Shown here: piece after piece, positions 1 through 55,293 of the stretch | How the letters are laid out: the number at the start of each line of letters is the position of its first letter | Position numbering within the stretch: the stretch's first letter is position 1 | Assembly: GCA_001603595.1 (NCBI GenBank) | Contig: LUZK01000062.1 | Location: 1-55,293 of the forward strand | Length of the DNA stretch: 55,293 nt | Reading direction: 5' to 3' | From: Bacteroidales bacterium Bact_19 | GTDB taxonomy: Bacteria > Bacteroidota > Bacteroidia > Bacteroidales > ML635J-15 | Program-made: the position numbers and the translations under genes | The notes under the pieces: model-generated | Database searches by the model: none | What the model was told of the DNA's origin: nothing | The model's input: only the letters and a program-made list of their open reading frames with translations

Positions 1-169
1 TATTATTTTTCCTGATAAAGTTAAAATTATACTATCGAAAAAGAGCTATATGTTTATCGGAAATTTTAACAATTAAATAATAATTTCAATAAAATTTTAA
101 TTTTATTTCCGATTATTTTTTGCAATTTTGTCGGTAATTAATAGTTTTTTAATTTTAAAAAATAAGTTT

Positions 170-2362
170 ATGAAAAAAATTACAATTTTACTACTGTTAG
201 TAGCATTGTCATTAAGGTTTTTCGCAATTTCGGATGAAGGAATGTGGCTGTTGAATAAAATTTCGCAGCTCAATTACGGCGATATGCAAAAATTAGGGTT
301 GAAACTTACTGCTGAAGAAATTTACAGCATTAATAATTCTTCATTAAAAGATGCAATTTTTCAGTTACAGACCGAAAACGGATCGGGATTTTGTACAGGT
401 GAAATCGTAAGCAATCAAGGACTTTTGTTTACAAATCATCATTGTGGTTACGAAGCAATAACGAAATTAAGCAGTGTCGAAAACAATTATCTTGATAATG
501 GTTATTGGGCAAAAAGCTACGAGGAAGAAATATATTGTCCGGGAATTAGAGTAACCAGAGTTGTAAGAATTGAAGACGTAACTTCAAAAGTATTAGCTGA
601 AGTTACCGATAAAATGAGCGAAGAAGAACGCAATAAAAAAATTTCAAAAGCGATCAAAGATATTGAAAAAGAAGCTATAAAAGATACTCATTACGAAGCT
701 TCTGTATCTGAAATGTTTCAAGGGAGCGAATATTATTTGTTTGTTTACGAAGCTTTTGGTGATGTTCGTTTTGTTGGAGCTCCTCCTTCTGCAATAGGTA
801 AATTCGGCGGCGATACCGACAACTGGATGTGGCCTCGCCATACCGGCGATTTCTCTGTTTTTAGGGTTTATATGTCACCCGATGGTAAACCCACCAAATC
901 CTACAGCAAAGATAATGTTCCTTATCAACCTTTACATTATTTACCAATATCTATTGCCGGAGTAGAACAAGGGGATTTCACTATGATTATGGGATATCCG
1001 GGTCAAACTGAAAGATATCTTTCTTCTTATGGAATGATTTATAAACGCGATTATTTTAATCCTACTGTTGTAGCTTTATTGGATAAGCACATGAGTACGC
1101 TAAAACAAGATATGGATGCTGACATTAATGTAAGACTTGCTTATGCTGATTCTTATGCTTCTGGAATGAACGGACACAAACTTTTTAAAGGCGAAGCTCT
1201 TACTTTGAGAACTACTGATGCTATCCAACAAAAAGAAAAATTAGAAGCTGATTTTAGAATCTGGGTTAATGTAAACCCTGAAAATCGCAAAAAATACAGC
1301 GATGCTCTTGATAATCTAAAACAACTTTACGAAGCATTTGGTCCTGCTACCAATGACATTATTTATCTTTCTTTGGGATTGTTGCAAGGTGGACAACAAG
1401 TAATGAAAGTTCAACAATTCAGCGGACTTAAAAGATTACTCGAAGATCCTAAGAAAAATTCAGAAATGATAAAATCCACAATTGAAAGTATGCGACCTGA
1501 AATAGATGGAATGTTCGATAAATATTTTCCTGCAACAGACAGAAAAGTTTTCACAGCAATGTTGAAAATGTATATTAAAGACGTTCCTGCCGAAAAACGT
1601 AATAAAGTTTTCAAAGATTACATTTTCAAAACTTTCAAAGGCAAAACTGAAGAAGAATCAATAGATAAATTCATCGATGCCGTTTTCACTAAATCTATTT
1701 TTACTGATAAGGCAAGAATGGAAGTATTCCTAGCAAAACCAACATTAAAGGCTCTATCTTCAGATCCTTTGAATGCCTTTGTAGAAAATGTTTTTGGAGA
1801 TATTCTTAATGTTCAAACGGCTTATGTTAACACAAGCAAACAAATTGATGTGAATGAAAGAATTTTTATCCAAGGATTACGCGAATTCCAAACTGAAAGA
1901 AAATTCTATCCCGATGCAAATTCTACTTTAAGATTAACATACGGGACCGTACAACCTTACTATCCGCGTGATGCAGTTTATTATCATTATTTGACTTATG
2001 CTGAAGGTATTCTCGAAAAAGAAGATCCTTCAAATGATGAATTTATTGTTCCTGTTGAATTAAAAGAGAAAGTCCTTGCAAAAGATTATGGCAGATATGC
2101 CGATAAAACAGGGAATCTTCCGGTATGCTTCTTAAGCAACAATGATATTACCGGTGGAAATTCCGGTTCTCCAATTATTAATGGAAAAGGTGAATTAATA
2201 GGTCTTGCTTTTGACGGAAACTGGGAATGGTTGTGCAGCAATTTGATCTACAGTCCCGAATTGCAGAGAACTATTAATGTTGATGCAAGATATGTTCTTT
2301 GGGTAATTGACAAGTTATACAATTGTCAACATATTATGAAAGAATTGGACGTTAGAAAATAA
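170..2362 (+). CDS. S46 family serine dipeptidyl-peptidase, DPP7-like
   Basis: Predicted exported peptidase that removes dipeptides from the N-terminus of peptides, in the periplasm or at the cell surface. The ATG at 170 is chosen because it gives a classic signal peptide (MKK plus a hydrophobic run) and a mature start DEGMW typical of S46 enzymes; the in-frame TTG at 128 only adds residues before the signal. The product has 730 residues, the usual S46 length. Seen motifs: the histidine in FTNHHCGY, the aspartate region DTDNWMWPRH, and the nucleophile serine in GGNSGSP near the C-terminus. Eighteen residues after that serine lies Gly (FDGN). From family knowledge, Arg at this site marks acidic-specific DPP11 and Gly marks DPP7 with hydrophobic preference, so DPP7-like is inferred. 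A paralogue lies at 30468-32636. A terminator follows directly. Confidence 0.9.
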   Translation: MKKITILLLLVALSLRFFAISDEGMWLLNKISQLNYGDMQKLGLKLTAEEIYSINNSSLKDAIFQLQTENGSGFCTGEIVSNQGLLFTNHHCGYEAITKLSSVENNYLDNGYWAKSYEEEIYCPGIRVTRVVRIEDVTSKVLAEVTDKMSEEERNKKISKAIKDIEKEAIKDTHYEASVSEMFQGSEYYLFVYEAFGDVRFVGAPPSAIGKFGGDTDNWMWPRHTGDFSVFRVYMSPDGKPTKSYSKDNVPYQPLHYLPISIAGVEQGDFTMIMGYPGQTERYLSSYGMIYKRDYFNPTVVALLDKHMSTLKQDMDADINVRLAYADSYASGMNGHKLFKGEALTLRTTDAIQQKEKLEADFRIWVNVNPENRKKYSDALDNLKQLYEAFGPATNDIIYLSLGLLQGGQQVMKVQQFSGLKRLLEDPKKNSEMIKSTIESMRPEIDGMFDKYFPATDRKVFTAMLKMYIKDVPAEKRNKVFKDYIFKTFKGKTEEESIDKFIDAVFTKSIFTDKARMEVFLAKPTLKALSSDPLNAFVENVFGDILNVQTAYVNTSKQIDVNERIFIQGLREFQTERKFYPDANSTLRLTYGTVQPYYPRDAVYYHYLTYAEGILEKEDPSNDEFIVPVELKEKVLAKDYGRYADKTGNLPVCFLSNNDITGGNSGSPIINGKGELIGLAFDGNWEWLCSNLIYSPELQRTINVDARYVLWVIDKLYNCQHIMKELDVRK

Positions 2363-2386
2363 TAAAAATTATTATAATTATAAAAA

Positions 2387-2417
2387 TGCCCGGTTAAACT
2401 TTAATCGGGTATTTTTT
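2387..2417 (+). terminator. Rho-independent terminator after the S46 peptidase
   Basis: GCCCGGTTAAA pairs with TTTAATCGGGT (one G-T wobble), followed by a run of T at 2411-2417. It sits 25 bases after the stop codon. Confidence 0.8.
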
Positions 2418-2441
2418 GTAGAATTATAACTTTTATTTTAC

Positions 2442-2449
2442 TATATTTG
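2442..2449 (+). promoter_or_regulatory. Bacteroidota -7 box (TATATTTG)
   Basis: TATATTTG matches the TAnnTTTG consensus of the main Bacteroidota sigma factor. It lies 20 bases before the ATG of the next gene. A TTTG at 2415-2418 could serve as the -33 element, with spacing slightly longer than usual. Confidence 0.55.
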
Positions 2450-2469
2450 CTTAATTAAATGTTACAGCT

Positions 2470-3135
2470 ATGAAAAAAATTACAATTATTTTGGTGTTAA
2501 TGAGTTTTGTAATGGTTGGGGTTGCTCAAAAAATTGAGACAAAAGAAACTAACGGGAGATTCGGAAAGGAATCAAAAAATGCAATTCAAACCACCATTTT
2601 TTACTCGGATATTAAGACTGTTGAAAAGGAAATGATTAAATTAATGAAATCATACAAAGGAAAAGTGTCAAAGAAAAAAGGAATAATTTTCGGAGATAAT
2701 TTAGTTATTCCAACAATCAGTTCTAATACCATTGACATGTACGTTACGCTCACAGACCAAAAAGATGGTGGAATTGAAGTTTTAGCTGCTTTCGACCTCG
2801 GAGGTGCTTACCTTAATTCAAGCATGCACCCCGATCAATTTCAGAGAGCTTCGAGCATGATTAGAGATTTTGCATTCTCGTTAACCGAAAAGTCTTATGC
2901 CGGGATTGTTAAGGGTGAGGAGAAAAAATTAAATGATGCAGAAAAAGATTTCGAAAAACTAAAAAGCAAAAAAGAATCTTTAATAAAAGAAAATGAAGAA
3001 TATAAAGCAAGAATTCAAAAGAACGAAAATGAAATTGAAAAGCTTTCTAAAGAAATAGACGATAAAGAATCTTCATTAAAAGAAATGCAAAAAGAATTTG
3101 AAAAGCTTAAAAAAGAAGGAAATAAAATAAAATAA
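2470..3135 (+). CDS. Exported protein of unknown function with C-terminal coiled coil
   Basis: I do not recognise a named family. The 221-residue product starts with a signal peptide (MKKITIILVLMSF..., likely cut after VGVAQ). A compact domain of about 120 residues follows, with a predicted mixed alpha/beta pattern. From roughly residue 150 to the end the sequence is almost purely Lys/Glu/Asn with heptad-like spacing, which predicts a long coiled coil. The protein is therefore likely periplasmic or outer-membrane associated and may oligomerise. It has its own promoter box and is closed by a terminator, so it appears to be monocistronic. The two tRNA-Gln genes converge on it from the other strand. 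Confidence 0.7.
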   Translation: MKKITIILVLMSFVMVGVAQKIETKETNGRFGKESKNAIQTTIFYSDIKTVEKEMIKLMKSYKGKVSKKKGIIFGDNLVIPTISSNTIDMYVTLTDQKDGGIEVLAAFDLGGAYLNSSMHPDQFQRASSMIRDFAFSLTEKSYAGIVKGEEKKLNDAEKDFEKLKSKKESLIKENEEYKARIQKNENEIEKLSKEIDDKESSLKEMQKEFEKLKKEGNKIK

Positions 3136-3162
3136 AAAAAGAGGCAATAGCCTCTTTTTTTG
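3134..3162. terminator. Bidirectional terminator between a CDS and the tRNA-Gln pair
   Basis: GAGGC-AATAG-CCTC hairpin flanked by an A run on the left and a T run on the right, so it can stop transcription from both directions: the plus-strand gene ending at 3135 and the minus-strand tRNAs. Confidence 0.8.
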
Positions 3163-3233
3163 TTGACTCGCAAGGATTCGAACCAAGAACTTAAGGCTCA
3201 ACGCCTTACGTGTTGCCATTACACCACGAGTCA
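3163..3233 (-). tRNA. tRNA-Gln (UUG), anomalous or possibly decayed
   Basis: Minus-strand cloverleaf with a perfect 7-bp acceptor stem (TGACTCG/CGAGTCA), D-arm, 5-bp anticodon stem TAAGG/CCTTA and T-loop TTCGAAT. The 7-base anticodon loop reads CGTTGAG, giving anticodon TTG at 34-36. Two things are wrong: position 33 is G instead of the near-universal U, and the T-stem CTTGG/CCTTG has two internal T-T mismatches. CCA is not encoded; discriminator A. CAA codons are common in this window, so a functional UUG tRNA must exist somewhere. This copy may be a pseudogene or may work with reduced efficiency. Confidence 0.7.
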
Positions 3234-3240
3234 ATTCAAG

Positions 3241-3311
3241 TTGTCCGACTAGGATTCGAACCCAGACTGACAGAGCCAGAATCTGTAGTGCTACCATTAC
3301 ACCATCGGACA
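3241..3311 (-). tRNA. tRNA-Gln (CUG)
   Basis: Minus-strand cloverleaf: acceptor TGTCCGA/TCGGACA, D-arm with GTG/CAC stem, anticodon stem ACAGA/TCTGT, loop TTCTGGC giving anticodon CTG with normal U33, and T-stem CTGGG/CCTAG with one G-T wobble. It lies 7 bases upstream of the UUG copy on the same transcript. The D-arm is nearly shared between the two, which suggests tandem duplication. CCA is not encoded. Confidence 0.92.
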
Positions 3312-3324
3312 AATAGTAGCGGTG

Positions 3325-3332
3325 CAAAAGTA
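3325..3332 (-). promoter_or_regulatory. -7 box for the tRNA-Gln pair
   Basis: On the minus strand TACTTTTG matches TAnnTTTG and ends 13 bases before the first tRNA base. Confidence 0.5.
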
Positions 3333-3479
3333 ACAATTTTTTTTATCAAATATATTTTTAATCAAAAATTTTTGAAATTTTATGTTGAGCAATATTGTAT
3401 TATGATAAATACAGCTTTAATCAAAATTGTATTTCATAAAATTTTAACTACTTCAATACCAATGTTTACACTAATATTG

Positions 3480-3487
3480 TATTTTTG
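3480..3487 (+). promoter_or_regulatory. -7 box for the GT117-like gene
   Basis: TATTTTTG matches TAnnTTTG and is 21 bases before the annotated start at 3509. No clear -33 element was seen. Confidence 0.45.
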
Positions 3488-3508
3488 AAATTCTAAAATT
3501 ATTTTCTA

Positions 3509-6500
3509 TTGGTGAAACTTATTGGAATTAACGTGAAAACAAAACGAATTTTTACTTTAATGCCTTATTTTACGGGTTTTTTTGTTTTTATAATATATTT
3601 AATTACTTTATCTCAAACTGTTAATTTTTGGGATAGCGGAGAACTTATTGCTTCGGCAGCCACTTTGCAAATAAGCCACCCTCCTGGAGCTCCATTGTAT
3701 TTGTTAATAGCCAGATTGTTTGTTATTTTTTCATTTGGCCTTTTTTCTAAAGCTCTGGCAGTTAATTTGGTATCTGCTGTTTTTGCTGCCATAACTGTTA
3801 GTCTAACTTATTTAACGGTCGAATTAATATCTTATAATCTTCTGAAAAATCATTTTTCCAAAATCATAAACATTAAGTTTCACCAAATTATTATTGTTCT
3901 ATCTGCTATTTTAGCTTCTTTAGGCTTAGGCTTTTCTAAAACTTTTTGGGATATTGCAACCGTGGCTGAGGTTTATTCAATGTCTATGGCTTTTACAGCT
4001 ATTATAGTTTATTTGGGGCTGAAAATTTATTATTCAGGAAGTTCTGTTAATACCGAAAAATATATTTTGACATTAGCACTTATGCTTGGACTTGCAGTTG
4101 GAGTTCATCAGTTGGTATTACTTGTTTTACCTTTTATTGTCCTGATTGTTTGGCTTAAACGACAAAAACTTTCCTGGAAAAGTAAAATTATCGCTTTAAT
4201 CTCTGCAATATTTTCAGTGCTTGTTTTTCAATTGTTTATTGAATTTTTGTTATGGACGGCATCTAAATTTGAATTATTTTTTGTAAATAGCTTGAGTTTT
4301 GGTTATAATTCAGGGTTAATAGTATTTACAATATTATTATTCTTGATTTTATCTGCAGGAATTTATTATTCGGGGATTAAGTTAAAACGAACTTTAAATC
4401 TTATATTAACCTCAATAATGTTTTTTTTATTGGGATTTTCAATTTATGCTATTGTTATAATACGTTCTGCAGCAAATCCTCCTCTCGACCAAAACAATCC
4501 CGAAAATATCTTTAACTTTATTTCGTATTACAGTAGGGAACAATACGGCGAAAGACCTTTACTTTATGGGCAGCAGTTTAACAGTAGTCTTGATAAAATT
4601 AATCCTTACGTCAAAGGTCAGGAGATTTTCGATACAATTGCCGGTAAGTATAAAGTAATTGCGTTTAAGCCCAAAGCAAATTACGTAAAACGCGACAAAC
4701 GCTTTTTGCCTCGAATGTGGAGTAATATTCCGGCTCATGTTGCAGCATACAGAGAATGGACAAAATATTATTCCGATAAAGTTCCACCTGCTGATGTGAA
4801 TTTTAAATTTATGTTTCGCTATCAGTTTTCGCACATGTATTTCAGATATTTTATGTGGAATTTTGTAGGAAAACAAAACGATTTTCAGTCCCATGGAGGT
4901 CCCATTAATGGAAACTGGATTTGTGGAATTTCGTTTATTGACAATCTGAGGTTGGGAAAACAAAAATACTTACCACAAAAGTTTGAAAATAATCCTGCCA
5001 ATGATGCGTATTATTTTTTCCCCTTGATTTTAGGCTTGATTGGAATAATAAGTCTTTTTATTAAAGATAAAAAACTTGCGTTAAGTTTAATTGTGCTTTT
5101 TATTATGACAGGAATAGCAATTGCTTTTTACCTAAACCAACATCCTTATCAAGTACGCGAAAGAGATTATTCGTTTATTGGGTCTTTTTTTGCTTTTTTT
5201 ATTTTGACAGGAGTTGCTGTTCCTTTTATATTTTCATATCTCAGGAAATATCTAAACTCCGATATTCGGTTTTATTCCTTAGGAATATTTTTAGTGCTTT
5301 CTGTTCCGGGACAATTCTTGGTAAAAAACTATAATGATTCTGATAAAAAAAGTAATAAAGTTGCTTATGAGTTTGCTTACAATTTGTTAAATTCCTGTGA
5401 TAAAAATGCCATATTGTTTGTTAGCGGTGATAATGAAACTTTTCCGCTTTGGTATTTACAATATTGCGAAGGTATCAGAACCGATGTATCAATAATTAAT
5501 ATAAGTTATTTAAATACCGATTGGTATATTGACCAGATACGAAGCAAAAGGTTTCTTTTTCAACCAATACTTAGGCATCTGACAAAAACTAATTACATTT
5601 CTGGGCAACGTGAATATTTGTTGATAAAATCAAATCCTGTAGCATTTCTTGAGGATATTTATTATGAAAATTTAAATGAAATAAATTCTGATTTTTCAGA
5701 AATAGTTAAATTTTTTGACAATATTTTAATTAAAAACGGATTTGATAAATCTCGTCCTGAAGAATATCAAAACTTTAAGGATGTGTATTCCAAGGTACAA
5801 CCTTATGCATCAAATCCTGATTTTCTTGAATTTGCTAGCATAATTTTAAGCCTTAAGTCCGAAGAAAGATGCCAAATGTTTGGAATTCCTTTTGATGAGG
5901 CCAAAGAATTAAACAGAATGTTTGATATTTTTATAACTAAGCAGAAATCTTATCCTATTCCTTTAAACGCATGTTTAAATTTTGTTTTTTCCGATGATAA
6001 ATCCACAAAAATTGACACAAAACTTTATGATTATCCCATAGATTATTTTCCTGCAACAAAATTGAGCCTAAGCATAAATAGAAACACGTTAAAAGATTAT
6101 GTAAAGAACGAGCATTTTGATGAATCAAAAATTGTGAACCGAATGGTTTGGGAAATAAATTTCGAAAGTATTACCAAAGGAGAATTGATGATTTACGAAA
6201 TAATAAATTCTAATTTATGGCAACGTCCCATATATTTTTCTTCGTTGATGAACTCAAGAAATTTTATGGGATTGGAAAAATATCTTTTTCTGGAAGGTTT
6301 AGCATATAAACTCATGCCTGTTGAAACCGAAATTTCTGTCTCAGATCCGGTAAATGTAAATGCTTTGTCAATGTATGAAAAAGTTTTTAACAAATTTATT
6401 TTCGATAATCTTAAAAAACAAAACACATATTACGACGAAAACACTCGCAATATTTTAATAAATTATCGTAACCATTTTTCACGTTTAGCCCGAAGCTTGT

Positions 6501-6868
6501 ATTTTGAAGGGGAAATTAAGAAATCCGAAGAGGTTCTTGATTTCATAGTTGAAATTTTACCTGACGAAAAAATACCTTATGATTATTATATGAATGGAAT
6601 AATACACGGCTATTACAGGATAAACAAACATTCAAAAGCAAGTGCAATAGGAGAAAAAGCTTTAAAAAATGCTTTCGAAGAAATTGAGTATTATTCAGGA
6701 TTTGATAAAGATAAAACATTCAGTACAAACTTATATGCTCAAAGAGCATATAAAACAATTGAAGAAATTTATATTCTTTCTAAAACATATAACGATCAAA
6801 AATTGTTTAGTTTAGCAGAGAGGTATTTGTATAAGGCAAAACGAATCGGTAATTTTGAACAACAATGA
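3509..6868 (+). CDS. DUF2723/GT117-like multi-spanning membrane protein
   Basis: The 1119-residue product has about ten hydrophobic segments in its first half and a soluble C-terminal half with helical repeat-like ends. The N-terminal motifs WDSGE (residues 41-45) and HPPGAP (57-62) are hallmarks of DUF2723, a GT-C glycosyltransferase fold family found in Bacteroidota and often labelled glycosyltransferase family 117. The acidic residues in WDSGE are likely catalytic, by analogy with protein O-mannosyltransferases. It probably acts in the inner membrane on lipid-linked sugar donors; the acceptor is unknown. The start is uncertain: TTG 3509, GTG 3512 and GTG 3533 are all possible, and no ATG occurs before the first membrane helix except at 3560. 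Its stop overlaps the next start (ATGA), so the two are translationally coupled. Confidence 0.8.
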   Translation: MVKLIGINVKTKRIFTLMPYFTGFFVFIIYLITLSQTVNFWDSGELIASAATLQISHPPGAPLYLLIARLFVIFSFGLFSKALAVNLVSAVFAAITVSLTYLTVELISYNLLKNHFSKIINIKFHQIIIVLSAILASLGLGFSKTFWDIATVAEVYSMSMAFTAIIVYLGLKIYYSGSSVNTEKYILTLALMLGLAVGVHQLVLLVLPFIVLIVWLKRQKLSWKSKIIALISAIFSVLVFQLFIEFLLWTASKFELFFVNSLSFGYNSGLIVFTILLFLILSAGIYYSGIKLKRTLNLILTSIMFFLLGFSIYAIVIIRSAANPPLDQNNPENIFNFISYYSREQYGERPLLYGQQFNSSLDKINPYVKGQEIFDTIAGKYKVIAFKPKANYVKRDKRFLPRMWSNIPAHVAAYREWTKYYSDKVPPADVNFKFMFRYQFSHMYFRYFMWNFVGKQNDFQSHGGPINGNWICGISFIDNLRLGKQKYLPQKFENNPANDAYYFFPLILGLIGIISLFIKDKKLALSLIVLFIMTGIAIAFYLNQHPYQVRERDYSFIGSFFAFFILTGVAVPFIFSYLRKYLNSDIRFYSLGIFLVLSVPGQFLVKNYNDSDKKSNKVAYEFAYNLLNSCDKNAILFVSGDNETFPLWYLQYCEGIRTDVSIINISYLNTDWYIDQIRSKRFLFQPILRHLTKTNYISGQREYLLIKSNPVAFLEDIYYENLNEINSDFSEIVKFFDNILIKNGFDKSRPEEYQNFKDVYSKVQPYASNPDFLEFASIILSLKSEERCQMFGIPFDEAKELNRMFDIFITKQKSYPIPLNACLNFVFSDDKSTKIDTKLYDYPIDYFPATKLSLSINRNTLKDYVKNEHFDESKIVNRMVWEINFESITKGELMIYEIINSNLWQRPIYFSSLMNSRNFMGLEKYLFLEGLAYKLMPVETEISVSDPVNVNALSMYEKVFNKFIFDNLKKQNTYYDENTRNILINYRNHFSRLARSLYFEGEIKKSEEVLDFIVEILPDEKIPYDYYMNGIIHGYYRINKHSKASAIGEKALKNAFEEIEYYSGFDKDKTFSTNLYAQRAYKTIEEIYILSKTYNDQKLFSLAERYLYKAKRIGNFEQQ

Positions 6869-7482
6869 ATTTTGGTATCAGGAGCATAAGACATCCATAC
6901 AGGTTTTTTAAATGGGCCATTTGTAGAATTACCCATACTCCAAAAACTCTTTATATAACTTTTGATGATGGTCCTGACCCTAATACAACAGAAAAAGTTC
7001 TTGAAATTCTCAGAGAATTTAATGTAAAAGCTACTTTTTTTTGCACTGGAGAAAATGCCGAAAATTGCGAATATTTAATAGAAAAAATTCTTGAAGAAGG
7101 ACACGTAATTGGAAATCATGGCTATTCTCATTTTGATTCATTTAAAACAAAATCTAAAATCTGGATCGAAAATGCCTTAAAAAATTCTCCTGTAAGTAAT
7201 AGTATTTTCTTTAGACCGCCCTATGGAAGAGTTTTTCCTTTACAGATTAGAAAACTTCGCTCAAAATACCGATTGATTTTCTGGGATGTTATGACTTATG
7301 ATTTTAAGCTCGAATACACTCCCGAAGATGTAAAGAAGATTATAAAAAAATATGTTCGAGATGGGTCAATAATTGTTTTTCACGATAACATTCTCTCTGC
7401 ACCAAGAATGATTCCGGCATTGAAGTTTCTTATAATGTATTATAAAAGGAAAAATTACAACTTCGCATCCATAAATCTATAA
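6865..7482 (+). CDS. Polysaccharide deacetylase (NodB domain)
   Basis: Metal-dependent deacetylase of N-acetylated glycans, 205 residues, consisting of little more than the NodB domain. All five family motifs are present: TFDDGPD (Asp34, Asp35), the metal ligands His85 and His89 in NHGYSH, RPPYG (117-121), WDVMTYD (about 140-146) and VFHD near the C-terminus. The first 25 residues are basic and aromatic without a clean signal peptide, so cytoplasmic or membrane-associated placement is likely. The ATG at 6865 overlaps the stop of the GT117-like gene, which suggests both act on the same glycan or envelope substrate. Confidence 0.88.
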   Translation: MNFGIRSIRHPYRFFKWAICRITHTPKTLYITFDDGPDPNTTEKVLEILREFNVKATFFCTGENAENCEYLIEKILEEGHVIGNHGYSHFDSFKTKSKIWIENALKNSPVSNSIFFRPPYGRVFPLQIRKLRSKYRLIFWDVMTYDFKLEYTPEDVKKIIKKYVRDGSIIVFHDNILSAPRMIPALKFLIMYYKRKNYNFASINL

Positions 7483-7486
7483 TTTT

Positions 7487-7570
7487 AATCAGTTGGTTAG
7501 TTAGCAAGTTAATCAGTTAATAAGTTAAACAGTTTTTGGGTTATGTAGTTTGGTAGTTTGATAGTTTAGG
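7487..7570. repeat. Degenerate AGTT/GTTA low-complexity repeat
   Basis: About 80 bases built from imperfect AGTT, GTTAGTT and GTTAAT units with changing spacing, all in one orientation (for example CAGTTGGTTAGTTAGCAAG). It has no coding potential and no palindrome. It sits at the start of the 458-base gap between 7482 and 7941; the rest of the gap is A/T-rich, and I see only the promoter box at 7915-7922. Confidence 0.6.
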
Positions 7571-7914
7571 TAAATTTGTTTAGAGCAGAGGGAATAATTT
7601 ATTGGATATTCAACTACTTAAATGTTTTATTAAGACGCGACGAGCTTTTTATTTTGTTTTTTTTAAGCGACTGCAAAAATAAAAGTAAATATAAAAAAAC
7701 ACTTAAACTACTAAAACTCTTTCGAACATTGTAATTCTTAACTATTTGCAACATAATTAAATGAAATATTGCTTAAAAATATATGCATATAAGATTGCTT
7801 AATTTTTTTAATGTCAATGTAATCTCTTTACGCAATACTTTATTTGTTTAAATTACTAACATTTTAAAATGTCAAAATTCAAAGTTTTAATAATCAAATA
7901 ATTATAATATTTTT

Positions 7915-7922
7915 TATTTTTG
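7915..7922 (+). promoter_or_regulatory. -7 box for the sigma-54 activator operon
   Basis: TATTTTTG matches TAnnTTTG and is followed 18 bases later by the ATG at 7941. A TTG inside this box is the first start of the longest reading frame, so the box argues for 7941 as the true start. Confidence 0.6.
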
Positions 7923-7940
7923 CAAGAATTAATTTCATTT

Positions 7941-9161
7941 ATGGATTTACAAAGCATAAAGCAAAGATTTGGAATTATCGGAAATTCTCCAGAACTTAAT
8001 CGGGCATTGACAATTGCTTTGCAGGTTGCTCCTACAGATTTATCTGTATTAGTTACCGGCGAAAGTGGAGTAGGTAAGGAAAGAATTCCGCAAATTATTC
8101 ATTCTCAAAGTTTGCGTAAACACAACACATATATTGCTGTAAACTGTGGAGCTATTCCCGAAGGTACAATTGATTCTGAATTATTCGGCCATGTAAAAGG
8201 TTCTTTTACAAGTGCACACAGCGACCGTAAAGGATATTTTGAAGAAGCTAACAACGGTACCATTTTTCTCGATGAAGTTGCAGAATTACCAATGGCTACT
8301 CAAGTCAGACTTTTAAGAGTTCTCGAAACCGGAGAATTTCTTAAAGTTGGGTCCTCAAAAATTGAGAAAACTAATGTCAGAGTTATTGCTGCTACTAATG
8401 TGGACTTAAAACAAAGAGTTTCCGAAGGAAAATTTCGCGAAGACCTTTATTACAGGCTAAATACTGTTCCTATATATATGCCTCCGCTACGTAACCGAGG
8501 CGACGATATACATTTACTGTTCAGAAAATTTGCACTTGATTTTGCAGAAAAATATCGCATGCCGGCTATAAAATTAACCGATGATGCCATTGAATTATTA
8601 AAATCTTACAGATGGCCCGGGAATATTCGTCAGCTAAAAAATGTAACCGAACAAATCTCTATAATCGAAAAAGAACGTTTTATAACAGCTGAAATACTTC
8701 GTAAATATCTTGAAGGAATAGATAATACTAACTTGCCGGCACTTGCAAAATCATCCCCATCGGATAGTTTTGCCTCCGAAAGAGAATTGCTTTACAAAAT
8801 CCTTTTCGATATGAAAAAGGATATGAACGAACTTAAAATGCTTGTAAATAATATAATAGCTAAATATCCGGAGGTTGTGGATGATCAAATTGCTCATACT
8901 TTTAGCGATTTTGATGATGAAATTAAAATTAATAATTTAACAACCTTTGTTAAAAAGGAAGATACTTCAAAAACAATATTTACTGAAAAAGCCGAAGAAG
9001 TTGAAGAAGTTTTATCTCTTGCCGAACACGAGAAGGATTTAATTATTAAAGCATTAGAAAAAAACAATAATAAACGTAAACTTGCTGCTCAGGAATTAGG
9101 AATCTCTGAACGTACGCTTTACCGAAAAATTAAAGAATATGGTATTAATACTAAGAAATGA
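7941..9161 (+). CDS. Sigma-54-dependent activator without a sensor domain
   Basis: The 406-residue product activates RpoN-dependent transcription by ATP hydrolysis. Domains: AAA+ module from about residue 8 to 235, with Walker A GESGVGKE (40-47), the sigma-54 contact loop as GSFTSA (87-92; consensus GAFTGA), Walker B in IFLDEV and the arginine-finger region. A linker of about 100 acidic/Lys-rich residues follows, then a Fis-type helix-turn-helix at the C-terminus ending in RTLYRKIKEYG. There is no receiver, GAF or PAS domain at the N-terminus, so activity must be controlled by expression or by a partner. The ATG at 7941 follows the promoter box. The stop overlaps the lptE start by 4 bases (ATGA), making it the first gene of an operon with lptE, a TPR gene and secG. 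Confidence 0.9.
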   Translation: MDLQSIKQRFGIIGNSPELNRALTIALQVAPTDLSVLVTGESGVGKERIPQIIHSQSLRKHNTYIAVNCGAIPEGTIDSELFGHVKGSFTSAHSDRKGYFEEANNGTIFLDEVAELPMATQVRLLRVLETGEFLKVGSSKIEKTNVRVIAATNVDLKQRVSEGKFREDLYYRLNTVPIYMPPLRNRGDDIHLLFRKFALDFAEKYRMPAIKLTDDAIELLKSYRWPGNIRQLKNVTEQISIIEKERFITAEILRKYLEGIDNTNLPALAKSSPSDSFASERELLYKILFDMKKDMNELKMLVNNIIAKYPEVVDDQIAHTFSDFDDEIKINNLTTFVKKEDTSKTIFTEKAEEVEEVLSLAEHEKDLIIKALEKNNNKRKLAAQELGISERTLYRKIKEYGINTKK

Positions 9162-9670
9162 AAGGAAAATTTTTTGATATATTGTTATTACTTGTATTGC
9201 TTGCTTTGATTTATTCCTGCAGAGGTGGTTATTCTTTTACCGGAGCAGATATTTCTGCTGATATAAAAACGATCAGCATAAGTTATTTTCCTAACCGAGC
9301 TACTCTTGTTCAACCAAATTTGAGTAATGTATTTACCGAAACTTTAAAAGACCGGTTTAATTCTCAAACCAATCTTGAGATGGTTCGTTCAGACGGAGAT
9401 TTAATGTTTGAGGGTGAAATTGTGAATTATACCGTTTCTGCTCAGGCTTTCACAGGAAATGAAACAGCTGCACTAAACAGGCTCACAATAACTGTGAAAG
9501 TAAAATTCACAAATACTAAAGAACCTCAGAAAAGTTTCGAAACAAATTTTACAAGATATGCCGATTTTGTCAGTACTGTTAGTTTAAGTGCTGTTGAGGA
9601 AGAATTAATCCGGCAAATTTGTGATGAACTTGTAACTGATATTTTTAATCGTGCCGTAGCTAATTGGTAA
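9158..9670 (+). CDS. lptE: LptE-like LPS-assembly lipoprotein
   Basis: A 170-residue lipoprotein with a hydrophobic leader and lipobox ending at Cys21 (LIYSC). The mature N-terminus GGYSFTGADIS and the following region resemble the Bacteroidota LptE family, which plugs the LptD barrel that inserts lipopolysaccharide into the outer membrane. The body has a predicted alpha/beta pattern and no further motifs. It is translationally coupled to the sigma-54 activator through an ATGA overlap, and the TPR gene follows 5 bases after the stop. The identification rests on N-terminal signature and gene order, since this family diverges fast. Confidence 0.75.
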   Translation: MKGKFFDILLLLVLLALIYSCRGGYSFTGADISADIKTISISYFPNRATLVQPNLSNVFTETLKDRFNSQTNLEMVRSDGDLMFEGEIVNYTVSAQAFTGNETAALNRLTITVKVKFTNTKEPQKSFETNFTRYADFVSTVSLSAVEEELIRQICDELVTDIFNRAVANW

Positions 9671-9675
9671 TAAGG

Positions 9676-10965
9676 ATGAATAAGGATACTTTTTATAAAT
9701 ATTCCGAAAACATTAACAGCCTTGATGAAAAGTCCTTACTCGATATCAAAGGTTTAATTGATGAGTATCCTTACTTTCAGGCTGCATGGATGCTTTATGT
9801 GAAAAATTTGAATATTATTAATGATGTCCGTTTTGAAAGTAAACTAAAACTTGCTGCTGTTCACATACCAGAACGTAAACTTCTCGCAAAAATAATTCTT
9901 GAAGACTACAATCCATTATTTTCTGAAATAAATACCACAACTGACAACATAACTCTTGAAGTCTCTGCTGAAAAAACACAGTCTGTTCATAATGATGTTA
10001 CTGGAGATATTCAAAATTCAGAGTCTGTTTCTGTAGAGTTTTTCCAGGATAAAAAGGAAAATGATCCTGCTGCCGATGTTTTAACGGCAGAGGATCTTAT
10101 TGACAGTGAACATATTTCGGAAATTGAAATTATTGATGTTGCGGATGTACAAACTGATATTCCTGGATTTGTTTTTGAAACTTTGCAAAATGAACCATCG
10201 GAAGATAATTCAGAAAATATCATTAGCAGGCAACCCGAAATAATAGTATCAAATAATCAAACTGTTGAAAACAAAGAAGAACAGCAGGTCTTAGTATTAA
10301 ACTCAGCAAATGAAATTGCCGAAGATTCAGACAAATTTAATCAAGAGAAGCTTGACGAAAAATCACAACGCGAAAAAGAATTACTCGAAATAATAAATAA
10401 AAGATTAAGTGAATTAGGGGTAAAACCTGTTGAACTAAAAAGTTCGGGAGATTCCGTTAGTGCGGATGCAGAAATTGAAAAAATTGAGGAATCAGAAAGA
10501 AAAACTGATGATGGAAACCTTGAATTAGATGCGATTATCGAAATTCCCGATAATCTTGAAATTCAAGAATCTTTCTCCCCTACGGAATATTATGACCCTG
10601 GTTTTGAATTTGCTGAAGAGATTAATTCAGAGGGAAATCCTAGTTTTAAACAAGAACCCAAGCACGAAAAAAAAATAATTGAAAAACCAGAAAAAAATAA
10701 ATTAATTGATAAATTTTTGGAGAAAAATCCACGAATAATTCCGGATAAAAATTTTGTTCCCCAAAATCCTGTAAATGTTGAAGCTGTGCTAACGGAGAGT
10801 GATGAACTTTTTAGTGAAACTCTTGCAAAAATTTACCTTAAGCAAGGGCATTACGAAAAAGCTTTATTAAGTTACGAAAAATTGTGTTTGAAATATCCCG
10901 AAAAAAGTATTTACTTTGCAAGTCAAATTGAAAAAATTAAAGAATTAATTAAAAATAAAAAGTAG
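9676..10965 (+). CDS. Acidic protein with C-terminal TPR, function unknown
   Basis: A 429-residue product with no signal peptide. The N-terminal 80 residues form a conserved-looking helical domain (aromatic and Leu-rich). The middle, about residues 90-340, is Glu/Asp/Ser/Asn-rich and probably disordered. The last 60 residues contain a TPR-like unit (LAKIYLKQGHYEKALLSYEK). The start is the ATG at 9676; an in-frame TTG at 9664 overlaps lptE and is less likely. Position between lptE and secG suggests an envelope-biogenesis link, but that is inference from context only. Confidence 0.75.
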   Translation: MNKDTFYKYSENINSLDEKSLLDIKGLIDEYPYFQAAWMLYVKNLNIINDVRFESKLKLAAVHIPERKLLAKIILEDYNPLFSEINTTTDNITLEVSAEKTQSVHNDVTGDIQNSESVSVEFFQDKKENDPAADVLTAEDLIDSEHISEIEIIDVADVQTDIPGFVFETLQNEPSEDNSENIISRQPEIIVSNNQTVENKEEQQVLVLNSANEIAEDSDKFNQEKLDEKSQREKELLEIINKRLSELGVKPVELKSSGDSVSADAEIEKIEESERKTDDGNLELDAIIEIPDNLEIQESFSPTEYYDPGFEFAEEINSEGNPSFKQEPKHEKKIIEKPEKNKLIDKFLEKNPRIIPDKNFVPQNPVNVEAVLTESDELFSETLAKIYLKQGHYEKALLSYEKLCLKYPEKSIYFASQIEKIKELIKNKK

Positions 10966-10967
10966 TT

Positions 10968-11267
10968 ATGTACACGTTTTTTACAATAATGATTTTGATT
11001 TGTGCTGTTTTACTGATTTTAATAGTATTGGTACAAAACAGCAAAGGCGGTGGTTTAGCCAGTGGTTTTGGTCAAGGAAATCAATTGATGGGTGTTAAAA
11101 AGACAGCTGATTTTCTCGAAAAAGCAACTTGGACATTAGCGATTGCTTTGATAGTTTTCAGCTTACTAGCAAGTTTTTCTATTCCTCATAAAAAGGAAGA
11201 CAAACCCGCTCCGATTGAACAAAGCATGCCTAATACTCCAACTGCTCCTCAACCACAAGGAAAATAA
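10968..11267 (+). CDS. secG: Preprotein translocase subunit SecG
   Basis: A 99-residue inner-membrane protein with two transmembrane helices (about residues 4-22 and 53-73) separated by the SecG loop: VLVQNSKGGGLASGFG is the family signature in which the KGGG-A-FG pattern is recognisable. It assists SecYE in protein export. The C-terminal tail is Pro/Gln-rich, as in other Bacteroidota SecG proteins. It starts 2 bases after the TPR gene stop and is last in the operon; a hairpin follows. Confidence 0.93.
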   Translation: MYTFFTIMILICAVLLILIVLVQNSKGGGLASGFGQGNQLMGVKKTADFLEKATWTLAIALIVFSLLASFSIPHKKEDKPAPIEQSMPNTPTAPQPQGK

Positions 11268-11287
11268 TTTTTCCCTTAAAACAATAT

Positions 11288-11320
11288 AAACTGGTTTTGA
11301 TTTTTTCGAAATCAGTTTTT
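11288..11320 (+). terminator. Terminator after secG
   Basis: AAACTG...CAGTTT inverted repeat (11288-11293 with 11313-11318), extended inward by G-T and A-T pairs and ending in a T run. It is moderately convincing. Confidence 0.55.
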
Positions 11321-11334
11321 GTTATTTTGTGTTT

Positions 11335-12654
11335 ATGAAAAAAGTTTTGATAATCTCTTATTACTGGCCACCTTCGGGTGGTATCGGAGTTCATCGATGT
11401 TTAAAGTTTGCGAAATATTTTAGAGATTTTGGTTGGGAACCTGTGGTTTATGCTCCACTAAATGCACAATATCCATATTTTGATGAAACTAATTTTAAAG
11501 ATGTTCCGGAGGGAATTACAATAATTCGCAGAAAAATTTTTGAACCTTTCGATTTGTTTAAAAAAATCTCCGGTAGAGAAAAAACTGATTCGGCTAATCC
11601 TGTATATGTTAGAGATAGAAAACTAAAAGCCATAGATAAATTTGCAATATGGTTAAGAGGTAATTTTTTTATTCCCGATGCTCGTTGTTTTTGGATTAAA
11701 CCTTCTGTCAGGTTTTTAAAAAAATATCTTAAAGAAAACCCGGTAGATGCAATTTTTACCGATGGACCACCGCATACTAATACTGTAATTGGGTGTCGTC
11801 TGTCTAAAAAGACGGGGATTCCATGGCTTATGGATTTCCAGGACCCATGGACTCAGGTTGATTATTACAAGATGCTGAAAATCGGTAAAATTGCAGATAA
11901 AATTCATCGTAAACTCGAGCAGGAAGCATTTCGAACAGCAGCAAAAACAACAATTGTAAGCCCTACCTGGAGAAAAGACCTCGAAAGCATTGGTGCAAAA
12001 AATGTTGATGTTATTTATTGGGGATATGATGAAGATGATTTTATTAATCTGAACCCTGTTCCTGATGAAAAATTTACGATTATTCATGCCGGCCAGCTTG
12101 GGTTCGACAGGTTCCCGAAAACATTTATTGACGTGTTGTCAGATATGATAATAACTGATAAAAAATTTGCCGAAGATTTGTCAATAAAATTTTTGGGTAC
12201 GGTTGATTATGATATCTCAAAATATATAATCGAAAAAGGATTGGAGAAAAATTATTTACCACCGCAAATAGTACCCAGACCTCAGGCTTTACAACAAACG
12301 TTTAATTCGCATTTATTATTATTGCCCTTGAATATTGCTGAAAACTCAAAAGGCAGAATTCCCGGGAAACTTTTTGAAAATTTAAGGTCCGGCCGCCCGA
12401 TTTTGTGTTTAGGTCCAACAGATAGCGATGTCGCAAATATTATCGAAACTTCAAATGCCGGAAAAACCTTCGAATACGATGATTTTAACGGAATTAAAAA
12501 CTATGTCTCAGAGGTGTATTCAAAATTTTTAAACGGAAATAACAGCGTACAGGTTAAAGATATTGACTGCTATAATGTCAAAAACCTTACGCAAAAACTT
12601 GCTGAATATTTGAACCAGATTTCTGACCTCCGAGTTTCCCCAAATCCCAAATAA
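11335..12654 (+). CDS. Glycosyltransferase, GT-B fold (GT4-like)
   Basis: A 439-residue cytosolic or membrane-peripheral sugar transferase. It opens with the GT4-type N-terminus LIISYYWPPSGGIGVHR, in which the glycine-rich loop contacts the nucleotide sugar. DFQDPW (about residue 170) and a C-terminal Rossmann half with GRIPGKLFENLRSGRPIL, resembling the E-x7-E region with Glu before a small loop, complete the fold. The ATG at 11335 is preferred over an in-frame TTG at 11329. The donor and acceptor sugars cannot be read from sequence. There are no neighbouring polysaccharide genes, so the pathway is unknown. Confidence 0.82.
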   Translation: MKKVLIISYYWPPSGGIGVHRCLKFAKYFRDFGWEPVVYAPLNAQYPYFDETNFKDVPEGITIIRRKIFEPFDLFKKISGREKTDSANPVYVRDRKLKAIDKFAIWLRGNFFIPDARCFWIKPSVRFLKKYLKENPVDAIFTDGPPHTNTVIGCRLSKKTGIPWLMDFQDPWTQVDYYKMLKIGKIADKIHRKLEQEAFRTAAKTTIVSPTWRKDLESIGAKNVDVIYWGYDEDDFINLNPVPDEKFTIIHAGQLGFDRFPKTFIDVLSDMIITDKKFAEDLSIKFLGTVDYDISKYIIEKGLEKNYLPPQIVPRPQALQQTFNSHLLLLPLNIAENSKGRIPGKLFENLRSGRPILCLGPTDSDVANIIETSNAGKTFEYDDFNGIKNYVSEVYSKFLNGNNSVQVKDIDCYNVKNLTQKLAEYLNQISDLRVSPNPK

Positions 12655-12827
12655 AATTATTAACAGTTATTTTTATTTAATTTATCTCCGAAAGGATGAA
12701 ATCTATACTCGAACTAGTTTGCAAAATGTTTTAATCGTTTATATACAATAAATTATTTTCTTTAAGTCAAACGAGTAAGGTCAGAATTTTTTTTGCAAAT
12801 AAGCTGTTAAATTTCTTAGAAATTTTT

Positions 12828-12835
12828 TAAGTTTG
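12828..12835 (+). promoter_or_regulatory. -7 box for the rubrerythrin gene
   Basis: TAAGTTTG matches TAnnTTTG and ends 14 bases before the ATG at 12850. The rest of the gap from 12655 shows nothing else. Confidence 0.5.
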
Positions 12836-12849
12836 TAAAAACTTTTATC

Positions 12850-13293
12850 ATGAAAAATTTAAATACGATTAACGATATTATTGATTTTGCAATTTCGAGA
12901 GAGCAACGTTCAATTGAGTTTTATTCCAGATTGGCAGAAGATGCTCCTAATACTGAATTGAAAAATGTATTTCTTGTGTTAATTAATGAAGAGACCAAGC
13001 ATAAAGAACTTCTCGGGAAAATAAAAAGGCAAAAAAATTTCAAAATAAATTCTGAGGATTTAGAAAAACTCGAGATAGCAACAAATGTTTTCGATGATAA
13101 TGCAAACGAAGATTCATTATCTTTAAAAGATGCCATGCTAATTGGCATTCGGAGAGAAACAGCCTCTTACAATTTATATAAAAAACTTTCCGAGGCCTCC
13201 GATAACGAAGAAATTAAAAATATTTTTGAAGCTCTGTCAAAAGAAGAAATGAAACATAAACAACGTTTCGAAAAAGAAATTGAAAATTTGTAA
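12850..13293 (+). CDS. Rubrerythrin-like diiron protein without rubredoxin domain
   Basis: A 147-residue four-helix bundle of the ferritin/rubrerythrin group, likely involved in peroxide or iron handling in the cytoplasm. Visible metal ligands are the two ExxH motifs, EETKH (Glu48-His51) and EEMKH near residue 137, together with glutamates in the preceding helices (SREQRSIEFY; IRRETASYNLY). The two halves look like an internal duplication of a helix pair. No C-terminal CxxC rubredoxin module is present, so an external electron donor would be needed. A minimally spaced ECF sigma gene follows 25 bases later and may share transcription. Confidence 0.85.
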   Translation: MKNLNTINDIIDFAISREQRSIEFYSRLAEDAPNTELKNVFLVLINEETKHKELLGKIKRQKNFKINSEDLEKLEIATNVFDDNANEDSLSLKDAMLIGIRRETASYNLYKKLSEASDNEEIKNIFEALSKEEMKHKQRFEKEIENL

Positions 13294-13318
13294 AAAATTA
13301 AAACTTAAGATTTAGAAA

Positions 13319-13909
13319 TTGTTTGGAAAAAGAAAAAAATATTCTTCGCTTACCGACGAGCAATTGATCGAGGAATATAAATTGAATCATGACAATAATT
13401 GTGTGGGAGAACTTTATAAAAGATATACCTCATTTACATTTGCAATTTGCTTAAAATATCTCAAAAACAAAGAACTTGCCCGCGAAGCTGTTCTCGAAAT
13501 ATTCGAAGAATTACTCGAAAAACTGCTTTTTCACGAAGTTAAAAATTTTCGTTCTTGGTTATATACTGTTGCAAAAAATCATTGTCTTCTTAAAACCAGA
13601 AATAAAAAACTGAATATTGAATTTGTAGAAAATTATGAAAAACATCAGAATGATTTTATGGAACAAGAAAAAATTTTGAATCCTGAATATATTGTAAAAG
13701 AAGAAAACATTCAGAAACTTGAAAAATGTATTATGCAACTTAAGCCCGAACAAAAATGCTGTATCGAATTATTTTTCATACAAGAAAAATCATATAACGA
13801 AATTGTTGAAATTACCGGATTTTCATATAAGGAAGTTAAAACGCATATTCAAAATGGTAAACGAAATTTAGAAATATTACTTAAAAAAATAGATGAAGAA
13901 AAAAAATAA
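13319..13909 (+). CDS. ECF-type RNA polymerase sigma factor
   Basis: A 196-residue sigma-70 family factor. Region 2 covers about residues 20-95 (ELYKRY...LKYLKNKELAREAV, FRSWLYTVAKNHC). Region 4 lies about 125-195 with a helix-turn-helix (QEKSYNEIVEITGFSYKEVKTHI). The start is TTG at 13319: no in-frame ATG occurs before the middle of the gene, and region 2 begins close to this TTG, so a non-ATG start is needed. The last 17 bases overlap the anti-sigma gene, the usual arrangement for a sigma/anti-sigma pair. Target genes are unknown. Confidence 0.88.
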   Translation: MFGKRKKYSSLTDEQLIEEYKLNHDNNCVGELYKRYTSFTFAICLKYLKNKELAREAVLEIFEELLEKLLFHEVKNFRSWLYTVAKNHCLLKTRNKKLNIEFVENYEKHQNDFMEQEKILNPEYIVKEENIQKLEKCIMQLKPEQKCCIELFFIQEKSYNEIVEITGFSYKEVKTHIQNGKRNLEILLKKIDEEKK

Positions 13910-15023
13910 AATATGTTATGATGAAAAACAACTTCTCAAATATTTAAACGGAGAAGTTGATAAAGAAACATCGCACCAAATCGAAGAACATATTGCAGAT
14001 TGTGAGATTTGTATGGATGTTATGGAAGGCTTGCTTATGATTGAAAATCAGGAAGAACTTGAGCATCATACACATCAAATTAATAAAGAAATTGATAAAA
14101 AAATATTTTCACTTAACCAACAACACAGTTTTTTATACAGATACAGAGCTATTGCTGCAGTATTTTTAATTGTTTTTGTTTCGGGAGTTGTATTTTTAAT
14201 AAACAGATTTACAGAATCAAAAAATGACATTATTCCTGTTAATATTGCCGAAAGTAGAATAGAAAATTCTCAGATGCTCGAAAATGAAGAAATCACGGAA
14301 ATTTTAAATGATAAACAACCTCAAGAGGAATTAACAGCAGAAAATAAAAAGAATATATTACTCCCTAATTCTACCCAAAATTATGATAGAACCGAAAAAA
14401 ATATTGAACAGTCTCAAATTACTTCAATGGGGTTTTCTGTTCCGGCAGAGGAAAGTTACAATGTTAAAGAGGAAGCTTCAGTTGGTGAAATAAAAGGAAT
14501 TGCAGATGCAGATTCAGGGTTCGATACTTATACAATAGTTGCCGAAAAGAAAAAAGATGAACAGCTTGATACAAAAATAAATTCAAATTATAATCCATCT
14601 GTTCAAAAATTATTTAAACCTGGTGGCAGAAATAAAACAAGCTCAAGAGACAAATATTCAGAAAATGAAGAAACAAAGGCTACTCAAAATGACGAATTAC
14701 AAAATGTAAATGTAATTACTACAACAGCCGATAATTTAATCCCTCCGAGATTTAATTATCAAGACATGAGTTTTGAGAATTATGTGTTCTCAAAAATAGA
14801 TGAACAAATTCTGAGAGATTTACAAAAAAATGTTGTGCTTGTTTCCTTTATCGTAACAAAATCGGGGCAGTTGATTAATCCTAAAATTATTGAAGGGATA
14901 AATGCGGATGTAGATTCTTTAATTATTAGCATAATCAAAGATTCTCCCGAGTGGATACCAGCCAAAATGAATAATGAAACTATCAACAAAGAGCTAGTTT
15001 TGAAGATTAATCTGAAAAAATAG
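13893..15023 (+). CDS. Anti-sigma factor fused to a TonB-like C-terminal domain
   Basis: A 376-residue single-pass membrane protein. The cytoplasmic N-terminus carries the zinc-binding anti-sigma signature H33-x3-C37-x2-C40, which predicts binding of the ECF factor encoded just upstream. A membrane helix spans about residues 86-104. A long Glu/Asn/Ser-rich periplasmic linker follows, and the last 80 residues resemble a TonB C-terminal domain (VVLVSFIVTKSGQLINPKI; SPEWIPAKMNN). This suggests that an outer-membrane or periplasmic signal is sensed through the TonB-like domain to release the sigma factor. The gene overlaps the sigma gene by 17 bases. It converges on the Crp-type regulator with an 8-base gap. 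Confidence 0.82.
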   Translation: MKKKNKICYDEKQLLKYLNGEVDKETSHQIEEHIADCEICMDVMEGLLMIENQEELEHHTHQINKEIDKKIFSLNQQHSFLYRYRAIAAVFLIVFVSGVVFLINRFTESKNDIIPVNIAESRIENSQMLENEEITEILNDKQPQEELTAENKKNILLPNSTQNYDRTEKNIEQSQITSMGFSVPAEESYNVKEEASVGEIKGIADADSGFDTYTIVAEKKKDEQLDTKINSNYNPSVQKLFKPGGRNKTSSRDKYSENEETKATQNDELQNVNVITTTADNLIPPRFNYQDMSFENYVFSKIDEQILRDLQKNVVLVSFIVTKSGQLINPKIIEGINADVDSLIISIIKDSPEWIPAKMNNETINKELVLKINLKK

Positions 15024-15031
15024 ATGTAAAA

Positions 15032-16156
15032 TTATCCCACGTTACTCAACATTTTTAGAGTATCCATGTTGAGAATTTCGATGGTTTTATTGTTTATAGC
15101 GATAATGTTATCTTTTTTGAGGTCAGAGAGCACTCTAACGAGATTTTCAGTAGCCAGACCGGAAAATTCTGCAAGGTCTTTTCTGGTGATAATCGGATTG
15201 ATAGTATTTGATTCAAAGACTTTTTCGGCAAGGTAAATTAAGGCATCACAAACTCGACCGATGGCTTGTTTATTTGCAAGGCATCCGATTTTATCGTAAA
15301 TATTTTGCAAAGAGTTACTGTAAAGTTTCATAACTTCAATTGCAAAATCATTGTTTTTCCGGAGAATTTGATCAAATTTCTCCCTTTCCACAAGACAAAT
15401 TTTTGATTGCAGCAAAGCCTGAGCACTGAAATGATAATAATTCTCTCCGTACAAACTTGATAATCCTAATATTGCATAAGGCTTAGTAATTTTAAATACA
15501 TGATTTTTATAATGTGGACTTTCAACGAAAGCTTTTACCAGCCCATCTTTTAAAATCATTATGAATGTTGCAAAAGAACCTTGCTTACAAATATTTTCTC
15601 CCTTTTTAAATTCAATTTGAACTTTTGTAATTTCTTCAATTTCTTCGTCGTTGAGTTTAAGCCTTTTCAGGTAATTCAGAAAGTTCTGTTCGTTGTCGTT
15701 AATTTTTTGTTTATTGTGAATGCTGTAGCTATATAATTCTTTTAATTTCCGGTATGACAGATATTGATTAAGTTTTTCGGTAATGGTTTTAAATAGTCTC
15801 AATTCTTCGTTTAGAAAAATCCCTTTTTCTGCTCTTACACTTTTTATATAGCATAAAGTTATTTCTCCTGAAACCAGACCTTCCACAACTAAAGGATGAC
15901 TTAATTTTAGTTCGGTTTTTTTGAAATTTTCAGATTCTACAATTATATCGTTAAGCTGAATTTTTACTTTACAAATCTCAGAATATCTCCAACCGGAGGG
16001 AATGATGTTGCAAAGTTGTTGAAAAATATTTTCAATGTCAGAATTGAAATCACGAAGAATTTCATCAACACGGTAAATACACTCAAGTTCCTTTTTCCTC
16101 TCGTTAAGGTTTTTAAGAACATCATCAATATCTTCGTTGAAATAAGTGTTGTCCAT
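15032..16156 (-). CDS. Crp/Fnr-type regulator with N-terminal GAF-like sensor domain
   Basis: A 374-residue transcription regulator of larger than usual size (about 225 for Crp). The N-terminal part (about residues 15-145) contains IIPSGWRYSEICKVKI and later an LNEELRLFKTI stretch, the pattern of a GAF-like domain known from sensor kinases. A cyclic-nucleotide-type beta-roll follows (about 175-285; GENICKQGSFATFIMILKDG), then a winged helix (ITRKDLAEFSGLATENLVRVL). The ATG at 16156 is used because the -7 box lies between it and the longer TTG start at 16222. There are no cysteine clusters for an Fe-S centre. It lies divergent to gdhA, so it may regulate it. Confidence 0.8.
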   Translation of the reverse strand: MDNTYFNEDIDDVLKNLNERKKELECIYRVDEILRDFNSDIENIFQQLCNIIPSGWRYSEICKVKIQLNDIIVESENFKKTELKLSHPLVVEGLVSGEITLCYIKSVRAEKGIFLNEELRLFKTITEKLNQYLSYRKLKELYSYSIHNKQKINDNEQNFLNYLKRLKLNDEEIEEITKVQIEFKKGENICKQGSFATFIMILKDGLVKAFVESPHYKNHVFKITKPYAILGLSSLYGENYYHFSAQALLQSKICLVEREKFDQILRKNNDFAIEVMKLYSNSLQNIYDKIGCLANKQAIGRVCDALIYLAEKVFESNTINPIITRKDLAEFSGLATENLVRVLSDLKKDNIIAINNKTIEILNMDTLKMLSNVG

Positions 16157-16173
16157 TTTAAAAAATATTGTTG

Positions 16174-16203
16174 CAAAGATATTAAAATAAAAAACAATAC
16201 AAA
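16174..16203 (-). promoter_or_regulatory. -33/-7 promoter of the Crp-type regulator
   Basis: On the minus strand TTTG (16200-16203), an 18-base spacer and TATCTTTG (16174-16181), close to the Bacteroidota consensus TTTG-N19-TAnnTTTG. It lies 17 bases before the ATG. Confidence 0.65.
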
Positions 16204-16278
16204 AGTCATTGATAAAAATCAAGAGCTAAAATAAAAAAATAAATTAGTAAAAGTTTGAAATTTATATTCAATAAATGA

Positions 16279-16286
16279 TAATTTTG
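16279..16286 (+). promoter_or_regulatory. -7 box for gdhA
   Basis: TAATTTTG matches TAnnTTTG and lies 53 bases before the gdhA start, leaving a short leader. Confidence 0.4.
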
Positions 16287-16339
16287 AATACTGAAAAAAT
16301 AGATTTTATTTTAGATGTTTAACATTAAATATTAAAAAC

Positions 16340-17674
16340 ATGAACGTAGAAAAAATCATGAACGACCTGGAAAAAAAACATCCGGGTGAAGTAGAGTATC
16401 TACAAGCTGTTAGAGAAGTTTTGGAATCAATTGAAGAAGTTTACAACGAAAATCCTCAATTCGAAAAGTTGGGAATTATTGAGAGAATTGTTGAGCCTGA
16501 CAGAGTTTTAACTTTCAAAGTACCATGGGTTGACGATCATGGAAAAGTTCACGTTAATATAGGTTATCGTGTACAATTTAATAATGCAATCGGACCATAC
16601 AAAGGCGGTTTGAGATTCCACCCGAGTGTTAACCTTTCAATTTTGAAATTCTTAGGTTTCGAACAAATCTTTAAAAATTCTCTTACTACATTACCTATGG
16701 GTGGTGGTAAAGGTGGTTCAGATTTCGATCCAAAAGGTAAATCCGATGCTGAAATCATGCGTTTCTGCCAGAGCTTTATGTTAGAATTGTGGAAGATAAT
16801 AGGTCCTGAAACTGATGTTCCTGCAGGTGATATTGGCGTTGGTGGAAGAGAAATTGGATACTTGTATGGCATGTATAAAAAATTAGCTCAAGAACATACC
16901 GGAGTATTAACTGGAAAAGGATTGAAATGGGGTGGTTCATTGATTCGTCCGGAAGCTACCGGTTTTGGTTGTGTTTATTTTGCTCAGGAAATGTTAAAAA
17001 CCCGTGAGGAATCATTCGAAGGCAAAACCGTTGTTGTTTCTGGTTTTGGTAATGTTGCATGGGGCGCTGTAACAAAAGTGACTCAACTTGGTGGTAAAGT
17101 TGTTGCAATTAGTGGTCCTGATGGTTATGTTTATGATAAAGACGGAATCTCAGGCGAAAAAATCGACTACATGCTTCACTTAAGAGCAACTAACGAAGAC
17201 ATTGTAAAACCTTATGCATTGAAATTTGGTGCTGAATTCCACGCAGGTAAAAAACCCTGGGAAGTTAAATGTGATGTTGCTTTACCATGTGCTACACAGA
17301 ACGAATTAAATAAAGAAGATGCTGAAATGTTAATCAAAAATGGTTGCATTTGCATTTGCGAAGGTGCTAACATGCCATGTACTCCAGAAGCAGTAGAAGT
17401 TATTCTCGAACATAAATTATTATTTGCTCCGGGTAAAGCTGCTAATGCCGGTGGTGTTGCAACTTCAGGTCTTGAAATGTCTCAAAACTCAATGAAATTA
17501 TCTTGGTCTAGAGAAGAGGTTGACCGCAGATTACATGAAATTATGTGCAACATTCACGAAGCTTGTGTTAAATACGGGAAAGACGAAACAGGTTACGTAA
17601 ACTATGTTAAAGGTGCTAACATTGCAGGTTTCCTCAAAGTTGCTGAAGCAATGGTAGAACAAGGTATTATCTAA
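16340..17674 (+). CDS. gdhA: NADP(H)-type glutamate dehydrogenase
   Basis: A 444-residue hexameric enzyme interconverting glutamate and 2-oxoglutarate plus ammonia; the length matches the bacterial small hexameric (NADP-type) class. Seen residues: Lys124 in PMGGGKGG (substrate binding), Asp164 in PAGDIGVGG (catalytic) and the Rossmann loop SGFGNVAWG around residue 235. It probably assimilates ammonia or feeds amino-acid degradation. It has its own promoter and a strong terminator, so it is monocistronic. The coenzyme preference (NADP versus NAD) is inferred from size class, not from a decisive residue. Confidence 0.95.
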   Translation: MNVEKIMNDLEKKHPGEVEYLQAVREVLESIEEVYNENPQFEKLGIIERIVEPDRVLTFKVPWVDDHGKVHVNIGYRVQFNNAIGPYKGGLRFHPSVNLSILKFLGFEQIFKNSLTTLPMGGGKGGSDFDPKGKSDAEIMRFCQSFMLELWKIIGPETDVPAGDIGVGGREIGYLYGMYKKLAQEHTGVLTGKGLKWGGSLIRPEATGFGCVYFAQEMLKTREESFEGKTVVVSGFGNVAWGAVTKVTQLGGKVVAISGPDGYVYDKDGISGEKIDYMLHLRATNEDIVKPYALKFGAEFHAGKKPWEVKCDVALPCATQNELNKEDAEMLIKNGCICICEGANMPCTPEAVEVILEHKLLFAPGKAANAGGVATSGLEMSQNSMKLSWSREEVDRRLHEIMCNIHEACVKYGKDETGYVNYVKGANIAGFLKVAEAMVEQGII

Positions 17675-17698
17675 TAACAATATTTCCCTTAATCATTA

Positions 17699-17730
17699 AA
17701 TCCCCGCTTTTTTTAGTGGGGATTTTTTTG
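17699..17730 (+). terminator. Terminator after gdhA
   Basis: TCCCCGCT pairs with AGTGGGGA (one G-T), with a 6-base loop and a T run of seven. It is a strong hairpin. The following 200 bases to the next gene contain no other structure apart from a promoter box. Confidence 0.9.
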
Positions 17731-17915
17731 TTTTATATTAAGAAAAAGTCTTATAAAATTATACTTTTAGGCTAACTAAATGTTTTTTTTATTGTATATA
17801 ATTCACAACAAAAATTACAACAAAAGGAATAAATTCATTAAATTTTCAAAACAATATTATGCTTTTTACGCAACAATTTTCTCAAATTACGCTATGAAAT
17901 TTTAAAATCTTCGTT

Positions 17916-17923
17916 TACATTTG
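17916..17923 (+). promoter_or_regulatory. -7 box for the six-gene run at 17945-27987
   Basis: TACATTTG matches TAnnTTTG and ends 21 bases before the ATG at 17945. No clear -33 element is seen. Confidence 0.5.
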
Positions 17924-17944
17924 CAATAACTAATATTTTCAACT

Positions 17945-20938
17945 ATGAGCGAAAATACGAATAACCCCTTTGAACTTCTGAAAATTGATGAAAATGAATT
18001 GCAGGATACTGAATTCGAGAAGTTGATGACTAAAAGAATATTAAAGGTGCTTTTAATATGCAATAATTATGATCATTTCATGCTCGAAGAAGATGGTAGG
18101 ATTGACGAACAGATTTTTAAAGAATACATGACTCTGGGCTTGAGATATCCACCAATGTTTATACGAGTTGATTCTGCTGAGGCTGCTTTTCATAGACTAA
18201 AAGCTAAAGATATTGACCTTGTCATTACAATGCTCAATATCCCAAATGCTAATGCTTTTGAATTGTCAAAAAAAATAAAGTCTAAATACAAAAAAATTCC
18301 CATAGTTATTCTAACCCCATTCTCCAGGGAAATTTCACAGCGAATCGAACGCGAAGATTTGAGTGCTATAGATTACGTTTTTTGCTGGCTTGGAAATCCT
18401 GATATCATGCTTGCCATAATAAAGCTGATAGAAGACAAAATGAATGCTAATCATGATATTCTGGAAATGGGAGTACAAACTGTGATTTTAGTCGAAGACA
18501 GCATAAGATACTATTCCAGCATTTTGCCTACTTTGTATAAAATATTTTTCATCCAGTCTCAAAGAGCAGCTATCGAAGGAGCTAATGAATTCCAGCAAAA
18601 CCTCAGAATGCGAGGACGTCCTAAAATTCTTCTTGCAACAAACTATAATCAAGCTGTATCGCTTTATAATAAATATAAGGAAAATGTTCTTGGTGTTATT
18701 TCTGATGTAAGATATAAAATCAATCGTCACACCGATAAACATGCAGGAGTAAAGTTATGCAATTATCTAAAAGAACAAGATGTTCACTTGCCTTTATTAT
18801 TGCTTTCGTCGGAAGGAGAAAACAAAGAACTAGCTTCCGAAATCGGAGTAGATTTTCTTGGAAAATATACAAAAAATTTCTCCTACGAACTCAGAAATTT
18901 TATAATTAAAAATTTCCATCTCGGAAGTTTTCATTTTTATTGTCCTGTAAAACAAAAAGTAATTGGAACTGCATCAAGTTTAAAGTCTTTTCAGGAACTT
19001 ATACTCAAAATTTCACCCGAATGTTTGGAATATCACGTCAAACGTAATCATATAACTAAGTGGTTTAATTCACGAAGTCTTTTTTCTCTTGCCCGAAAAT
19101 TTAAGTATCTTACAGTAGATGATTTTAATACCATTGAAGATATTCGTCAGTTTATTTATATGGCGATATCTCAATACCGTTTAAATTCAGGACGAGGCAT
19201 AATAACGAAGTTTGAACAAAATACTTTCGACAATTATTCAATTTTCACTCGTATAGGGGATGGATATATTGGTGGCAAGGCAAGGGGTTTAGCTTTTTCG
19301 GATTTATTGATAAAAAAATATCGTTTACGAAAGAAATATCCCGGCATTACAATTACTATACCTCGAACTACAATTCTTTGTACAGATATTTTCGATGAAT
19401 TTATGGAATCAAATAATCTGTACGAAGTCGGGTTATCGAATTTATCTGATGAGGAAATTTTAAGAAGGTTTGTCGAAGTTCGATTGCCAAACAGAATTTT
19501 CTCGAGTTTGTACTCATTTATCAGTTTGACGAACAATCCAATCGCAGTAAGGTCTTCGAGTCGGTTGGAAGATTCTCATTATCAGCCGTTTGCCGGTGTG
19601 TATAGTACTTACATGGTGCCAAATGCCGGAGATGACAAACATCTTACAATAAAAATACTTACCGAGGCAATTAAGAGTGTATATGCCTCGGTATTCTTTA
19701 AAGATTCCAAAGCATATATGACAGCAACTTCAAACGTAATTGATGAAGAAAAAATGGGAGTTGTATTGCAGGATGTTTGCGGAACTGCTTACGGAGATAG
19801 ATTTTATCCCACTTTTTCGGGCGTTGCCCGGTCAATAAATTTTTATCCCATTGCTCCCGAAAAAGCAGAAGAAGGAATTGTAAATGTTGCTTTAGGACTT
19901 GGAAAACATATAGTTGATGGAGAGAAATCCTTACGTTTTTCACCACGGCATCCCGAAAGAATAATACAGCTTTCAAGTCCCGAAATGGCTATGAGAGATA
20001 CTCAAAAAACTTTTTATGCATTAAAACTCGACCCACATTTATTCACTCCTTCAATTTTTGAAAATATTAATATGATTAAACTACCCATTGAGGAGGCTCA
20101 TAAAGATGGAACTTTAAAATATATCGGCTCTACTTACGATTTTCAGAATAATATTATCAAAGATAATGTTAATTATGATGGAATTAAACTGGTAACTTTT
20201 GCAAAGATTCTTAAGTACAATACTTTTCCATTGTGTGACATTCTTAACGAATTTATGGAAATCGGTAAGAAAGAAATGAATAATCATATTGAAATAGAAT
20301 TTGCAGTTAATTTTCCAAAAAATCCAAACGAAGATATTGTTTTTAGTTTGTTGCAAATTCGTCCTATTATCGAAACTGACCAGAATGTTACGGTAGATAT
20401 TGATAAAGTGAATTTATCCAGAACCATTTTATTTTCTGAATCTGTTTTAGGAAATGGAATTTATGGCGGAATCAGAGATATAATTTATATAAAGCCTGAA
20501 ACATTTAATTCTCTGAATAATCCAAAAATGGTTGATATAATAGATGGTTTAAACCGCAAGTTTATCAAAGAAGAAAAAAATTATATTTTAATTGGTCCCG
20601 GTAGGTGGGGCTCATCTGACTATGCTCTTGGTATTCCGGTGAAGTGGTCTAATATTTCAATGGCTCGCGTAATTGTAGAATCTGGCTTAGCTAATTATAG
20701 AATTGACCCCAGTCAGGGAACTCATTTTTTCCACAATTTAACTTCATTCAGGGTGGCATACTTTACAATAAATCCTTACATAAACGATGGTTACTATGAT
20801 GTGGATTTTTTAAATTCAATTCCGGCAGTTTACGAAGACGAATTTATGCGGCATGTTAAATTTAAAGAGGAACTTTTAATAGAAGTTGATGGTAGATTAA
20901 GCAGAGGAATTGTGCATAAACCCAAAAATAATAATTAA
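17945..20938 (+). CDS. Receiver-domain protein fused to a PEP-synthase-like ATP-grasp domain
   Basis: A 997-residue cytoplasmic protein. Residues about 30-160 form a receiver-like domain that lacks the phospho-acceptor Asp (DLVITMLNIPN instead of D at the usual site). Residues about 178-325 form a second receiver-like domain with VLVED and VISDVRY, where an Asp is retained. From about 430 to 790 comes an ATP-grasp domain of the PEP synthase/pyruvate phosphate dikinase type: GGKARGL (443-449), AVRSSSRLEDS, and a later ALGLGKHIVDGEKS. The C-terminal 170 residues contain a distinct GPGRWGSS segment (about 884). The phosphohistidine swivel domain (usual TxGGxxxHxA) and the PEP-binding barrel are both absent, so it is not a classic dikinase. 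It probably phosphorylates or senses something in a signalling role; the substrate is unknown. A response regulator follows 22 bases later. Confidence 0.8.
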   Translation: MSENTNNPFELLKIDENELQDTEFEKLMTKRILKVLLICNNYDHFMLEEDGRIDEQIFKEYMTLGLRYPPMFIRVDSAEAAFHRLKAKDIDLVITMLNIPNANAFELSKKIKSKYKKIPIVILTPFSREISQRIEREDLSAIDYVFCWLGNPDIMLAIIKLIEDKMNANHDILEMGVQTVILVEDSIRYYSSILPTLYKIFFIQSQRAAIEGANEFQQNLRMRGRPKILLATNYNQAVSLYNKYKENVLGVISDVRYKINRHTDKHAGVKLCNYLKEQDVHLPLLLLSSEGENKELASEIGVDFLGKYTKNFSYELRNFIIKNFHLGSFHFYCPVKQKVIGTASSLKSFQELILKISPECLEYHVKRNHITKWFNSRSLFSLARKFKYLTVDDFNTIEDIRQFIYMAISQYRLNSGRGIITKFEQNTFDNYSIFTRIGDGYIGGKARGLAFSDLLIKKYRLRKKYPGITITIPRTTILCTDIFDEFMESNNLYEVGLSNLSDEEILRRFVEVRLPNRIFSSLYSFISLTNNPIAVRSSSRLEDSHYQPFAGVYSTYMVPNAGDDKHLTIKILTEAIKSVYASVFFKDSKAYMTATSNVIDEEKMGVVLQDVCGTAYGDRFYPTFSGVARSINFYPIAPEKAEEGIVNVALGLGKHIVDGEKSLRFSPRHPERIIQLSSPEMAMRDTQKTFYALKLDPHLFTPSIFENINMIKLPIEEAHKDGTLKYIGSTYDFQNNIIKDNVNYDGIKLVTFAKILKYNTFPLCDILNEFMEIGKKEMNNHIEIEFAVNFPKNPNEDIVFSLLQIRPIIETDQNVTVDIDKVNLSRTILFSESVLGNGIYGGIRDIIYIKPETFNSLNNPKMVDIIDGLNRKFIKEEKNYILIGPGRWGSSDYALGIPVKWSNISMARVIVESGLANYRIDPSQGTHFFHNLTSFRVAYFTINPYINDGYYDVDFLNSIPAVYEDEFMRHVKFKEELLIEVDGRLSRGIVHKPKNNN

Positions 20939-20960
20939 ATTTGTTACAAAAATATTACTT

Positions 20961-22121
20961 ATGGGGAAAATATTGATTATAGATGACGAAAGGAGCATCA
21001 GAAATACTTTGAAAGATATACTGAGTTTTGAAAAACATCATGTTGATACAGCCGAGGATGGAATAATCGGATTAAAAATGATTGAAGAAAACGAGTATGA
21101 TGTTATCTTTTGTGATATAAAGATGCCTCAAATGGACGGGATTGAAGTGTTGGAGAAAATTATTGAAACACATCCTGAAATTCCCGTGGTAATGATTTCG
21201 GGTCATGGTAATATTGATACTGCTGTTGAAGCCATTAAAAAAGGAGCTTTTGATTATATTGCAAAGCCATTGGATTTAAACAGAATTATGGTTACCTTGC
21301 GGAATGCTTTGGATAAAAATAATCTTGTCGTTCAGACAAAAACTCTGAAAAGCAAGGTTGATGTTCGTTATCAAATGATTGGAGAATCACCTGCAATAAA
21401 AAAGGTTAAAGAAATAATCGAAAAGGTTGCACCTACTGATGCCAGAGTTTTAATAACGGGTGAAAACGGCACGGGAAAAGAGGTTGTTGCCCGATGGATT
21501 CACGAAAAATCAAATCGATCAAAAGCTCCTTTTGTTGAAGTGAATTGTGCAGCAATTCCTTCCGAACTTATCGAAAGCGAACTTTTCGGGCATGAAAAAG
21601 GTGCATTTACTTCGGCAATAAAACAACGAAAGGGCAAATTTGAACAAGCAGAAGGTGGAACAATTTTTCTCGACGAAATAGGGGATATGAGCCTATCCGC
21701 TCAAGCTAAAGTATTGAGAGTGCTTCAGGAAAATAAGATATCGCGTGTCGGTAGCGACAAAGATATAAGCGTAAATGTTCGTGTAATTGCTGCTACTAAT
21801 AAAAACTTACAGGAAGAAATAAAAAAGGGAAATTTCCGCGAGGATTTATATCATCGTTTAAGCGTAATTTTAATAAATGTTCCCCCGCTTAATGAACGTC
21901 TCGAAGATATTCCTTTGCTGGTAGAGCATTTCATTGAACTAACCTGCAACGAACAAAATGTTGCAAAGAAAAAAATTACCGACGAAGCAATTGAAGAATT
22001 AAAGAAAATTAAATGGACCGGAAATATCCGTGAGCTTAGAAATGTTATCGAACGCCTTGTAATATTGTGCGGACCTGTTATTAATGCCGAAGATGTAAAA
22101 ATTTATGCCAGACCTTTATAA
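20961..22121 (+). CDS. NtrC-type response regulator without DNA-binding domain
   Basis: A 386-residue two-domain protein: receiver (residues 1-120, acidic pocket Asp8/Asp9, phospho-acceptor Asp52 in FCDIKMP, and a conserved Lys in IAKPL) plus a sigma-54 AAA+ domain (Walker A GENGTGKE near 167, sigma-54 loop GAFTSA, Walker B IFLDEI). The chain ends in ...[14 protein letters not shown] immediately after the AAA+ domain, so the Fis-type helix-turn-helix is missing. The start is the ATG at 20961; the longer frame from 20910 overlaps the previous gene. The aspartase gene begins inside its last codons, so the short C-terminus is not caused by a visible frameshift. It may act from solution on RpoN, as in FlgR-like activators that lack a DNA-binding domain. 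Confidence 0.9.
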
Positions 22122-23559
22122 CAACACACGAAAAGAAAAAGATTATTTAGGAGAACTTGATATTCCTGCTGATGCTCTTTATGGCATAAACGCTCTTAGA
22201 GCATACCGAAATTTTGAAAATTCGGAAAAATTCGATATAGATTGGTATAAAGCAGTTGGAACAGTAAAGTTAGCATGTTATCAAACCTACAGAAAGTTAA
22301 AGAAAAATGTACTTGCAAATATTCCTTCCGAAATAATAAAAATTGATTTTTTCGCTGATGAAGTAATTGATGCCCTGGAAAAAGCTGCTGGCGAAGTTTC
22401 CGAAGGAAAACATTTTGAGCATTTTATTGTTCCTGCAATTCAAGGAGGGGCAGGGACAAGTATAAACATGAATGTAAATGAGATTATTGCTAATCGTGGA
22501 CTACAAATTTTAGGATATAAACCCGGAGATTATTCCAAAATTGATCCGTTTATACATGCAAATGTTTTTCAATCCACCAATGATGTTATTCCAACCTCGT
22601 TAAAAGTTGCGGTTTTGCAGCTGCTTAATTCTCTTGAAGAAGAAATTAATAAAACACGTTTTTTAGCCGAAGAACTCGAACGAAAATATAGAAATGTACT
22701 GAGAATGGGATATACTCAGTTGCAGGCAGCTGTGCCTTCGAGCTATGGCAAACTTTTCAGTACCTATAACGATGCCTTGTCGCGAGACTGGTGGCGAGTC
22801 TCGAAATGTTTCGAACGAATTAAAACTGTTAATTTAGGTGGAGGAGCTATTGGTACCGGCATTGCAATACCTAGATATTTTATTATGGAGGTTTCCAAAA
22901 ACCTTCAGCACATTACAGGATTGCCAATTACACGAAGTGAAAATATGTGTGATACAACCTCTAATCAAGATAGTTATGTTGAGATTCATGCAACCTTAAA
23001 ATCCCATGCTGTAAATCTTGAAAAGCAAGCATCCGATATTAGACTCTTAGCTTCCGATATTTCGAGGGAAGCCTTGAAAATACAACCTCGACAGGTGGGG
23101 AGCTCTATTATGCCGGGGAAAATAAATCCTGTAATTTCCGAGTTTATAATTAGTATTGCTCATAAAGTATATGCAAATGATATTCTGATTTCCAATCTTT
23201 GCGGACAATCTTGCCTCGAACTCAATGCTTACATGCCTTCAATAGGAAAATCACTTATTGAGAGTTTAAAATTGTTGATAGCAGCTAACCGTAGTTATCG
23301 CCAATTTTTGCTTTCGGGTATTGAAATTGACAAAAATCTTTCTTTAAACTCAGTTTTGTCGAATCCCTCCATCACCGTTGTTTTAGTTCCAATTTTAGGT
23401 TACAGAAAAGCCACGGAATTTGCTATCATTATGAAAAATTATGGGATTGATATTGTTGAATTGAATAAAAAGTTTAATTTTGTTGATGAAAAATTATTGG
23501 AAAGTTTATTAAATCCCGAAAATCTATTGAAAGAAGGTTTTTCGTTTAAAGAAGGATGA
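22105..23559 (+). CDS. aspA: Aspartate ammonia-lyase (aspartase/fumarase superfamily)
   Basis: A 484-residue enzyme of the aspartase/fumarase fold that would convert aspartate to fumarate and ammonia. The family signature GSSIMPGKINP (about residues 331-341) is intact, including the catalytic serine. The N-terminus EKDYLGELDIPADALYGIN is typical of aspartases. Other visible signature stretches are GGAGTSINMN and HANVFQSTNDV. The ATG at 22105 overlaps the response regulator by 17 bases. The cotH-like gene starts 1 base after its stop. Fumarase C is a possible alternative, but the size and N-terminus favour aspartase. Its position within a regulatory/CotH-VTC run is odd. Confidence 0.85.
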   Translation: MPDLYNNTRKEKDYLGELDIPADALYGINALRAYRNFENSEKFDIDWYKAVGTVKLACYQTYRKLKKNVLANIPSEIIKIDFFADEVIDALEKAAGEVSEGKHFEHFIVPAIQGGAGTSINMNVNEIIANRGLQILGYKPGDYSKIDPFIHANVFQSTNDVIPTSLKVAVLQLLNSLEEEINKTRFLAEELERKYRNVLRMGYTQLQAAVPSSYGKLFSTYNDALSRDWWRVSKCFERIKTVNLGGGAIGTGIAIPRYFIMEVSKNLQHITGLPITRSENMCDTTSNQDSYVEIHATLKSHAVNLEKQASDIRLLASDISREALKIQPRQVGSSIMPGKINPVISEFIISIAHKVYANDILISNLCGQSCLELNAYMPSIGKSLIESLKLLIAANRSYRQFLLSGIEIDKNLSLNSVLSNPSITVVLVPILGYRKATEFAIIMKNYGIDIVELNKKFNFVDEKLLESLLNPENLLKEGFSFKEG

Positions 23560-23560
23560 T

Positions 23561-26500
23561 ATGAGAATAAATGAAAAAGACAGATTTGATAAGATAAAAC
23601 AATTTCTTAAGAGGACCCGAGAGTTTCAGATATTATTTTTTTTGTTTGCATTGTTAGGGATACTGATATATATTTATTCCAATAATATTGATTCTGATAG
23701 CGAATTTTTATCTTGTGATTTTGAAAATTTTGATGTTTCAAACGAAAAGATAGATTTTCGAACAAATAAAATTCTAAATACATTAACAATTAAAAATGCA
23801 TCTGTAACAGATGAGGAGGCTTTTTCAGGGAAGCATTCCATCAAAATAATTAACAGTGAGTTTGTTAATCTCTATGCAATTAGAGGTGTGCATCCTAATG
23901 AATTATATTCTGTAACAATATTGCGAAAAGGAGGTTCTGCAGGATTGGTTGTACAGGAAGATAAGGCGGAAAATCCTGAACTTTACAAATTTTCCAATCA
24001 TATTTTAGATACACTCCCCAATGGATGGGGAAGGATTTCTGTGCAAATTCGTATTCCAAATAATTTTAAAGGGAATGTTTTAAAAATTTATATATGGAAT
24101 CCTAAAAAAGAACCGGGATATTTTGATGATTTTAGTATAAAAAAGATTAAAAAAAATAGAATGAGTTTTCCTGAGTTTAAGGATATTGAACCATTGTATA
24201 TTTTTATCGAAGATAAAGAATTTAATAAACTAAGGAAAATAAGAGAAAAAGCTTTTGAAAGAGGAATTTTGATTACAGAAGAGGGTAGCTTTGTTAGAGC
24301 ACTTATTGTATATGAAGGGCATTTTATGCGTGCTAAGATAAGGTTTAAAGGCGATTGGCTCGACCACCTTGAAGGAGATAAATGGTCGTTTCGAATTAAA
24401 CTTATTGAGGATGCATGGAAAGGAATGACTACTTTTTCTATTCAATCGCCTGATAGCAGATCTTATTTACTTGAATGGTTATTTCATAAAATTGCCCTTG
24501 ACAAAGGAATTCTCACTACAAATTACGGTTTTGTTCCGGTTTATATAAATAATAGTCCTTATGGAATTTATGTTTACGAGGAGCATTTTGATAAAATTTT
24601 ATTAGAAAGTAAAAAAAGAAGAGAAGCTCCTATTTTGTCATTAAATGAAGAAAGAATGTGGAATAGAAGAATATTGGATTTAAATAGCCAAGAAGAATTT
24701 TTATTAGCATCTGCATATCCCGAAGCATTCAAAATGAGCACGACTATGGGAGATGAAGGATTATATAATTGTTTTATAATTGGACAGAATTTGCTAGAAT
24801 CATTCAAACAAGGTGAATTAACTGCCTCTGAGGTTTTTGATATCCCAAAAACGGCAAAGTATTTTGCTTACATGTCTAAATTTGGAGCTTACCACGGAGC
24901 TATTTGGCATAATATAAGGTTTTATTATAACCCGGTAATTTCCAAACTTGAACCGATTGCTTATGATTGTTATTCAAATTGGGGTATTAATAATTGGGGA
25001 TTAAAAGAGATTTTAGGATATTATCAAAAAAATGATAATTTTACTTTTATCTCTGGTTTATATTTAGGCTTTTTTGAAGATGATAATTTTAGAAAACAAT
25101 ATTATAAAGAATTACAAAAACTCCAAGGAAATATTATTCAAGAATATTATAAAAAGTACGAAAGCGAACTTACATATTATGAAAATTTAATTAAAAGAGA
25201 ATATCTTGGATATGTTTTTGACAGAGATCATTTAATTAAACATTCTTTTGTTATTGATTCGATTTTTTCTAAGTTGAGCAATGATATTTCGGATAAAAAT
25301 TATATTGATTTTATAAAAAACAAAAAACTGGCTGTAAAGAGTAAGTTTAACAGTGATATAAAAAAAGAATATTTTTCAGATTATGTGAGGTTTTATAAAA
25401 ATTCAGATAATGAATTAGGCGTAATAGTAAATTATCATTTTAATATTGATATTATTGGTTTTGGTGATGCCGATAAAATAAGAAAATCCACAAAAATTGA
25501 ATTGAAAAATAAGTTAAATACTAATTTCTATAAAAATACAATTAAATTGGACGAAATTCTAAATAAAAACTATGAATATGTTTATTTTACCACTCCTGAA
25601 TATCCCGGAATGGTTTACAGATCTAAAATAATTCCATGGCCAATGCCAGTAGCTTTTAGTCCAAGAAAACAATTTGAAGAAACTGCGATTATTTTAAATC
25701 AGTATTTTAAACATACAAATAATGAAATCAGAATTTTTGGGAAGAAGAAGTTTGACAAAAATATTTATATACCTGATGGTTATAAAGTTTTCATAGAGCC
25801 AGGTACAGAGATTGATCTGATAAACAATGCCGCGTTTGTTTCTAATTCTCCGATTTTTGCTGAAGGAACTGAAGAAAAACCCATAAAAATACATTCATCA
25901 GACGGAACCGGAAATGGCTTCACTGTTTTACAGGCCAAAGACAAATCTATTTTTAAAAATGGTATTTTTGAAAATTTAAATACATTGAATTATAAGGGTT
26001 GGCAATTAACGGGAGCAGTTACTTTTTATGAATCTGATGTAGAGTTTTATAATTGTAACTTCAGAAATAATCATTGCGAAGACTTTTTGAACACCATAAG
26101 AAGTCAATTCTTACTCAACAATTGCATAATGGAGAATACTTTTTCTGATGCGTTTGATTCTGATTTTTGTCGTGGTAAAGTAGTTGGCTGTAAATTTATT
26201 AATTCTGGAAATGATGCAATAGATTTTTCTACAAGTAATGTAGAGATTTTGAATTGTAAAATTATAAAGGCCGGCGATAAAGGAATAAGTATGGGAGAAA
26301 AATCTGTTGCAGCTGTTGTAAATACTCAAATAGAACAGGTTAATATTGGAATTGCTTCAAAAGACCTTTCGGAAATTAAAGCAAGAGACATAAAAATAAA
26401 GAATAGTAATTATGGATTTGTGCTTTTACAGAAAAAACCGGAATTCGGTCCCGCAAAAATAATTGCTGAGAAAATTGTGATGCAAAAAGTTAAAACAGAA

Positions 26501-26587
26501 CACAAGGTTGAAGAAAGCTCTGTTTTAGAATTGAACGAAAAAAAAATAGAAGGAAAAAATAAGAATTTAAAAATGTATTTTTACTAA
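23561..26587 (+). CDS. CotH-kinase-type membrane protein with C-terminal beta-helix
   Basis: A 1008-residue protein with one N-terminal membrane helix (about residues 28-45), so the bulk is probably outside the cytoplasm. A carbohydrate-binding-like beta-sandwich may occupy 60-200. The CotH domain spans about 205-480, recognisable by MRAKIRFKGDWLDH, SPYGIYVYEEHFD and the active-site-like AYDCYSNWG (Asp near 469). From about 730 to 990 there are short repeated strands with Asn ladders (NCNFRNNH, NNCIMENTF, GCKFINSGNDAIDF), a right-handed parallel beta-helix. CotH proteins are atypical kinases in the bacterial families studied. It is in an operon with DUF4956 and VTC genes, an association known from other bacteria; the substrate here is unknown. 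Confidence 0.82.
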   Translation: MRINEKDRFDKIKQFLKRTREFQILFFLFALLGILIYIYSNNIDSDSEFLSCDFENFDVSNEKIDFRTNKILNTLTIKNASVTDEEAFSGKHSIKIINSEFVNLYAIRGVHPNELYSVTILRKGGSAGLVVQEDKAENPELYKFSNHILDTLPNGWGRISVQIRIPNNFKGNVLKIYIWNPKKEPGYFDDFSIKKIKKNRMSFPEFKDIEPLYIFIEDKEFNKLRKIREKAFERGILITEEGSFVRALIVYEGHFMRAKIRFKGDWLDHLEGDKWSFRIKLIEDAWKGMTTFSIQSPDSRSYLLEWLFHKIALDKGILTTNYGFVPVYINNSPYGIYVYEEHFDKILLESKKRREAPILSLNEERMWNRRILDLNSQEEFLLASAYPEAFKMSTTMGDEGLYNCFIIGQNLLESFKQGELTASEVFDIPKTAKYFAYMSKFGAYHGAIWHNIRFYYNPVISKLEPIAYDCYSNWGINNWGLKEILGYYQKNDNFTFISGLYLGFFEDDNFRKQYYKELQKLQGNIIQEYYKKYESELTYYENLIKREYLGYVFDRDHLIKHSFVIDSIFSKLSNDISDKNYIDFIKNKKLAVKSKFNSDIKKEYFSDYVRFYKNSDNELGVIVNYHFNIDIIGFGDADKIRKSTKIELKNKLNTNFYKNTIKLDEILNKNYEYVYFTTPEYPGMVYRSKIIPWPMPVAFSPRKQFEETAIILNQYFKHTNNEIRIFGKKKFDKNIYIPDGYKVFIEPGTEIDLINNAAFVSNSPIFAEGTEEKPIKIHSSDGTGNGFTVLQAKDKSIFKNGIFENLNTLNYKGWQLTGAVTFYESDVEFYNCNFRNNHCEDFLNTIRSQFLLNNCIMENTFSDAFDSDFCRGKVVGCKFINSGNDAIDFSTSNVEILNCKIIKAGDKGISMGEKSVAAVVNTQIEQVNIGIASKDLSEIKARDIKIKNSNYGFVLLQKKPEFGPAKIIAEKIVMQKVKTEHKVEESSVLELNEKKIEGKNKNLKMYFY

Positions 26588-26602
26588 TTAAAAATTTTTA
26601 TT

Positions 26603-27274
26603 ATGAATAGTTACGAAAAAATTTTACAGTATTTTAATTTTACTCCAAAGGAAATAGACGTTAATATGTTTATTGTTAACGCGGCCTTAGTGATTGTAAT
26701 GGCTTTAATTCTTGAAATGACCTACAGGCGTTGTGCTCAAAGTTTGTCGAACAAGAGTCAGTTTGCGTATAATTTTGTTATGGTTTCGTTAATAACAATG
26801 TTGATAATCACATTGGTAGGCAGCTCTGTTGCTTTGTCGTTGGGTTTGGTAGGTGCTTTGTCAATAGTTCGTTACAGGGCAGCGATAAAGGAGCCTGAAG
26901 AATTAACATATTTGTTTCTTACAATAGGTTTAGGTTTGGGAATGGGAGCTAATCAGCCTATAGTAACCATAATAGCATTTTTGATAATTGTATCTATAAT
27001 TTGGATAAGGTATTTTATCCGTCCCGTAAATAAGTTATTGGCTTATAATATGTTGGTGAGCCTTTCAAAACCAAAACCGGGTGACATGGAAAAAGTCATC
27101 GGAATTATAAATTTATATTTTCCAAAAGCAAATCTACGCCGGTTCGATGAAAATACAGAAATTTTGGAACTTGCATTTAGAGTAAAGGTTAAAAATCTTG
27201 AATTGCTCACAAACTGTAAAAACGAGATTTTGAAAATAGAAAATAGCTCTGTCTCATTTGTTGACATTAAATAA
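26603..27274 (+). CDS. DUF4956 membrane protein
   Basis: A 223-residue protein with an N-terminal helix and three or four membrane segments (about 22-40, 55-78, 100-120 and 122-140). The signature SLGLVGALSIVRYRAAIKEP identifies DUF4956, a family that frequently neighbours VTC polyphosphate-polymerase genes. The C-terminal 80 residues are a soluble alpha/beta domain. The stop codon overlaps the VTC start by one base (TAATG), implying coupled translation. It may form the membrane channel or anchor for the neighbouring VTC protein; that role is inferred from analogy with the membrane domain of yeast VTC. Confidence 0.85.
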   Translation: MNSYEKILQYFNFTPKEIDVNMFIVNAALVIVMALILEMTYRRCAQSLSNKSQFAYNFVMVSLITMLIITLVGSSVALSLGLVGALSIVRYRAAIKEPEELTYLFLTIGLGLGMGANQPIVTIIAFLIIVSIIWIRYFIRPVNKLLAYNMLVSLSKPKPGDMEKVIGIINLYFPKANLRRFDENTEILELAFRVKVKNLELLTNCKNEILKIENSSVSFVDIK

Positions 27275-27987
27275 TGGAAATAAGCAAAAATACTGAATAC
27301 ACCCTATTAGAGGATTATCGCTACGAAAGAAAATATCGTCCCGAAAGGCTCAATTATATCGAGGTTAAAATGATAGTACTTGGTAGTGATGCTTTTTTCA
27401 GAAAGATTTATAAACCTCGTACCGTAAATAATATATACCTGGATAGTCCCGAATTAGAATGTTTTTATGCAAATAGTATGGGACATTCAGAAAGAAACAA
27501 ATTTCGAATCAGATGGTACGGAAATACCATTGGAAAAATTTCCGGAGCTGTATTTGAAATAAAACAAAAAGAAGCTTATAGAGGTACAAAACAATCATAT
27601 TTTTTACCTGAATTTGAGTTAGATAAGGATTTTAATGCAAAATTTTGTCTTAATCTTATAAAATCTGTAAGCATTCCTGAAAATGTTCTGGAGCAAATTT
27701 CAGGATTTGAACCGGTAATGTTGAATTCATACAATCGCGAATATTTCAGAGATATCACCGGAAACTACAGGTTAACAATAGATTCAAGAATAAGATATTA
27801 TAAAATAAATGCAGGATTTAACCACTATAAGGAATTTATCGAAGACCCAGGTATAGTTGTCGAACTGAAATATAGCGATAAATATAATGATTATGCTACG
27901 CATATAGCAAATACATTACCATTTAGACTCACTCGTAACTCAAAGTATGTTGATGGTATGCTTATGCTTTACGATTTGAATTTGTAA
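27274..27987 (+). CDS. VTC-domain polyphosphate polymerase-like protein
   Basis: A 237-residue protein consisting of a single VTC tunnel domain. The conserved basic/acidic residues of the polyphosphate-synthesising tunnel are visible: ERKY (18-21), FRIRWYG, FEIKQK, YNREYFRD, RLTIDSRI and VVELKY near the C-terminus. The predicted activity is growth of a polyphosphate chain from ATP. There is no membrane segment; the DUF4956 partner, with which it shares a TAATG overlap, would supply membrane attachment. It is last of the six-gene run. An imperfect hairpin at 28016-28038 follows but lacks a T tail. Confidence 0.85.
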   Translation: MEISKNTEYTLLEDYRYERKYRPERLNYIEVKMIVLGSDAFFRKIYKPRTVNNIYLDSPELECFYANSMGHSERNKFRIRWYGNTIGKISGAVFEIKQKEAYRGTKQSYFLPEFELDKDFNAKFCLNLIKSVSIPENVLEQISGFEPVMLNSYNREYFRDITGNYRLTIDSRIRYYKINAGFNHYKEFIEDPGIVVELKYSDKYNDYATHIANTLPFRLTRNSKYVDGMLMLYDLNL

Positions 27988-28100
27988 AATTTTATAAATA
28001 GAATATTCACGCTGAAAGATGCTCTAATCTGGCATCTGGAAAATTATCTGCAAAGAGTTAATGATAATAAATAATAAAAGAAGTAGTAAAAATTTTCTCG

Positions 28101-28108
28101 TATTTTTG
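28101..28108 (+). promoter_or_regulatory. -7 box for the MATE transporter gene
   Basis: TATTTTTG matches TAnnTTTG, 46 bases before the ATG at 28155. Confidence 0.5.
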
Positions 28109-28154
28109 CAGCAACTTTTTTATTAGATTATACAGGGATTTTTTATAAATATTT

Positions 28155-29486
28155 ATGTCCGAAAAAATAACATATAATTCTATATTGTTAGTTGCAATAC
28201 CTATTATTCTGGAGAGTCTTGCCCAAAACATTTTAAATATTACCGATACTGCCTTTATGGGGCGTTTAGGAGAATCAAATCTTGGAGCTGCTGCTATTGG
28301 TTCGATATTTTACTATATCTTAGTAATGATGGCTTTAGGTTTGGGAATCGGCTCGCAGATTATTATTGCAAGAAGGGTCGGAGAGAAAAATCAAAAAGCT
28401 GTAGGAAGAGTTTTTGTTCATACTCAATACATTCTTGTGAGTATTGCCATGTTCATGATTCTAATATTAAGCATTTTTCTTAAACAAATTCTTTTTCTTT
28501 TTATAAACTCTGTCGAAATCAGAGTGCTTGCAGAAGATTATTTAAGCTACAGAATTTTCGGACTTTTGCCTTCATTTCTGAATATTTCCTTCAGAGCTTT
28601 TTACGTAGGAATCGCAAAAACTAAATCTATTTCCTATTCAACAATTATTATGACCCTTTTAAATATTGTCCTCAATTATATTTTGATTTTTGGCAAATTA
28701 GGTGCTCCTGCATTAGGTATTAAGGGTGCTGCAATAGCTTCTGTTTGTGCGGAGTTTTCAGCATTAATGTTTTTTTCGTTTTATACAATTGTTCGAATTA
28801 ATAATAGAGATTATCGTTTATTCAGATATGTAAAAATCAATTTTAGAATAACCAAACGTATATTAAATGTTTCATATCCATTGATGATACAACATTTTGT
28901 GTCATTTTCGTGTTGGTTTGCATTTTTTGTTTTAATTGAGAAAATGGGAAGTTTGGAATTGGCTGTATCAAATATTATACGAAGTGTTTATATATTTATG
29001 CTCTTGCCGATATGGGGTTTTTCTGCTGCTGTAAATACATTTGTAAGTAATTCAATCGGAAGTGGTAATCCCGATGCATTATGGAAAATCTTAAAAAAGT
29101 CTGTATTTCTTTGTGTTCCTATTTGTTTGGCTTTAATAGTTCCGATGGGATTATTTCCGGGAATTGTTTTAAATGTTTTTACGAATGATTTATTGTTAAT
29201 AAATGCAGCAAAGCCCGTTTATTACGTGATTTTAGGAGTTAGTCCATTTCTAGCAACTGCAATATTGTTTTTTAGTGCTCTTACTGGAACAGGCAATACT
29301 AAAGTAAGTATGGCACTCGAAATAATAGTATTGTTTTTCTATATTATGTTTGCATGGATTTTTATATCAAAATTGCAATTCCAATTAGCTTCTGTCTGGA
29401 CAGTTGAGTTTATTTATGCCTTTTTGCTTTGGGGAATATCTTTTGTTTATTTAAAAAGTAATAAATGGAAAAAAACTACAGTTTAA
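28155..29486 (+). CDS. MATE family multidrug/toxin efflux transporter
   Basis: A 443-residue inner-membrane protein with 12 predicted helices in two homologous halves, the length typical for MATE. N-terminal PIILESLAQNILNITDTAFMG and GLGIGSQIIIARRVGE are family signatures (the second near the end of helix 2). The second half has PLMIQHFVSF...ISNIIRSV-like repeats. It likely exports cationic drugs or toxic metabolites in exchange for H+ or Na+; the substrate cannot be inferred. It has its own promoter and converges with the SDR gene, the two stop codons overlapping by 4 bases. Confidence 0.92.
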   Translation: MSEKITYNSILLVAIPIILESLAQNILNITDTAFMGRLGESNLGAAAIGSIFYYILVMMALGLGIGSQIIIARRVGEKNQKAVGRVFVHTQYILVSIAMFMILILSIFLKQILFLFINSVEIRVLAEDYLSYRIFGLLPSFLNISFRAFYVGIAKTKSISYSTIIMTLLNIVLNYILIFGKLGAPALGIKGAAIASVCAEFSALMFFSFYTIVRINNRDYRLFRYVKINFRITKRILNVSYPLMIQHFVSFSCWFAFFVLIEKMGSLELAVSNIIRSVYIFMLLPIWGFSAAVNTFVSNSIGSGNPDALWKILKKSVFLCVPICLALIVPMGLFPGIVLNVFTNDLLLINAAKPVYYVILGVSPFLATAILFFSALTGTGNTKVSMALEIIVLFFYIMFAWIFISKLQFQLASVWTVEFIYAFLLWGISFVYLKSNKWKKTTV

Positions 29487-30187
29487 ATTTCTCTTACATC
29501 ATAATACTGTCCCGAAGGCATATTTTTAATTTTTTCAATTGCTTCAGCGATTGTAATTGCAGCAGATTTTGGGTTAGGCATATATTCTGTACCTTTGAGT
29601 TGTTTTAATTTTTTAATTACCGGAAATCTTGAATCTTCCGGGTAGGAGGAAATAATATCCTGCATAAATGTATCAACAATTCCGGGAGCTAGTGCCGCAA
29701 AATGTATTTGTGGAAATTCTTCGGAATAAAGTTTAATCATTGTATTTAATGCAGCTTTTGAAATAGCATAAACATTCCAGCCTCTGCTTGCGCTAATTGC
29801 TGCTCCTGATGATATTCCGACTATTTGAGCAGGTTTTGAGTTTGAAACGATAAAATCAATTATTTTTTTATTTGCCCAAACATTTACATTCATTACTTCA
29901 GTTATGGTATCTTGTGAAGTTTCTATCATATCGCCTAGTTTTCCTAAAATTCCGGAATTGAGGATTACTAGTTCAAAATTTAGATTATCCTTGAGATATA
30001 ATTTTAATTTTTCGTTTAAATTTTCAATATCTTTTAAATCAAGTGATATAAAACTGAAATTGGGATTTTTTTGTAATTCGGGGTTTGAACTACGGCTGAT
30101 ACCCGTAACTTTATATCCTTGATTAAGATAATACTGAGCAAGTGCTGCTCCTATTCCTCTACTGATTCCTGTGATTAAAACTTTCAT
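29483..30187 (-). CDS. Short-chain dehydrogenase/reductase
   Basis: A 234-residue NAD(P)-dependent oxidoreductase of the classical SDR type. Seen features: cofactor loop TGISRGIG (6-13), LNSG in place of NNAG, the catalytic Ser in GISSGA (about 125-129), and Tyr140-x3-Lys144 (YAISK). Arg in the loop at SRSS (31-34) would favour NADPH. The substrate is unknown. The gene is single, with a promoter box upstream on the minus strand. Confidence 0.92.
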   Translation of the reverse strand: MKVLITGISRGIGAALAQYYLNQGYKVTGISRSSNPELQKNPNFSFISLDLKDIENLNEKLKLYLKDNLNFELVILNSGILGKLGDMIETSQDTITEVMNVNVWANKKIIDFIVSNSKPAQIVGISSGAAISASRGWNVYAISKAALNTMIKLYSEEFPQIHFAALAPGIVDTFMQDIISSYPEDSRFPVIKKLKQLKGTEYMPNPKSAAITIAEAIEKIKNMPSGQYYDVREI

Positions 30188-30209
30188 AATAGTTGAGTTT
30201 TGTATTTTG

Positions 30210-30217
30210 CAAATTTA
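30210..30217 (-). promoter_or_regulatory. -7 box for the SDR gene
   Basis: TAAATTTG on the minus strand, 22 bases before the ATG. The 30247-30432 stretch beyond it holds no gene; a small perfect inverted repeat AAATTATCA/TGATAATTT at 30283-30301 is the only structure and could be an operator. Confidence 0.45.
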
Positions 30218-30432
30218 GAAGAAATTTTCAAAAAATCACACCTAAGATTCAGAATGCAACAGCGACTGTAATAACTTTTGGCAAATTATCATTGATAATT
30301 TATCGTACATTTTTCTTAAACTAATTTTTTATAGTTGTTTGTTTTGTTGTAATTACTTTTATTTTTTTACTTTCTGTTTCTATAAATGAAAAAAACAGAA
30401 ATTCTTCATTATGGTAATTTGTAAAGATATTT

Positions 30433-30469
30433 AAAAAGAAAAAGGCGGAAATTTCCGCTTTTTCTTTTT
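30433..30469 (-). terminator. Terminator of the second S46 gene
   Basis: A long, nearly perfect inverted repeat (AAGAAAAAGGCGGAAA with TTTCCGCTTTTTCTT, one bulged G) ending in a T run on the minus strand. It touches the stop codon. Confidence 0.85.
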
Positions 30470-32636
30470 ATTTTACTATTGTCATTTCGTCAATCAGGTT
30501 TCCTGCACCTGCATATTTATCAATTATCCAGAGTGCGTATCTGATGTCAAGATTTATACATCTCTGGAGGTTTTCTTCAAAGTCAATATCTCCCGACATG
30601 GCTTCGCTGTTACCATCAAAAGCTATTCCGATAAGATGACCTTCACCGTTAATTACCGGTGACCCAGAGTTTCCTCCTGTGATGTCGTTATTTGAGATAA
30701 AGCATGTAACTAATTCGCCGGCTTCATTAACATATTCACCAAAGTCTTGTGCGTAGTATAAGTCTTTTAATTTTTGTGGTACATAAAATTCATCACTATT
30801 CGGGTCTTCTTTCTCCAATACCCCGGTGAGTGTTGTGTAATATCTATACTCTACAGCATCTCTAGGTTTGTATCCGCTGATAGTTCCGTAAGTAAGTCTT
30901 ATTGTGCTGTTTGCATCAGGATAGAATACTTTGTCCGGATTCATTTGAATGAGTCCATCAACGAATAAACGACGTCCTTTATCGAGTCCTTCGGATTTGT
31001 TCCAGTATCCAGTATTTATTTCGCGGTATTTTGTCATAATTGAATTTCCTGCAACAAACATCATGTCAGCTTTAAGTGTTTTTGCATTTGGTTTGTCGAG
31101 GAAAGCTAGGAATTTTTCTTTTGTGGCAAAAATACTTTTCTTCAATACGTCATCGGCGTAATTATCGAAATTGCCTTTATATTTTTTAACAATTAGGTTT
31201 TCGAAAAAATCAGGATGGAATTCTTTGTCAAGATTTTCGAATACATGTTTAAACATTGCAGCGAGAATTCTTTTTTCTGTTTGAGGGTTATAATCTTTAT
31301 AGAAAGATTCTGCCGATTTTCTAAGGTTTGCAATTTCGGTATTGATTTTATCCTGATCTTTTGATTCTAGAAGTGCGAGTAAGTTAGATGTTCTATATGC
31401 AAAAAGTGGTAATTCTGGTCCGCTGATTAGACCTTCGATATAATACATTCTTGCAATTGCATAGGGAGCACGATTCTTGTAAGCATTTTCGATTAGGCTC
31501 AGAGCTTCAAGGTATTTATTATCTGATTGTTTTTGAGCCCAATCTTTATATTTTGCTTCAATTTCGAGTTTAACTGCTTTAGTGTTAAGTTTCCTTAATG
31601 CTTTGTTTTGTTCATTTGAGTATTTCCAATAGTTTGAAAGACGAGCGTATTTTGAAGCATATTTTATTCTGATTTCTCTATCTGATTGCATTTCTTCTCT
31701 AAGGATGTTTACTTTTACGTCGCGAATGCTGTATCTTAAAGCATTGGTGATGTTCATAGTTTCGTCTAATCCGAATGAAGTTAAGTATCTGTCAGTTGTT
31801 CCCGGGAATCCAAGAACCATTGCAAAATCACCTTCCTTAACTCCTTTTATGCTTACCGGTAGATGATGTTTCGGTTTTAATGGAATATTGTCTTTTGAAT
31901 ATTTAGCAGGTTTTCCATCCGGTGCTGTATAAATTCTGAACATAGAAAAATCTGCTGTGTGCCTGGGCCATTCCCAATTATCGGTATCGCCCCCGAATTT
32001 TCCCATTGATGATGGGGGAGCTCCAACTAAACGAACATCTTTGTAAATTACATAAACAAAAAGGAAAAACTGATTTGAGTTGAACATATCTGCTACATAA
32101 GCATCGTAATATGTATCTTGTGTGGCTGTTTTTGCAATTTTTTTTGAAATTTCGGATATTTTTGTTTGTCTTTCTTGTTCTGTCATCTGGTCGTTTAGTT
32201 CTGCGAGAATTTTATCGGTAACATCTTCCATTCTCACAAGAATCGAAACTGTAAGTCCTTCGTTAATCAATTCCTGGTCTAATGAATATGCCCAGAAACC
32301 ATCTTTTAAATAGTCATGTTCCAGAGTACTGTGAGCTTGAATTTGCCCATATCCGCAGTGATGATTTGTGAAGAATAATCCTTGTGGGCTGACAATCTCG
32401 CCGGTGCAGAAATGACGAAATGGATTTCCTTCCGAACCTAATCCTACAATAGCATCTTTAATGCTGCTGTTATTGATATTGTATATGTCTTCAGGAGTTA
32501 ATTTGAAGCCTGCTTTTTGCATGTCTTCATAATTTTTGCCAATCATTGCTAATAACCACATCCCTTCGTCGGCACGAAGTTGAGTACTTAATATGATACT
32601 CAAAGAGATCAGTAAACCAAGTATTCTTTTAATCAT
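30468..32636 (-). CDS. S46 family serine dipeptidyl-peptidase, DPP7-like (second copy)
   Basis: A 722-residue exported peptidase paralogous to the gene at 170-2362. Signal peptide MIKRILGLLISLS... cut before DEGMW. The catalytic motifs are intact: FTNHHCGY (His), DTDNWEWPRH (Asp region) and GGNSGSPV (Ser). The residue 18 after the serine is Gly (FDGN), again the DPP7 rather than DPP11 type. Differences from copy one are concentrated in the helical domain, so the two may have different peptide preferences. It is monocistronic, with its own promoter box and a strong terminator. Confidence 0.92.
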   Translation of the reverse strand: MIKRILGLLISLSIILSTQLRADEGMWLLAMIGKNYEDMQKAGFKLTPEDIYNINNSSIKDAIVGLGSEGNPFRHFCTGEIVSPQGLFFTNHHCGYGQIQAHSTLEHDYLKDGFWAYSLDQELINEGLTVSILVRMEDVTDKILAELNDQMTEQERQTKISEISKKIAKTATQDTYYDAYVADMFNSNQFFLFVYVIYKDVRLVGAPPSSMGKFGGDTDNWEWPRHTADFSMFRIYTAPDGKPAKYSKDNIPLKPKHHLPVSIKGVKEGDFAMVLGFPGTTDRYLTSFGLDETMNITNALRYSIRDVKVNILREEMQSDREIRIKYASKYARLSNYWKYSNEQNKALRKLNTKAVKLEIEAKYKDWAQKQSDNKYLEALSLIENAYKNRAPYAIARMYYIEGLISGPELPLFAYRTSNLLALLESKDQDKINTEIANLRKSAESFYKDYNPQTEKRILAAMFKHVFENLDKEFHPDFFENLIVKKYKGNFDNYADDVLKKSIFATKEKFLAFLDKPNAKTLKADMMFVAGNSIMTKYREINTGYWNKSEGLDKGRRLFVDGLIQMNPDKVFYPDANSTIRLTYGTISGYKPRDAVEYRYYTTLTGVLEKEDPNSDEFYVPQKLKDLYYAQDFGEYVNEAGELVTCFISNNDITGGNSGSPVINGEGHLIGIAFDGNSEAMSGDIDFEENLQRCINLDIRYALWIIDKYAGAGNLIDEMTIVK

Positions 32637-32663
32637 AATGTGAAAATTTTAAGTTAATCTGCA

Positions 32664-32671
32664 CAAAAATA
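32664..32671 (-). promoter_or_regulatory. -7 box for the second S46 gene
   Basis: TATTTTTG on the minus strand, 27 bases before the ATG at 32636. Confidence 0.5.
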
Positions 32672-32778
32672 AAGTATTTTTACGTTTTTGTTTGATGTTC
32701 AAAAATTTTTAATCCATTTTTTTCATAAAATCTTGTTAAAGAATTTATATTTTTACCAAACAATTTTGGAGGTTTTAT

Positions 32779-33636
32779 ATGAAAAAAGCTTTTTTAACGC
32801 CATATTTAGTTTTCGTTTTTGTTTTATCGTTTTCTCAGGTTAATATTCCTATAAACAAACGAGAATACGACAATTACAATCGCGAAGCTGCAATAATAGC
32901 TTCAATGAGAATTGATTTAGTTCAAACTTGGTTGTACATCGTTAAAGATAATCTGGTTTCTTCAAATAAACTCCTGGTGCAAGAAGTTTATTTTACAAAA
33001 GCAGGACTCCCCGAAAAAATATTTTATTTTAACGAAGATAGCACTGTAAATTCTTTTTCAATAATTAAATATAATTTCAGGAATTTTCCTTTTGAAGAAA
33101 TTAGATATACTTCCGACTCCTCACTTATTGATGGTATTTTGTATGAATATAACCGAAACGGTTTTTTGAGCAAACAAATTTTTTATGACAATAAGGCAAA
33201 TGTTATTAGAACACTGGTTTATGAAAATATTGGCGACACTATTATGGTAACAAGCTATAAAAATGATTCAATTATTCTTTTTAAAGATATAATCATTTTT
33301 AATGATGGTTGGGAAAATGGAACTGTGAAGAAATTACTGAAACTTGATAAAAATAATTCAGTTATTGAAAATTCTACTTTTGTTTATAATGAATTTGATG
33401 CAATCAGAAGTAAAATAACTTATGATGCAAAAAATCAAGGCGTAATCAAAGAGTTTTTTTATGATGATAATGGAGCTGTTATACGTACCGTTACAAAAAC
33501 AGATTACGGAATTATTTTGAATGATTCTTCTTTTGAATACGATTCTTATGGTAACGTTAAAACAATAATTGATTATAATCCGATTGAAAAAATGTCGAAA
33601 CTGTTTGTAATAAATTATTTATCAAAAACAAAATAG
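32779..33636 (+). CDS. Exported protein with repeated YD/RHS-like strands, function unknown
   Basis: A 285-residue product with a signal peptide (MKKAFLTPYLVFVFVLSFSQ). Not recognised as a named family. The body is built from short beta-strand units with aromatic-Asp/Asn turns (YEYNRNGFLSKQIFYD, FVYNEFDAIRSKITYD, FFYDDNGAVIRT, FEYDSYGNVKTI). This pattern resembles isolated YD/RHS-type repeats and suggests an elongated secreted beta structure. A strong purine-rich ribosome site (GGAGG at 32768-32772) precedes the ATG, unusual among these genes. It is two bases upstream of the thioesterase gene and likely cotranscribed. Confidence 0.7.
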   Translation: MKKAFLTPYLVFVFVLSFSQVNIPINKREYDNYNREAAIIASMRIDLVQTWLYIVKDNLVSSNKLLVQEVYFTKAGLPEKIFYFNEDSTVNSFSIIKYNFRNFPFEEIRYTSDSSLIDGILYEYNRNGFLSKQIFYDNKANVIRTLVYENIGDTIMVTSYKNDSIILFKDIIIFNDGWENGTVKKLLKLDKNNSVIENSTFVYNEFDAIRSKITYDAKNQGVIKEFFYDDNGAVIRTVTKTDYGIILNDSSFEYDSYGNVKTIIDYNPIEKMSKLFVINYLSKTK

Positions 33637-33637
33637 G

Positions 33638-34366
33638 ATGGAAATAGCTCTTGAAAAATTTTCCAAGCAAATTAAAGTTTCTTCGTACGAGTGCAATGTG
33701 AATAAGGAGATTAAAATTTCGTGCATTTTTCAGCATTTTTCAGAAATTGCTTGGGAACACATAAAAATTACGGGATATGGTTTTGAAGGAGATGAAAATT
33801 CAAAATATAAGTGGGTTCTGATAAAAGTTTTTGTCAATATTACTAAAATTCCAAAATGGGAAGATGTTTTAACCATAAAAACATGGCCTACGGGAATAAA
33901 AGCCAATTTCTTTAATCGTGATTTTGTTATTGAAGATTCGGATTCAAATGAACTTGTATATGCAACAAGCGAATGGGCTGTTGTTGATAAAACTTTAAAT
34001 TGCATAGTTGTTCCTGTCGAACTTGAGTTTTTCAGACAGCCAAAACATCAGTCTTCATCAAATTTCCTCTTTAATAAAATCAGGAATAATAAAAATTTGT
34101 TTCCGATAAATAAAGAGACTGCAGGTTTTACGGATATTGATTTGCATAAGCATGTAAATAATTCGGTTTATGTTCGTTGGATTGAGAATTGTATAGGGAA
34201 TATTCATCCTCGAAGAATTAACAGTTTTAAAATTCATTATGTTAATGAAGTTTTTGAAAATGATGAGGTTGTAATTTTTGGAGAAAGAAATGATAACAAT
34301 ATGTTTTATGAAGGGCAGATAAATGGTGGAAAACTTTGTTTTAAGTCAGAAGTGAATTTATATTGA
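33638..34366 (+). CDS. Acyl-ACP thioesterase, double hotdog fold
   Basis: A 242-residue enzyme predicted to release fatty acids from acyl-carrier protein. Two hotdog halves are visible: the first around residues 5-125 (WPTGIKANFFNRDFVIED), the second around 150-240 beginning at DIDLHKHVNNSVYVRWIEN. The latter carries the Asp/His/Asn arrangement used as catalytic or binding residues in FatA-type thioesterases (D-x-N-x-H-V-N pattern modified to DIDLHKHVNN). It follows the secreted protein gene by one base. It converges with galE, overlapping by 9 bases. Confidence 0.85.
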   Translation: MEIALEKFSKQIKVSSYECNVNKEIKISCIFQHFSEIAWEHIKITGYGFEGDENSKYKWVLIKVFVNITKIPKWEDVLTIKTWPTGIKANFFNRDFVIEDSDSNELVYATSEWAVVDKTLNCIVVPVELEFFRQPKHQSSSNFLFNKIRNNKNLFPINKETAGFTDIDLHKHVNNSVYVRWIENCIGNIHPRRINSFKIHYVNEVFENDEVVIFGERNDNNMFYEGQINGGKLCFKSEVNLY

Positions 34367-35398
34367 TGCTTTTGTTTTCTCTCTATACTTTTTTTCCCAT
34401 TCCCAAGCTGATTTAACGGTTTCTGCTAATGATTTTTTTGCTTTCCAACCTAAAATTTTATTAGCTTTGCTTGTGTCTGCCCAAACTTTCTCTACATCTC
34501 CCGGACGTCGGTTGGTTATGCGGTATTTCAGTTTAACTCCGGTGTTTTTTTCAAAAGCATTTATAACTTCCAGAACAGTATGTCCTTGTCCGGTACCGAT
34601 GTTAAAGACTTCGAATTTATCTTCTGTTTTATCTTTCAATAATCTGTTAACTGCTGCAACGTGTGCTTCTGCAAGGTCAACAACATTTATGTAATCACGG
34701 ATAGGAGTACCGTCCGGAGTGTTGTAATCAGAACCAAAAACTTTTAACTCTTCTCTGATACCATAAGCTGTTTGAGTAATGTACGGCATCAAATTGTTTG
34801 GTACTCCAATGGGTAATTCTCCTATTTCGGCTGAAGGATGTGCTCCTATAGGATTAAAATATCTTAACGAAATACACTTAAATCCTTGTGTTGAGTTTAA
34901 AAAATCCTGAATAATTTCTTCGCTGATTTTTTTTGTATTACCATATGGAGATTCCGGTTTAATTACAGGAGATTCTTCAGTTACAGGAAGTAATTCTGGT
35001 TGTCCGTAAATCGTACATGATGAGGAAAACACAAGATTTTTAATTTTAAATTCTTCCATGCACTCAAGAATATTTATTAAGCCTGTCAGATTATTATGAT
35101 AATATTTTAACGGAAATTCCACTGATTCCCCTACAGCTTTAAAAGCAGCAAAATGAACTATGGCTTGAATATTAGGGTGAGTTTCAAACACTTTTCTAAG
35201 TTCGGCTTTTAAGGTTACATCAACTTTATAGAATATTGGTTTTATATCTGTAATTTTTTCAATTCCGTTTAATACAGAAATATCGGAATTAGAAAGATTA
35301 TCAATAATAATAACCTCATAACCGGCATTTATAAATTCTACTGCCGTGTGCGAACCAATATATCCTGTGCCTCCTGTAATTAAAATTTGTTTTTCCAT
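34358..35398 (-). CDS. galE: UDP-glucose 4-epimerase
   Basis: A 346-residue NAD-dependent extended-SDR enzyme interconverting UDP-glucose and UDP-galactose (or their N-acetyl forms). NAD loop GGTGYIG (9-15); catalytic SSSCTIYG (125-132) and YGNTK (Tyr152, Lys156). The motifs PIRDYINVVDLAEAH and FNIGTGQGHTVLE in the C-terminal half are typical for GalE. It is last of the minus-strand run ruvB, M1 peptidase, tyrS, galE, 10 bases after tyrS. Confidence 0.95.
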   Translation of the reverse strand: MEKQILITGGTGYIGSHTAVEFINAGYEVIIIDNLSNSDISVLNGIEKITDIKPIFYKVDVTLKAELRKVFETHPNIQAIVHFAAFKAVGESVEFPLKYYHNNLTGLINILECMEEFKIKNLVFSSSCTIYGQPELLPVTEESPVIKPESPYGNTKKISEEIIQDFLNSTQGFKCISLRYFNPIGAHPSAEIGELPIGVPNNLMPYITQTAYGIREELKVFGSDYNTPDGTPIRDYINVVDLAEAHVAAVNRLLKDKTEDKFEVFNIGTGQGHTVLEVINAFEKNTGVKLKYRITNRRPGDVEKVWADTSKANKILGWKAKKSLAETVKSAWEWEKKYREKTKASI

Positions 35399-35408
35399 AA
35401 AAAACGGA

Positions 35409-36701
35409 TTACTGGCAAATCAGCAAATTATAGTTTTTTTTACCTTTTTGGATGATGATGTATTTGTTCTTTAACAAATAGCCTTCATCAATACTTGCAT
35501 TTTCGTCGGTAAATTTTTCTTTATTTATTGCTAATCCATTGCCTTTAATTGTTCTTTTGAGTTCTCCTTTTGACGGGAATACCGGAGCAACTTCTGTTAG
35601 CAAGTCTAGAACTCCGATTTTGTTTTTTATTATATTTATATCTATTGTAAAAACAGGTAAGCCTGCGAATACGCTCAAAAAAGTATTTTCGTCAATTTTT
35701 TCGATTATGTCTTTTGTTGCATTACCAAATAAAATTCCTGAGGCTTCAACTGCTGTGTTATAATCTTCGCGGGAATGAACCATAACTGTAATTTCTTCAG
35801 CAAGTTTTTTCTGTAAAAGTCTTAGATGAGGAGCTTGCTTGTGTTCCAGAATTAAGTTTTCAATTACTTCTTTACCTAGAATAGTGAATATTTTAATGTA
35901 TTTTTCAGCATCCTCATCAGATACGTTTAACCAAAACTGATAAAATTCATAGGGGCTTGTTTTTTTGGGGTCGAGCCAAACATTTCCGGATTCTGTTTTT
36001 CCAAATTTTCCTCCGTCGGATTTTGTTATAAGAGGACAGGTTAAAGCAAAGGCTTCTCCTTGTTCAATTCTACGGATTAATTCAGTCCCGGTTGTAATAT
36101 TTCCCCATTGGTCGCTACCTCCCATTTGTAGTTTACAGTTGTAATTGCGGTAGAGGTGTAAGAAATCGTAAGCCTGAACCAATTGATAAGAAAATTCCGT
36201 AAACGACATTCCCTGATTTGTTTCTCCACTAAGTCTTTTTTTAACGGAATCTTTTGCCATCATATAATTCACTGTAATATGCTTTCCTATGTCGCGGATA
36301 AATTCCAGAAAACTGAATTTACTCATCCAGTCATAGTTGTTAACCATTATGGCTCTGTTTTTTTCATTTGTTTCGAAATCGAGAAATTTAGCTATTTGTT
36401 TTTTTAAGCAATCCTGATTATAGCGTAAGGTTTCTTCATCGAGAAGATTTCTTTCCTGTGATTTTCCGCTTGGGTCTCCAATCATTCCGGTAGCACCCCC
36501 AAAAACGACAATTGGGCGATGCCCGCTCAACTGCAGATGTTTCAACATCATAATTCCCACCAAATGACCTATATGCAAAGAATCTGCTGTGGGGTCTATT
36601 CCAACATAAGCTGTAACAAATTCTTTTTCTAACAATTCTTCTGTTCCGGGCATGATGTCATGAATCATTCCCCTCCATTCTAATTCCTTTACAAAATTCA
36701 T
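35409..36701 (-). CDS. tyrS: Tyrosyl-tRNA synthetase
   Basis: A 430-residue class I aminoacyl-tRNA synthetase charging tRNA-Tyr. HIGH motif as HIGH (43-46), KMSKS loop as KFGKTESG (about 228-235), tyrosine pocket [12 protein letters not shown] and [13 protein letters not shown]-terminal S4-like RNA-binding part ends the protein. It lies in a minus-strand run, 15 bases after the M1 peptidase gene, and galE follows after 10 bases. Length and motif spacing are normal. Confidence 0.97.
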
Positions 36702-36716
36702 ATCCCTTTTATATTT

Positions 36717-39062
36717 TTATTTCTGAACGACAAATTTTCTTTTACTTACAATTTTTGAATACTTGTCTTTTAATATAAATATATAAATCCCATCATTTAA
36801 TTCCGGTAAATTAACCTGATGATAAGCTTCTGTTACGGAATTTAATTGTTTTTCATAAATTCTTATTCCGTTCAAGTTATATATTTCAAGATTTCCGCAA
36901 AATTCTTTTCCTGTCGAAAAATAAAAGTTTCCGTTATTTGGATTTGGATAAATATTTATATTATCTGCAAGTTTATATTCTTTTGCATTTACATAGGAAT
37001 CCCAATCCCAAATAGCAAGAGAATATTCACCGACTTTGAGGCTGTCAACGGTAAATCTTTTAATAACTTTGTTATGAGTTGCCGGTTCAATTGTCCAATC
37101 TGCGGAGCGATTCGGACGATATAATAATACCAAAGAATCTAAACTGTTAGTTATAAAGTCGTTATCAACATAGCCTGACGCAGTGGTTGCTGTATTGTAT
37201 GAAAATTCTCCTTTAGCTAAAAAACCTTGCGGGAAAACACCTTCGATTGTCCAATAACGATGATTTGCAATTTTTAGTCCCTGTATTGGATTTTTGAAAG
37301 TATCCGGAGCTGCCCAGTTGTGAGTTACCCGTAAAAATGCATCTTTTTCGTTATTAACAGATTGGACATTTGCTTTAAAATATGTGTAATTGTAAGTTTT
37401 ATAACCTGTAGATGAAATAAATTTAGGTTCTTTAATTGTTGCATCAGATGTTTTTTCGTAGTAATCCACCATTACTAATGCAGGATTGAATGGAATGTTA
37501 AATGTTTTTTCACCGAATTCTCCGTCAAATTCAATAACATCGCTTATAATTTCGTAGTTTTCGTCCATAAAATTTATTTCTACTTTATTTCCATTTGCGA
37601 AACTATCGCGACCACGGAGCTTTTGTTTCACAAATACAGTTACGTCATATCCCGAACCATTATTAACTGAAATGGTGGAATCTATGGAATAATGAACAAA
37701 TCCTGGACTAAATACCCACTCTTGAAAGAAATCAGTTAAATCAACACCTGTGTAATTTGACAGGAAGTCTCTGATGTTATAAGAACTAATTGATTGATAA
37801 GTAAAATTATTAATAAGCGCAGTAATAGCCGGGAAAAATATATCATCGCCAAGGTAACCGCGTAAGGCATGTGCAACACTGGCTCCTTTTTCATAAACAG
37901 TTCGTGAGTAAGTTAAATCCTGACTCATAGGATACAAGGCATGAAAACCTCCATCCTCTACGGGATAATACCTTAAAACTGCTTCGTGGGATTTACGTCT
38001 AAATGCAAGTGCTGTTTCTTTGCTTTTAACAAATTCATAAAAAATTGTTTCTGAGAATGTTGCCCAACCTTCATTAATCCACATATCTTCTGCAGAAGAG
38101 CAGGTAATTGCATTTCCAAACCACATGTGAGCTAATTCGTGATAAAATAAATCTTCGTATGTTAAAGATCCATCAATAAAAGCTCTGCCCATTGCAATGT
38201 TTGTAACATGCTCCATAGCACCACTGCTAAATGGGACTGCAACATATCCAACTCTATTCCATTTATAAGGTCCGAATTTAGCTTCATAAACAGCAAGAGT
38301 TGTATCAATATTAACAAAAGAATTTGCTGTTCTGGCACTGTCGCCAGGATAAATGTAAAACTCTACCGGATATGAACGCTCCAACCCGTTGTATATATGC
38401 GAAATCTTTTGATAGCTGCCTACGGCTACCGAAACTAAATATGTGGGTATGGGCTCATCTATTCTCCAGTGGTATGTTTTCTTTAGAGTTACAGGATCTT
38501 CGGTTACTGATAATAACTCGCCTGTACAAACGGCAGTATGTTGAGGTTTTGTGGTAATGATTGTGTTAACAGATGCTCTGTCAATGAAATCGTCATTACA
38601 CGGGAACCAAACTCTTCCATAGTTGTGGGGTATATCCTGAAAAGCAACTCCTAAATTAAATGCATATCCATTCAAAAAATAAAATCCTCCCCATCCAGAA
38701 GGATCTTTTTGTGGATTCCCGTTGTAATAAACTGTTACATTTAACTCATCATCAGGGTTGTAACTGTCTGCTAAATTGATTACTATCAAAGTATCATTAT
38801 GAGAAAAATTGTTAATTACACAAATATCGCAGTTAATAGAATCAATATTTAATCCTTGCAGATCTAAACGAATTTGATTTAAATTTTCGCTGACAGGTTT
38901 TAATCTAATTGTTGTATAACCTTGAATGAATTGATTTTCAATATCGGAAATATCCAGAACGATTGTGTATTCCTGTACGTCAATAATGTCGCTGTGAGAT
39001 TTTTGTGCTTGTAACGACAAACTTAAAACTGCAATTATTGCAATATAAAATAGTTTTCTCAT
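36717..39062 (-). CDS. Secreted M1 family aminopeptidase with T9SS sorting domain
   Basis: A 781-residue zinc aminopeptidase. Signal peptide MRKLFYIAIIAVLSLSLQAQ. The zinc motif HELAH (His308, Glu309, His312) is followed by Glu331 in NEGWA, the exact M1 spacing. The exopeptidase motif GAMEN is changed to GAMEH (281-285). After the catalytic domain, about residues 700-781 (NIYPNPNNGNFYF... ending in VVQK) form a type A Por-secretion sorting domain, so the enzyme is expected at the cell surface or outside. It starts 22 bases after ruvB, an operon placement with housekeeping genes. Confidence 0.93.
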   Translation of the reverse strand: MRKLFYIAIIAVLSLSLQAQKSHSDIIDVQEYTIVLDISDIENQFIQGYTTIRLKPVSENLNQIRLDLQGLNIDSINCDICVINNFSHNDTLIVINLADSYNPDDELNVTVYYNGNPQKDPSGWGGFYFLNGYAFNLGVAFQDIPHNYGRVWFPCNDDFIDRASVNTIITTKPQHTAVCTGELLSVTEDPVTLKKTYHWRIDEPIPTYLVSVAVGSYQKISHIYNGLERSYPVEFYIYPGDSARTANSFVNIDTTLAVYEAKFGPYKWNRVGYVAVPFSSGAMEHVTNIAMGRAFIDGSLTYEDLFYHELAHMWFGNAITCSSAEDMWINEGWATFSETIFYEFVKSKETALAFRRKSHEAVLRYYPVEDGGFHALYPMSQDLTYSRTVYEKGASVAHALRGYLGDDIFFPAITALINNFTYQSISSYNIRDFLSNYTGVDLTDFFQEWVFSPGFVHYSIDSTISVNNGSGYDVTVFVKQKLRGRDSFANGNKVEINFMDENYEIISDVIEFDGEFGEKTFNIPFNPALVMVDYYEKTSDATIKEPKFISSTGYKTYNYTYFKANVQSVNNEKDAFLRVTHNWAAPDTFKNPIQGLKIANHRYWTIEGVFPQGFLAKGEFSYNTATTASGYVDNDFITNSLDSLVLLYRPNRSADWTIEPATHNKVIKRFTVDSLKVGEYSLAIWDWDSYVNAKEYKLADNINIYPNPNNGNFYFSTGKEFCGNLEIYNLNGIRIYEKQLNSVTEAYHQVNLPELNDGIYIFILKDKYSKIVSKRKFVVQK

Positions 39063-39084
39063 CTTTTTATTACTTCTTTAAACA

Positions 39085-40107
39085 TTAGAATAGTCTTTGT
39101 TGAAAACCGGAATTGTTTTTATTTACGTGAAAATATGCTTTTTCTGTAGCTTCTCTTCCTCGGGGAGTTCTTTTTATAAAGCCTTCCATTATCAAAAAAG
39201 GTTCGTAAACTTCTTCTATTGTACCTTCATCTTCGCCCACTGCTGTGGCAATAGTTTTTAATCCGACCGGACCACCGGAGAATTTCTCAACAATAGTTTG
39301 AAGTATTTTATTGTCCATCTCGTCCAGTCCGTATTTGTCTATATTCAATGCTTCCAGGGAGTGTTTTGCAATATTTAAGTCAATTGCTCCGGAGCCTACA
39401 ACTTGAGCGAAATCTCTTACGCGACGTAATAAAGCATTCGATATTCTGGGTGTTCCACGACTGCGACGAGCAATCTCCCATGCGGCTTCTTCATCTATAG
39501 GAACATTTAATATTCTCGCCGACCTGATGATAATTTTTTTTAATATCTCGCTTGTGTAATAATTTAAATGACAATTAATTCCGAATCTGGCTCTGAGTGG
39601 ACTGGTCAATAAGCCGGAACGTGTTGTCGCTCCTATTAAAGTAAAAGGTTCAAGAGGTATCTGCACAGATCTTGCCGCAGGTCCTTTATCTATCAGAATG
39701 TCTATTCTGTAATCTTCCATAGCAGAGTAAAGATATTCCTCAACTATTGGATTTAATCTGTGAATCTCGTCAATAAAAAGGACATCTTTCTTTTGTAGGC
39801 TTGTTAAAAGACCGGCTAAATCTCCGGGTTTGTCTAATACGGGACCTGATGAAATCTTAAACCCAACGCCTAATTCATTGGCGATAATATTTGCAAGCGT
39901 TGTTTTTCCTAATCCGGGAGGACCATGCAAAAGAACATGGTCAAGGGCTTCCTGTCTTAATATGGCAGCTTTTACAAAAACTCTAAGATTTTCGACAATA
40001 TTTTCCTGACCGCTGAAATCCGAAAATTCCAGGGGACGTAATACTTTCTCAAATTCTTTATCTGCACTGCTCAGATATTCAGATTCCGGTCTGAAATTAT
40101 TTGTCAT
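39085..40107 (-). CDS. ruvB: Holliday junction branch-migration helicase RuvB
   Basis: A 340-residue AAA+ motor that with RuvA drives branch migration of Holliday junctions. Walker A GPPGLGKT (62-69), Walker B FIDEIHRL (about 113-120), sensor [18 protein letters not shown] and a winged helix at the C-terminus ([12 protein letters not shown]). The ATG at 40107 is preferred to the TTG at 40110. The promoter box at 40124-40131 marks the start of the run ruvB, M1 peptidase, tyrS, galE. ruvA is not in this window. Confidence 0.97.
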
Positions 40108-40123
40108 CAAAATTTATTTGTTG

Positions 40124-40131
40124 CAAAAATA
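40124..40131 (-). promoter_or_regulatory. -7 box for the ruvB run
   Basis: TATTTTTG on the minus strand, 16 bases before the ruvB ATG, with a TTTG at 40155-40158 as a possible -33 element (23-base spacer). Confidence 0.55.
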
Positions 40132-40201
40132 ACTATTTACTGCGAAATTTGACCCAAATCACTTAGAATTGATGTTTAAATTTATAAATTTTGACAATAT
40201 T

Positions 40202-41491
40202 TTATTTTGCATATTTAATAAGTTCATCTATCGGAGCAATACCTAAATGCGTTCCTTTCTCAATAGCTTTTAGAACAGCACCTCCGCCTGTAAAGATATA
40301 ATATTTAGGACTGTCGAGAGCCATGATGTATAACCCGGGCAAAAGTCTTTTCAATTCTTGCATGGTATCGCCTCCACCGTAAAGTTTTACGGCATTTGGA
40401 TTTTCATCAATCAGAGTGTCTAAAGCTATCGTACCTTCATTAAAATATGGGGTGTATCCCATTACTGCATTTACAAATACCGTATGGGCAGAATGAAAAA
40501 CTTCCAGAACATTTTCTTCCTTAAATGATTCTGCTGCCACATCTAAAACATAATTTAAACTGTCTCCTGGCTTTAATTTCCTTATATCAACTTTTCGATG
40601 TTGTCCTTCCACTTTGCCTTCCATAGTGTCAGATTCAATGATTACAGGAAGTTCTACAATTTTACCCGAATATTTTTTCGAATATTCATAAAATTCTTTT
40701 GCCAGCTTTATGTCGGTTTCGTCAACACCTTTAATCTTAATATCATATTTTGCGCATAAGTAGGCATTGTAAATTACGCCTCCCATAACAAGATAATCCG
40801 ATTTATCGAGCAAGGCATAAAGAGGCTCAATTTTAGTATCAAATTTACTGCCGGCAACTACTGCAATAAAAGGACGTTCAGCATTAAAGATACGCTCAAG
40901 GTTTTTAATTTCTTTTTGCATCAAAAAACCTGCATAAGAAGGCAAATATTTGTTAACACCAACTGTCGAAGCATGTGGTTGCCACGACCCGAAAGCATCA
41001 TTTATGTAAACATCTGCTAAGCCGGCTAATTGATATGCAAATCTGTCTTGTTCTTCGCCTTTGGCTTCTTCGCCTCTGAACCAGCGAGTATTGGGCAGAT
41101 ATATGGCATCTATCTCACTGTTTTTCAGACGTTTTATGGAATGATTAATGTTAGTTTCAATGCTCATGTATCCATTATCATCGTGAGAATAAAATTCCGG
41201 AACTTCTATACTGATATGGAGTTTTTCCTGTAAATATTCTACTATTGGTTTAACAGAAGTTTTTTCGTCAATTTTGATTTTATTTGTTTGTTTGTCCTTT
41301 GGTCTTCCGACATGGGTCATTAAGATAATTTTTCCTCCACGTGCCAGAATGTAAAACAAGGTTCCAAAAGTGGCATCTATTCTGTAAGGGTCGTGTATAA
41401 CTCCCGATTTAACAACATTATGGTCAACTCTTACCAATACAACCTTAGATTTGAGGTCTGCTTCCTGAATTAATGGTAATTTTCCTGACAT
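40202..41491 (-). CDS. Divergent phosphoglycerate kinase paralogue
   Basis: A 429-residue member of the phosphoglycerate kinase family with altered signatures. Retained: RVDHNV (21-26, Asp23/Asn25), Arg37 (usual DxTR Arg), THVGRP (59-64), GSKFDTKI (both lysines of the GGxKVxxK motif) and GGGDT. Changed: ENLRF reads PNTRWF, NDAFGTAHRAHAS reads NDAFGSWQPHAS (losing the conserved Arg and a His), and WNGPMGVFE reads VNAVMGYTPYF. It may have altered catalysis or a different substrate. ATG 41491 is chosen because the longer start at 41518 lies inside the promoter box. A tandem double PGK is encoded at 51362. Confidence 0.85.
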   Translation of the reverse strand: MSGKLPLIQEADLKSKVVLVRVDHNVVKSGVIHDPYRIDATFGTLFYILARGGKIILMTHVGRPKDKQTNKIKIDEKTSVKPIVEYLQEKLHISIEVPEFYSHDDNGYMSIETNINHSIKRLKNSEIDAIYLPNTRWFRGEEAKGEEQDRFAYQLAGLADVYINDAFGSWQPHASTVGVNKYLPSYAGFLMQKEIKNLERIFNAERPFIAVVAGSKFDTKIEPLYALLDKSDYLVMGGVIYNAYLCAKYDIKIKGVDETDIKLAKEFYEYSKKYSGKIVELPVIIESDTMEGKVEGQHRKVDIRKLKPGDSLNYVLDVAAESFKEENVLEVFHSAHTVFVNAVMGYTPYFNEGTIALDTLIDENPNAVKLYGGGDTMQELKRLLPGLYIMALDSPKYYIFTGGGAVLKAIEKGTHLGIAPIDELIKYAK

Positions 41492-41515
41492 AGTCTTAAT
41501 TTTTTTGTTAGCATT

Positions 41516-41523
41516 CAAAATTA
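41516..41523 (-). promoter_or_regulatory. -7 box for the divergent pgk
   Basis: TAATTTTG on the minus strand, 24 bases before the ATG at 41491. It contains part of an upstream in-frame ATG, which is therefore rejected as the start. Confidence 0.55.
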
Positions 41524-41588
41524 AAAAATTTTCCGATTAACAAATATTGAAAAACTATGTTTACAAAAAGAATTTTGATAAATCAATC

Positions 41589-43022
41589 CTAATCCAGTTT
41601 TTTCCTGTATAAATCAAGCTTAGATGTTGTTAAATTAATTTTTGTGTATTTCGGATTTATTTTTTCATTTTTTGGAGCAACAAAATAATCATACTCTGTT
41701 CCAGGGTCAAGGCTAATAATAAAATATCTCATAAAGTAGCACTGAACATTCCAGTTTTGCCAGAGTTCGGGCGTGGTTGTTACTATTGATTGTCGGGGAA
41801 TTTGTTCGCCAATGATGTAAATATCTTCCAAAATTTCTTTATCTCTTGATGTTTTGCCAATTTGTAAAAAAGAGAATTTATAAACTGAAATAAACAATAT
41901 TAAACTAAGAATAAAAATTTTCTTGTGATACTTTTGATGAATTTTACCAAAGAAATTTTCTATCGGACCGGCATTAAATATTGCTGCAGCGATTGCAAAA
42001 TATGCTAATGCTGGTACCAGATAAAAGCCTTTTTGAACCGGAGTAAGCATCATTGGCAGCGAACCTGATAGTCCTACAAAGGTCCAAAGCAGTATTTCAC
42101 TTTTTTTTTCTTTATCCGGTGTAATGAAAGATTTTTTTCTTGAAATCAGGTATGTCAATGTTGAAATTATTATTAATGGCAATAACTCCAGAAAAAGTCT
42201 TCCCAAAATGTAAAATCGACTTTGAACTGTGGGGTCATTATCAATTCGATATAATACTCTTTTAAAAAAATAAACCGAAAGGCTGTCTTTACTTTCGGGA
42301 AAAATAATAAACATAAGTAAAAATAGAACTATCAATGTTGTGAGAATAATCAGGGATGATAGAAACATTCTCCGGAACTTTATTCTTTTTGTAGAAACAA
42401 AATATAAAAACGGTAAAGCAAGAGGGAATAATCCCGGCAAACCTTTAGTCATAGCAGCACAAAAAATGAAAACACTGCCGGTAATCATATTAAAAACATT
42501 GTGATTTTCAAGTGATAAATAACGATAAATGAATAATACTGCTAACAGAGTGAAAATATTCATGGTATTTTCTAGTACATTATTTCTGAACGACCAAAAA
42601 CAAACGGGTATAATTATCCATAAAACAATAGGAAACCATGCTAACTTTTTTACAGAATCATCATTTCTGAAAATATTTTTCCACAAAAAAGCGATAAGCA
42701 ATGCGGAGATTATCAGAGTGAGAAAAACGAAAAATCTTTCTACATACGGATTGTCACCAAAAATTTTAAAAAATATTGCCATAATGCCGAAACCAAGAGG
42801 AGGTTGTTCATGAAAAGCAGGTAGTTCGGCAACATTTAGATAACTTAATTGCGGATACCAAAAATTTCCGAATCCAATGCTCATATTTCGACTGATGGCA
42901 GTATATTGAACGGCATCCATAAACATTCCGTCCTGAATCAAAACAGGCAAAGTTAGAATTGTTAAAATACTAAAAGAGATAATCCAAAATGATAAAACCT
43001 TATAATTTATGTGTTTAAACAT
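41589..43022 (-). CDS. GT39/ArnT-like membrane glycosyltransferase
   Basis: A 477-residue integral membrane protein with about eleven helices. The first periplasmic loop contains DGMFMDAVQYTAIS and HEQPPLGFG, the DxxxY and QPPL pattern typical of the GT39/ArnT (PMT_2) GT-C family; the acidic residue there is the likely catalytic base. It would transfer a sugar from a polyprenyl-phosphate donor to lipid A, protein or glycan. The ATG at 43022 is used because the longest frame starts with a TTG inside the -7 box TACTTTTG. It is monocistronic, between terminator 43059 and the divergent pgk. Confidence 0.8.
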   Translation of the reverse strand: MFKHINYKVLSFWIISFSILTILTLPVLIQDGMFMDAVQYTAISRNMSIGFGNFWYPQLSYLNVAELPAFHEQPPLGFGIMAIFFKIFGDNPYVERFFVFLTLIISALLIAFLWKNIFRNDDSVKKLAWFPIVLWIIIPVCFWSFRNNVLENTMNIFTLLAVLFIYRYLSLENHNVFNMITGSVFIFCAAMTKGLPGLFPLALPFLYFVSTKRIKFRRMFLSSLIILTTLIVLFLLMFIIFPESKDSLSVYFFKRVLYRIDNDPTVQSRFYILGRLFLELLPLIIISTLTYLISRKKSFITPDKEKKSEILLWTFVGLSGSLPMMLTPVQKGFYLVPALAYFAIAAAIFNAGPIENFFGKIHQKYHKKIFILSLILFISVYKFSFLQIGKTSRDKEILEDIYIIGEQIPRQSIVTTTPELWQNWNVQCYFMRYFIISLDPGTEYDYFVAPKNEKINPKYTKINLTTSKLDLYRKKLD

Positions 43023-43040
43023 TAAAGGAAAATTTTTTAT

Positions 43041-43048
43041 CAAAAGTA
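43041..43048 (-). promoter_or_regulatory. -7 box for the GT39-like gene
   Basis: TACTTTTG on the minus strand, 18 bases before the ATG at 43022. Confidence 0.5.
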
Positions 43049-43058
43049 CATTAAAAAA

Positions 43059-43092
43059 TAAAAAGTTGCCTTAATTAAGGCAACTTTTTATT
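43059..43092. terminator. Strong palindromic terminator
   Basis: AAAAAGTTGCCTTAA pairs perfectly with TTAAGGCAACTTTTT, with A/T runs at both ends. It ends the minus-strand SprB/PKD gene and would also work in the other direction. Confidence 0.9.
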
Positions 43093-43112
43093 TTTATAAA
43101 GATTTTAAATTT

Positions 43113-46100
43113 CTATTTAATCAAAATAACATTTCCTGATTTATTGTATTCATTTCCGAATAAATCGAGGAATGTGATTTGCCAATAATAAATTCCTTCA
43201 GGGCAATCTTTATCACCCATTCTTCCGTCCCATTCTTGGTAATATGAATCAGAACTAAATACTAATTCGCCCCAGCGGTTATATATTACCATCTTGTAAG
43301 ACAATGGATCTATACCATCGGCAATTACTTTGAAAGTTTCGTTTACATTGTCATGATTTGGAGTAAATGCTGTAGGAGCATAAATAGTAACATCATTGTT
43401 TACGTAAATGTCAAGGCTTGCTGTATCTTTACAACCATACCATGTAGTGGTTTCAAGTGTTACACGATAAACTCCGGGTAACTTAAATGTATAAACAGGA
43501 TTTCTGTCTGTACTGGTAGTTCCATCACTAAAGTCCCATAAGAAATAATATCCACCTGTGCTTAAATTAGTAAAGTGTACCACAGGATTAGACATGTTCA
43601 CTGTAGTTCTGTCAGCAATAAATTTTGCTTCAGGAAGTGTAAATACTGTAACCGCAATAGAAGTATCTCGTTTACATCCTTTATCTGATATCACTTCTAG
43701 CGTTACATGGTATGTTCTATCGTTATAAAATGTATTAATTGGGTTCTTATCGAATGATAAGTTTTCAAAATCCCAATCATCGAAATTCCATATATATCTC
43801 TGACCCTGGTCGGGGCTGAGCTCATAAAACTGAACTGTAAGAGGTGAACATCCATTTGTTTTGTCGGCAGTGATATTTAGGGGAGGTAAAGGATAGACTT
43901 CTACGGGAACATTTAATGATACATTTCTAAATGAGCATGCATCTTCAACATAGAAATTAAATACAGTATCTCTATTGTATGATAGTATAATCGGTAAGTT
44001 GTACAAAGAGTCGTTAATAAAAACTTGGTTTGGAGAAATACCGCCTCCGGTAATTAAGACTTCAAATTCATTTGGTTCTCCTGGGCAAACTTTATCTTTT
44101 TTAGGAGTTACCGACATTGTTAGGCTGTCGTGAACGTGAACAGTAACATTAACATCTTCGCTCACGCAATTTCTCGAATCTACAACATGTGCAGTGTAGG
44201 TTGTCGTAGAAGTAGGAGCTACAGTTGTTGTCATCCCTTGGTCATTGTTACTCCATACTATAGTATAAGGAGGAACAGAACCGCTAATAATTCCTATACC
44301 AATTTCTGTTGACATTCCATGACAAATTGTTGGATCATCCATAGCTTGAATAAAAAATGGGTCCGGTTCTGTAATTGTGTAAGACATTTCGTAATGACAG
44401 TATGATTGGTCAGTTGCTGTAACATAATATGTTCCGGCAGGGACACCAATCATATTTTGTTGCCAGCTTCCCGTTGACCAAACATACGTATAAGGTGGGC
44501 GTCCGCCGCTAACTTGAATGTAAATATTTCCATCGGAATAGCCGTTGCACGAAGCATTTGTTCCAGTTATTGTTCCCGACATAGGAGCGTCTGGTTGCAG
44601 TATTTGAACAGTGTCGTATGCTAAGCAATTATGAGCGTCGTTAATAGTAACGTAATAAATATCCGGAATAAGGTTATAAATATCTTCGCTGATTTCTCCG
44701 TTGCTCCATGTGAAATAATAAGGAGGAGTTCCGCCGAACACATTTAAATCAGCAATACCGTTGCCTTCGCCAAAGCAACGTACATGAGTCGGGGTAATAT
44801 TTCCATGAAGCGGGAGAGCCGGTTGTTGTATCTGAACTATTGTATATGCAACACAATTGTGTGCATCTGTAACTGTAACTACATATATTCCTGCATATAA
44901 ATTCCACAAATCCTGAGAAGTAAAACCATTGCTCCATTGATAAGAATAGGGAGGAGTTCCGCCTTGTACTACTAAATCAATTGAACCTGTATTTTCCCCA
45001 TAACATAATACGTCTTCTGTATATGTTGTTAGAACTAAAGGATCCGGCTCTGTGATTACAAATGTATTCACTAGTTGACATCCAACTGCATCCACAATAG
45101 TTACAGTATAAGATCCCACAGGAATATTATTTAGATCCTGTGTTAATTGTCCGTTAGACCAATAATAATAATATCCCGGGGTTCCTCCTGAGGCTGTGAT
45201 ATCAATGTATCCGTCATAATATCCATTACAAGAAACCATTCCTGCTTCATATTCCATCATAAGTGGTAATGGAGGTTGATCAACAAATACAGAGTCGTAA
45301 TGTTCGCAACCTACTGCATCAGTAATTGTTAAATAATGCCATCCGGCAAATACTCCTTGTGGGTTTTGCTCTGTTCGACCGCTTGGTTGCCAATCGAAGG
45401 TATATGGAGGAACTCCTCCGGAAACATAAGCGTAAAGATTTCCTGTAGCATCTCCATGACACAATACATCATCGGCATATAGGTTAGAAATAATTGGCGG
45501 ATTTGCATCAGCAATATTCATTTCACCAATAACCTGACATCCCCAAGTGTCAGTGAGTGTAATATAATAATATCCCGAAGGAACTATTATTTGATCTGTA
45601 GGTCCGGCATGTGTATTTACAGTTCCCCATGAATATTCCCATGTATAATTAGGTGAACTGTTTAATGCTGTTACAGATATAACACCACTTGTGTCACCAA
45701 AGCATAATACATCCTGACCGGTTATTTCGATACCAAGTTCAGGTAAAGGATAAAGCCATGTCCCGGGGAAAACGGTATCCTGAATAAAACCTTCCAATTC
45801 CCAAGTTTGATTAAACCATGTTAAAGGGATATATCCTAAAGGCCAGCTTTCAGAAATCAAAGGTTCACAATTTGTTGGGAAACAGAACGAAATATCTTTC
45901 GTTTGCATTCCTCCGCCTTTTGTACCATCGGGGGTATTAAAATATTCCTCAAGAGTAACAGCGGGAGTCTCATATGAATTTGAACAATACAATAAAGTTT
46001 GGCTCATTCCTAAGTCCCCGTTATTTACCTGTATTTCAGGTAAGCAAAATGACGGTATTGTGGTAATAGGGAACAAACCTCCGGTAGGTATGGTAACCTG

Positions 46101-47393
46101 GAAAAATATTGCTTCAAGAATAAAATCAAATGCAATACTGTCCCATGTATGATTTGTAAATGTAGGAACAATATTATAGGTTACATCATACACTTGCATA
46201 GAGTCCCATCCAAAGCATGGGTAAGTAATGTTTAAATCGTTATTTACAATAAATGTTATTGTATCATTTGTACCTTGTTGAACAACTTGATTTCCATTGG
46301 AAGGATCTGTTTCAGTAAATGGTAAATCAGTTGCAAATCTAAGTGTAGCAAGAATTGTAGGACAAAACGAAAAATCTTGGGTCATGTGACTTGCCATGTG
46401 TAAATCCATATGAAGAATAAAATATTCTATTACAGCATTTACTCCAGGCAAAATTTCGTAGTTAATTGTTCCTCCATCAAGAAAATCGATGGCTTGCTGT
46501 ATTGCAGGTCCGTTTGGTGGAGGAATAAAACCTGCTATGAACGATAAGAATTGCATTATATTCAGGTTGAACCACAACCATTCGTCACTACCATGTGCAG
46601 TTAAACATTGAGTATTAGGATTATAGGCATCCGTTGTTTCTACATAAGGTAAATCTATTTCACCTGTTAATCCTATCCCGAAGAAATCAGGAATAACTAT
46701 AGGTAAAACATCATCTTCGCATAAATTTGGCAAGCCGGTTACAGGATCAATACAAGGATATACAACTTCTCCTGTTTGTCCGTTAAGATAAAATATTGCG
46801 ATTGAATCGTGGGGTAAAGGGTCGGTTGAATATGGATTTACAGGGATACTTATGGTTGGAATAATGGGTAATGTTTCACAGTCGAATGCACAAACAATAA
46901 TATCAAAATTAAGCCCAAATCCATATTCTAAATCTAAAGCGATAATCCCTGCTGTTGGAAAATGAGTATCTAATGCCCATCCAGGTAAAACTTCATAAGA
47001 TGAATGTATGGGAACAGTCTGTCCATGATCAAATGAATAATGATCTGGGAAATCTAAAGTAATACGGACCGGATAATCAACATCAACAGATCCAAATGTA
47101 AAACCATGAATACTAAAAGTAGATCTTAAAAACATCCATATCCCCATATCAACACCAACACCCCATTGAGACCCAAGTATGTTTTCAATCCAACTTTGGT
47201 TAAATCCGTCTTGCACTGCAATATTAAATAAATCATAATCAAGCTCAAGGTTAAAAGTACCTCCGGGACCCCACATGCTTTGATTATGACTAGAATAGGG
47301 AATTTCGTGAATTAAAATATTTTCATTTTGTGCAATTGTTTCAAATGAAAATAATATTGTTACGGCTGATATTAAAAGTAATTTTTTCATCAT
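43113..47393 (-). CDS. Giant secreted SprB-repeat/PKD protein with type B T9SS sorting domain
   Basis: A 1426-residue cell-surface protein. Signal peptide MMKKLLLISAVTILFSFETIAQ. Residues about 25-540 form an N-terminal region of unknown fold. About 550-1095 hold seven SprB-type repeats of some 78 residues; each has a C-x-G-x3-G start (VLCFGDTSG, VLCHGDATG, VSCNGYYDG...), a middle GGTPPY-W-S-NG strand and a late DAxxC cysteine, so one disulfide per repeat is likely. PKD domains follow (about 1174-1245 and 1255-1330; FLWDFSDGTTS). The last 90 residues (APTAFTPNHDNVNETF... IYNRWGELVF) are a gliding-motility-associated type B T9SS signal. It probably mediates adhesion. It lies 2 bases after a small secreted-protein gene. 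Confidence 0.93.
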   Translation of the reverse strand: MMKKLLLISAVTILFSFETIAQNENILIHEIPYSSHNQSMWGPGGTFNLELDYDLFNIAVQDGFNQSWIENILGSQWGVGVDMGIWMFLRSTFSIHGFTFGSVDVDYPVRITLDFPDHYSFDHGQTVPIHSSYEVLPGWALDTHFPTAGIIALDLEYGFGLNFDIIVCAFDCETLPIIPTISIPVNPYSTDPLPHDSIAIFYLNGQTGEVVYPCIDPVTGLPNLCEDDVLPIVIPDFFGIGLTGEIDLPYVETTDAYNPNTQCLTAHGSDEWLWFNLNIMQFLSFIAGFIPPPNGPAIQQAIDFLDGGTINYEILPGVNAVIEYFILHMDLHMASHMTQDFSFCPTILATLRFATDLPFTETDPSNGNQVVQQGTNDTITFIVNNDLNITYPCFGWDSMQVYDVTYNIVPTFTNHTWDSIAFDFILEAIFFQVTIPTGGLFPITTIPSFCLPEIQVNNGDLGMSQTLLYCSNSYETPAVTLEEYFNTPDGTKGGGMQTKDISFCFPTNCEPLISESWPLGYIPLTWFNQTWELEGFIQDTVFPGTWLYPLPELGIEITGQDVLCFGDTSGVISVTALNSSPNYTWEYSWGTVNTHAGPTDQIIVPSGYYYITLTDTWGCQVIGEMNIADANPPIISNLYADDVLCHGDATGNLYAYVSGGVPPYTFDWQPSGRTEQNPQGVFAGWHYLTITDAVGCEHYDSVFVDQPPLPLMMEYEAGMVSCNGYYDGYIDITASGGTPGYYYYWSNGQLTQDLNNIPVGSYTVTIVDAVGCQLVNTFVITEPDPLVLTTYTEDVLCYGENTGSIDLVVQGGTPPYSYQWSNGFTSQDLWNLYAGIYVVTVTDAHNCVAYTIVQIQQPALPLHGNITPTHVRCFGEGNGIADLNVFGGTPPYYFTWSNGEISEDIYNLIPDIYYVTINDAHNCLAYDTVQILQPDAPMSGTITGTNASCNGYSDGNIYIQVSGGRPPYTYVWSTGSWQQNMIGVPAGTYYVTATDQSYCHYEMSYTITEPDPFFIQAMDDPTICHGMSTEIGIGIISGSVPPYTIVWSNNDQGMTTTVAPTSTTTYTAHVVDSRNCVSEDVNVTVHVHDSLTMSVTPKKDKVCPGEPNEFEVLITGGGISPNQVFINDSLYNLPIILSYNRDTVFNFYVEDACSFRNVSLNVPVEVYPLPPLNITADKTNGCSPLTVQFYELSPDQGQRYIWNFDDWDFENLSFDKNPINTFYNDRTYHVTLEVISDKGCKRDTSIAVTVFTLPEAKFIADRTTVNMSNPVVHFTNLSTGGYYFLWDFSDGTTSTDRNPVYTFKLPGVYRVTLETTTWYGCKDTASLDIYVNNDVTIYAPTAFTPNHDNVNETFKVIADGIDPLSYKMVIYNRWGELVFSSDSYYQEWDGRMGDKDCPEGIYYWQITFLDLFGNEYNKSGNVILIK

Positions 47394-47395
47394 AG

Positions 47396-47932
47396 TTATT
47401 TAACAAATTGAGCTGTTAATATACTTTCAATTAAAATGTCACGTATAACAGATTTTGTAGATTTTGGATAATTTGCATTAATCCAGATGGTGTTATGATA
47501 ATCTCCGGCAAAAAGCATTAATCTTTCATAATCATATCCGTTGGCTTGGAATTCTACTAAATATAAAATTCCGGATTTCCCGTCTTGCATGGTAATTTCT
47601 GTTTGAGAAACCAGATGTGTTCCTTGAGATTCAAAATGTTCCGGAGTCATGGCTTGTCTTATCATCACCCATGAAGTTCCGATAATTTCTTGAATTTGTA
47701 TTGTGGAAGATGTTCCGGGATGAATAAAGCCCGGAATGTTTTCGCTGAATAAAAAATGTTCCGGAGCTTGTATTTTTATACTTGTTCCCGGAATCTGCTG
47801 CAATAATTCTGGATTATATTCAAATTCTGAATCAATCTTGGTTAAATCGGTTATATTTTTCTCTGTAATAAACTGAGAATAAATCATGGTGGATGCCAGA
47901 TTTAATAATAAAACAAAAACTAGTTTTTTCAT
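47396..47932 (-). CDS. Exported protein of unknown function, PsbP-like fold possible
   Basis: A 178-residue product with a signal peptide (MKKLVFVLLLNLASTMIYSQ). Not recognised as a named family, but the order of strands (IPGTSIKIQAPEHF..., SGILYLVEFQANGYDYERLMLFAGDYHNTIWINANYP) resembles small PsbP/MOG1-like secreted domains. It is the first gene of a two-gene unit with the giant SprB/PKD protein (2-base gap), so it may act as a partner, for example in surface display of that protein. This role is inference only. Confidence 0.65.
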   Translation of the reverse strand: MKKLVFVLLLNLASTMIYSQFITEKNITDLTKIDSEFEYNPELLQQIPGTSIKIQAPEHFLFSENIPGFIHPGTSSTIQIQEIIGTSWVMIRQAMTPEHFESQGTHLVSQTEITMQDGKSGILYLVEFQANGYDYERLMLFAGDYHNTIWINANYPKSTKSVIRDILIESILTAQFVK

Positions 47933-48081
47933 AAATTTAACCCTTAAACAACGTCTTAATTTATTGACTGTAAATATAATACTTTTTTTTATTTCAAACT
48001 ACAAAACTAACGAAAACTTTTTATTTTGGTTGCCTGAATTATAAAAATATTATTTTTACAAAAATTTTAAAACTTATAATT

Positions 48082-49287
48082 ATGAGCCTAAAAACCTTGT
48101 TTATCTTATTGTCTTCTTTTGTTTTTTTAACATTTTATTCATGTAATCAAAAAGACAAAAAATCTACAAAACAGGACGCAAATCTTAATACAGATACTAT
48201 TGAAATTGTAAAAATTAATTATCCTAAGGATTCTACTCAAGATCAGATTGCTGCTTTGCTTGGTGGAGATTATGCGGACGCGTTTAAGAAGGTTTTTACC
48301 GATAATATGAGTTTTTGGAATGAGTACAAAACTTCTATTGATACTCCATGGTCGAGAATTACCGCCGAGAGATTTACCAAAATGGAAAAATGGTGTAGTG
48401 ATGAAATTACTCCCAAAATTTCTGATACTACGCTATTATTTTATCCATTCTCAGGTCCTGATTTTATAAATGCTTATTATTTATTTCCAAATGCAAATGA
48501 ATATATTCTTGTTGCAATGGAAAAACTTGGTACAATACCAAATTTATACGAAATGAAAGAAGATGATTTGAAAAATTATCTTGATGCTGTTAATTTCGGG
48601 CTTAGAGATATTTATAAACGTAGTTATTTTATTACCGGAAATATGGATCAGGACTTAAGAAAAAATAAAGTTGACGGGGTATTACCTTTACTTTACGTAT
48701 TCTTACATCGTACAAGACACGAAATTTATGAATTTGGTTATTATCGCCTCGAGAATGATGCAACAACATTTACAAAAATTGAAAAACCATCAAACGATCT
48801 TAAAGTAACCGAATGCATTAAATTTAAAATTTGTAAGAAAGGAGATAATAAACTTAAAAACCTAACATATTTTTATGCTGATATTTCTGATGACGGCTTT
48901 ATCAAAAATCCGATTTTTCTTCAGTATCTAAAGAGTCTCAGACCTTACAATGTTTTTATTAAATCAGCATCGTATTTAAGTCATTATGATACTTTCTCTA
49001 ACATTAGAAACCTGGTTATCGAAAAATCCAAAGCTGTGCTTCAAGATGATACAGGTGTGCCTTTTAGATATTTTAAAAATAATTTTAATTTTTATCTGTA
49101 CGGAATTTACGAAAAACCCATTGATGATTTTAAGTCCACTTATTTGTTCCAAAAAGACCTGGATGAAGAATACAAAAAAGGTATTGCCAAACCACTTGAT
49201 TTTTCTTTAGGATATCACTGGAGAAGCGGCAAACAAAATTGGGTTTTATATGTCAGAAACGACGAAAAAACAAATACAACCAAGTAA
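48082..49287 (+). CDS. Lipoprotein of unknown function
   Basis: A 401-residue predicted lipoprotein: hydrophobic leader and lipobox at FYSC (Cys21), followed by a Lys/Asp/Thr-rich linker. The mature part has mixed alpha/beta predicted structure with aromatic-rich segments (FYPFSGPDFINAYYLFPNA, FLHRTRHEIYEFGYY). No catalytic motif is seen and I do not recognise the family. An SPF or peptidase identity cannot be claimed. Its stop codon abuts the stop of the convergent hemW without a terminator. Confidence 0.65.
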   Translation: MSLKTLFILLSSFVFLTFYSCNQKDKKSTKQDANLNTDTIEIVKINYPKDSTQDQIAALLGGDYADAFKKVFTDNMSFWNEYKTSIDTPWSRITAERFTKMEKWCSDEITPKISDTTLLFYPFSGPDFINAYYLFPNANEYILVAMEKLGTIPNLYEMKEDDLKNYLDAVNFGLRDIYKRSYFITGNMDQDLRKNKVDGVLPLLYVFLHRTRHEIYEFGYYRLENDATTFTKIEKPSNDLKVTECIKFKICKKGDNKLKNLTYFYADISDDGFIKNPIFLQYLKSLRPYNVFIKSASYLSHYDTFSNIRNLVIEKSKAVLQDDTGVPFRYFKNNFNFYLYGIYEKPIDDFKSTYLFQKDLDEEYKKGIAKPLDFSLGYHWRSGKQNWVLYVRNDEKTNTTK

Positions 49288-50394
49288 TTAAACAAACAAT
49301 CTGCTGATAATATAATCGGAGACAAACATACCTTTATCCGTTAATCTTATAAAACCTGAATTGTAAACGTAAAATTCGGGTTTTATTTTTTTCAATTCTT
49401 TTTCGAGACGCTTTAATTCTTTTTCTCCAAATTCTTCTTTAAATTTTAAGGTATCCAAACCTTCAACTGTTCGTAACTTTAGCATAATCGTTTCATTTAT
49501 CTTGTCAATTTCGGTGAGGATATCTTGTGAATATTCAAATTCGAGTAAATATTTTTTTATATCTGGAGTACAAATGTATCTGATGTTGTCAACAAATGAA
49601 TTTGCTCCCGGTCCAAAACCAAGAAATTCTTCGCGATTCCAATATGCAGAATTATGTTTTGAAATCAATTCGTTTTTTGCAAAATTTGAAATTTCATATT
49701 GTTTGAAACCGCAAAAATTTGCTGTTTTAATCAAAGTTTTATATTGTTCAAAACCTGTTTTTTCGTCAACTTCCGAAAAAACTCCTTTGCGTATTTTTAA
49801 TGAAAGCAGAGTCCCTTTTTCGACGCTAAGGTGATATGCAGAAAGATGTGTTACAGGCAAATTTTGTAATAATAATATTTCTTTTTCAAAATCATTTTTT
49901 AAAAGTCCCGGAACTCCATAAATCAAATCAATGCTTATATTTTCGAACCCGGATTCAAAGGCATTTTCAATAGATAATAACGAATCTTTTGCAGTATGTT
50001 GTCGTGAAAGAAATTTTAGCACCTCGTCCACGAAACTTTGCGTGCCGATACTGATTCGGTTAAATCCAATTTCTTTGAGTTTTCTTAAAAAAGATTTTTC
50101 TCTATTTTCCGGATTAATTTCTATTGTTATTTCAGGTGCATTATCAAAATGAAATTCAAAATATATCTTTTCCAATATTTTTTCAAAAAATTCTATATCC
50201 ATCAAGGAGGGCGTTCCTCCACCGAAATATATTGTATTAACTTTTTTATTTGAAAATAAATATTTTCTTTCGTTAATTTCTTGAAGTAATCTGTTTTTAA
50301 AATTGTTCAAATATCCAAGATTGGCCACAGAGTAAAAATCACAATAATTGCATTTACGCTTACAAAAAGGAATATGTAAATATAAACCGGCCAT
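49288..50394 (-). CDS. hemW: Radical SAM heme chaperone/coproporphyrinogen dehydrogenase-like protein HemW
   Basis: A 368-residue radical SAM protein. The cluster motif CKRKCNYC (Cys11, Cys15, Cys18) is at the N-terminus. GGGTPS (SAM contact), the middle SIGTQSF and the HNSAYWNREEFLGFGPGANSF C-terminal motif identify HemW rather than HemN. It is thought to insert heme into client proteins. A -7 box lies only 4 bases upstream of the ATG, so the message may be leaderless or nearly so. It is divergently transcribed from the exonuclease gene and shares its promoter region. Confidence 0.92.
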   Translation of the reverse strand: MAGLYLHIPFCKRKCNYCDFYSVANLGYLNNFKNRLLQEINERKYLFSNKKVNTIYFGGGTPSLMDIEFFEKILEKIYFEFHFDNAPEITIEINPENREKSFLRKLKEIGFNRISIGTQSFVDEVLKFLSRQHTAKDSLLSIENAFESGFENISIDLIYGVPGLLKNDFEKEILLLQNLPVTHLSAYHLSVEKGTLLSLKIRKGVFSEVDEKTGFEQYKTLIKTANFCGFKQYEISNFAKNELISKHNSAYWNREEFLGFGPGANSFVDNIRYICTPDIKKYLLEFEYSQDILTEIDKINETIMLKLRTVEGLDTLKFKEEFGEKELKRLEKELKKIKPEFYVYNSGFIRLTDKGMFVSDYIISRLFV

Positions 50395-50398
50395 TATG

Positions 50399-50406
50399 CA
50401 AAAATA
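50399..50406 (-). promoter_or_regulatory. -7 box for hemW, very close to its start
   Basis: TATTTTTG on the minus strand, separated from the hemW ATG by 4 bases, so transcription would begin at or within a few bases of the start codon. Confidence 0.45.
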
Positions 50407-50443
50407 AACATAAAAGTGATTTTCAGGTTTAGATAAAAATTTT

Positions 50444-50451
50444 TATTTTTG
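50444..50451 (+). promoter_or_regulatory. -7 box for the exonuclease III gene
   Basis: TATTTTTG on the plus strand, 21 bases before the ATG at 50473. An upstream TTG start at 50449 lies inside this box and is rejected. Confidence 0.55.
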
Positions 50452-50472
50452 ATGATATTAAAGCTTAAAACT

Positions 50473-51240
50473 ATGAAAATAATTTCTTTCAACGTTAATG
50501 GTATCAGGTCGGCAATAAATAAAGGATTTTTTGAATGGCTTGAAAAAAATCGTCCGGATGTACTCTGTGTACAGGAAATAAAAGCGGACACTTCGCAGAT
50601 GGAATTAAATAGGTTCGAAGAGGTAGGGTATCATTATGCTATTAATCCTGCGGAGAAAAAAGGTTACAGTGGAGTTGCAACTTTTTCACTTTCAAAACCT
50701 GATTTTGTGGAAATTGGGATTGGAAATACGGAATTTGATAAAGAAGGCCGCCTTATTCGAACAGATTTTGGGGAGTTGAGTATTATAAATTCATATTTTC
50801 CTTCAGGGACGATGGGAGATGTTCGTCAGGATGTAAAAATGCGATATCTCGACGAGATTTTTGATTACTTACAGAAGCTAAAAAAACAAAGACCAAACAT
50901 AATTTTATCAGGAGACTTCAATATTTGTCATGAAGAAATAGATATAAGTAATCCGCAAAACAAAAAAGGTGTTTCAGGATTTTTGCCGGAAGAAAGAGCA
51001 TGGATAACAAAGCTATTGAATTCAGGATTTATTGATACTTACAGGTTTTTAAATCCGGGAGTTGTGGGATATTCATGGTGGAGTTACAGGGCAGGAGCGA
51101 GGGCAAAAAATCTGGGTTGGAGAATAGATTATCACATGGTATCTCTGCCATTAAAAGAAAATATAAAAACAGCTTTCATACAAGCTGATGTTTATATGTC
51201 AGATCATTGCCCGATTTTTTTGGAAATTGAGCCCAAATAA
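50473..51240 (+). CDS. xth: Exodeoxyribonuclease III / AP endonuclease
   Basis: A 255-residue Mg-dependent DNA repair nuclease that cuts at abasic sites and removes 3' blocks. Motifs in order: SFNVNGIRSA (N-terminus), QEIKAD, SGDFNICHEEIDI (catalytic Asp/Asn), WWSYRAGARAKNLGWRIDY, and the final SDHCPIFLEI with the catalytic His. All active-site residues are visible. The start is the ATG at 50473 after the promoter box. It is divergently arranged with hemW. Confidence 0.95.
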   Translation: MKIISFNVNGIRSAINKGFFEWLEKNRPDVLCVQEIKADTSQMELNRFEEVGYHYAINPAEKKGYSGVATFSLSKPDFVEIGIGNTEFDKEGRLIRTDFGELSIINSYFPSGTMGDVRQDVKMRYLDEIFDYLQKLKKQRPNIILSGDFNICHEEIDISNPQNKKGVSGFLPEERAWITKLLNSGFIDTYRFLNPGVVGYSWWSYRAGARAKNLGWRIDYHMVSLPLKENIKTAFIQADVYMSDHCPIFLEIEPK

Positions 51241-51325
51241 GCCAGTGAGTAATTTTGTGAATTACAAGATTTCGTAAATCATGAATTTTAATTTTAGAAA
51301 ATTATCATTTTAATTGGAATTTTTT

Positions 51326-51333
51326 TAATTTTG
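51326..51333 (+). promoter_or_regulatory. -7 box for the double pgk gene
   Basis: TAATTTTG matches TAnnTTTG, 28 bases before the ATG at 51362. A weak hairpin (GTAATT/AATTAC, 51249-51265) lies just upstream of it. Confidence 0.5.
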
Positions 51334-51361
51334 TAATACCAAAAACCAAAATAAAACTTTT

Positions 51362-53755
51362 ATGAACACTTTGGATAATTACAATTTTAATGGCAAAAGA
51401 GTATTATTAAGGGTAGATTTTAATATCCCAATCACCAGCGATTCATATTCATTAGATTCGGTTGATGAAACCAGAATAAAGTTATCGCTTCCGACAATAC
51501 AGAAAATTTTGTTGGAAAACGGATCTATAATTTTAATAACTCATTGGGGAAGGCCTCAAGGAGAAAAGATTGAGTCTCGTTCATTAAAAAGAATACTAAA
51601 CAAAATAGAAAAAGCTGTAGGTCGTGAAATAATCTTTTGTGAAGATCCATTAAGTGACGAAACAGCAAAGATTGCATCTAATCTGAAACCAGGACAGATA
51701 ATGTTGCTTGAAAACATTCGCTTTTTCAAAGAAGAATTAAATGCAGATGAAGAATTTGCAAGAAAAATTGCCTCTCTGGGTGATTGCTATGTTAACGATG
51801 CCTTCGGTACTGCACATAGAAATCATGCTTCTACGGTTACATTAGCAAAGTTTTTCCCTTACGATAAGATGTTTGGTTATCTTGTCGAGAACGAAATGAA
51901 AAAACTCGACAAACTTATTAAAAGTGCAGAGAAACCTTTTACATTGTTAATAGGTGGAGATAAGATCAGCTCTAAGATTGGTATTGTCGAAGCTCTTTTA
52001 CCTAAAATTGATAATCTATTAGTTGGTGGTGGAATTGCTTTCACTTTTGCAAAAGCTCTCGGATATAAAACCGGAAATTCAATAGTTGATGAAAGTTGTA
52101 TTGAAACGGCAAAACGGATTCTAAAAAAAGCAAATGAGTTTAATGTTAAAATTCAATTGCCAATAGATGTTTTAGTTGCAGACAGAAACGGTAACGATGC
52201 AAATATTGAACATTGCGATTTTAACGAAATTCCCGATGGATGGACAGCACTTGACATTGGTATTAAAACCGTTGACTTATTTGCCGAAATAATCGAAGAA
52301 TCTAAAACTCTATTGTGGGATGGTCCTATGGGAGTTTATGAAATGTCCCATTTTTCATACGGAACATTAAAACTCGCGCTTTCTGTTGCCAGAGCTACGG
52401 ATAAAGGATTATATTCAGTGGTCGGTGGTGGCGATACTATTGCCGCTTTAAATAAATACAGTTTGGCTCATAAAATTTCTTACATTAGTTCTGCTGGTGG
52501 AGCATTGCTCGAATACATTGAAAAGCGAACACTTCCTGCAATAAAAGCAATTAAACAATCTTTCAGTGTTGATGATTATAATTTTTATGGGAAACGTGCT
52601 CTTATAAGAGTTGATTTTAACGTACCACTTGATGATAAATTCAATATTGTTGATAATACCAGAATTATTACGGCTATACCTACTTGCCGAAAAATTCTTG
52701 CCGATGGCGGTAGCGTTATTTTAATGACTCATCTAGGACGTCCTAAGGGTAAATATGACGAAAAATATTCCGTAAAGCATATAGTTCCATATCTTTCAAA
52801 GGTTTTTGATAAAGAAGTAATCTTTGCAGAAAAATGTGTTGGTCCGGAAACAGAAGAGCTCGCCAAAAATCTTAAACCGGGCGATATTATGATACTCGAA
52901 AACCTGCGATTTACTCCACTCGAAGAAGCTAATGACGAAGAATTTGCTGCTCAGTTGGCAAAACTTGGAGATGTTTACATAATGAATGCTTTCGGTACTG
53001 CCCACCGAGCTCATGCCTCAACTTACATGATTGCAAAGTTTTTCCCCGAAGATAAAATGCTCGGATATCTTGTAGAAAGTGAAATCAATAATATCAACAG
53101 AGTGCTTTACAAAGGAGAAAAACCATTTACAGCTATAGTCGGAGGTTCTAAAGTTTCAACAAAAATTGATATTATTCGGGCTTTAATGGAAAAGGTTGAT
53201 AATTTGATAATAGGCGGAGGTATTGCTTTTACATTCATTAAAGCTATGGGCGGACATGTTGGAGATTCTCTTGTCGAAGAAGATTATATTCCTGTAGCCA
53301 AAGCAATACTCGAACAAGCAATGAAAACTGATGTTAAACTTTATCTGCCTATTGATTGCATAATTGCAGATAAATTTGATAATAATGCAAAAATTAAACA
53401 CAGTAAAATCAATGAAATTCCCGATGGGTGGATGGGATTGGACATAGGTGTAAAAACTGCCGAAATTTTCACTAAAGTTATTGAAAAATCAAAAACTTTA
53501 CTCTGGAATGGTCCTATGGGTGTATTTGAAATGGACCATTTCTGTAATGGAACTATAAAAATTGCTTTAGCTGTTACAAGAGCCACTGATTTTGGAGCAT
53601 TTTCGCTTGTTGGTGGAGGCGATTCTATTGCTGCTCTCAACAAATACGGTCTTGCTCATAAGATTAGTTATGTTTCAACTGCTGGTGGTGCGTTACTCGA
53701 ATATATCGAGGGAAAAGAACTTCCCAGTCTTAAGGCGATTAGAACAAAAATATAA
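51362..53755 (+). CDS. pgk: Tandem-fused double phosphoglycerate kinase
   Basis: A 797-residue protein made of two complete phosphoglycerate kinases in one reading frame: residues 1-about 398 and about 404-797 (each near the usual 395). Both halves carry RVDFN, GRP, ENxRF, FGTAHRxHAS (Arg153 and Arg549), GGxKxSxKI (lysines 201/205 and 597/601), GPMGV and GGGD. Differences: half one has THWGRP and NDAFG; half two has THLGRP and MNAFG (541-545) instead of NDAFG. There is almost no linker. The halves are diverged, so this is not an assembly duplicate. The usual job is ATP-forming 1,3-bisphosphoglycerate to 3-phosphoglycerate conversion in glycolysis. It has its own promoter and a strong terminator. 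Confidence 0.93.
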   Translation: MNTLDNYNFNGKRVLLRVDFNIPITSDSYSLDSVDETRIKLSLPTIQKILLENGSIILITHWGRPQGEKIESRSLKRILNKIEKAVGREIIFCEDPLSDETAKIASNLKPGQIMLLENIRFFKEELNADEEFARKIASLGDCYVNDAFGTAHRNHASTVTLAKFFPYDKMFGYLVENEMKKLDKLIKSAEKPFTLLIGGDKISSKIGIVEALLPKIDNLLVGGGIAFTFAKALGYKTGNSIVDESCIETAKRILKKANEFNVKIQLPIDVLVADRNGNDANIEHCDFNEIPDGWTALDIGIKTVDLFAEIIEESKTLLWDGPMGVYEMSHFSYGTLKLALSVARATDKGLYSVVGGGDTIAALNKYSLAHKISYISSAGGALLEYIEKRTLPAIKAIKQSFSVDDYNFYGKRALIRVDFNVPLDDKFNIVDNTRIITAIPTCRKILADGGSVILMTHLGRPKGKYDEKYSVKHIVPYLSKVFDKEVIFAEKCVGPETEELAKNLKPGDIMILENLRFTPLEEANDEEFAAQLAKLGDVYIMNAFGTAHRAHASTYMIAKFFPEDKMLGYLVESEINNINRVLYKGEKPFTAIVGGSKVSTKIDIIRALMEKVDNLIIGGGIAFTFIKAMGGHVGDSLVEEDYIPVAKAILEQAMKTDVKLYLPIDCIIADKFDNNAKIKHSKINEIPDGWMGLDIGVKTAEIFTKVIEKSKTLLWNGPMGVFEMDHFCNGTIKIALAVTRATDFGAFSLVGGGDSIAALNKYGLAHKISYVSTAGGALLEYIEGKELPSLKAIRTKI

Positions 53756-53760
53756 AAAAA

Positions 53761-53790
53761 AAATCCCCATCGGCTGATGGGGATTTTTAT
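53761..53790. terminator. Bidirectional terminator between double pgk and beta-helix lipoprotein
   Basis: AAATCCCCATC pairs perfectly with GATGGGGATTT across a GGCT loop, with A and T runs on either side. It serves both converging genes. Confidence 0.92.
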
Positions 53791-53793
53791 TCT

Positions 53794-54894
53794 TTATTTT
53801 ACCGTTGCATTCGGGTTATTGTATCTGATATTTTCCCACTGAGCCCATCCAACAGTTTTATCCCAGTTATCAAGGTAAATACCTGCCCAGTCTGCTGTAG
53901 CGGGAACTGAAGATGTTCCATCTCCGTTCGAATCTCCTTTAAGATCGTCATCTTTAAAGGAAGTATAGAACACCCCACTACCATTATAATTAATTAACGA
54001 TGATTCGCCGGATAATAAAGTTAATTGACCATTTTCAAGAAACTTCAAAACAACACTGTTAGCCAGAGTTAATGTTTTACCTACACCTACCTGCATGTTT
54101 TCTGAAGTTATTACAAAAGCTACCTCGGTTTCGCCCCAGCTTGTATTTTTATCGATATTCCCAAATACAAATATTGAATTGTAAGTATTTGTAAAACTTT
54201 GATATGAGAAAGTATTTGAGTTATCAATATCGATTTCTGCATTGATAGTTAATGGTAATACGTTGTTATAAAAAGTATTATTTCTGATAATGGTCGAATT
54301 AGCAGCATTATCAGCATGCAAAACTCCTACATAGAAACTCCCGTTTTTTCCGCCTCCATTATTTGCGAATGTACAATTTTCAATTTTAGCAGAAGAACCA
54401 CCTGTTGATAAATCCAAAGTTGGAGAAGGATTTAATCCAAATCCGCCATAGAGGAATTTGCAATAAATAAATTCACTGCCGGAGGTTCCATTTATGTCAA
54501 TACTTTGCCAATCTCCAACAGCAGGGGTGGTTATGCCTCCGTCACCGTTGGTATCGCCACCTGATGTATCATCTTTAAATGATGTAAAAACAATTGGTGA
54601 AGAAGCTGTACCGCGTGCAAGAATTTTTCCACCTTGAGCGATTGTTATTGTTTTATAATTGGGGTGTAATTTTATTATTGCCCCGGGTTCAATAGTTAGT
54701 TCAGCCTCTACTATGAAATCAAATTTTTTAATTACATAAATCTTATCTCCCGACCAGGTAGTAGGTTCGGTAATGTCGGAAGTAACTTCAATAACTCCTT
54801 CATTATTAGGCTTGTTTGGATCACAGGACGAAAAAGTCAATCCTGAAACGATTGTTAATCCTAAAATTGCATAAATATAAGTTTTCATTTTCAT
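53794..54894 (-). CDS. Lipoprotein with parallel beta-helix and repeated Ca-binding-like loops
   Basis: A 366-residue predicted lipoprotein with lipobox FSSC (Cys24). The body has short repeated strands and Asn/Gly turns (KIENCTFANN, TIIRNNTFYNN), typical of a right-handed beta-helix. Two copies of a 35-residue unit (about 102-138 and 308-342) contain FTSFKDDxxxGDxNGDG then DW; the D-x-N-G-D-G loop resembles calcium-binding loops. It is likely at the outer-membrane surface, perhaps binding or degrading a polysaccharide; no catalytic residues are seen. It converges with the double pgk gene and is divergent to tRNA-fMet. Confidence 0.75.
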   Translation of the reverse strand: MKMKTYIYAILGLTIVSGLTFSSCDPNKPNNEGVIEVTSDITEPTTWSGDKIYVIKKFDFIVEAELTIEPGAIIKLHPNYKTITIAQGGKILARGTASSPIVFTSFKDDTSGGDTNGDGGITTPAVGDWQSIDINGTSGSEFIYCKFLYGGFGLNPSPTLDLSTGGSSAKIENCTFANNGGGKNGSFYVGVLHADNAANSTIIRNNTFYNNVLPLTINAEIDIDNSNTFSYQSFTNTYNSIFVFGNIDKNTSWGETEVAFVITSENMQVGVGKTLTLANSVVLKFLENGQLTLLSGESSLINYNGSGVFYTSFKDDDLKGDSNGDGTSSVPATADWAGIYLDNWDKTVGWAQWENIRYNNPNATVK

Positions 54895-54915
54895 AAATTT
54901 TTCTTTTTACATTTA

Positions 54916-54923
54916 CAAATATA
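54916..54923 (-). promoter_or_regulatory. -7 box for the beta-helix lipoprotein gene
   Basis: TATATTTG on the minus strand, 21 bases before the ATG at 54894. Confidence 0.5.
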
Positions 54924-54982
54924 ATGCCTTTTGTCGAAATCGGGATTAAGATAAAAATTTTTGTTAAAAATTTTTTAAAAAC

Positions 54983-55013
54983 TTGCTTTTTATTTTATAA
55001 TGTATTATCTTTG
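54983..55013 (+). promoter_or_regulatory. Promoter of tRNA-fMet
   Basis: TTG (54983-54985), a 20-base spacer and TATCTTTG (55006-55013), close to the Bacteroidota consensus, 36 bases before the tRNA. Confidence 0.65.
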
Positions 55014-55049
55014 CAGAACTTTTATATGACAAAACCTTAAAAGATATAT

Positions 55050-55122
<73 letters not shown>

Positions 55123-55127
55123 CTAAA

Positions 55128-55154
55128 ACTTCTAATTTTTTAGAGGTTTTTTTT
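55128..55154 (+). terminator. Terminator after tRNA-fMet
   Basis: ACTTCTAA pairs with TTAGAGGT, followed by a run of T. It starts 5 bases after the tRNA. Confidence 0.75.
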
Positions 55155-55170
55155 ATTTTCTTAAAAAAAA

Positions 55171-55198
55171 TTTGTATTTAGAGCTTTTTTTAATTTTG
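55171..55198 (+). promoter_or_regulatory. Candidate promoter for a gene beyond the window end
   Basis: TTTG (55171-55174), a 16-base spacer, TAATTTTG (55191-55198). No reading frame of note follows before 55293, so the gene it serves would start outside the window or this is a chance match in AT-rich DNA. Confidence 0.3.
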
Positions 55199-55293
55199 CT
55201 GAATAATAATTTTTTAGTTAATTAAATATTTTAGTTATAACCTATTTTAATTTTAAAATTTCACCAAATGAATTTATAAAGTTGAAATAATAT

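Follow-up and report, generated by a model that had tools for sequence, protein, structure and literature searches.

The FHA protein GarA controls glutamate dehydrogenase (GDH) in actinobacteria. We take GarA and OdhI to be cases of dedicated, protein-level GDH control, and in this respect to resemble the protein described here, from which they differ as FHA-domain proteins that presumably have no domain in common with it. A 1987 study reportedly described reversible inactivation of B. fragilis GDH, and the title of a 1996 paper, listed among the references of PMC4539542, likewise points to post-translational control of GDH. GDH is a main ammonia entry into Bacteroides, according to the passages of two papers that deal with it (PMC12000641, PMC4539542). 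No literature linking the ATP-grasp family described below to GDH was found in a search that covered few subscription papers, and the text of PMC10197588, one candidate, has none of the terms looked for in it.

The closest described enzymes are PEP synthase (PEPS), PPDK and rifampin phosphotransferase. As in PEPS and PPDK, the ATP-grasp domain of the protein analysed here is directly followed by a swivel-like domain, but the PEP/pyruvate barrel of those enzymes is absent. Swivelling domains usually carry a motif of the GG.(T/S).H type, which is missing in its C-terminal domain. The rifampin phosphotransferase RPH-Lm (5fbs/5fbu/5hv1) is alike in having a PPDK_N-type ATP-grasp domain, and its C-terminal swivelling phosphohistidine domain is the best match to the C-terminal domain of the present protein; the RPH-Lm domain is placed at residues 767-865, with His825, in the part of its description that concerns this domain (PMC4844700). 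In contrast to RPH-Lm, the present protein has N-terminal receivers and no rifampin-binding domain, and its C-terminal domain escapes sequence detection.

Domain architecture of the ATP-grasp protein

The window, i.e. the whole 55,293-nucleotide stretch that was analysed, encodes the receiver-ATP-grasp-swivel protein in an open reading frame at 17945-20938 on the forward strand, with an ATG start and 997 aa, identified by ORF, Pfam and matches in relatives. A match was found in 44/61 relatives; in one (G011) it is to another receiver only, and in the rest to the 997-aa protein or to a longer paralogue. The 107 short and 44 long proteins collected were reduced to 58 and 27 at 80% identity, and 48 and 20 of these make up the 68-protein alignment on which the whole protein was modelled with AlphaFold2 (pLDDT 86, pTM 0.79). 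The order of domains in the model is receiver 1, receiver 2, a helical DUF5752-like piece, ATP-grasp and the C-terminal domain. An earlier note on this DNA had proposed two receiver-fold domains and a PPDK_N ATP-grasp domain without a barrel, a layout borne out by Pfam and fold comparison; the motifs that it pointed out are present at residues 443-449 (GGKARGL), 535-544 (VRSSSRLEDS) and 884-891 (GPGRWGSS).

Receiver-fold domain 1 (residues ~30-172; 18032..18460, + strand) is supported by a Pfam Response_reg match at residues 75-146 (E 2.3e-11), by conservation and by the model. It lacks the acceptor Asp, as the earlier note had claimed: by our own alignment to the usual receiver pattern the position is Met96, with M in 64/68 and D in 0/68 family members. 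Receiver domain 2 (residues ~176-329; 18470..18931, +) gets a poor Pfam score when searched as a separate piece (E 0.028), but its model aligns with 8fk2 at a VIA-align Z of 14.0 (rmsd 2.4, 118 aligned). E184, D254 (codon 18704-18706), S288 and K307 are unchanged in 68/68 relatives and D185 in 63/68; the first four are also kept in all 41 receiver-containing forms of an even phylum sample. An acid pocket, acceptor Asp, Thr/Ser and Lys are thus found together in receiver 2 only. The helical linker that follows (residues ~330-425; 18932..19219, +) resembles PF19027 (DUF5752): long paralogues pass the cut-off, whereas the window's piece stays below it (E 6.3e-4). H364 of the linker is conserved in 66/68.

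The ATP-grasp domain (residues 441-817; 19265..20395, +) matches PPDK_N (PF01326) with a whole-protein E of 2.8e-33. Its fold matches RPH-Lm, PEPS and PPDK, with 5hv1 giving Z 26.0 over 284 aligned residues (rmsd 2.7). K445, R536, E542, E783, E785 and Q804 are invariant in 68/68 aligned family proteins, and position 806 is R in the 48 short forms and K in the 20 long ones; from PPDK we assign to these residues the roles of catalytic Lys, Arg, Glu, Gln and Arg. Both the profile match and the catalytic residues place the protein in the PPDK_N superfamily. The same residues are held in 41/41 receiver-containing and 11/11 receiverless forms of the even sample (806 is K once). A distant sister group keeps K445, R536 and E542 in 21/21 and E785, Q804 and R806 in 20/20 readable rows, with E783 replaced by D in 20/20 readable rows. 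A degenerate, inactive ATP-grasp domain is ruled out by this conservation across the family. With these residues and one receiver intact family-wide, the suggestion that the protein is a signalling phosphotransferase gains support.

A PEP/pyruvate-binding barrel was matched neither in Pfam nor among the 25 of 50 NCBIfam matches listed, which cover ATP-grasp or receiver parts only. The chain ends after the swivel-like domain; without the barrel of PEPS and PPDK, the dikinase reaction of these enzymes is not expected. The protein is of the ATP-grasp kind and is not a pyruvate dikinase; the true PPDK of this genome lies elsewhere (C55). Nor was a rifampin-binding domain detected with NCBIfam NF041857, which scored 18.9 bits against a cut-off of 999 and covered residues 503-659 only.

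The C-terminal domain containing GPGRWGSS (residues ~820-994; 20402..20926, +) is probably a diverged carrier (phosphohistidine) domain, as judged from its predicted fold and a conserved His. The earlier note had held that a phosphohistidine domain detected here by HMM search would make the protein a normal dikinase; Pfam gave no match to PF00391 in the whole protein or in pieces. In hhalign the domain gave no signal against a PPDK-type profile, nor against one of PPDK, PEPS, EI and PtsP, and a PDB profile search with its alignment returned one unrelated match (E 1.3). Foldseek was not significant (best E 0.12), with PPDK at rank 5 (E 0.21). Folded alone from 46 sequences, the segment forms a domain with a pLDDT of 90.9 and a swivelling beta/beta/alpha-like topology. 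Its best VIA-align match is RPH-Lm residues 755-867 (Z 6.7, 110 aligned, rmsd 3.4), and the best 11 of 50 rows (Z 5.5-6.7) are RPH-Lm, eight PPDK entries (373-511), an Enzyme I and the C-terminal domain of pyruvate kinase 3t05, which we take to be of the same swivelling kind. The next rows are TRiC/GroEL, aconitase and MccF-like domains, presumably of the swivelling beta/beta/alpha fold class. A Z of up to 6.7 is modest, and values of this size can also be reached by unrelated folds. The whole model can also be superposed on PEP synthase 2ols residues 8-467 (368 aligned, rmsd 4.6) and PPDK 1kbl residues 7-511 (355 aligned, rmsd 5.1), reaching the His domain of each.

His927 (codon 20723-20725) is kept in 67/68 family members, 41/41 receiver-containing forms, 11/11 receiverless forms and 19/19 readable distant forms, two of the 21 distant rows being gapped at this position. 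It is predicted at the start of a helix after strand 907-913, the fifth strand of the model. By order of elements, and not by residue-level superposition, this is presumably the place of the carrier His in PPDK. The assignment as a His swivel is held with moderate confidence, and His927 as phosphate carrier is supported but not proven. The statements that the protein has no phosphohistidine domain and that the GPGRWGSS segment is unlike PEP synthase thus hold by sequence; by fold, the segment is nearest to swivelling phosphohistidine domains, and with the conserved His927 the first statement is probably wrong.

Isoform-specific pairing with glutamate dehydrogenase

A GDH gene encoding 444 aa (16340..17674, +; NCBIfam NF010633 above cut-off) lies 270 bp upstream of the ATP-grasp gene, and GDH repeatedly adjoined the family gene when the window's genes were compared by tblastn with the first loci collected. 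In an even Bacteroidota sample the family was found in 42/247 genomes (at most three candidates were scored per genome, so that copies per genome are lower bounds), whereas a GDH-type (PF00208) protein is present in 241/247. A GDH gene lies within 500 bp of 50 of the 74 family genes or pieces in this sample; the window's own gene is not among them, and the broken gene G288:C3 counts as two, its 343-aa piece being excluded from the residue counts. Nine more are the second gene in a GDH-family-family run, behind a GDH-linked sister copy. The 15 with neither arrangement comprise unlinked genes of the short type (six) and of the distant group (three), a single gene with GDH 2.4 kb away, two genes at contig ends, two further along a run and the far piece of one broken gene. 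In total, 34/42 genomes have a direct GDH neighbour. The adjacent GDH genes number 67, since one family gene can have two: of those that share the strand of the family gene 48 lie upstream and 16 downstream, and three are on the opposite strand. By a rough estimate, not computed, the chance expectation of such adjacency is ~1% or less, with few PF00208 members per genome. GDH is very likely the conserved partner of the family, and the link is strong.

Linkage is weaker among nearer relatives of the window. GDH lies within 700 bp of 17/79 short and 5/43 long forms, and within 4.5 kb of 8 and 6 more, many of these loci being short-ended. For PPDK as a control, GDH was found in 0/20 loci of 6.5-10 kb from the window's relatives (these replaced a first set of ~3 kb loci with hardly any flank), and the fair match is GDH within 3 kb in 12/45 wide loci of nearer relatives. 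In the window's genus, 7/8 genomes with the short form have a GDH that shares 75% identity or more with that of the window, compared with 3/18 genomes without it, kinship being uncorrected. GDH is divergently adjoining in 2/3 plasmid-collection records; the Prevotella record has none within 6 kb. A terminator-like hairpin with 11 pairs and a T tail lies between GDH and the ATP-grasp gene (17698..17725, +), because of which the two are likely on separate transcripts in the window; three terminator-like sites were found against 2.6 expected in shuffles.

The family is paired with GDH in an isoform-specific manner in Bacteroidota. In seven genomes with two GDH pairs, all 14 family copies follow the type of their GDH (A, 446-477 aa; B, 453-482 aa): the nearest family relative among the other six genomes adjoins the same GDH type and is more closely related than the sister copy of the same genome. 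Genomes in which both copies have an upstream GDH were taken; this excluded G115, whose copy of the type-A clade shows no GDH in the visible upstream stretch and has only a downstream GDH, in common with its sister. In the window's class, where GDH clusters were cut at thresholds of our choosing, 17/21 pairs of the short form involve cluster 1 and 5/6 pairs of the long form cluster 3. Patristic distances of the family and of GDH are correlated (Mantel r 0.55, reached by 0/2000 permutations); species kinship inflates this correlation but not the within-genome test. Both pairs occur in the window's genome: the short form with its GDH at C133 and, at C112, a long form of 1156 aa in divergent orientation to a GDH of 451 aa. 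Such copy-for-copy pairing is more in keeping with a controller of a single GDH isoform than with a general regulator of nitrogen.

Long forms have an extra N-terminal domain and in many loci lie directly upstream of a short form. Receiverless forms of 570-605 aa and the distant form of ~1060 aa adjoin a different GDH, mostly of 428 aa, for which archaeal GDH models give the highest scores without reaching their cut-offs. In four of six distant proteins scanned the C-terminus carries an NTP_transf_2 nucleotidyltransferase domain, which is missing in the other two (776-778 aa). In a profile scan of contigs, the best 80 of 557 confirmed stretches belong by title to Bacteroidota groups, apart from two 'Chlorobiota' and two unnamed bacteria, with no claim of absence elsewhere. 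WP_041525632.1 of Parabacteroides distasonis, annotated by NCBI as 'PEP/pyruvate-binding domain-containing protein', belongs to the same family (50.9% identical) and divergently adjoins gdhA; its annotation covers the ATP-grasp domain only.

A possible phosphotransfer route to GDH

The protein is tentatively proposed to be a receiver-gated, ATP-driven His-phosphotransferase that acts as dedicated controller of the adjoining GDH, a reading to which we give a little less than an even chance. ATP would be bound by the ATP-grasp domain, and His927 on the C-terminal swivelling domain would be phosphorylated while AMP leaves, the route taken by PEP synthase and rifampin phosphotransferase; release of AMP is proposed because of the chemistry set out for RPH in the relevant part of PMC4844700. 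The swivelling domain would then pass its phosphate on in trans, most likely to the cognate GDH. A separate acceptor is expected since no substrate domain is recognised in cis, least of all in receiverless forms, and GDH is put forward as acceptor since it is the only conserved partner found. Phosphate on GDH would switch its activity, and the intact receiver (D254), set by some histidine kinase, would gate the transfer; the phosphorylation of GDH, the direction of the effect and the signal are what we infer. A histidine kinase gene beside the family gene (locus L150, below) and the nucleotidyltransferase domain of sister forms are in line with this reading. If the protein does switch GDH, PEP-synthase chemistry would here be directed at a protein, making the controller a protein kinase of a new kind and giving post-translational control of GDH a named gene. 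A fuller version is doubtful: an enzyme switch of a new class, in which a stand-alone, receiver-gated ATP-grasp/phosphohistidine-swivel protein reversibly phosphorylates its own dedicated GDH, a dikinase engine turned protein kinase, with sister forms adding a nucleotidyltransferase for another GDH isoform.

Several observations run against the phosphotransfer proposal: the modest swivel match, which neither Foldseek nor profile comparison backs, the weaker linkage near the window, the many sampled genomes with a GDH-type protein but no family member, the terminator-like site, the G115 copy, and the GDH sequences themselves. When 56 linked and 20 unlinked GDHs were compared for positions conserved in at least 90% of the former and in less than 50% of the latter, only P39, P62 and E217 passed, and no acceptor residue specific to linked GDHs was found.

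This last result would also suit a non-covalent regulator that binds its own GDH and controls it allosterically, on the model of GarA, with ATP binding or a futile cycle of His phosphorylation merely setting its conformation. Copy-specific pairing needs only binding; however, the ATP-grasp residues and His927 are conserved down to core identities of 15-29%, which points to chemistry, and we consider such a regulator unlikely. Chemistry on a small molecule is a little harder still to credit. The swivelling domain would phosphorylate, in the manner of RPH, a metabolite linked to glutamate or 2-oxoglutarate, and the GDH linkage would reflect a pathway. ATP-grasp plus swivel is indeed the chemistry of PEPS, PPDK and RPH, but the receiverless forms of 570-605 aa have little room beyond these two domains, and one copy per GDH isoform would be odd for a pathway enzyme.

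An internal phosphorelay from phospho-His927 to D254 of the protein's own receiver, with ATP-grasp-driven signalling and an output elsewhere, is suggested by the intact receiver in the same chain. It is improbable: the receiverless forms keep the ATP-grasp residues and His927 (11/11), and receivers are usually phosphorylated by histidine kinases, one of which, a PAS histidine kinase in locus L150, is encoded by a gene overlapping the 3' end of the family gene. At L151 the family gene is followed after ~20 bp by another member of the kinase gene's cluster, not itself scanned.

Phosphotransfer to the sigma-54 response regulator at 20961..22121 (+; Pfam), which the earlier note had called the obvious partner and whose ATG lies 22 bp from the stop of the ATP-grasp gene, is highly improbable: an NtrC-like stretch of at least 250 aa was found in 0/92 loci of relatives that extend 1.3 kb or more downstream (a few species counted twice, from two collections). 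The regulator, missing from 92/92 loci, is outside the conserved unit and is ruled out as partner by linkage; the conserved neighbour is the upstream GDH.

Divergent from this GDH is a CRP/FNR-type regulator (15032..16222, - strand; Pfam, BLASTP), whose N-terminal domain is homologous to the N-terminal domain of the long paralogue (BLASTP E 1e-11, 26%). Two GDH genes of P. distasonis enclose genes for a RapZ homologue, a nucleotidyltransferase, an endo/exonuclease-phosphatase protein and the family member.

Putative modification and kinase genes at relatives' loci

A sister form of the family, ~1060 aa in length, is encoded in L235 (5824-9015), with relatives in L232-L249. Its domains run from PPDK_N through the GPGRWGS/GTHFF domain to a nucleotidyltransferase domain, the last in most of those scanned. 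A frequent gene run at these loci is the mostly 428-aa type of glutamate dehydrogenase (GDH), the receiverless form of the family and the ~1060-aa sister form; the latter looks like a second covalent-modification enzyme, serving another GDH isoform.

In two other relatives' loci, L150 and L151, the family gene is followed by a histidine kinase gene, a small response-regulator-like gene and a second GDH-family pair. The L150 kinase gene (9673-11112), PAS-containing by domain scan, overlaps the family gene; its putative counterpart in L151 (9322-10752) lies after the family gene, the domain scan being of L150 only. The encoded kinase possibly supplies phosphate to the family protein's receiver.

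Neighboring genes in the window

A CRP/FNR-type regulator (15032-16222, - strand), whose N-terminal domain is common to the long paralogue of the family, adjoins GDH in the window and, by tblastn of window genes against the loci, also in L036. Its translation may in fact begin at an internal ATG, 22 codons inward of the called start.

Downstream of the family gene, an aspartate ammonia-lyase-like protein is encoded at 22105-23559 (+; NCBIfam matches under cut-offs); such a gene was found near the family gene in none of the 92 relatives' loci. The gene for a CotH-kinase plus beta-helix protein (23561-27987, +) and the two small genes after it appear to form an unrelated cluster.

A record deposited as a plasmid

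The genes on L301 (NZ_OY725790.1), a relative's locus deposited as a plasmid, include ruvC and one for valine-tRNA ligase; the record is probably a piece of chromosome.
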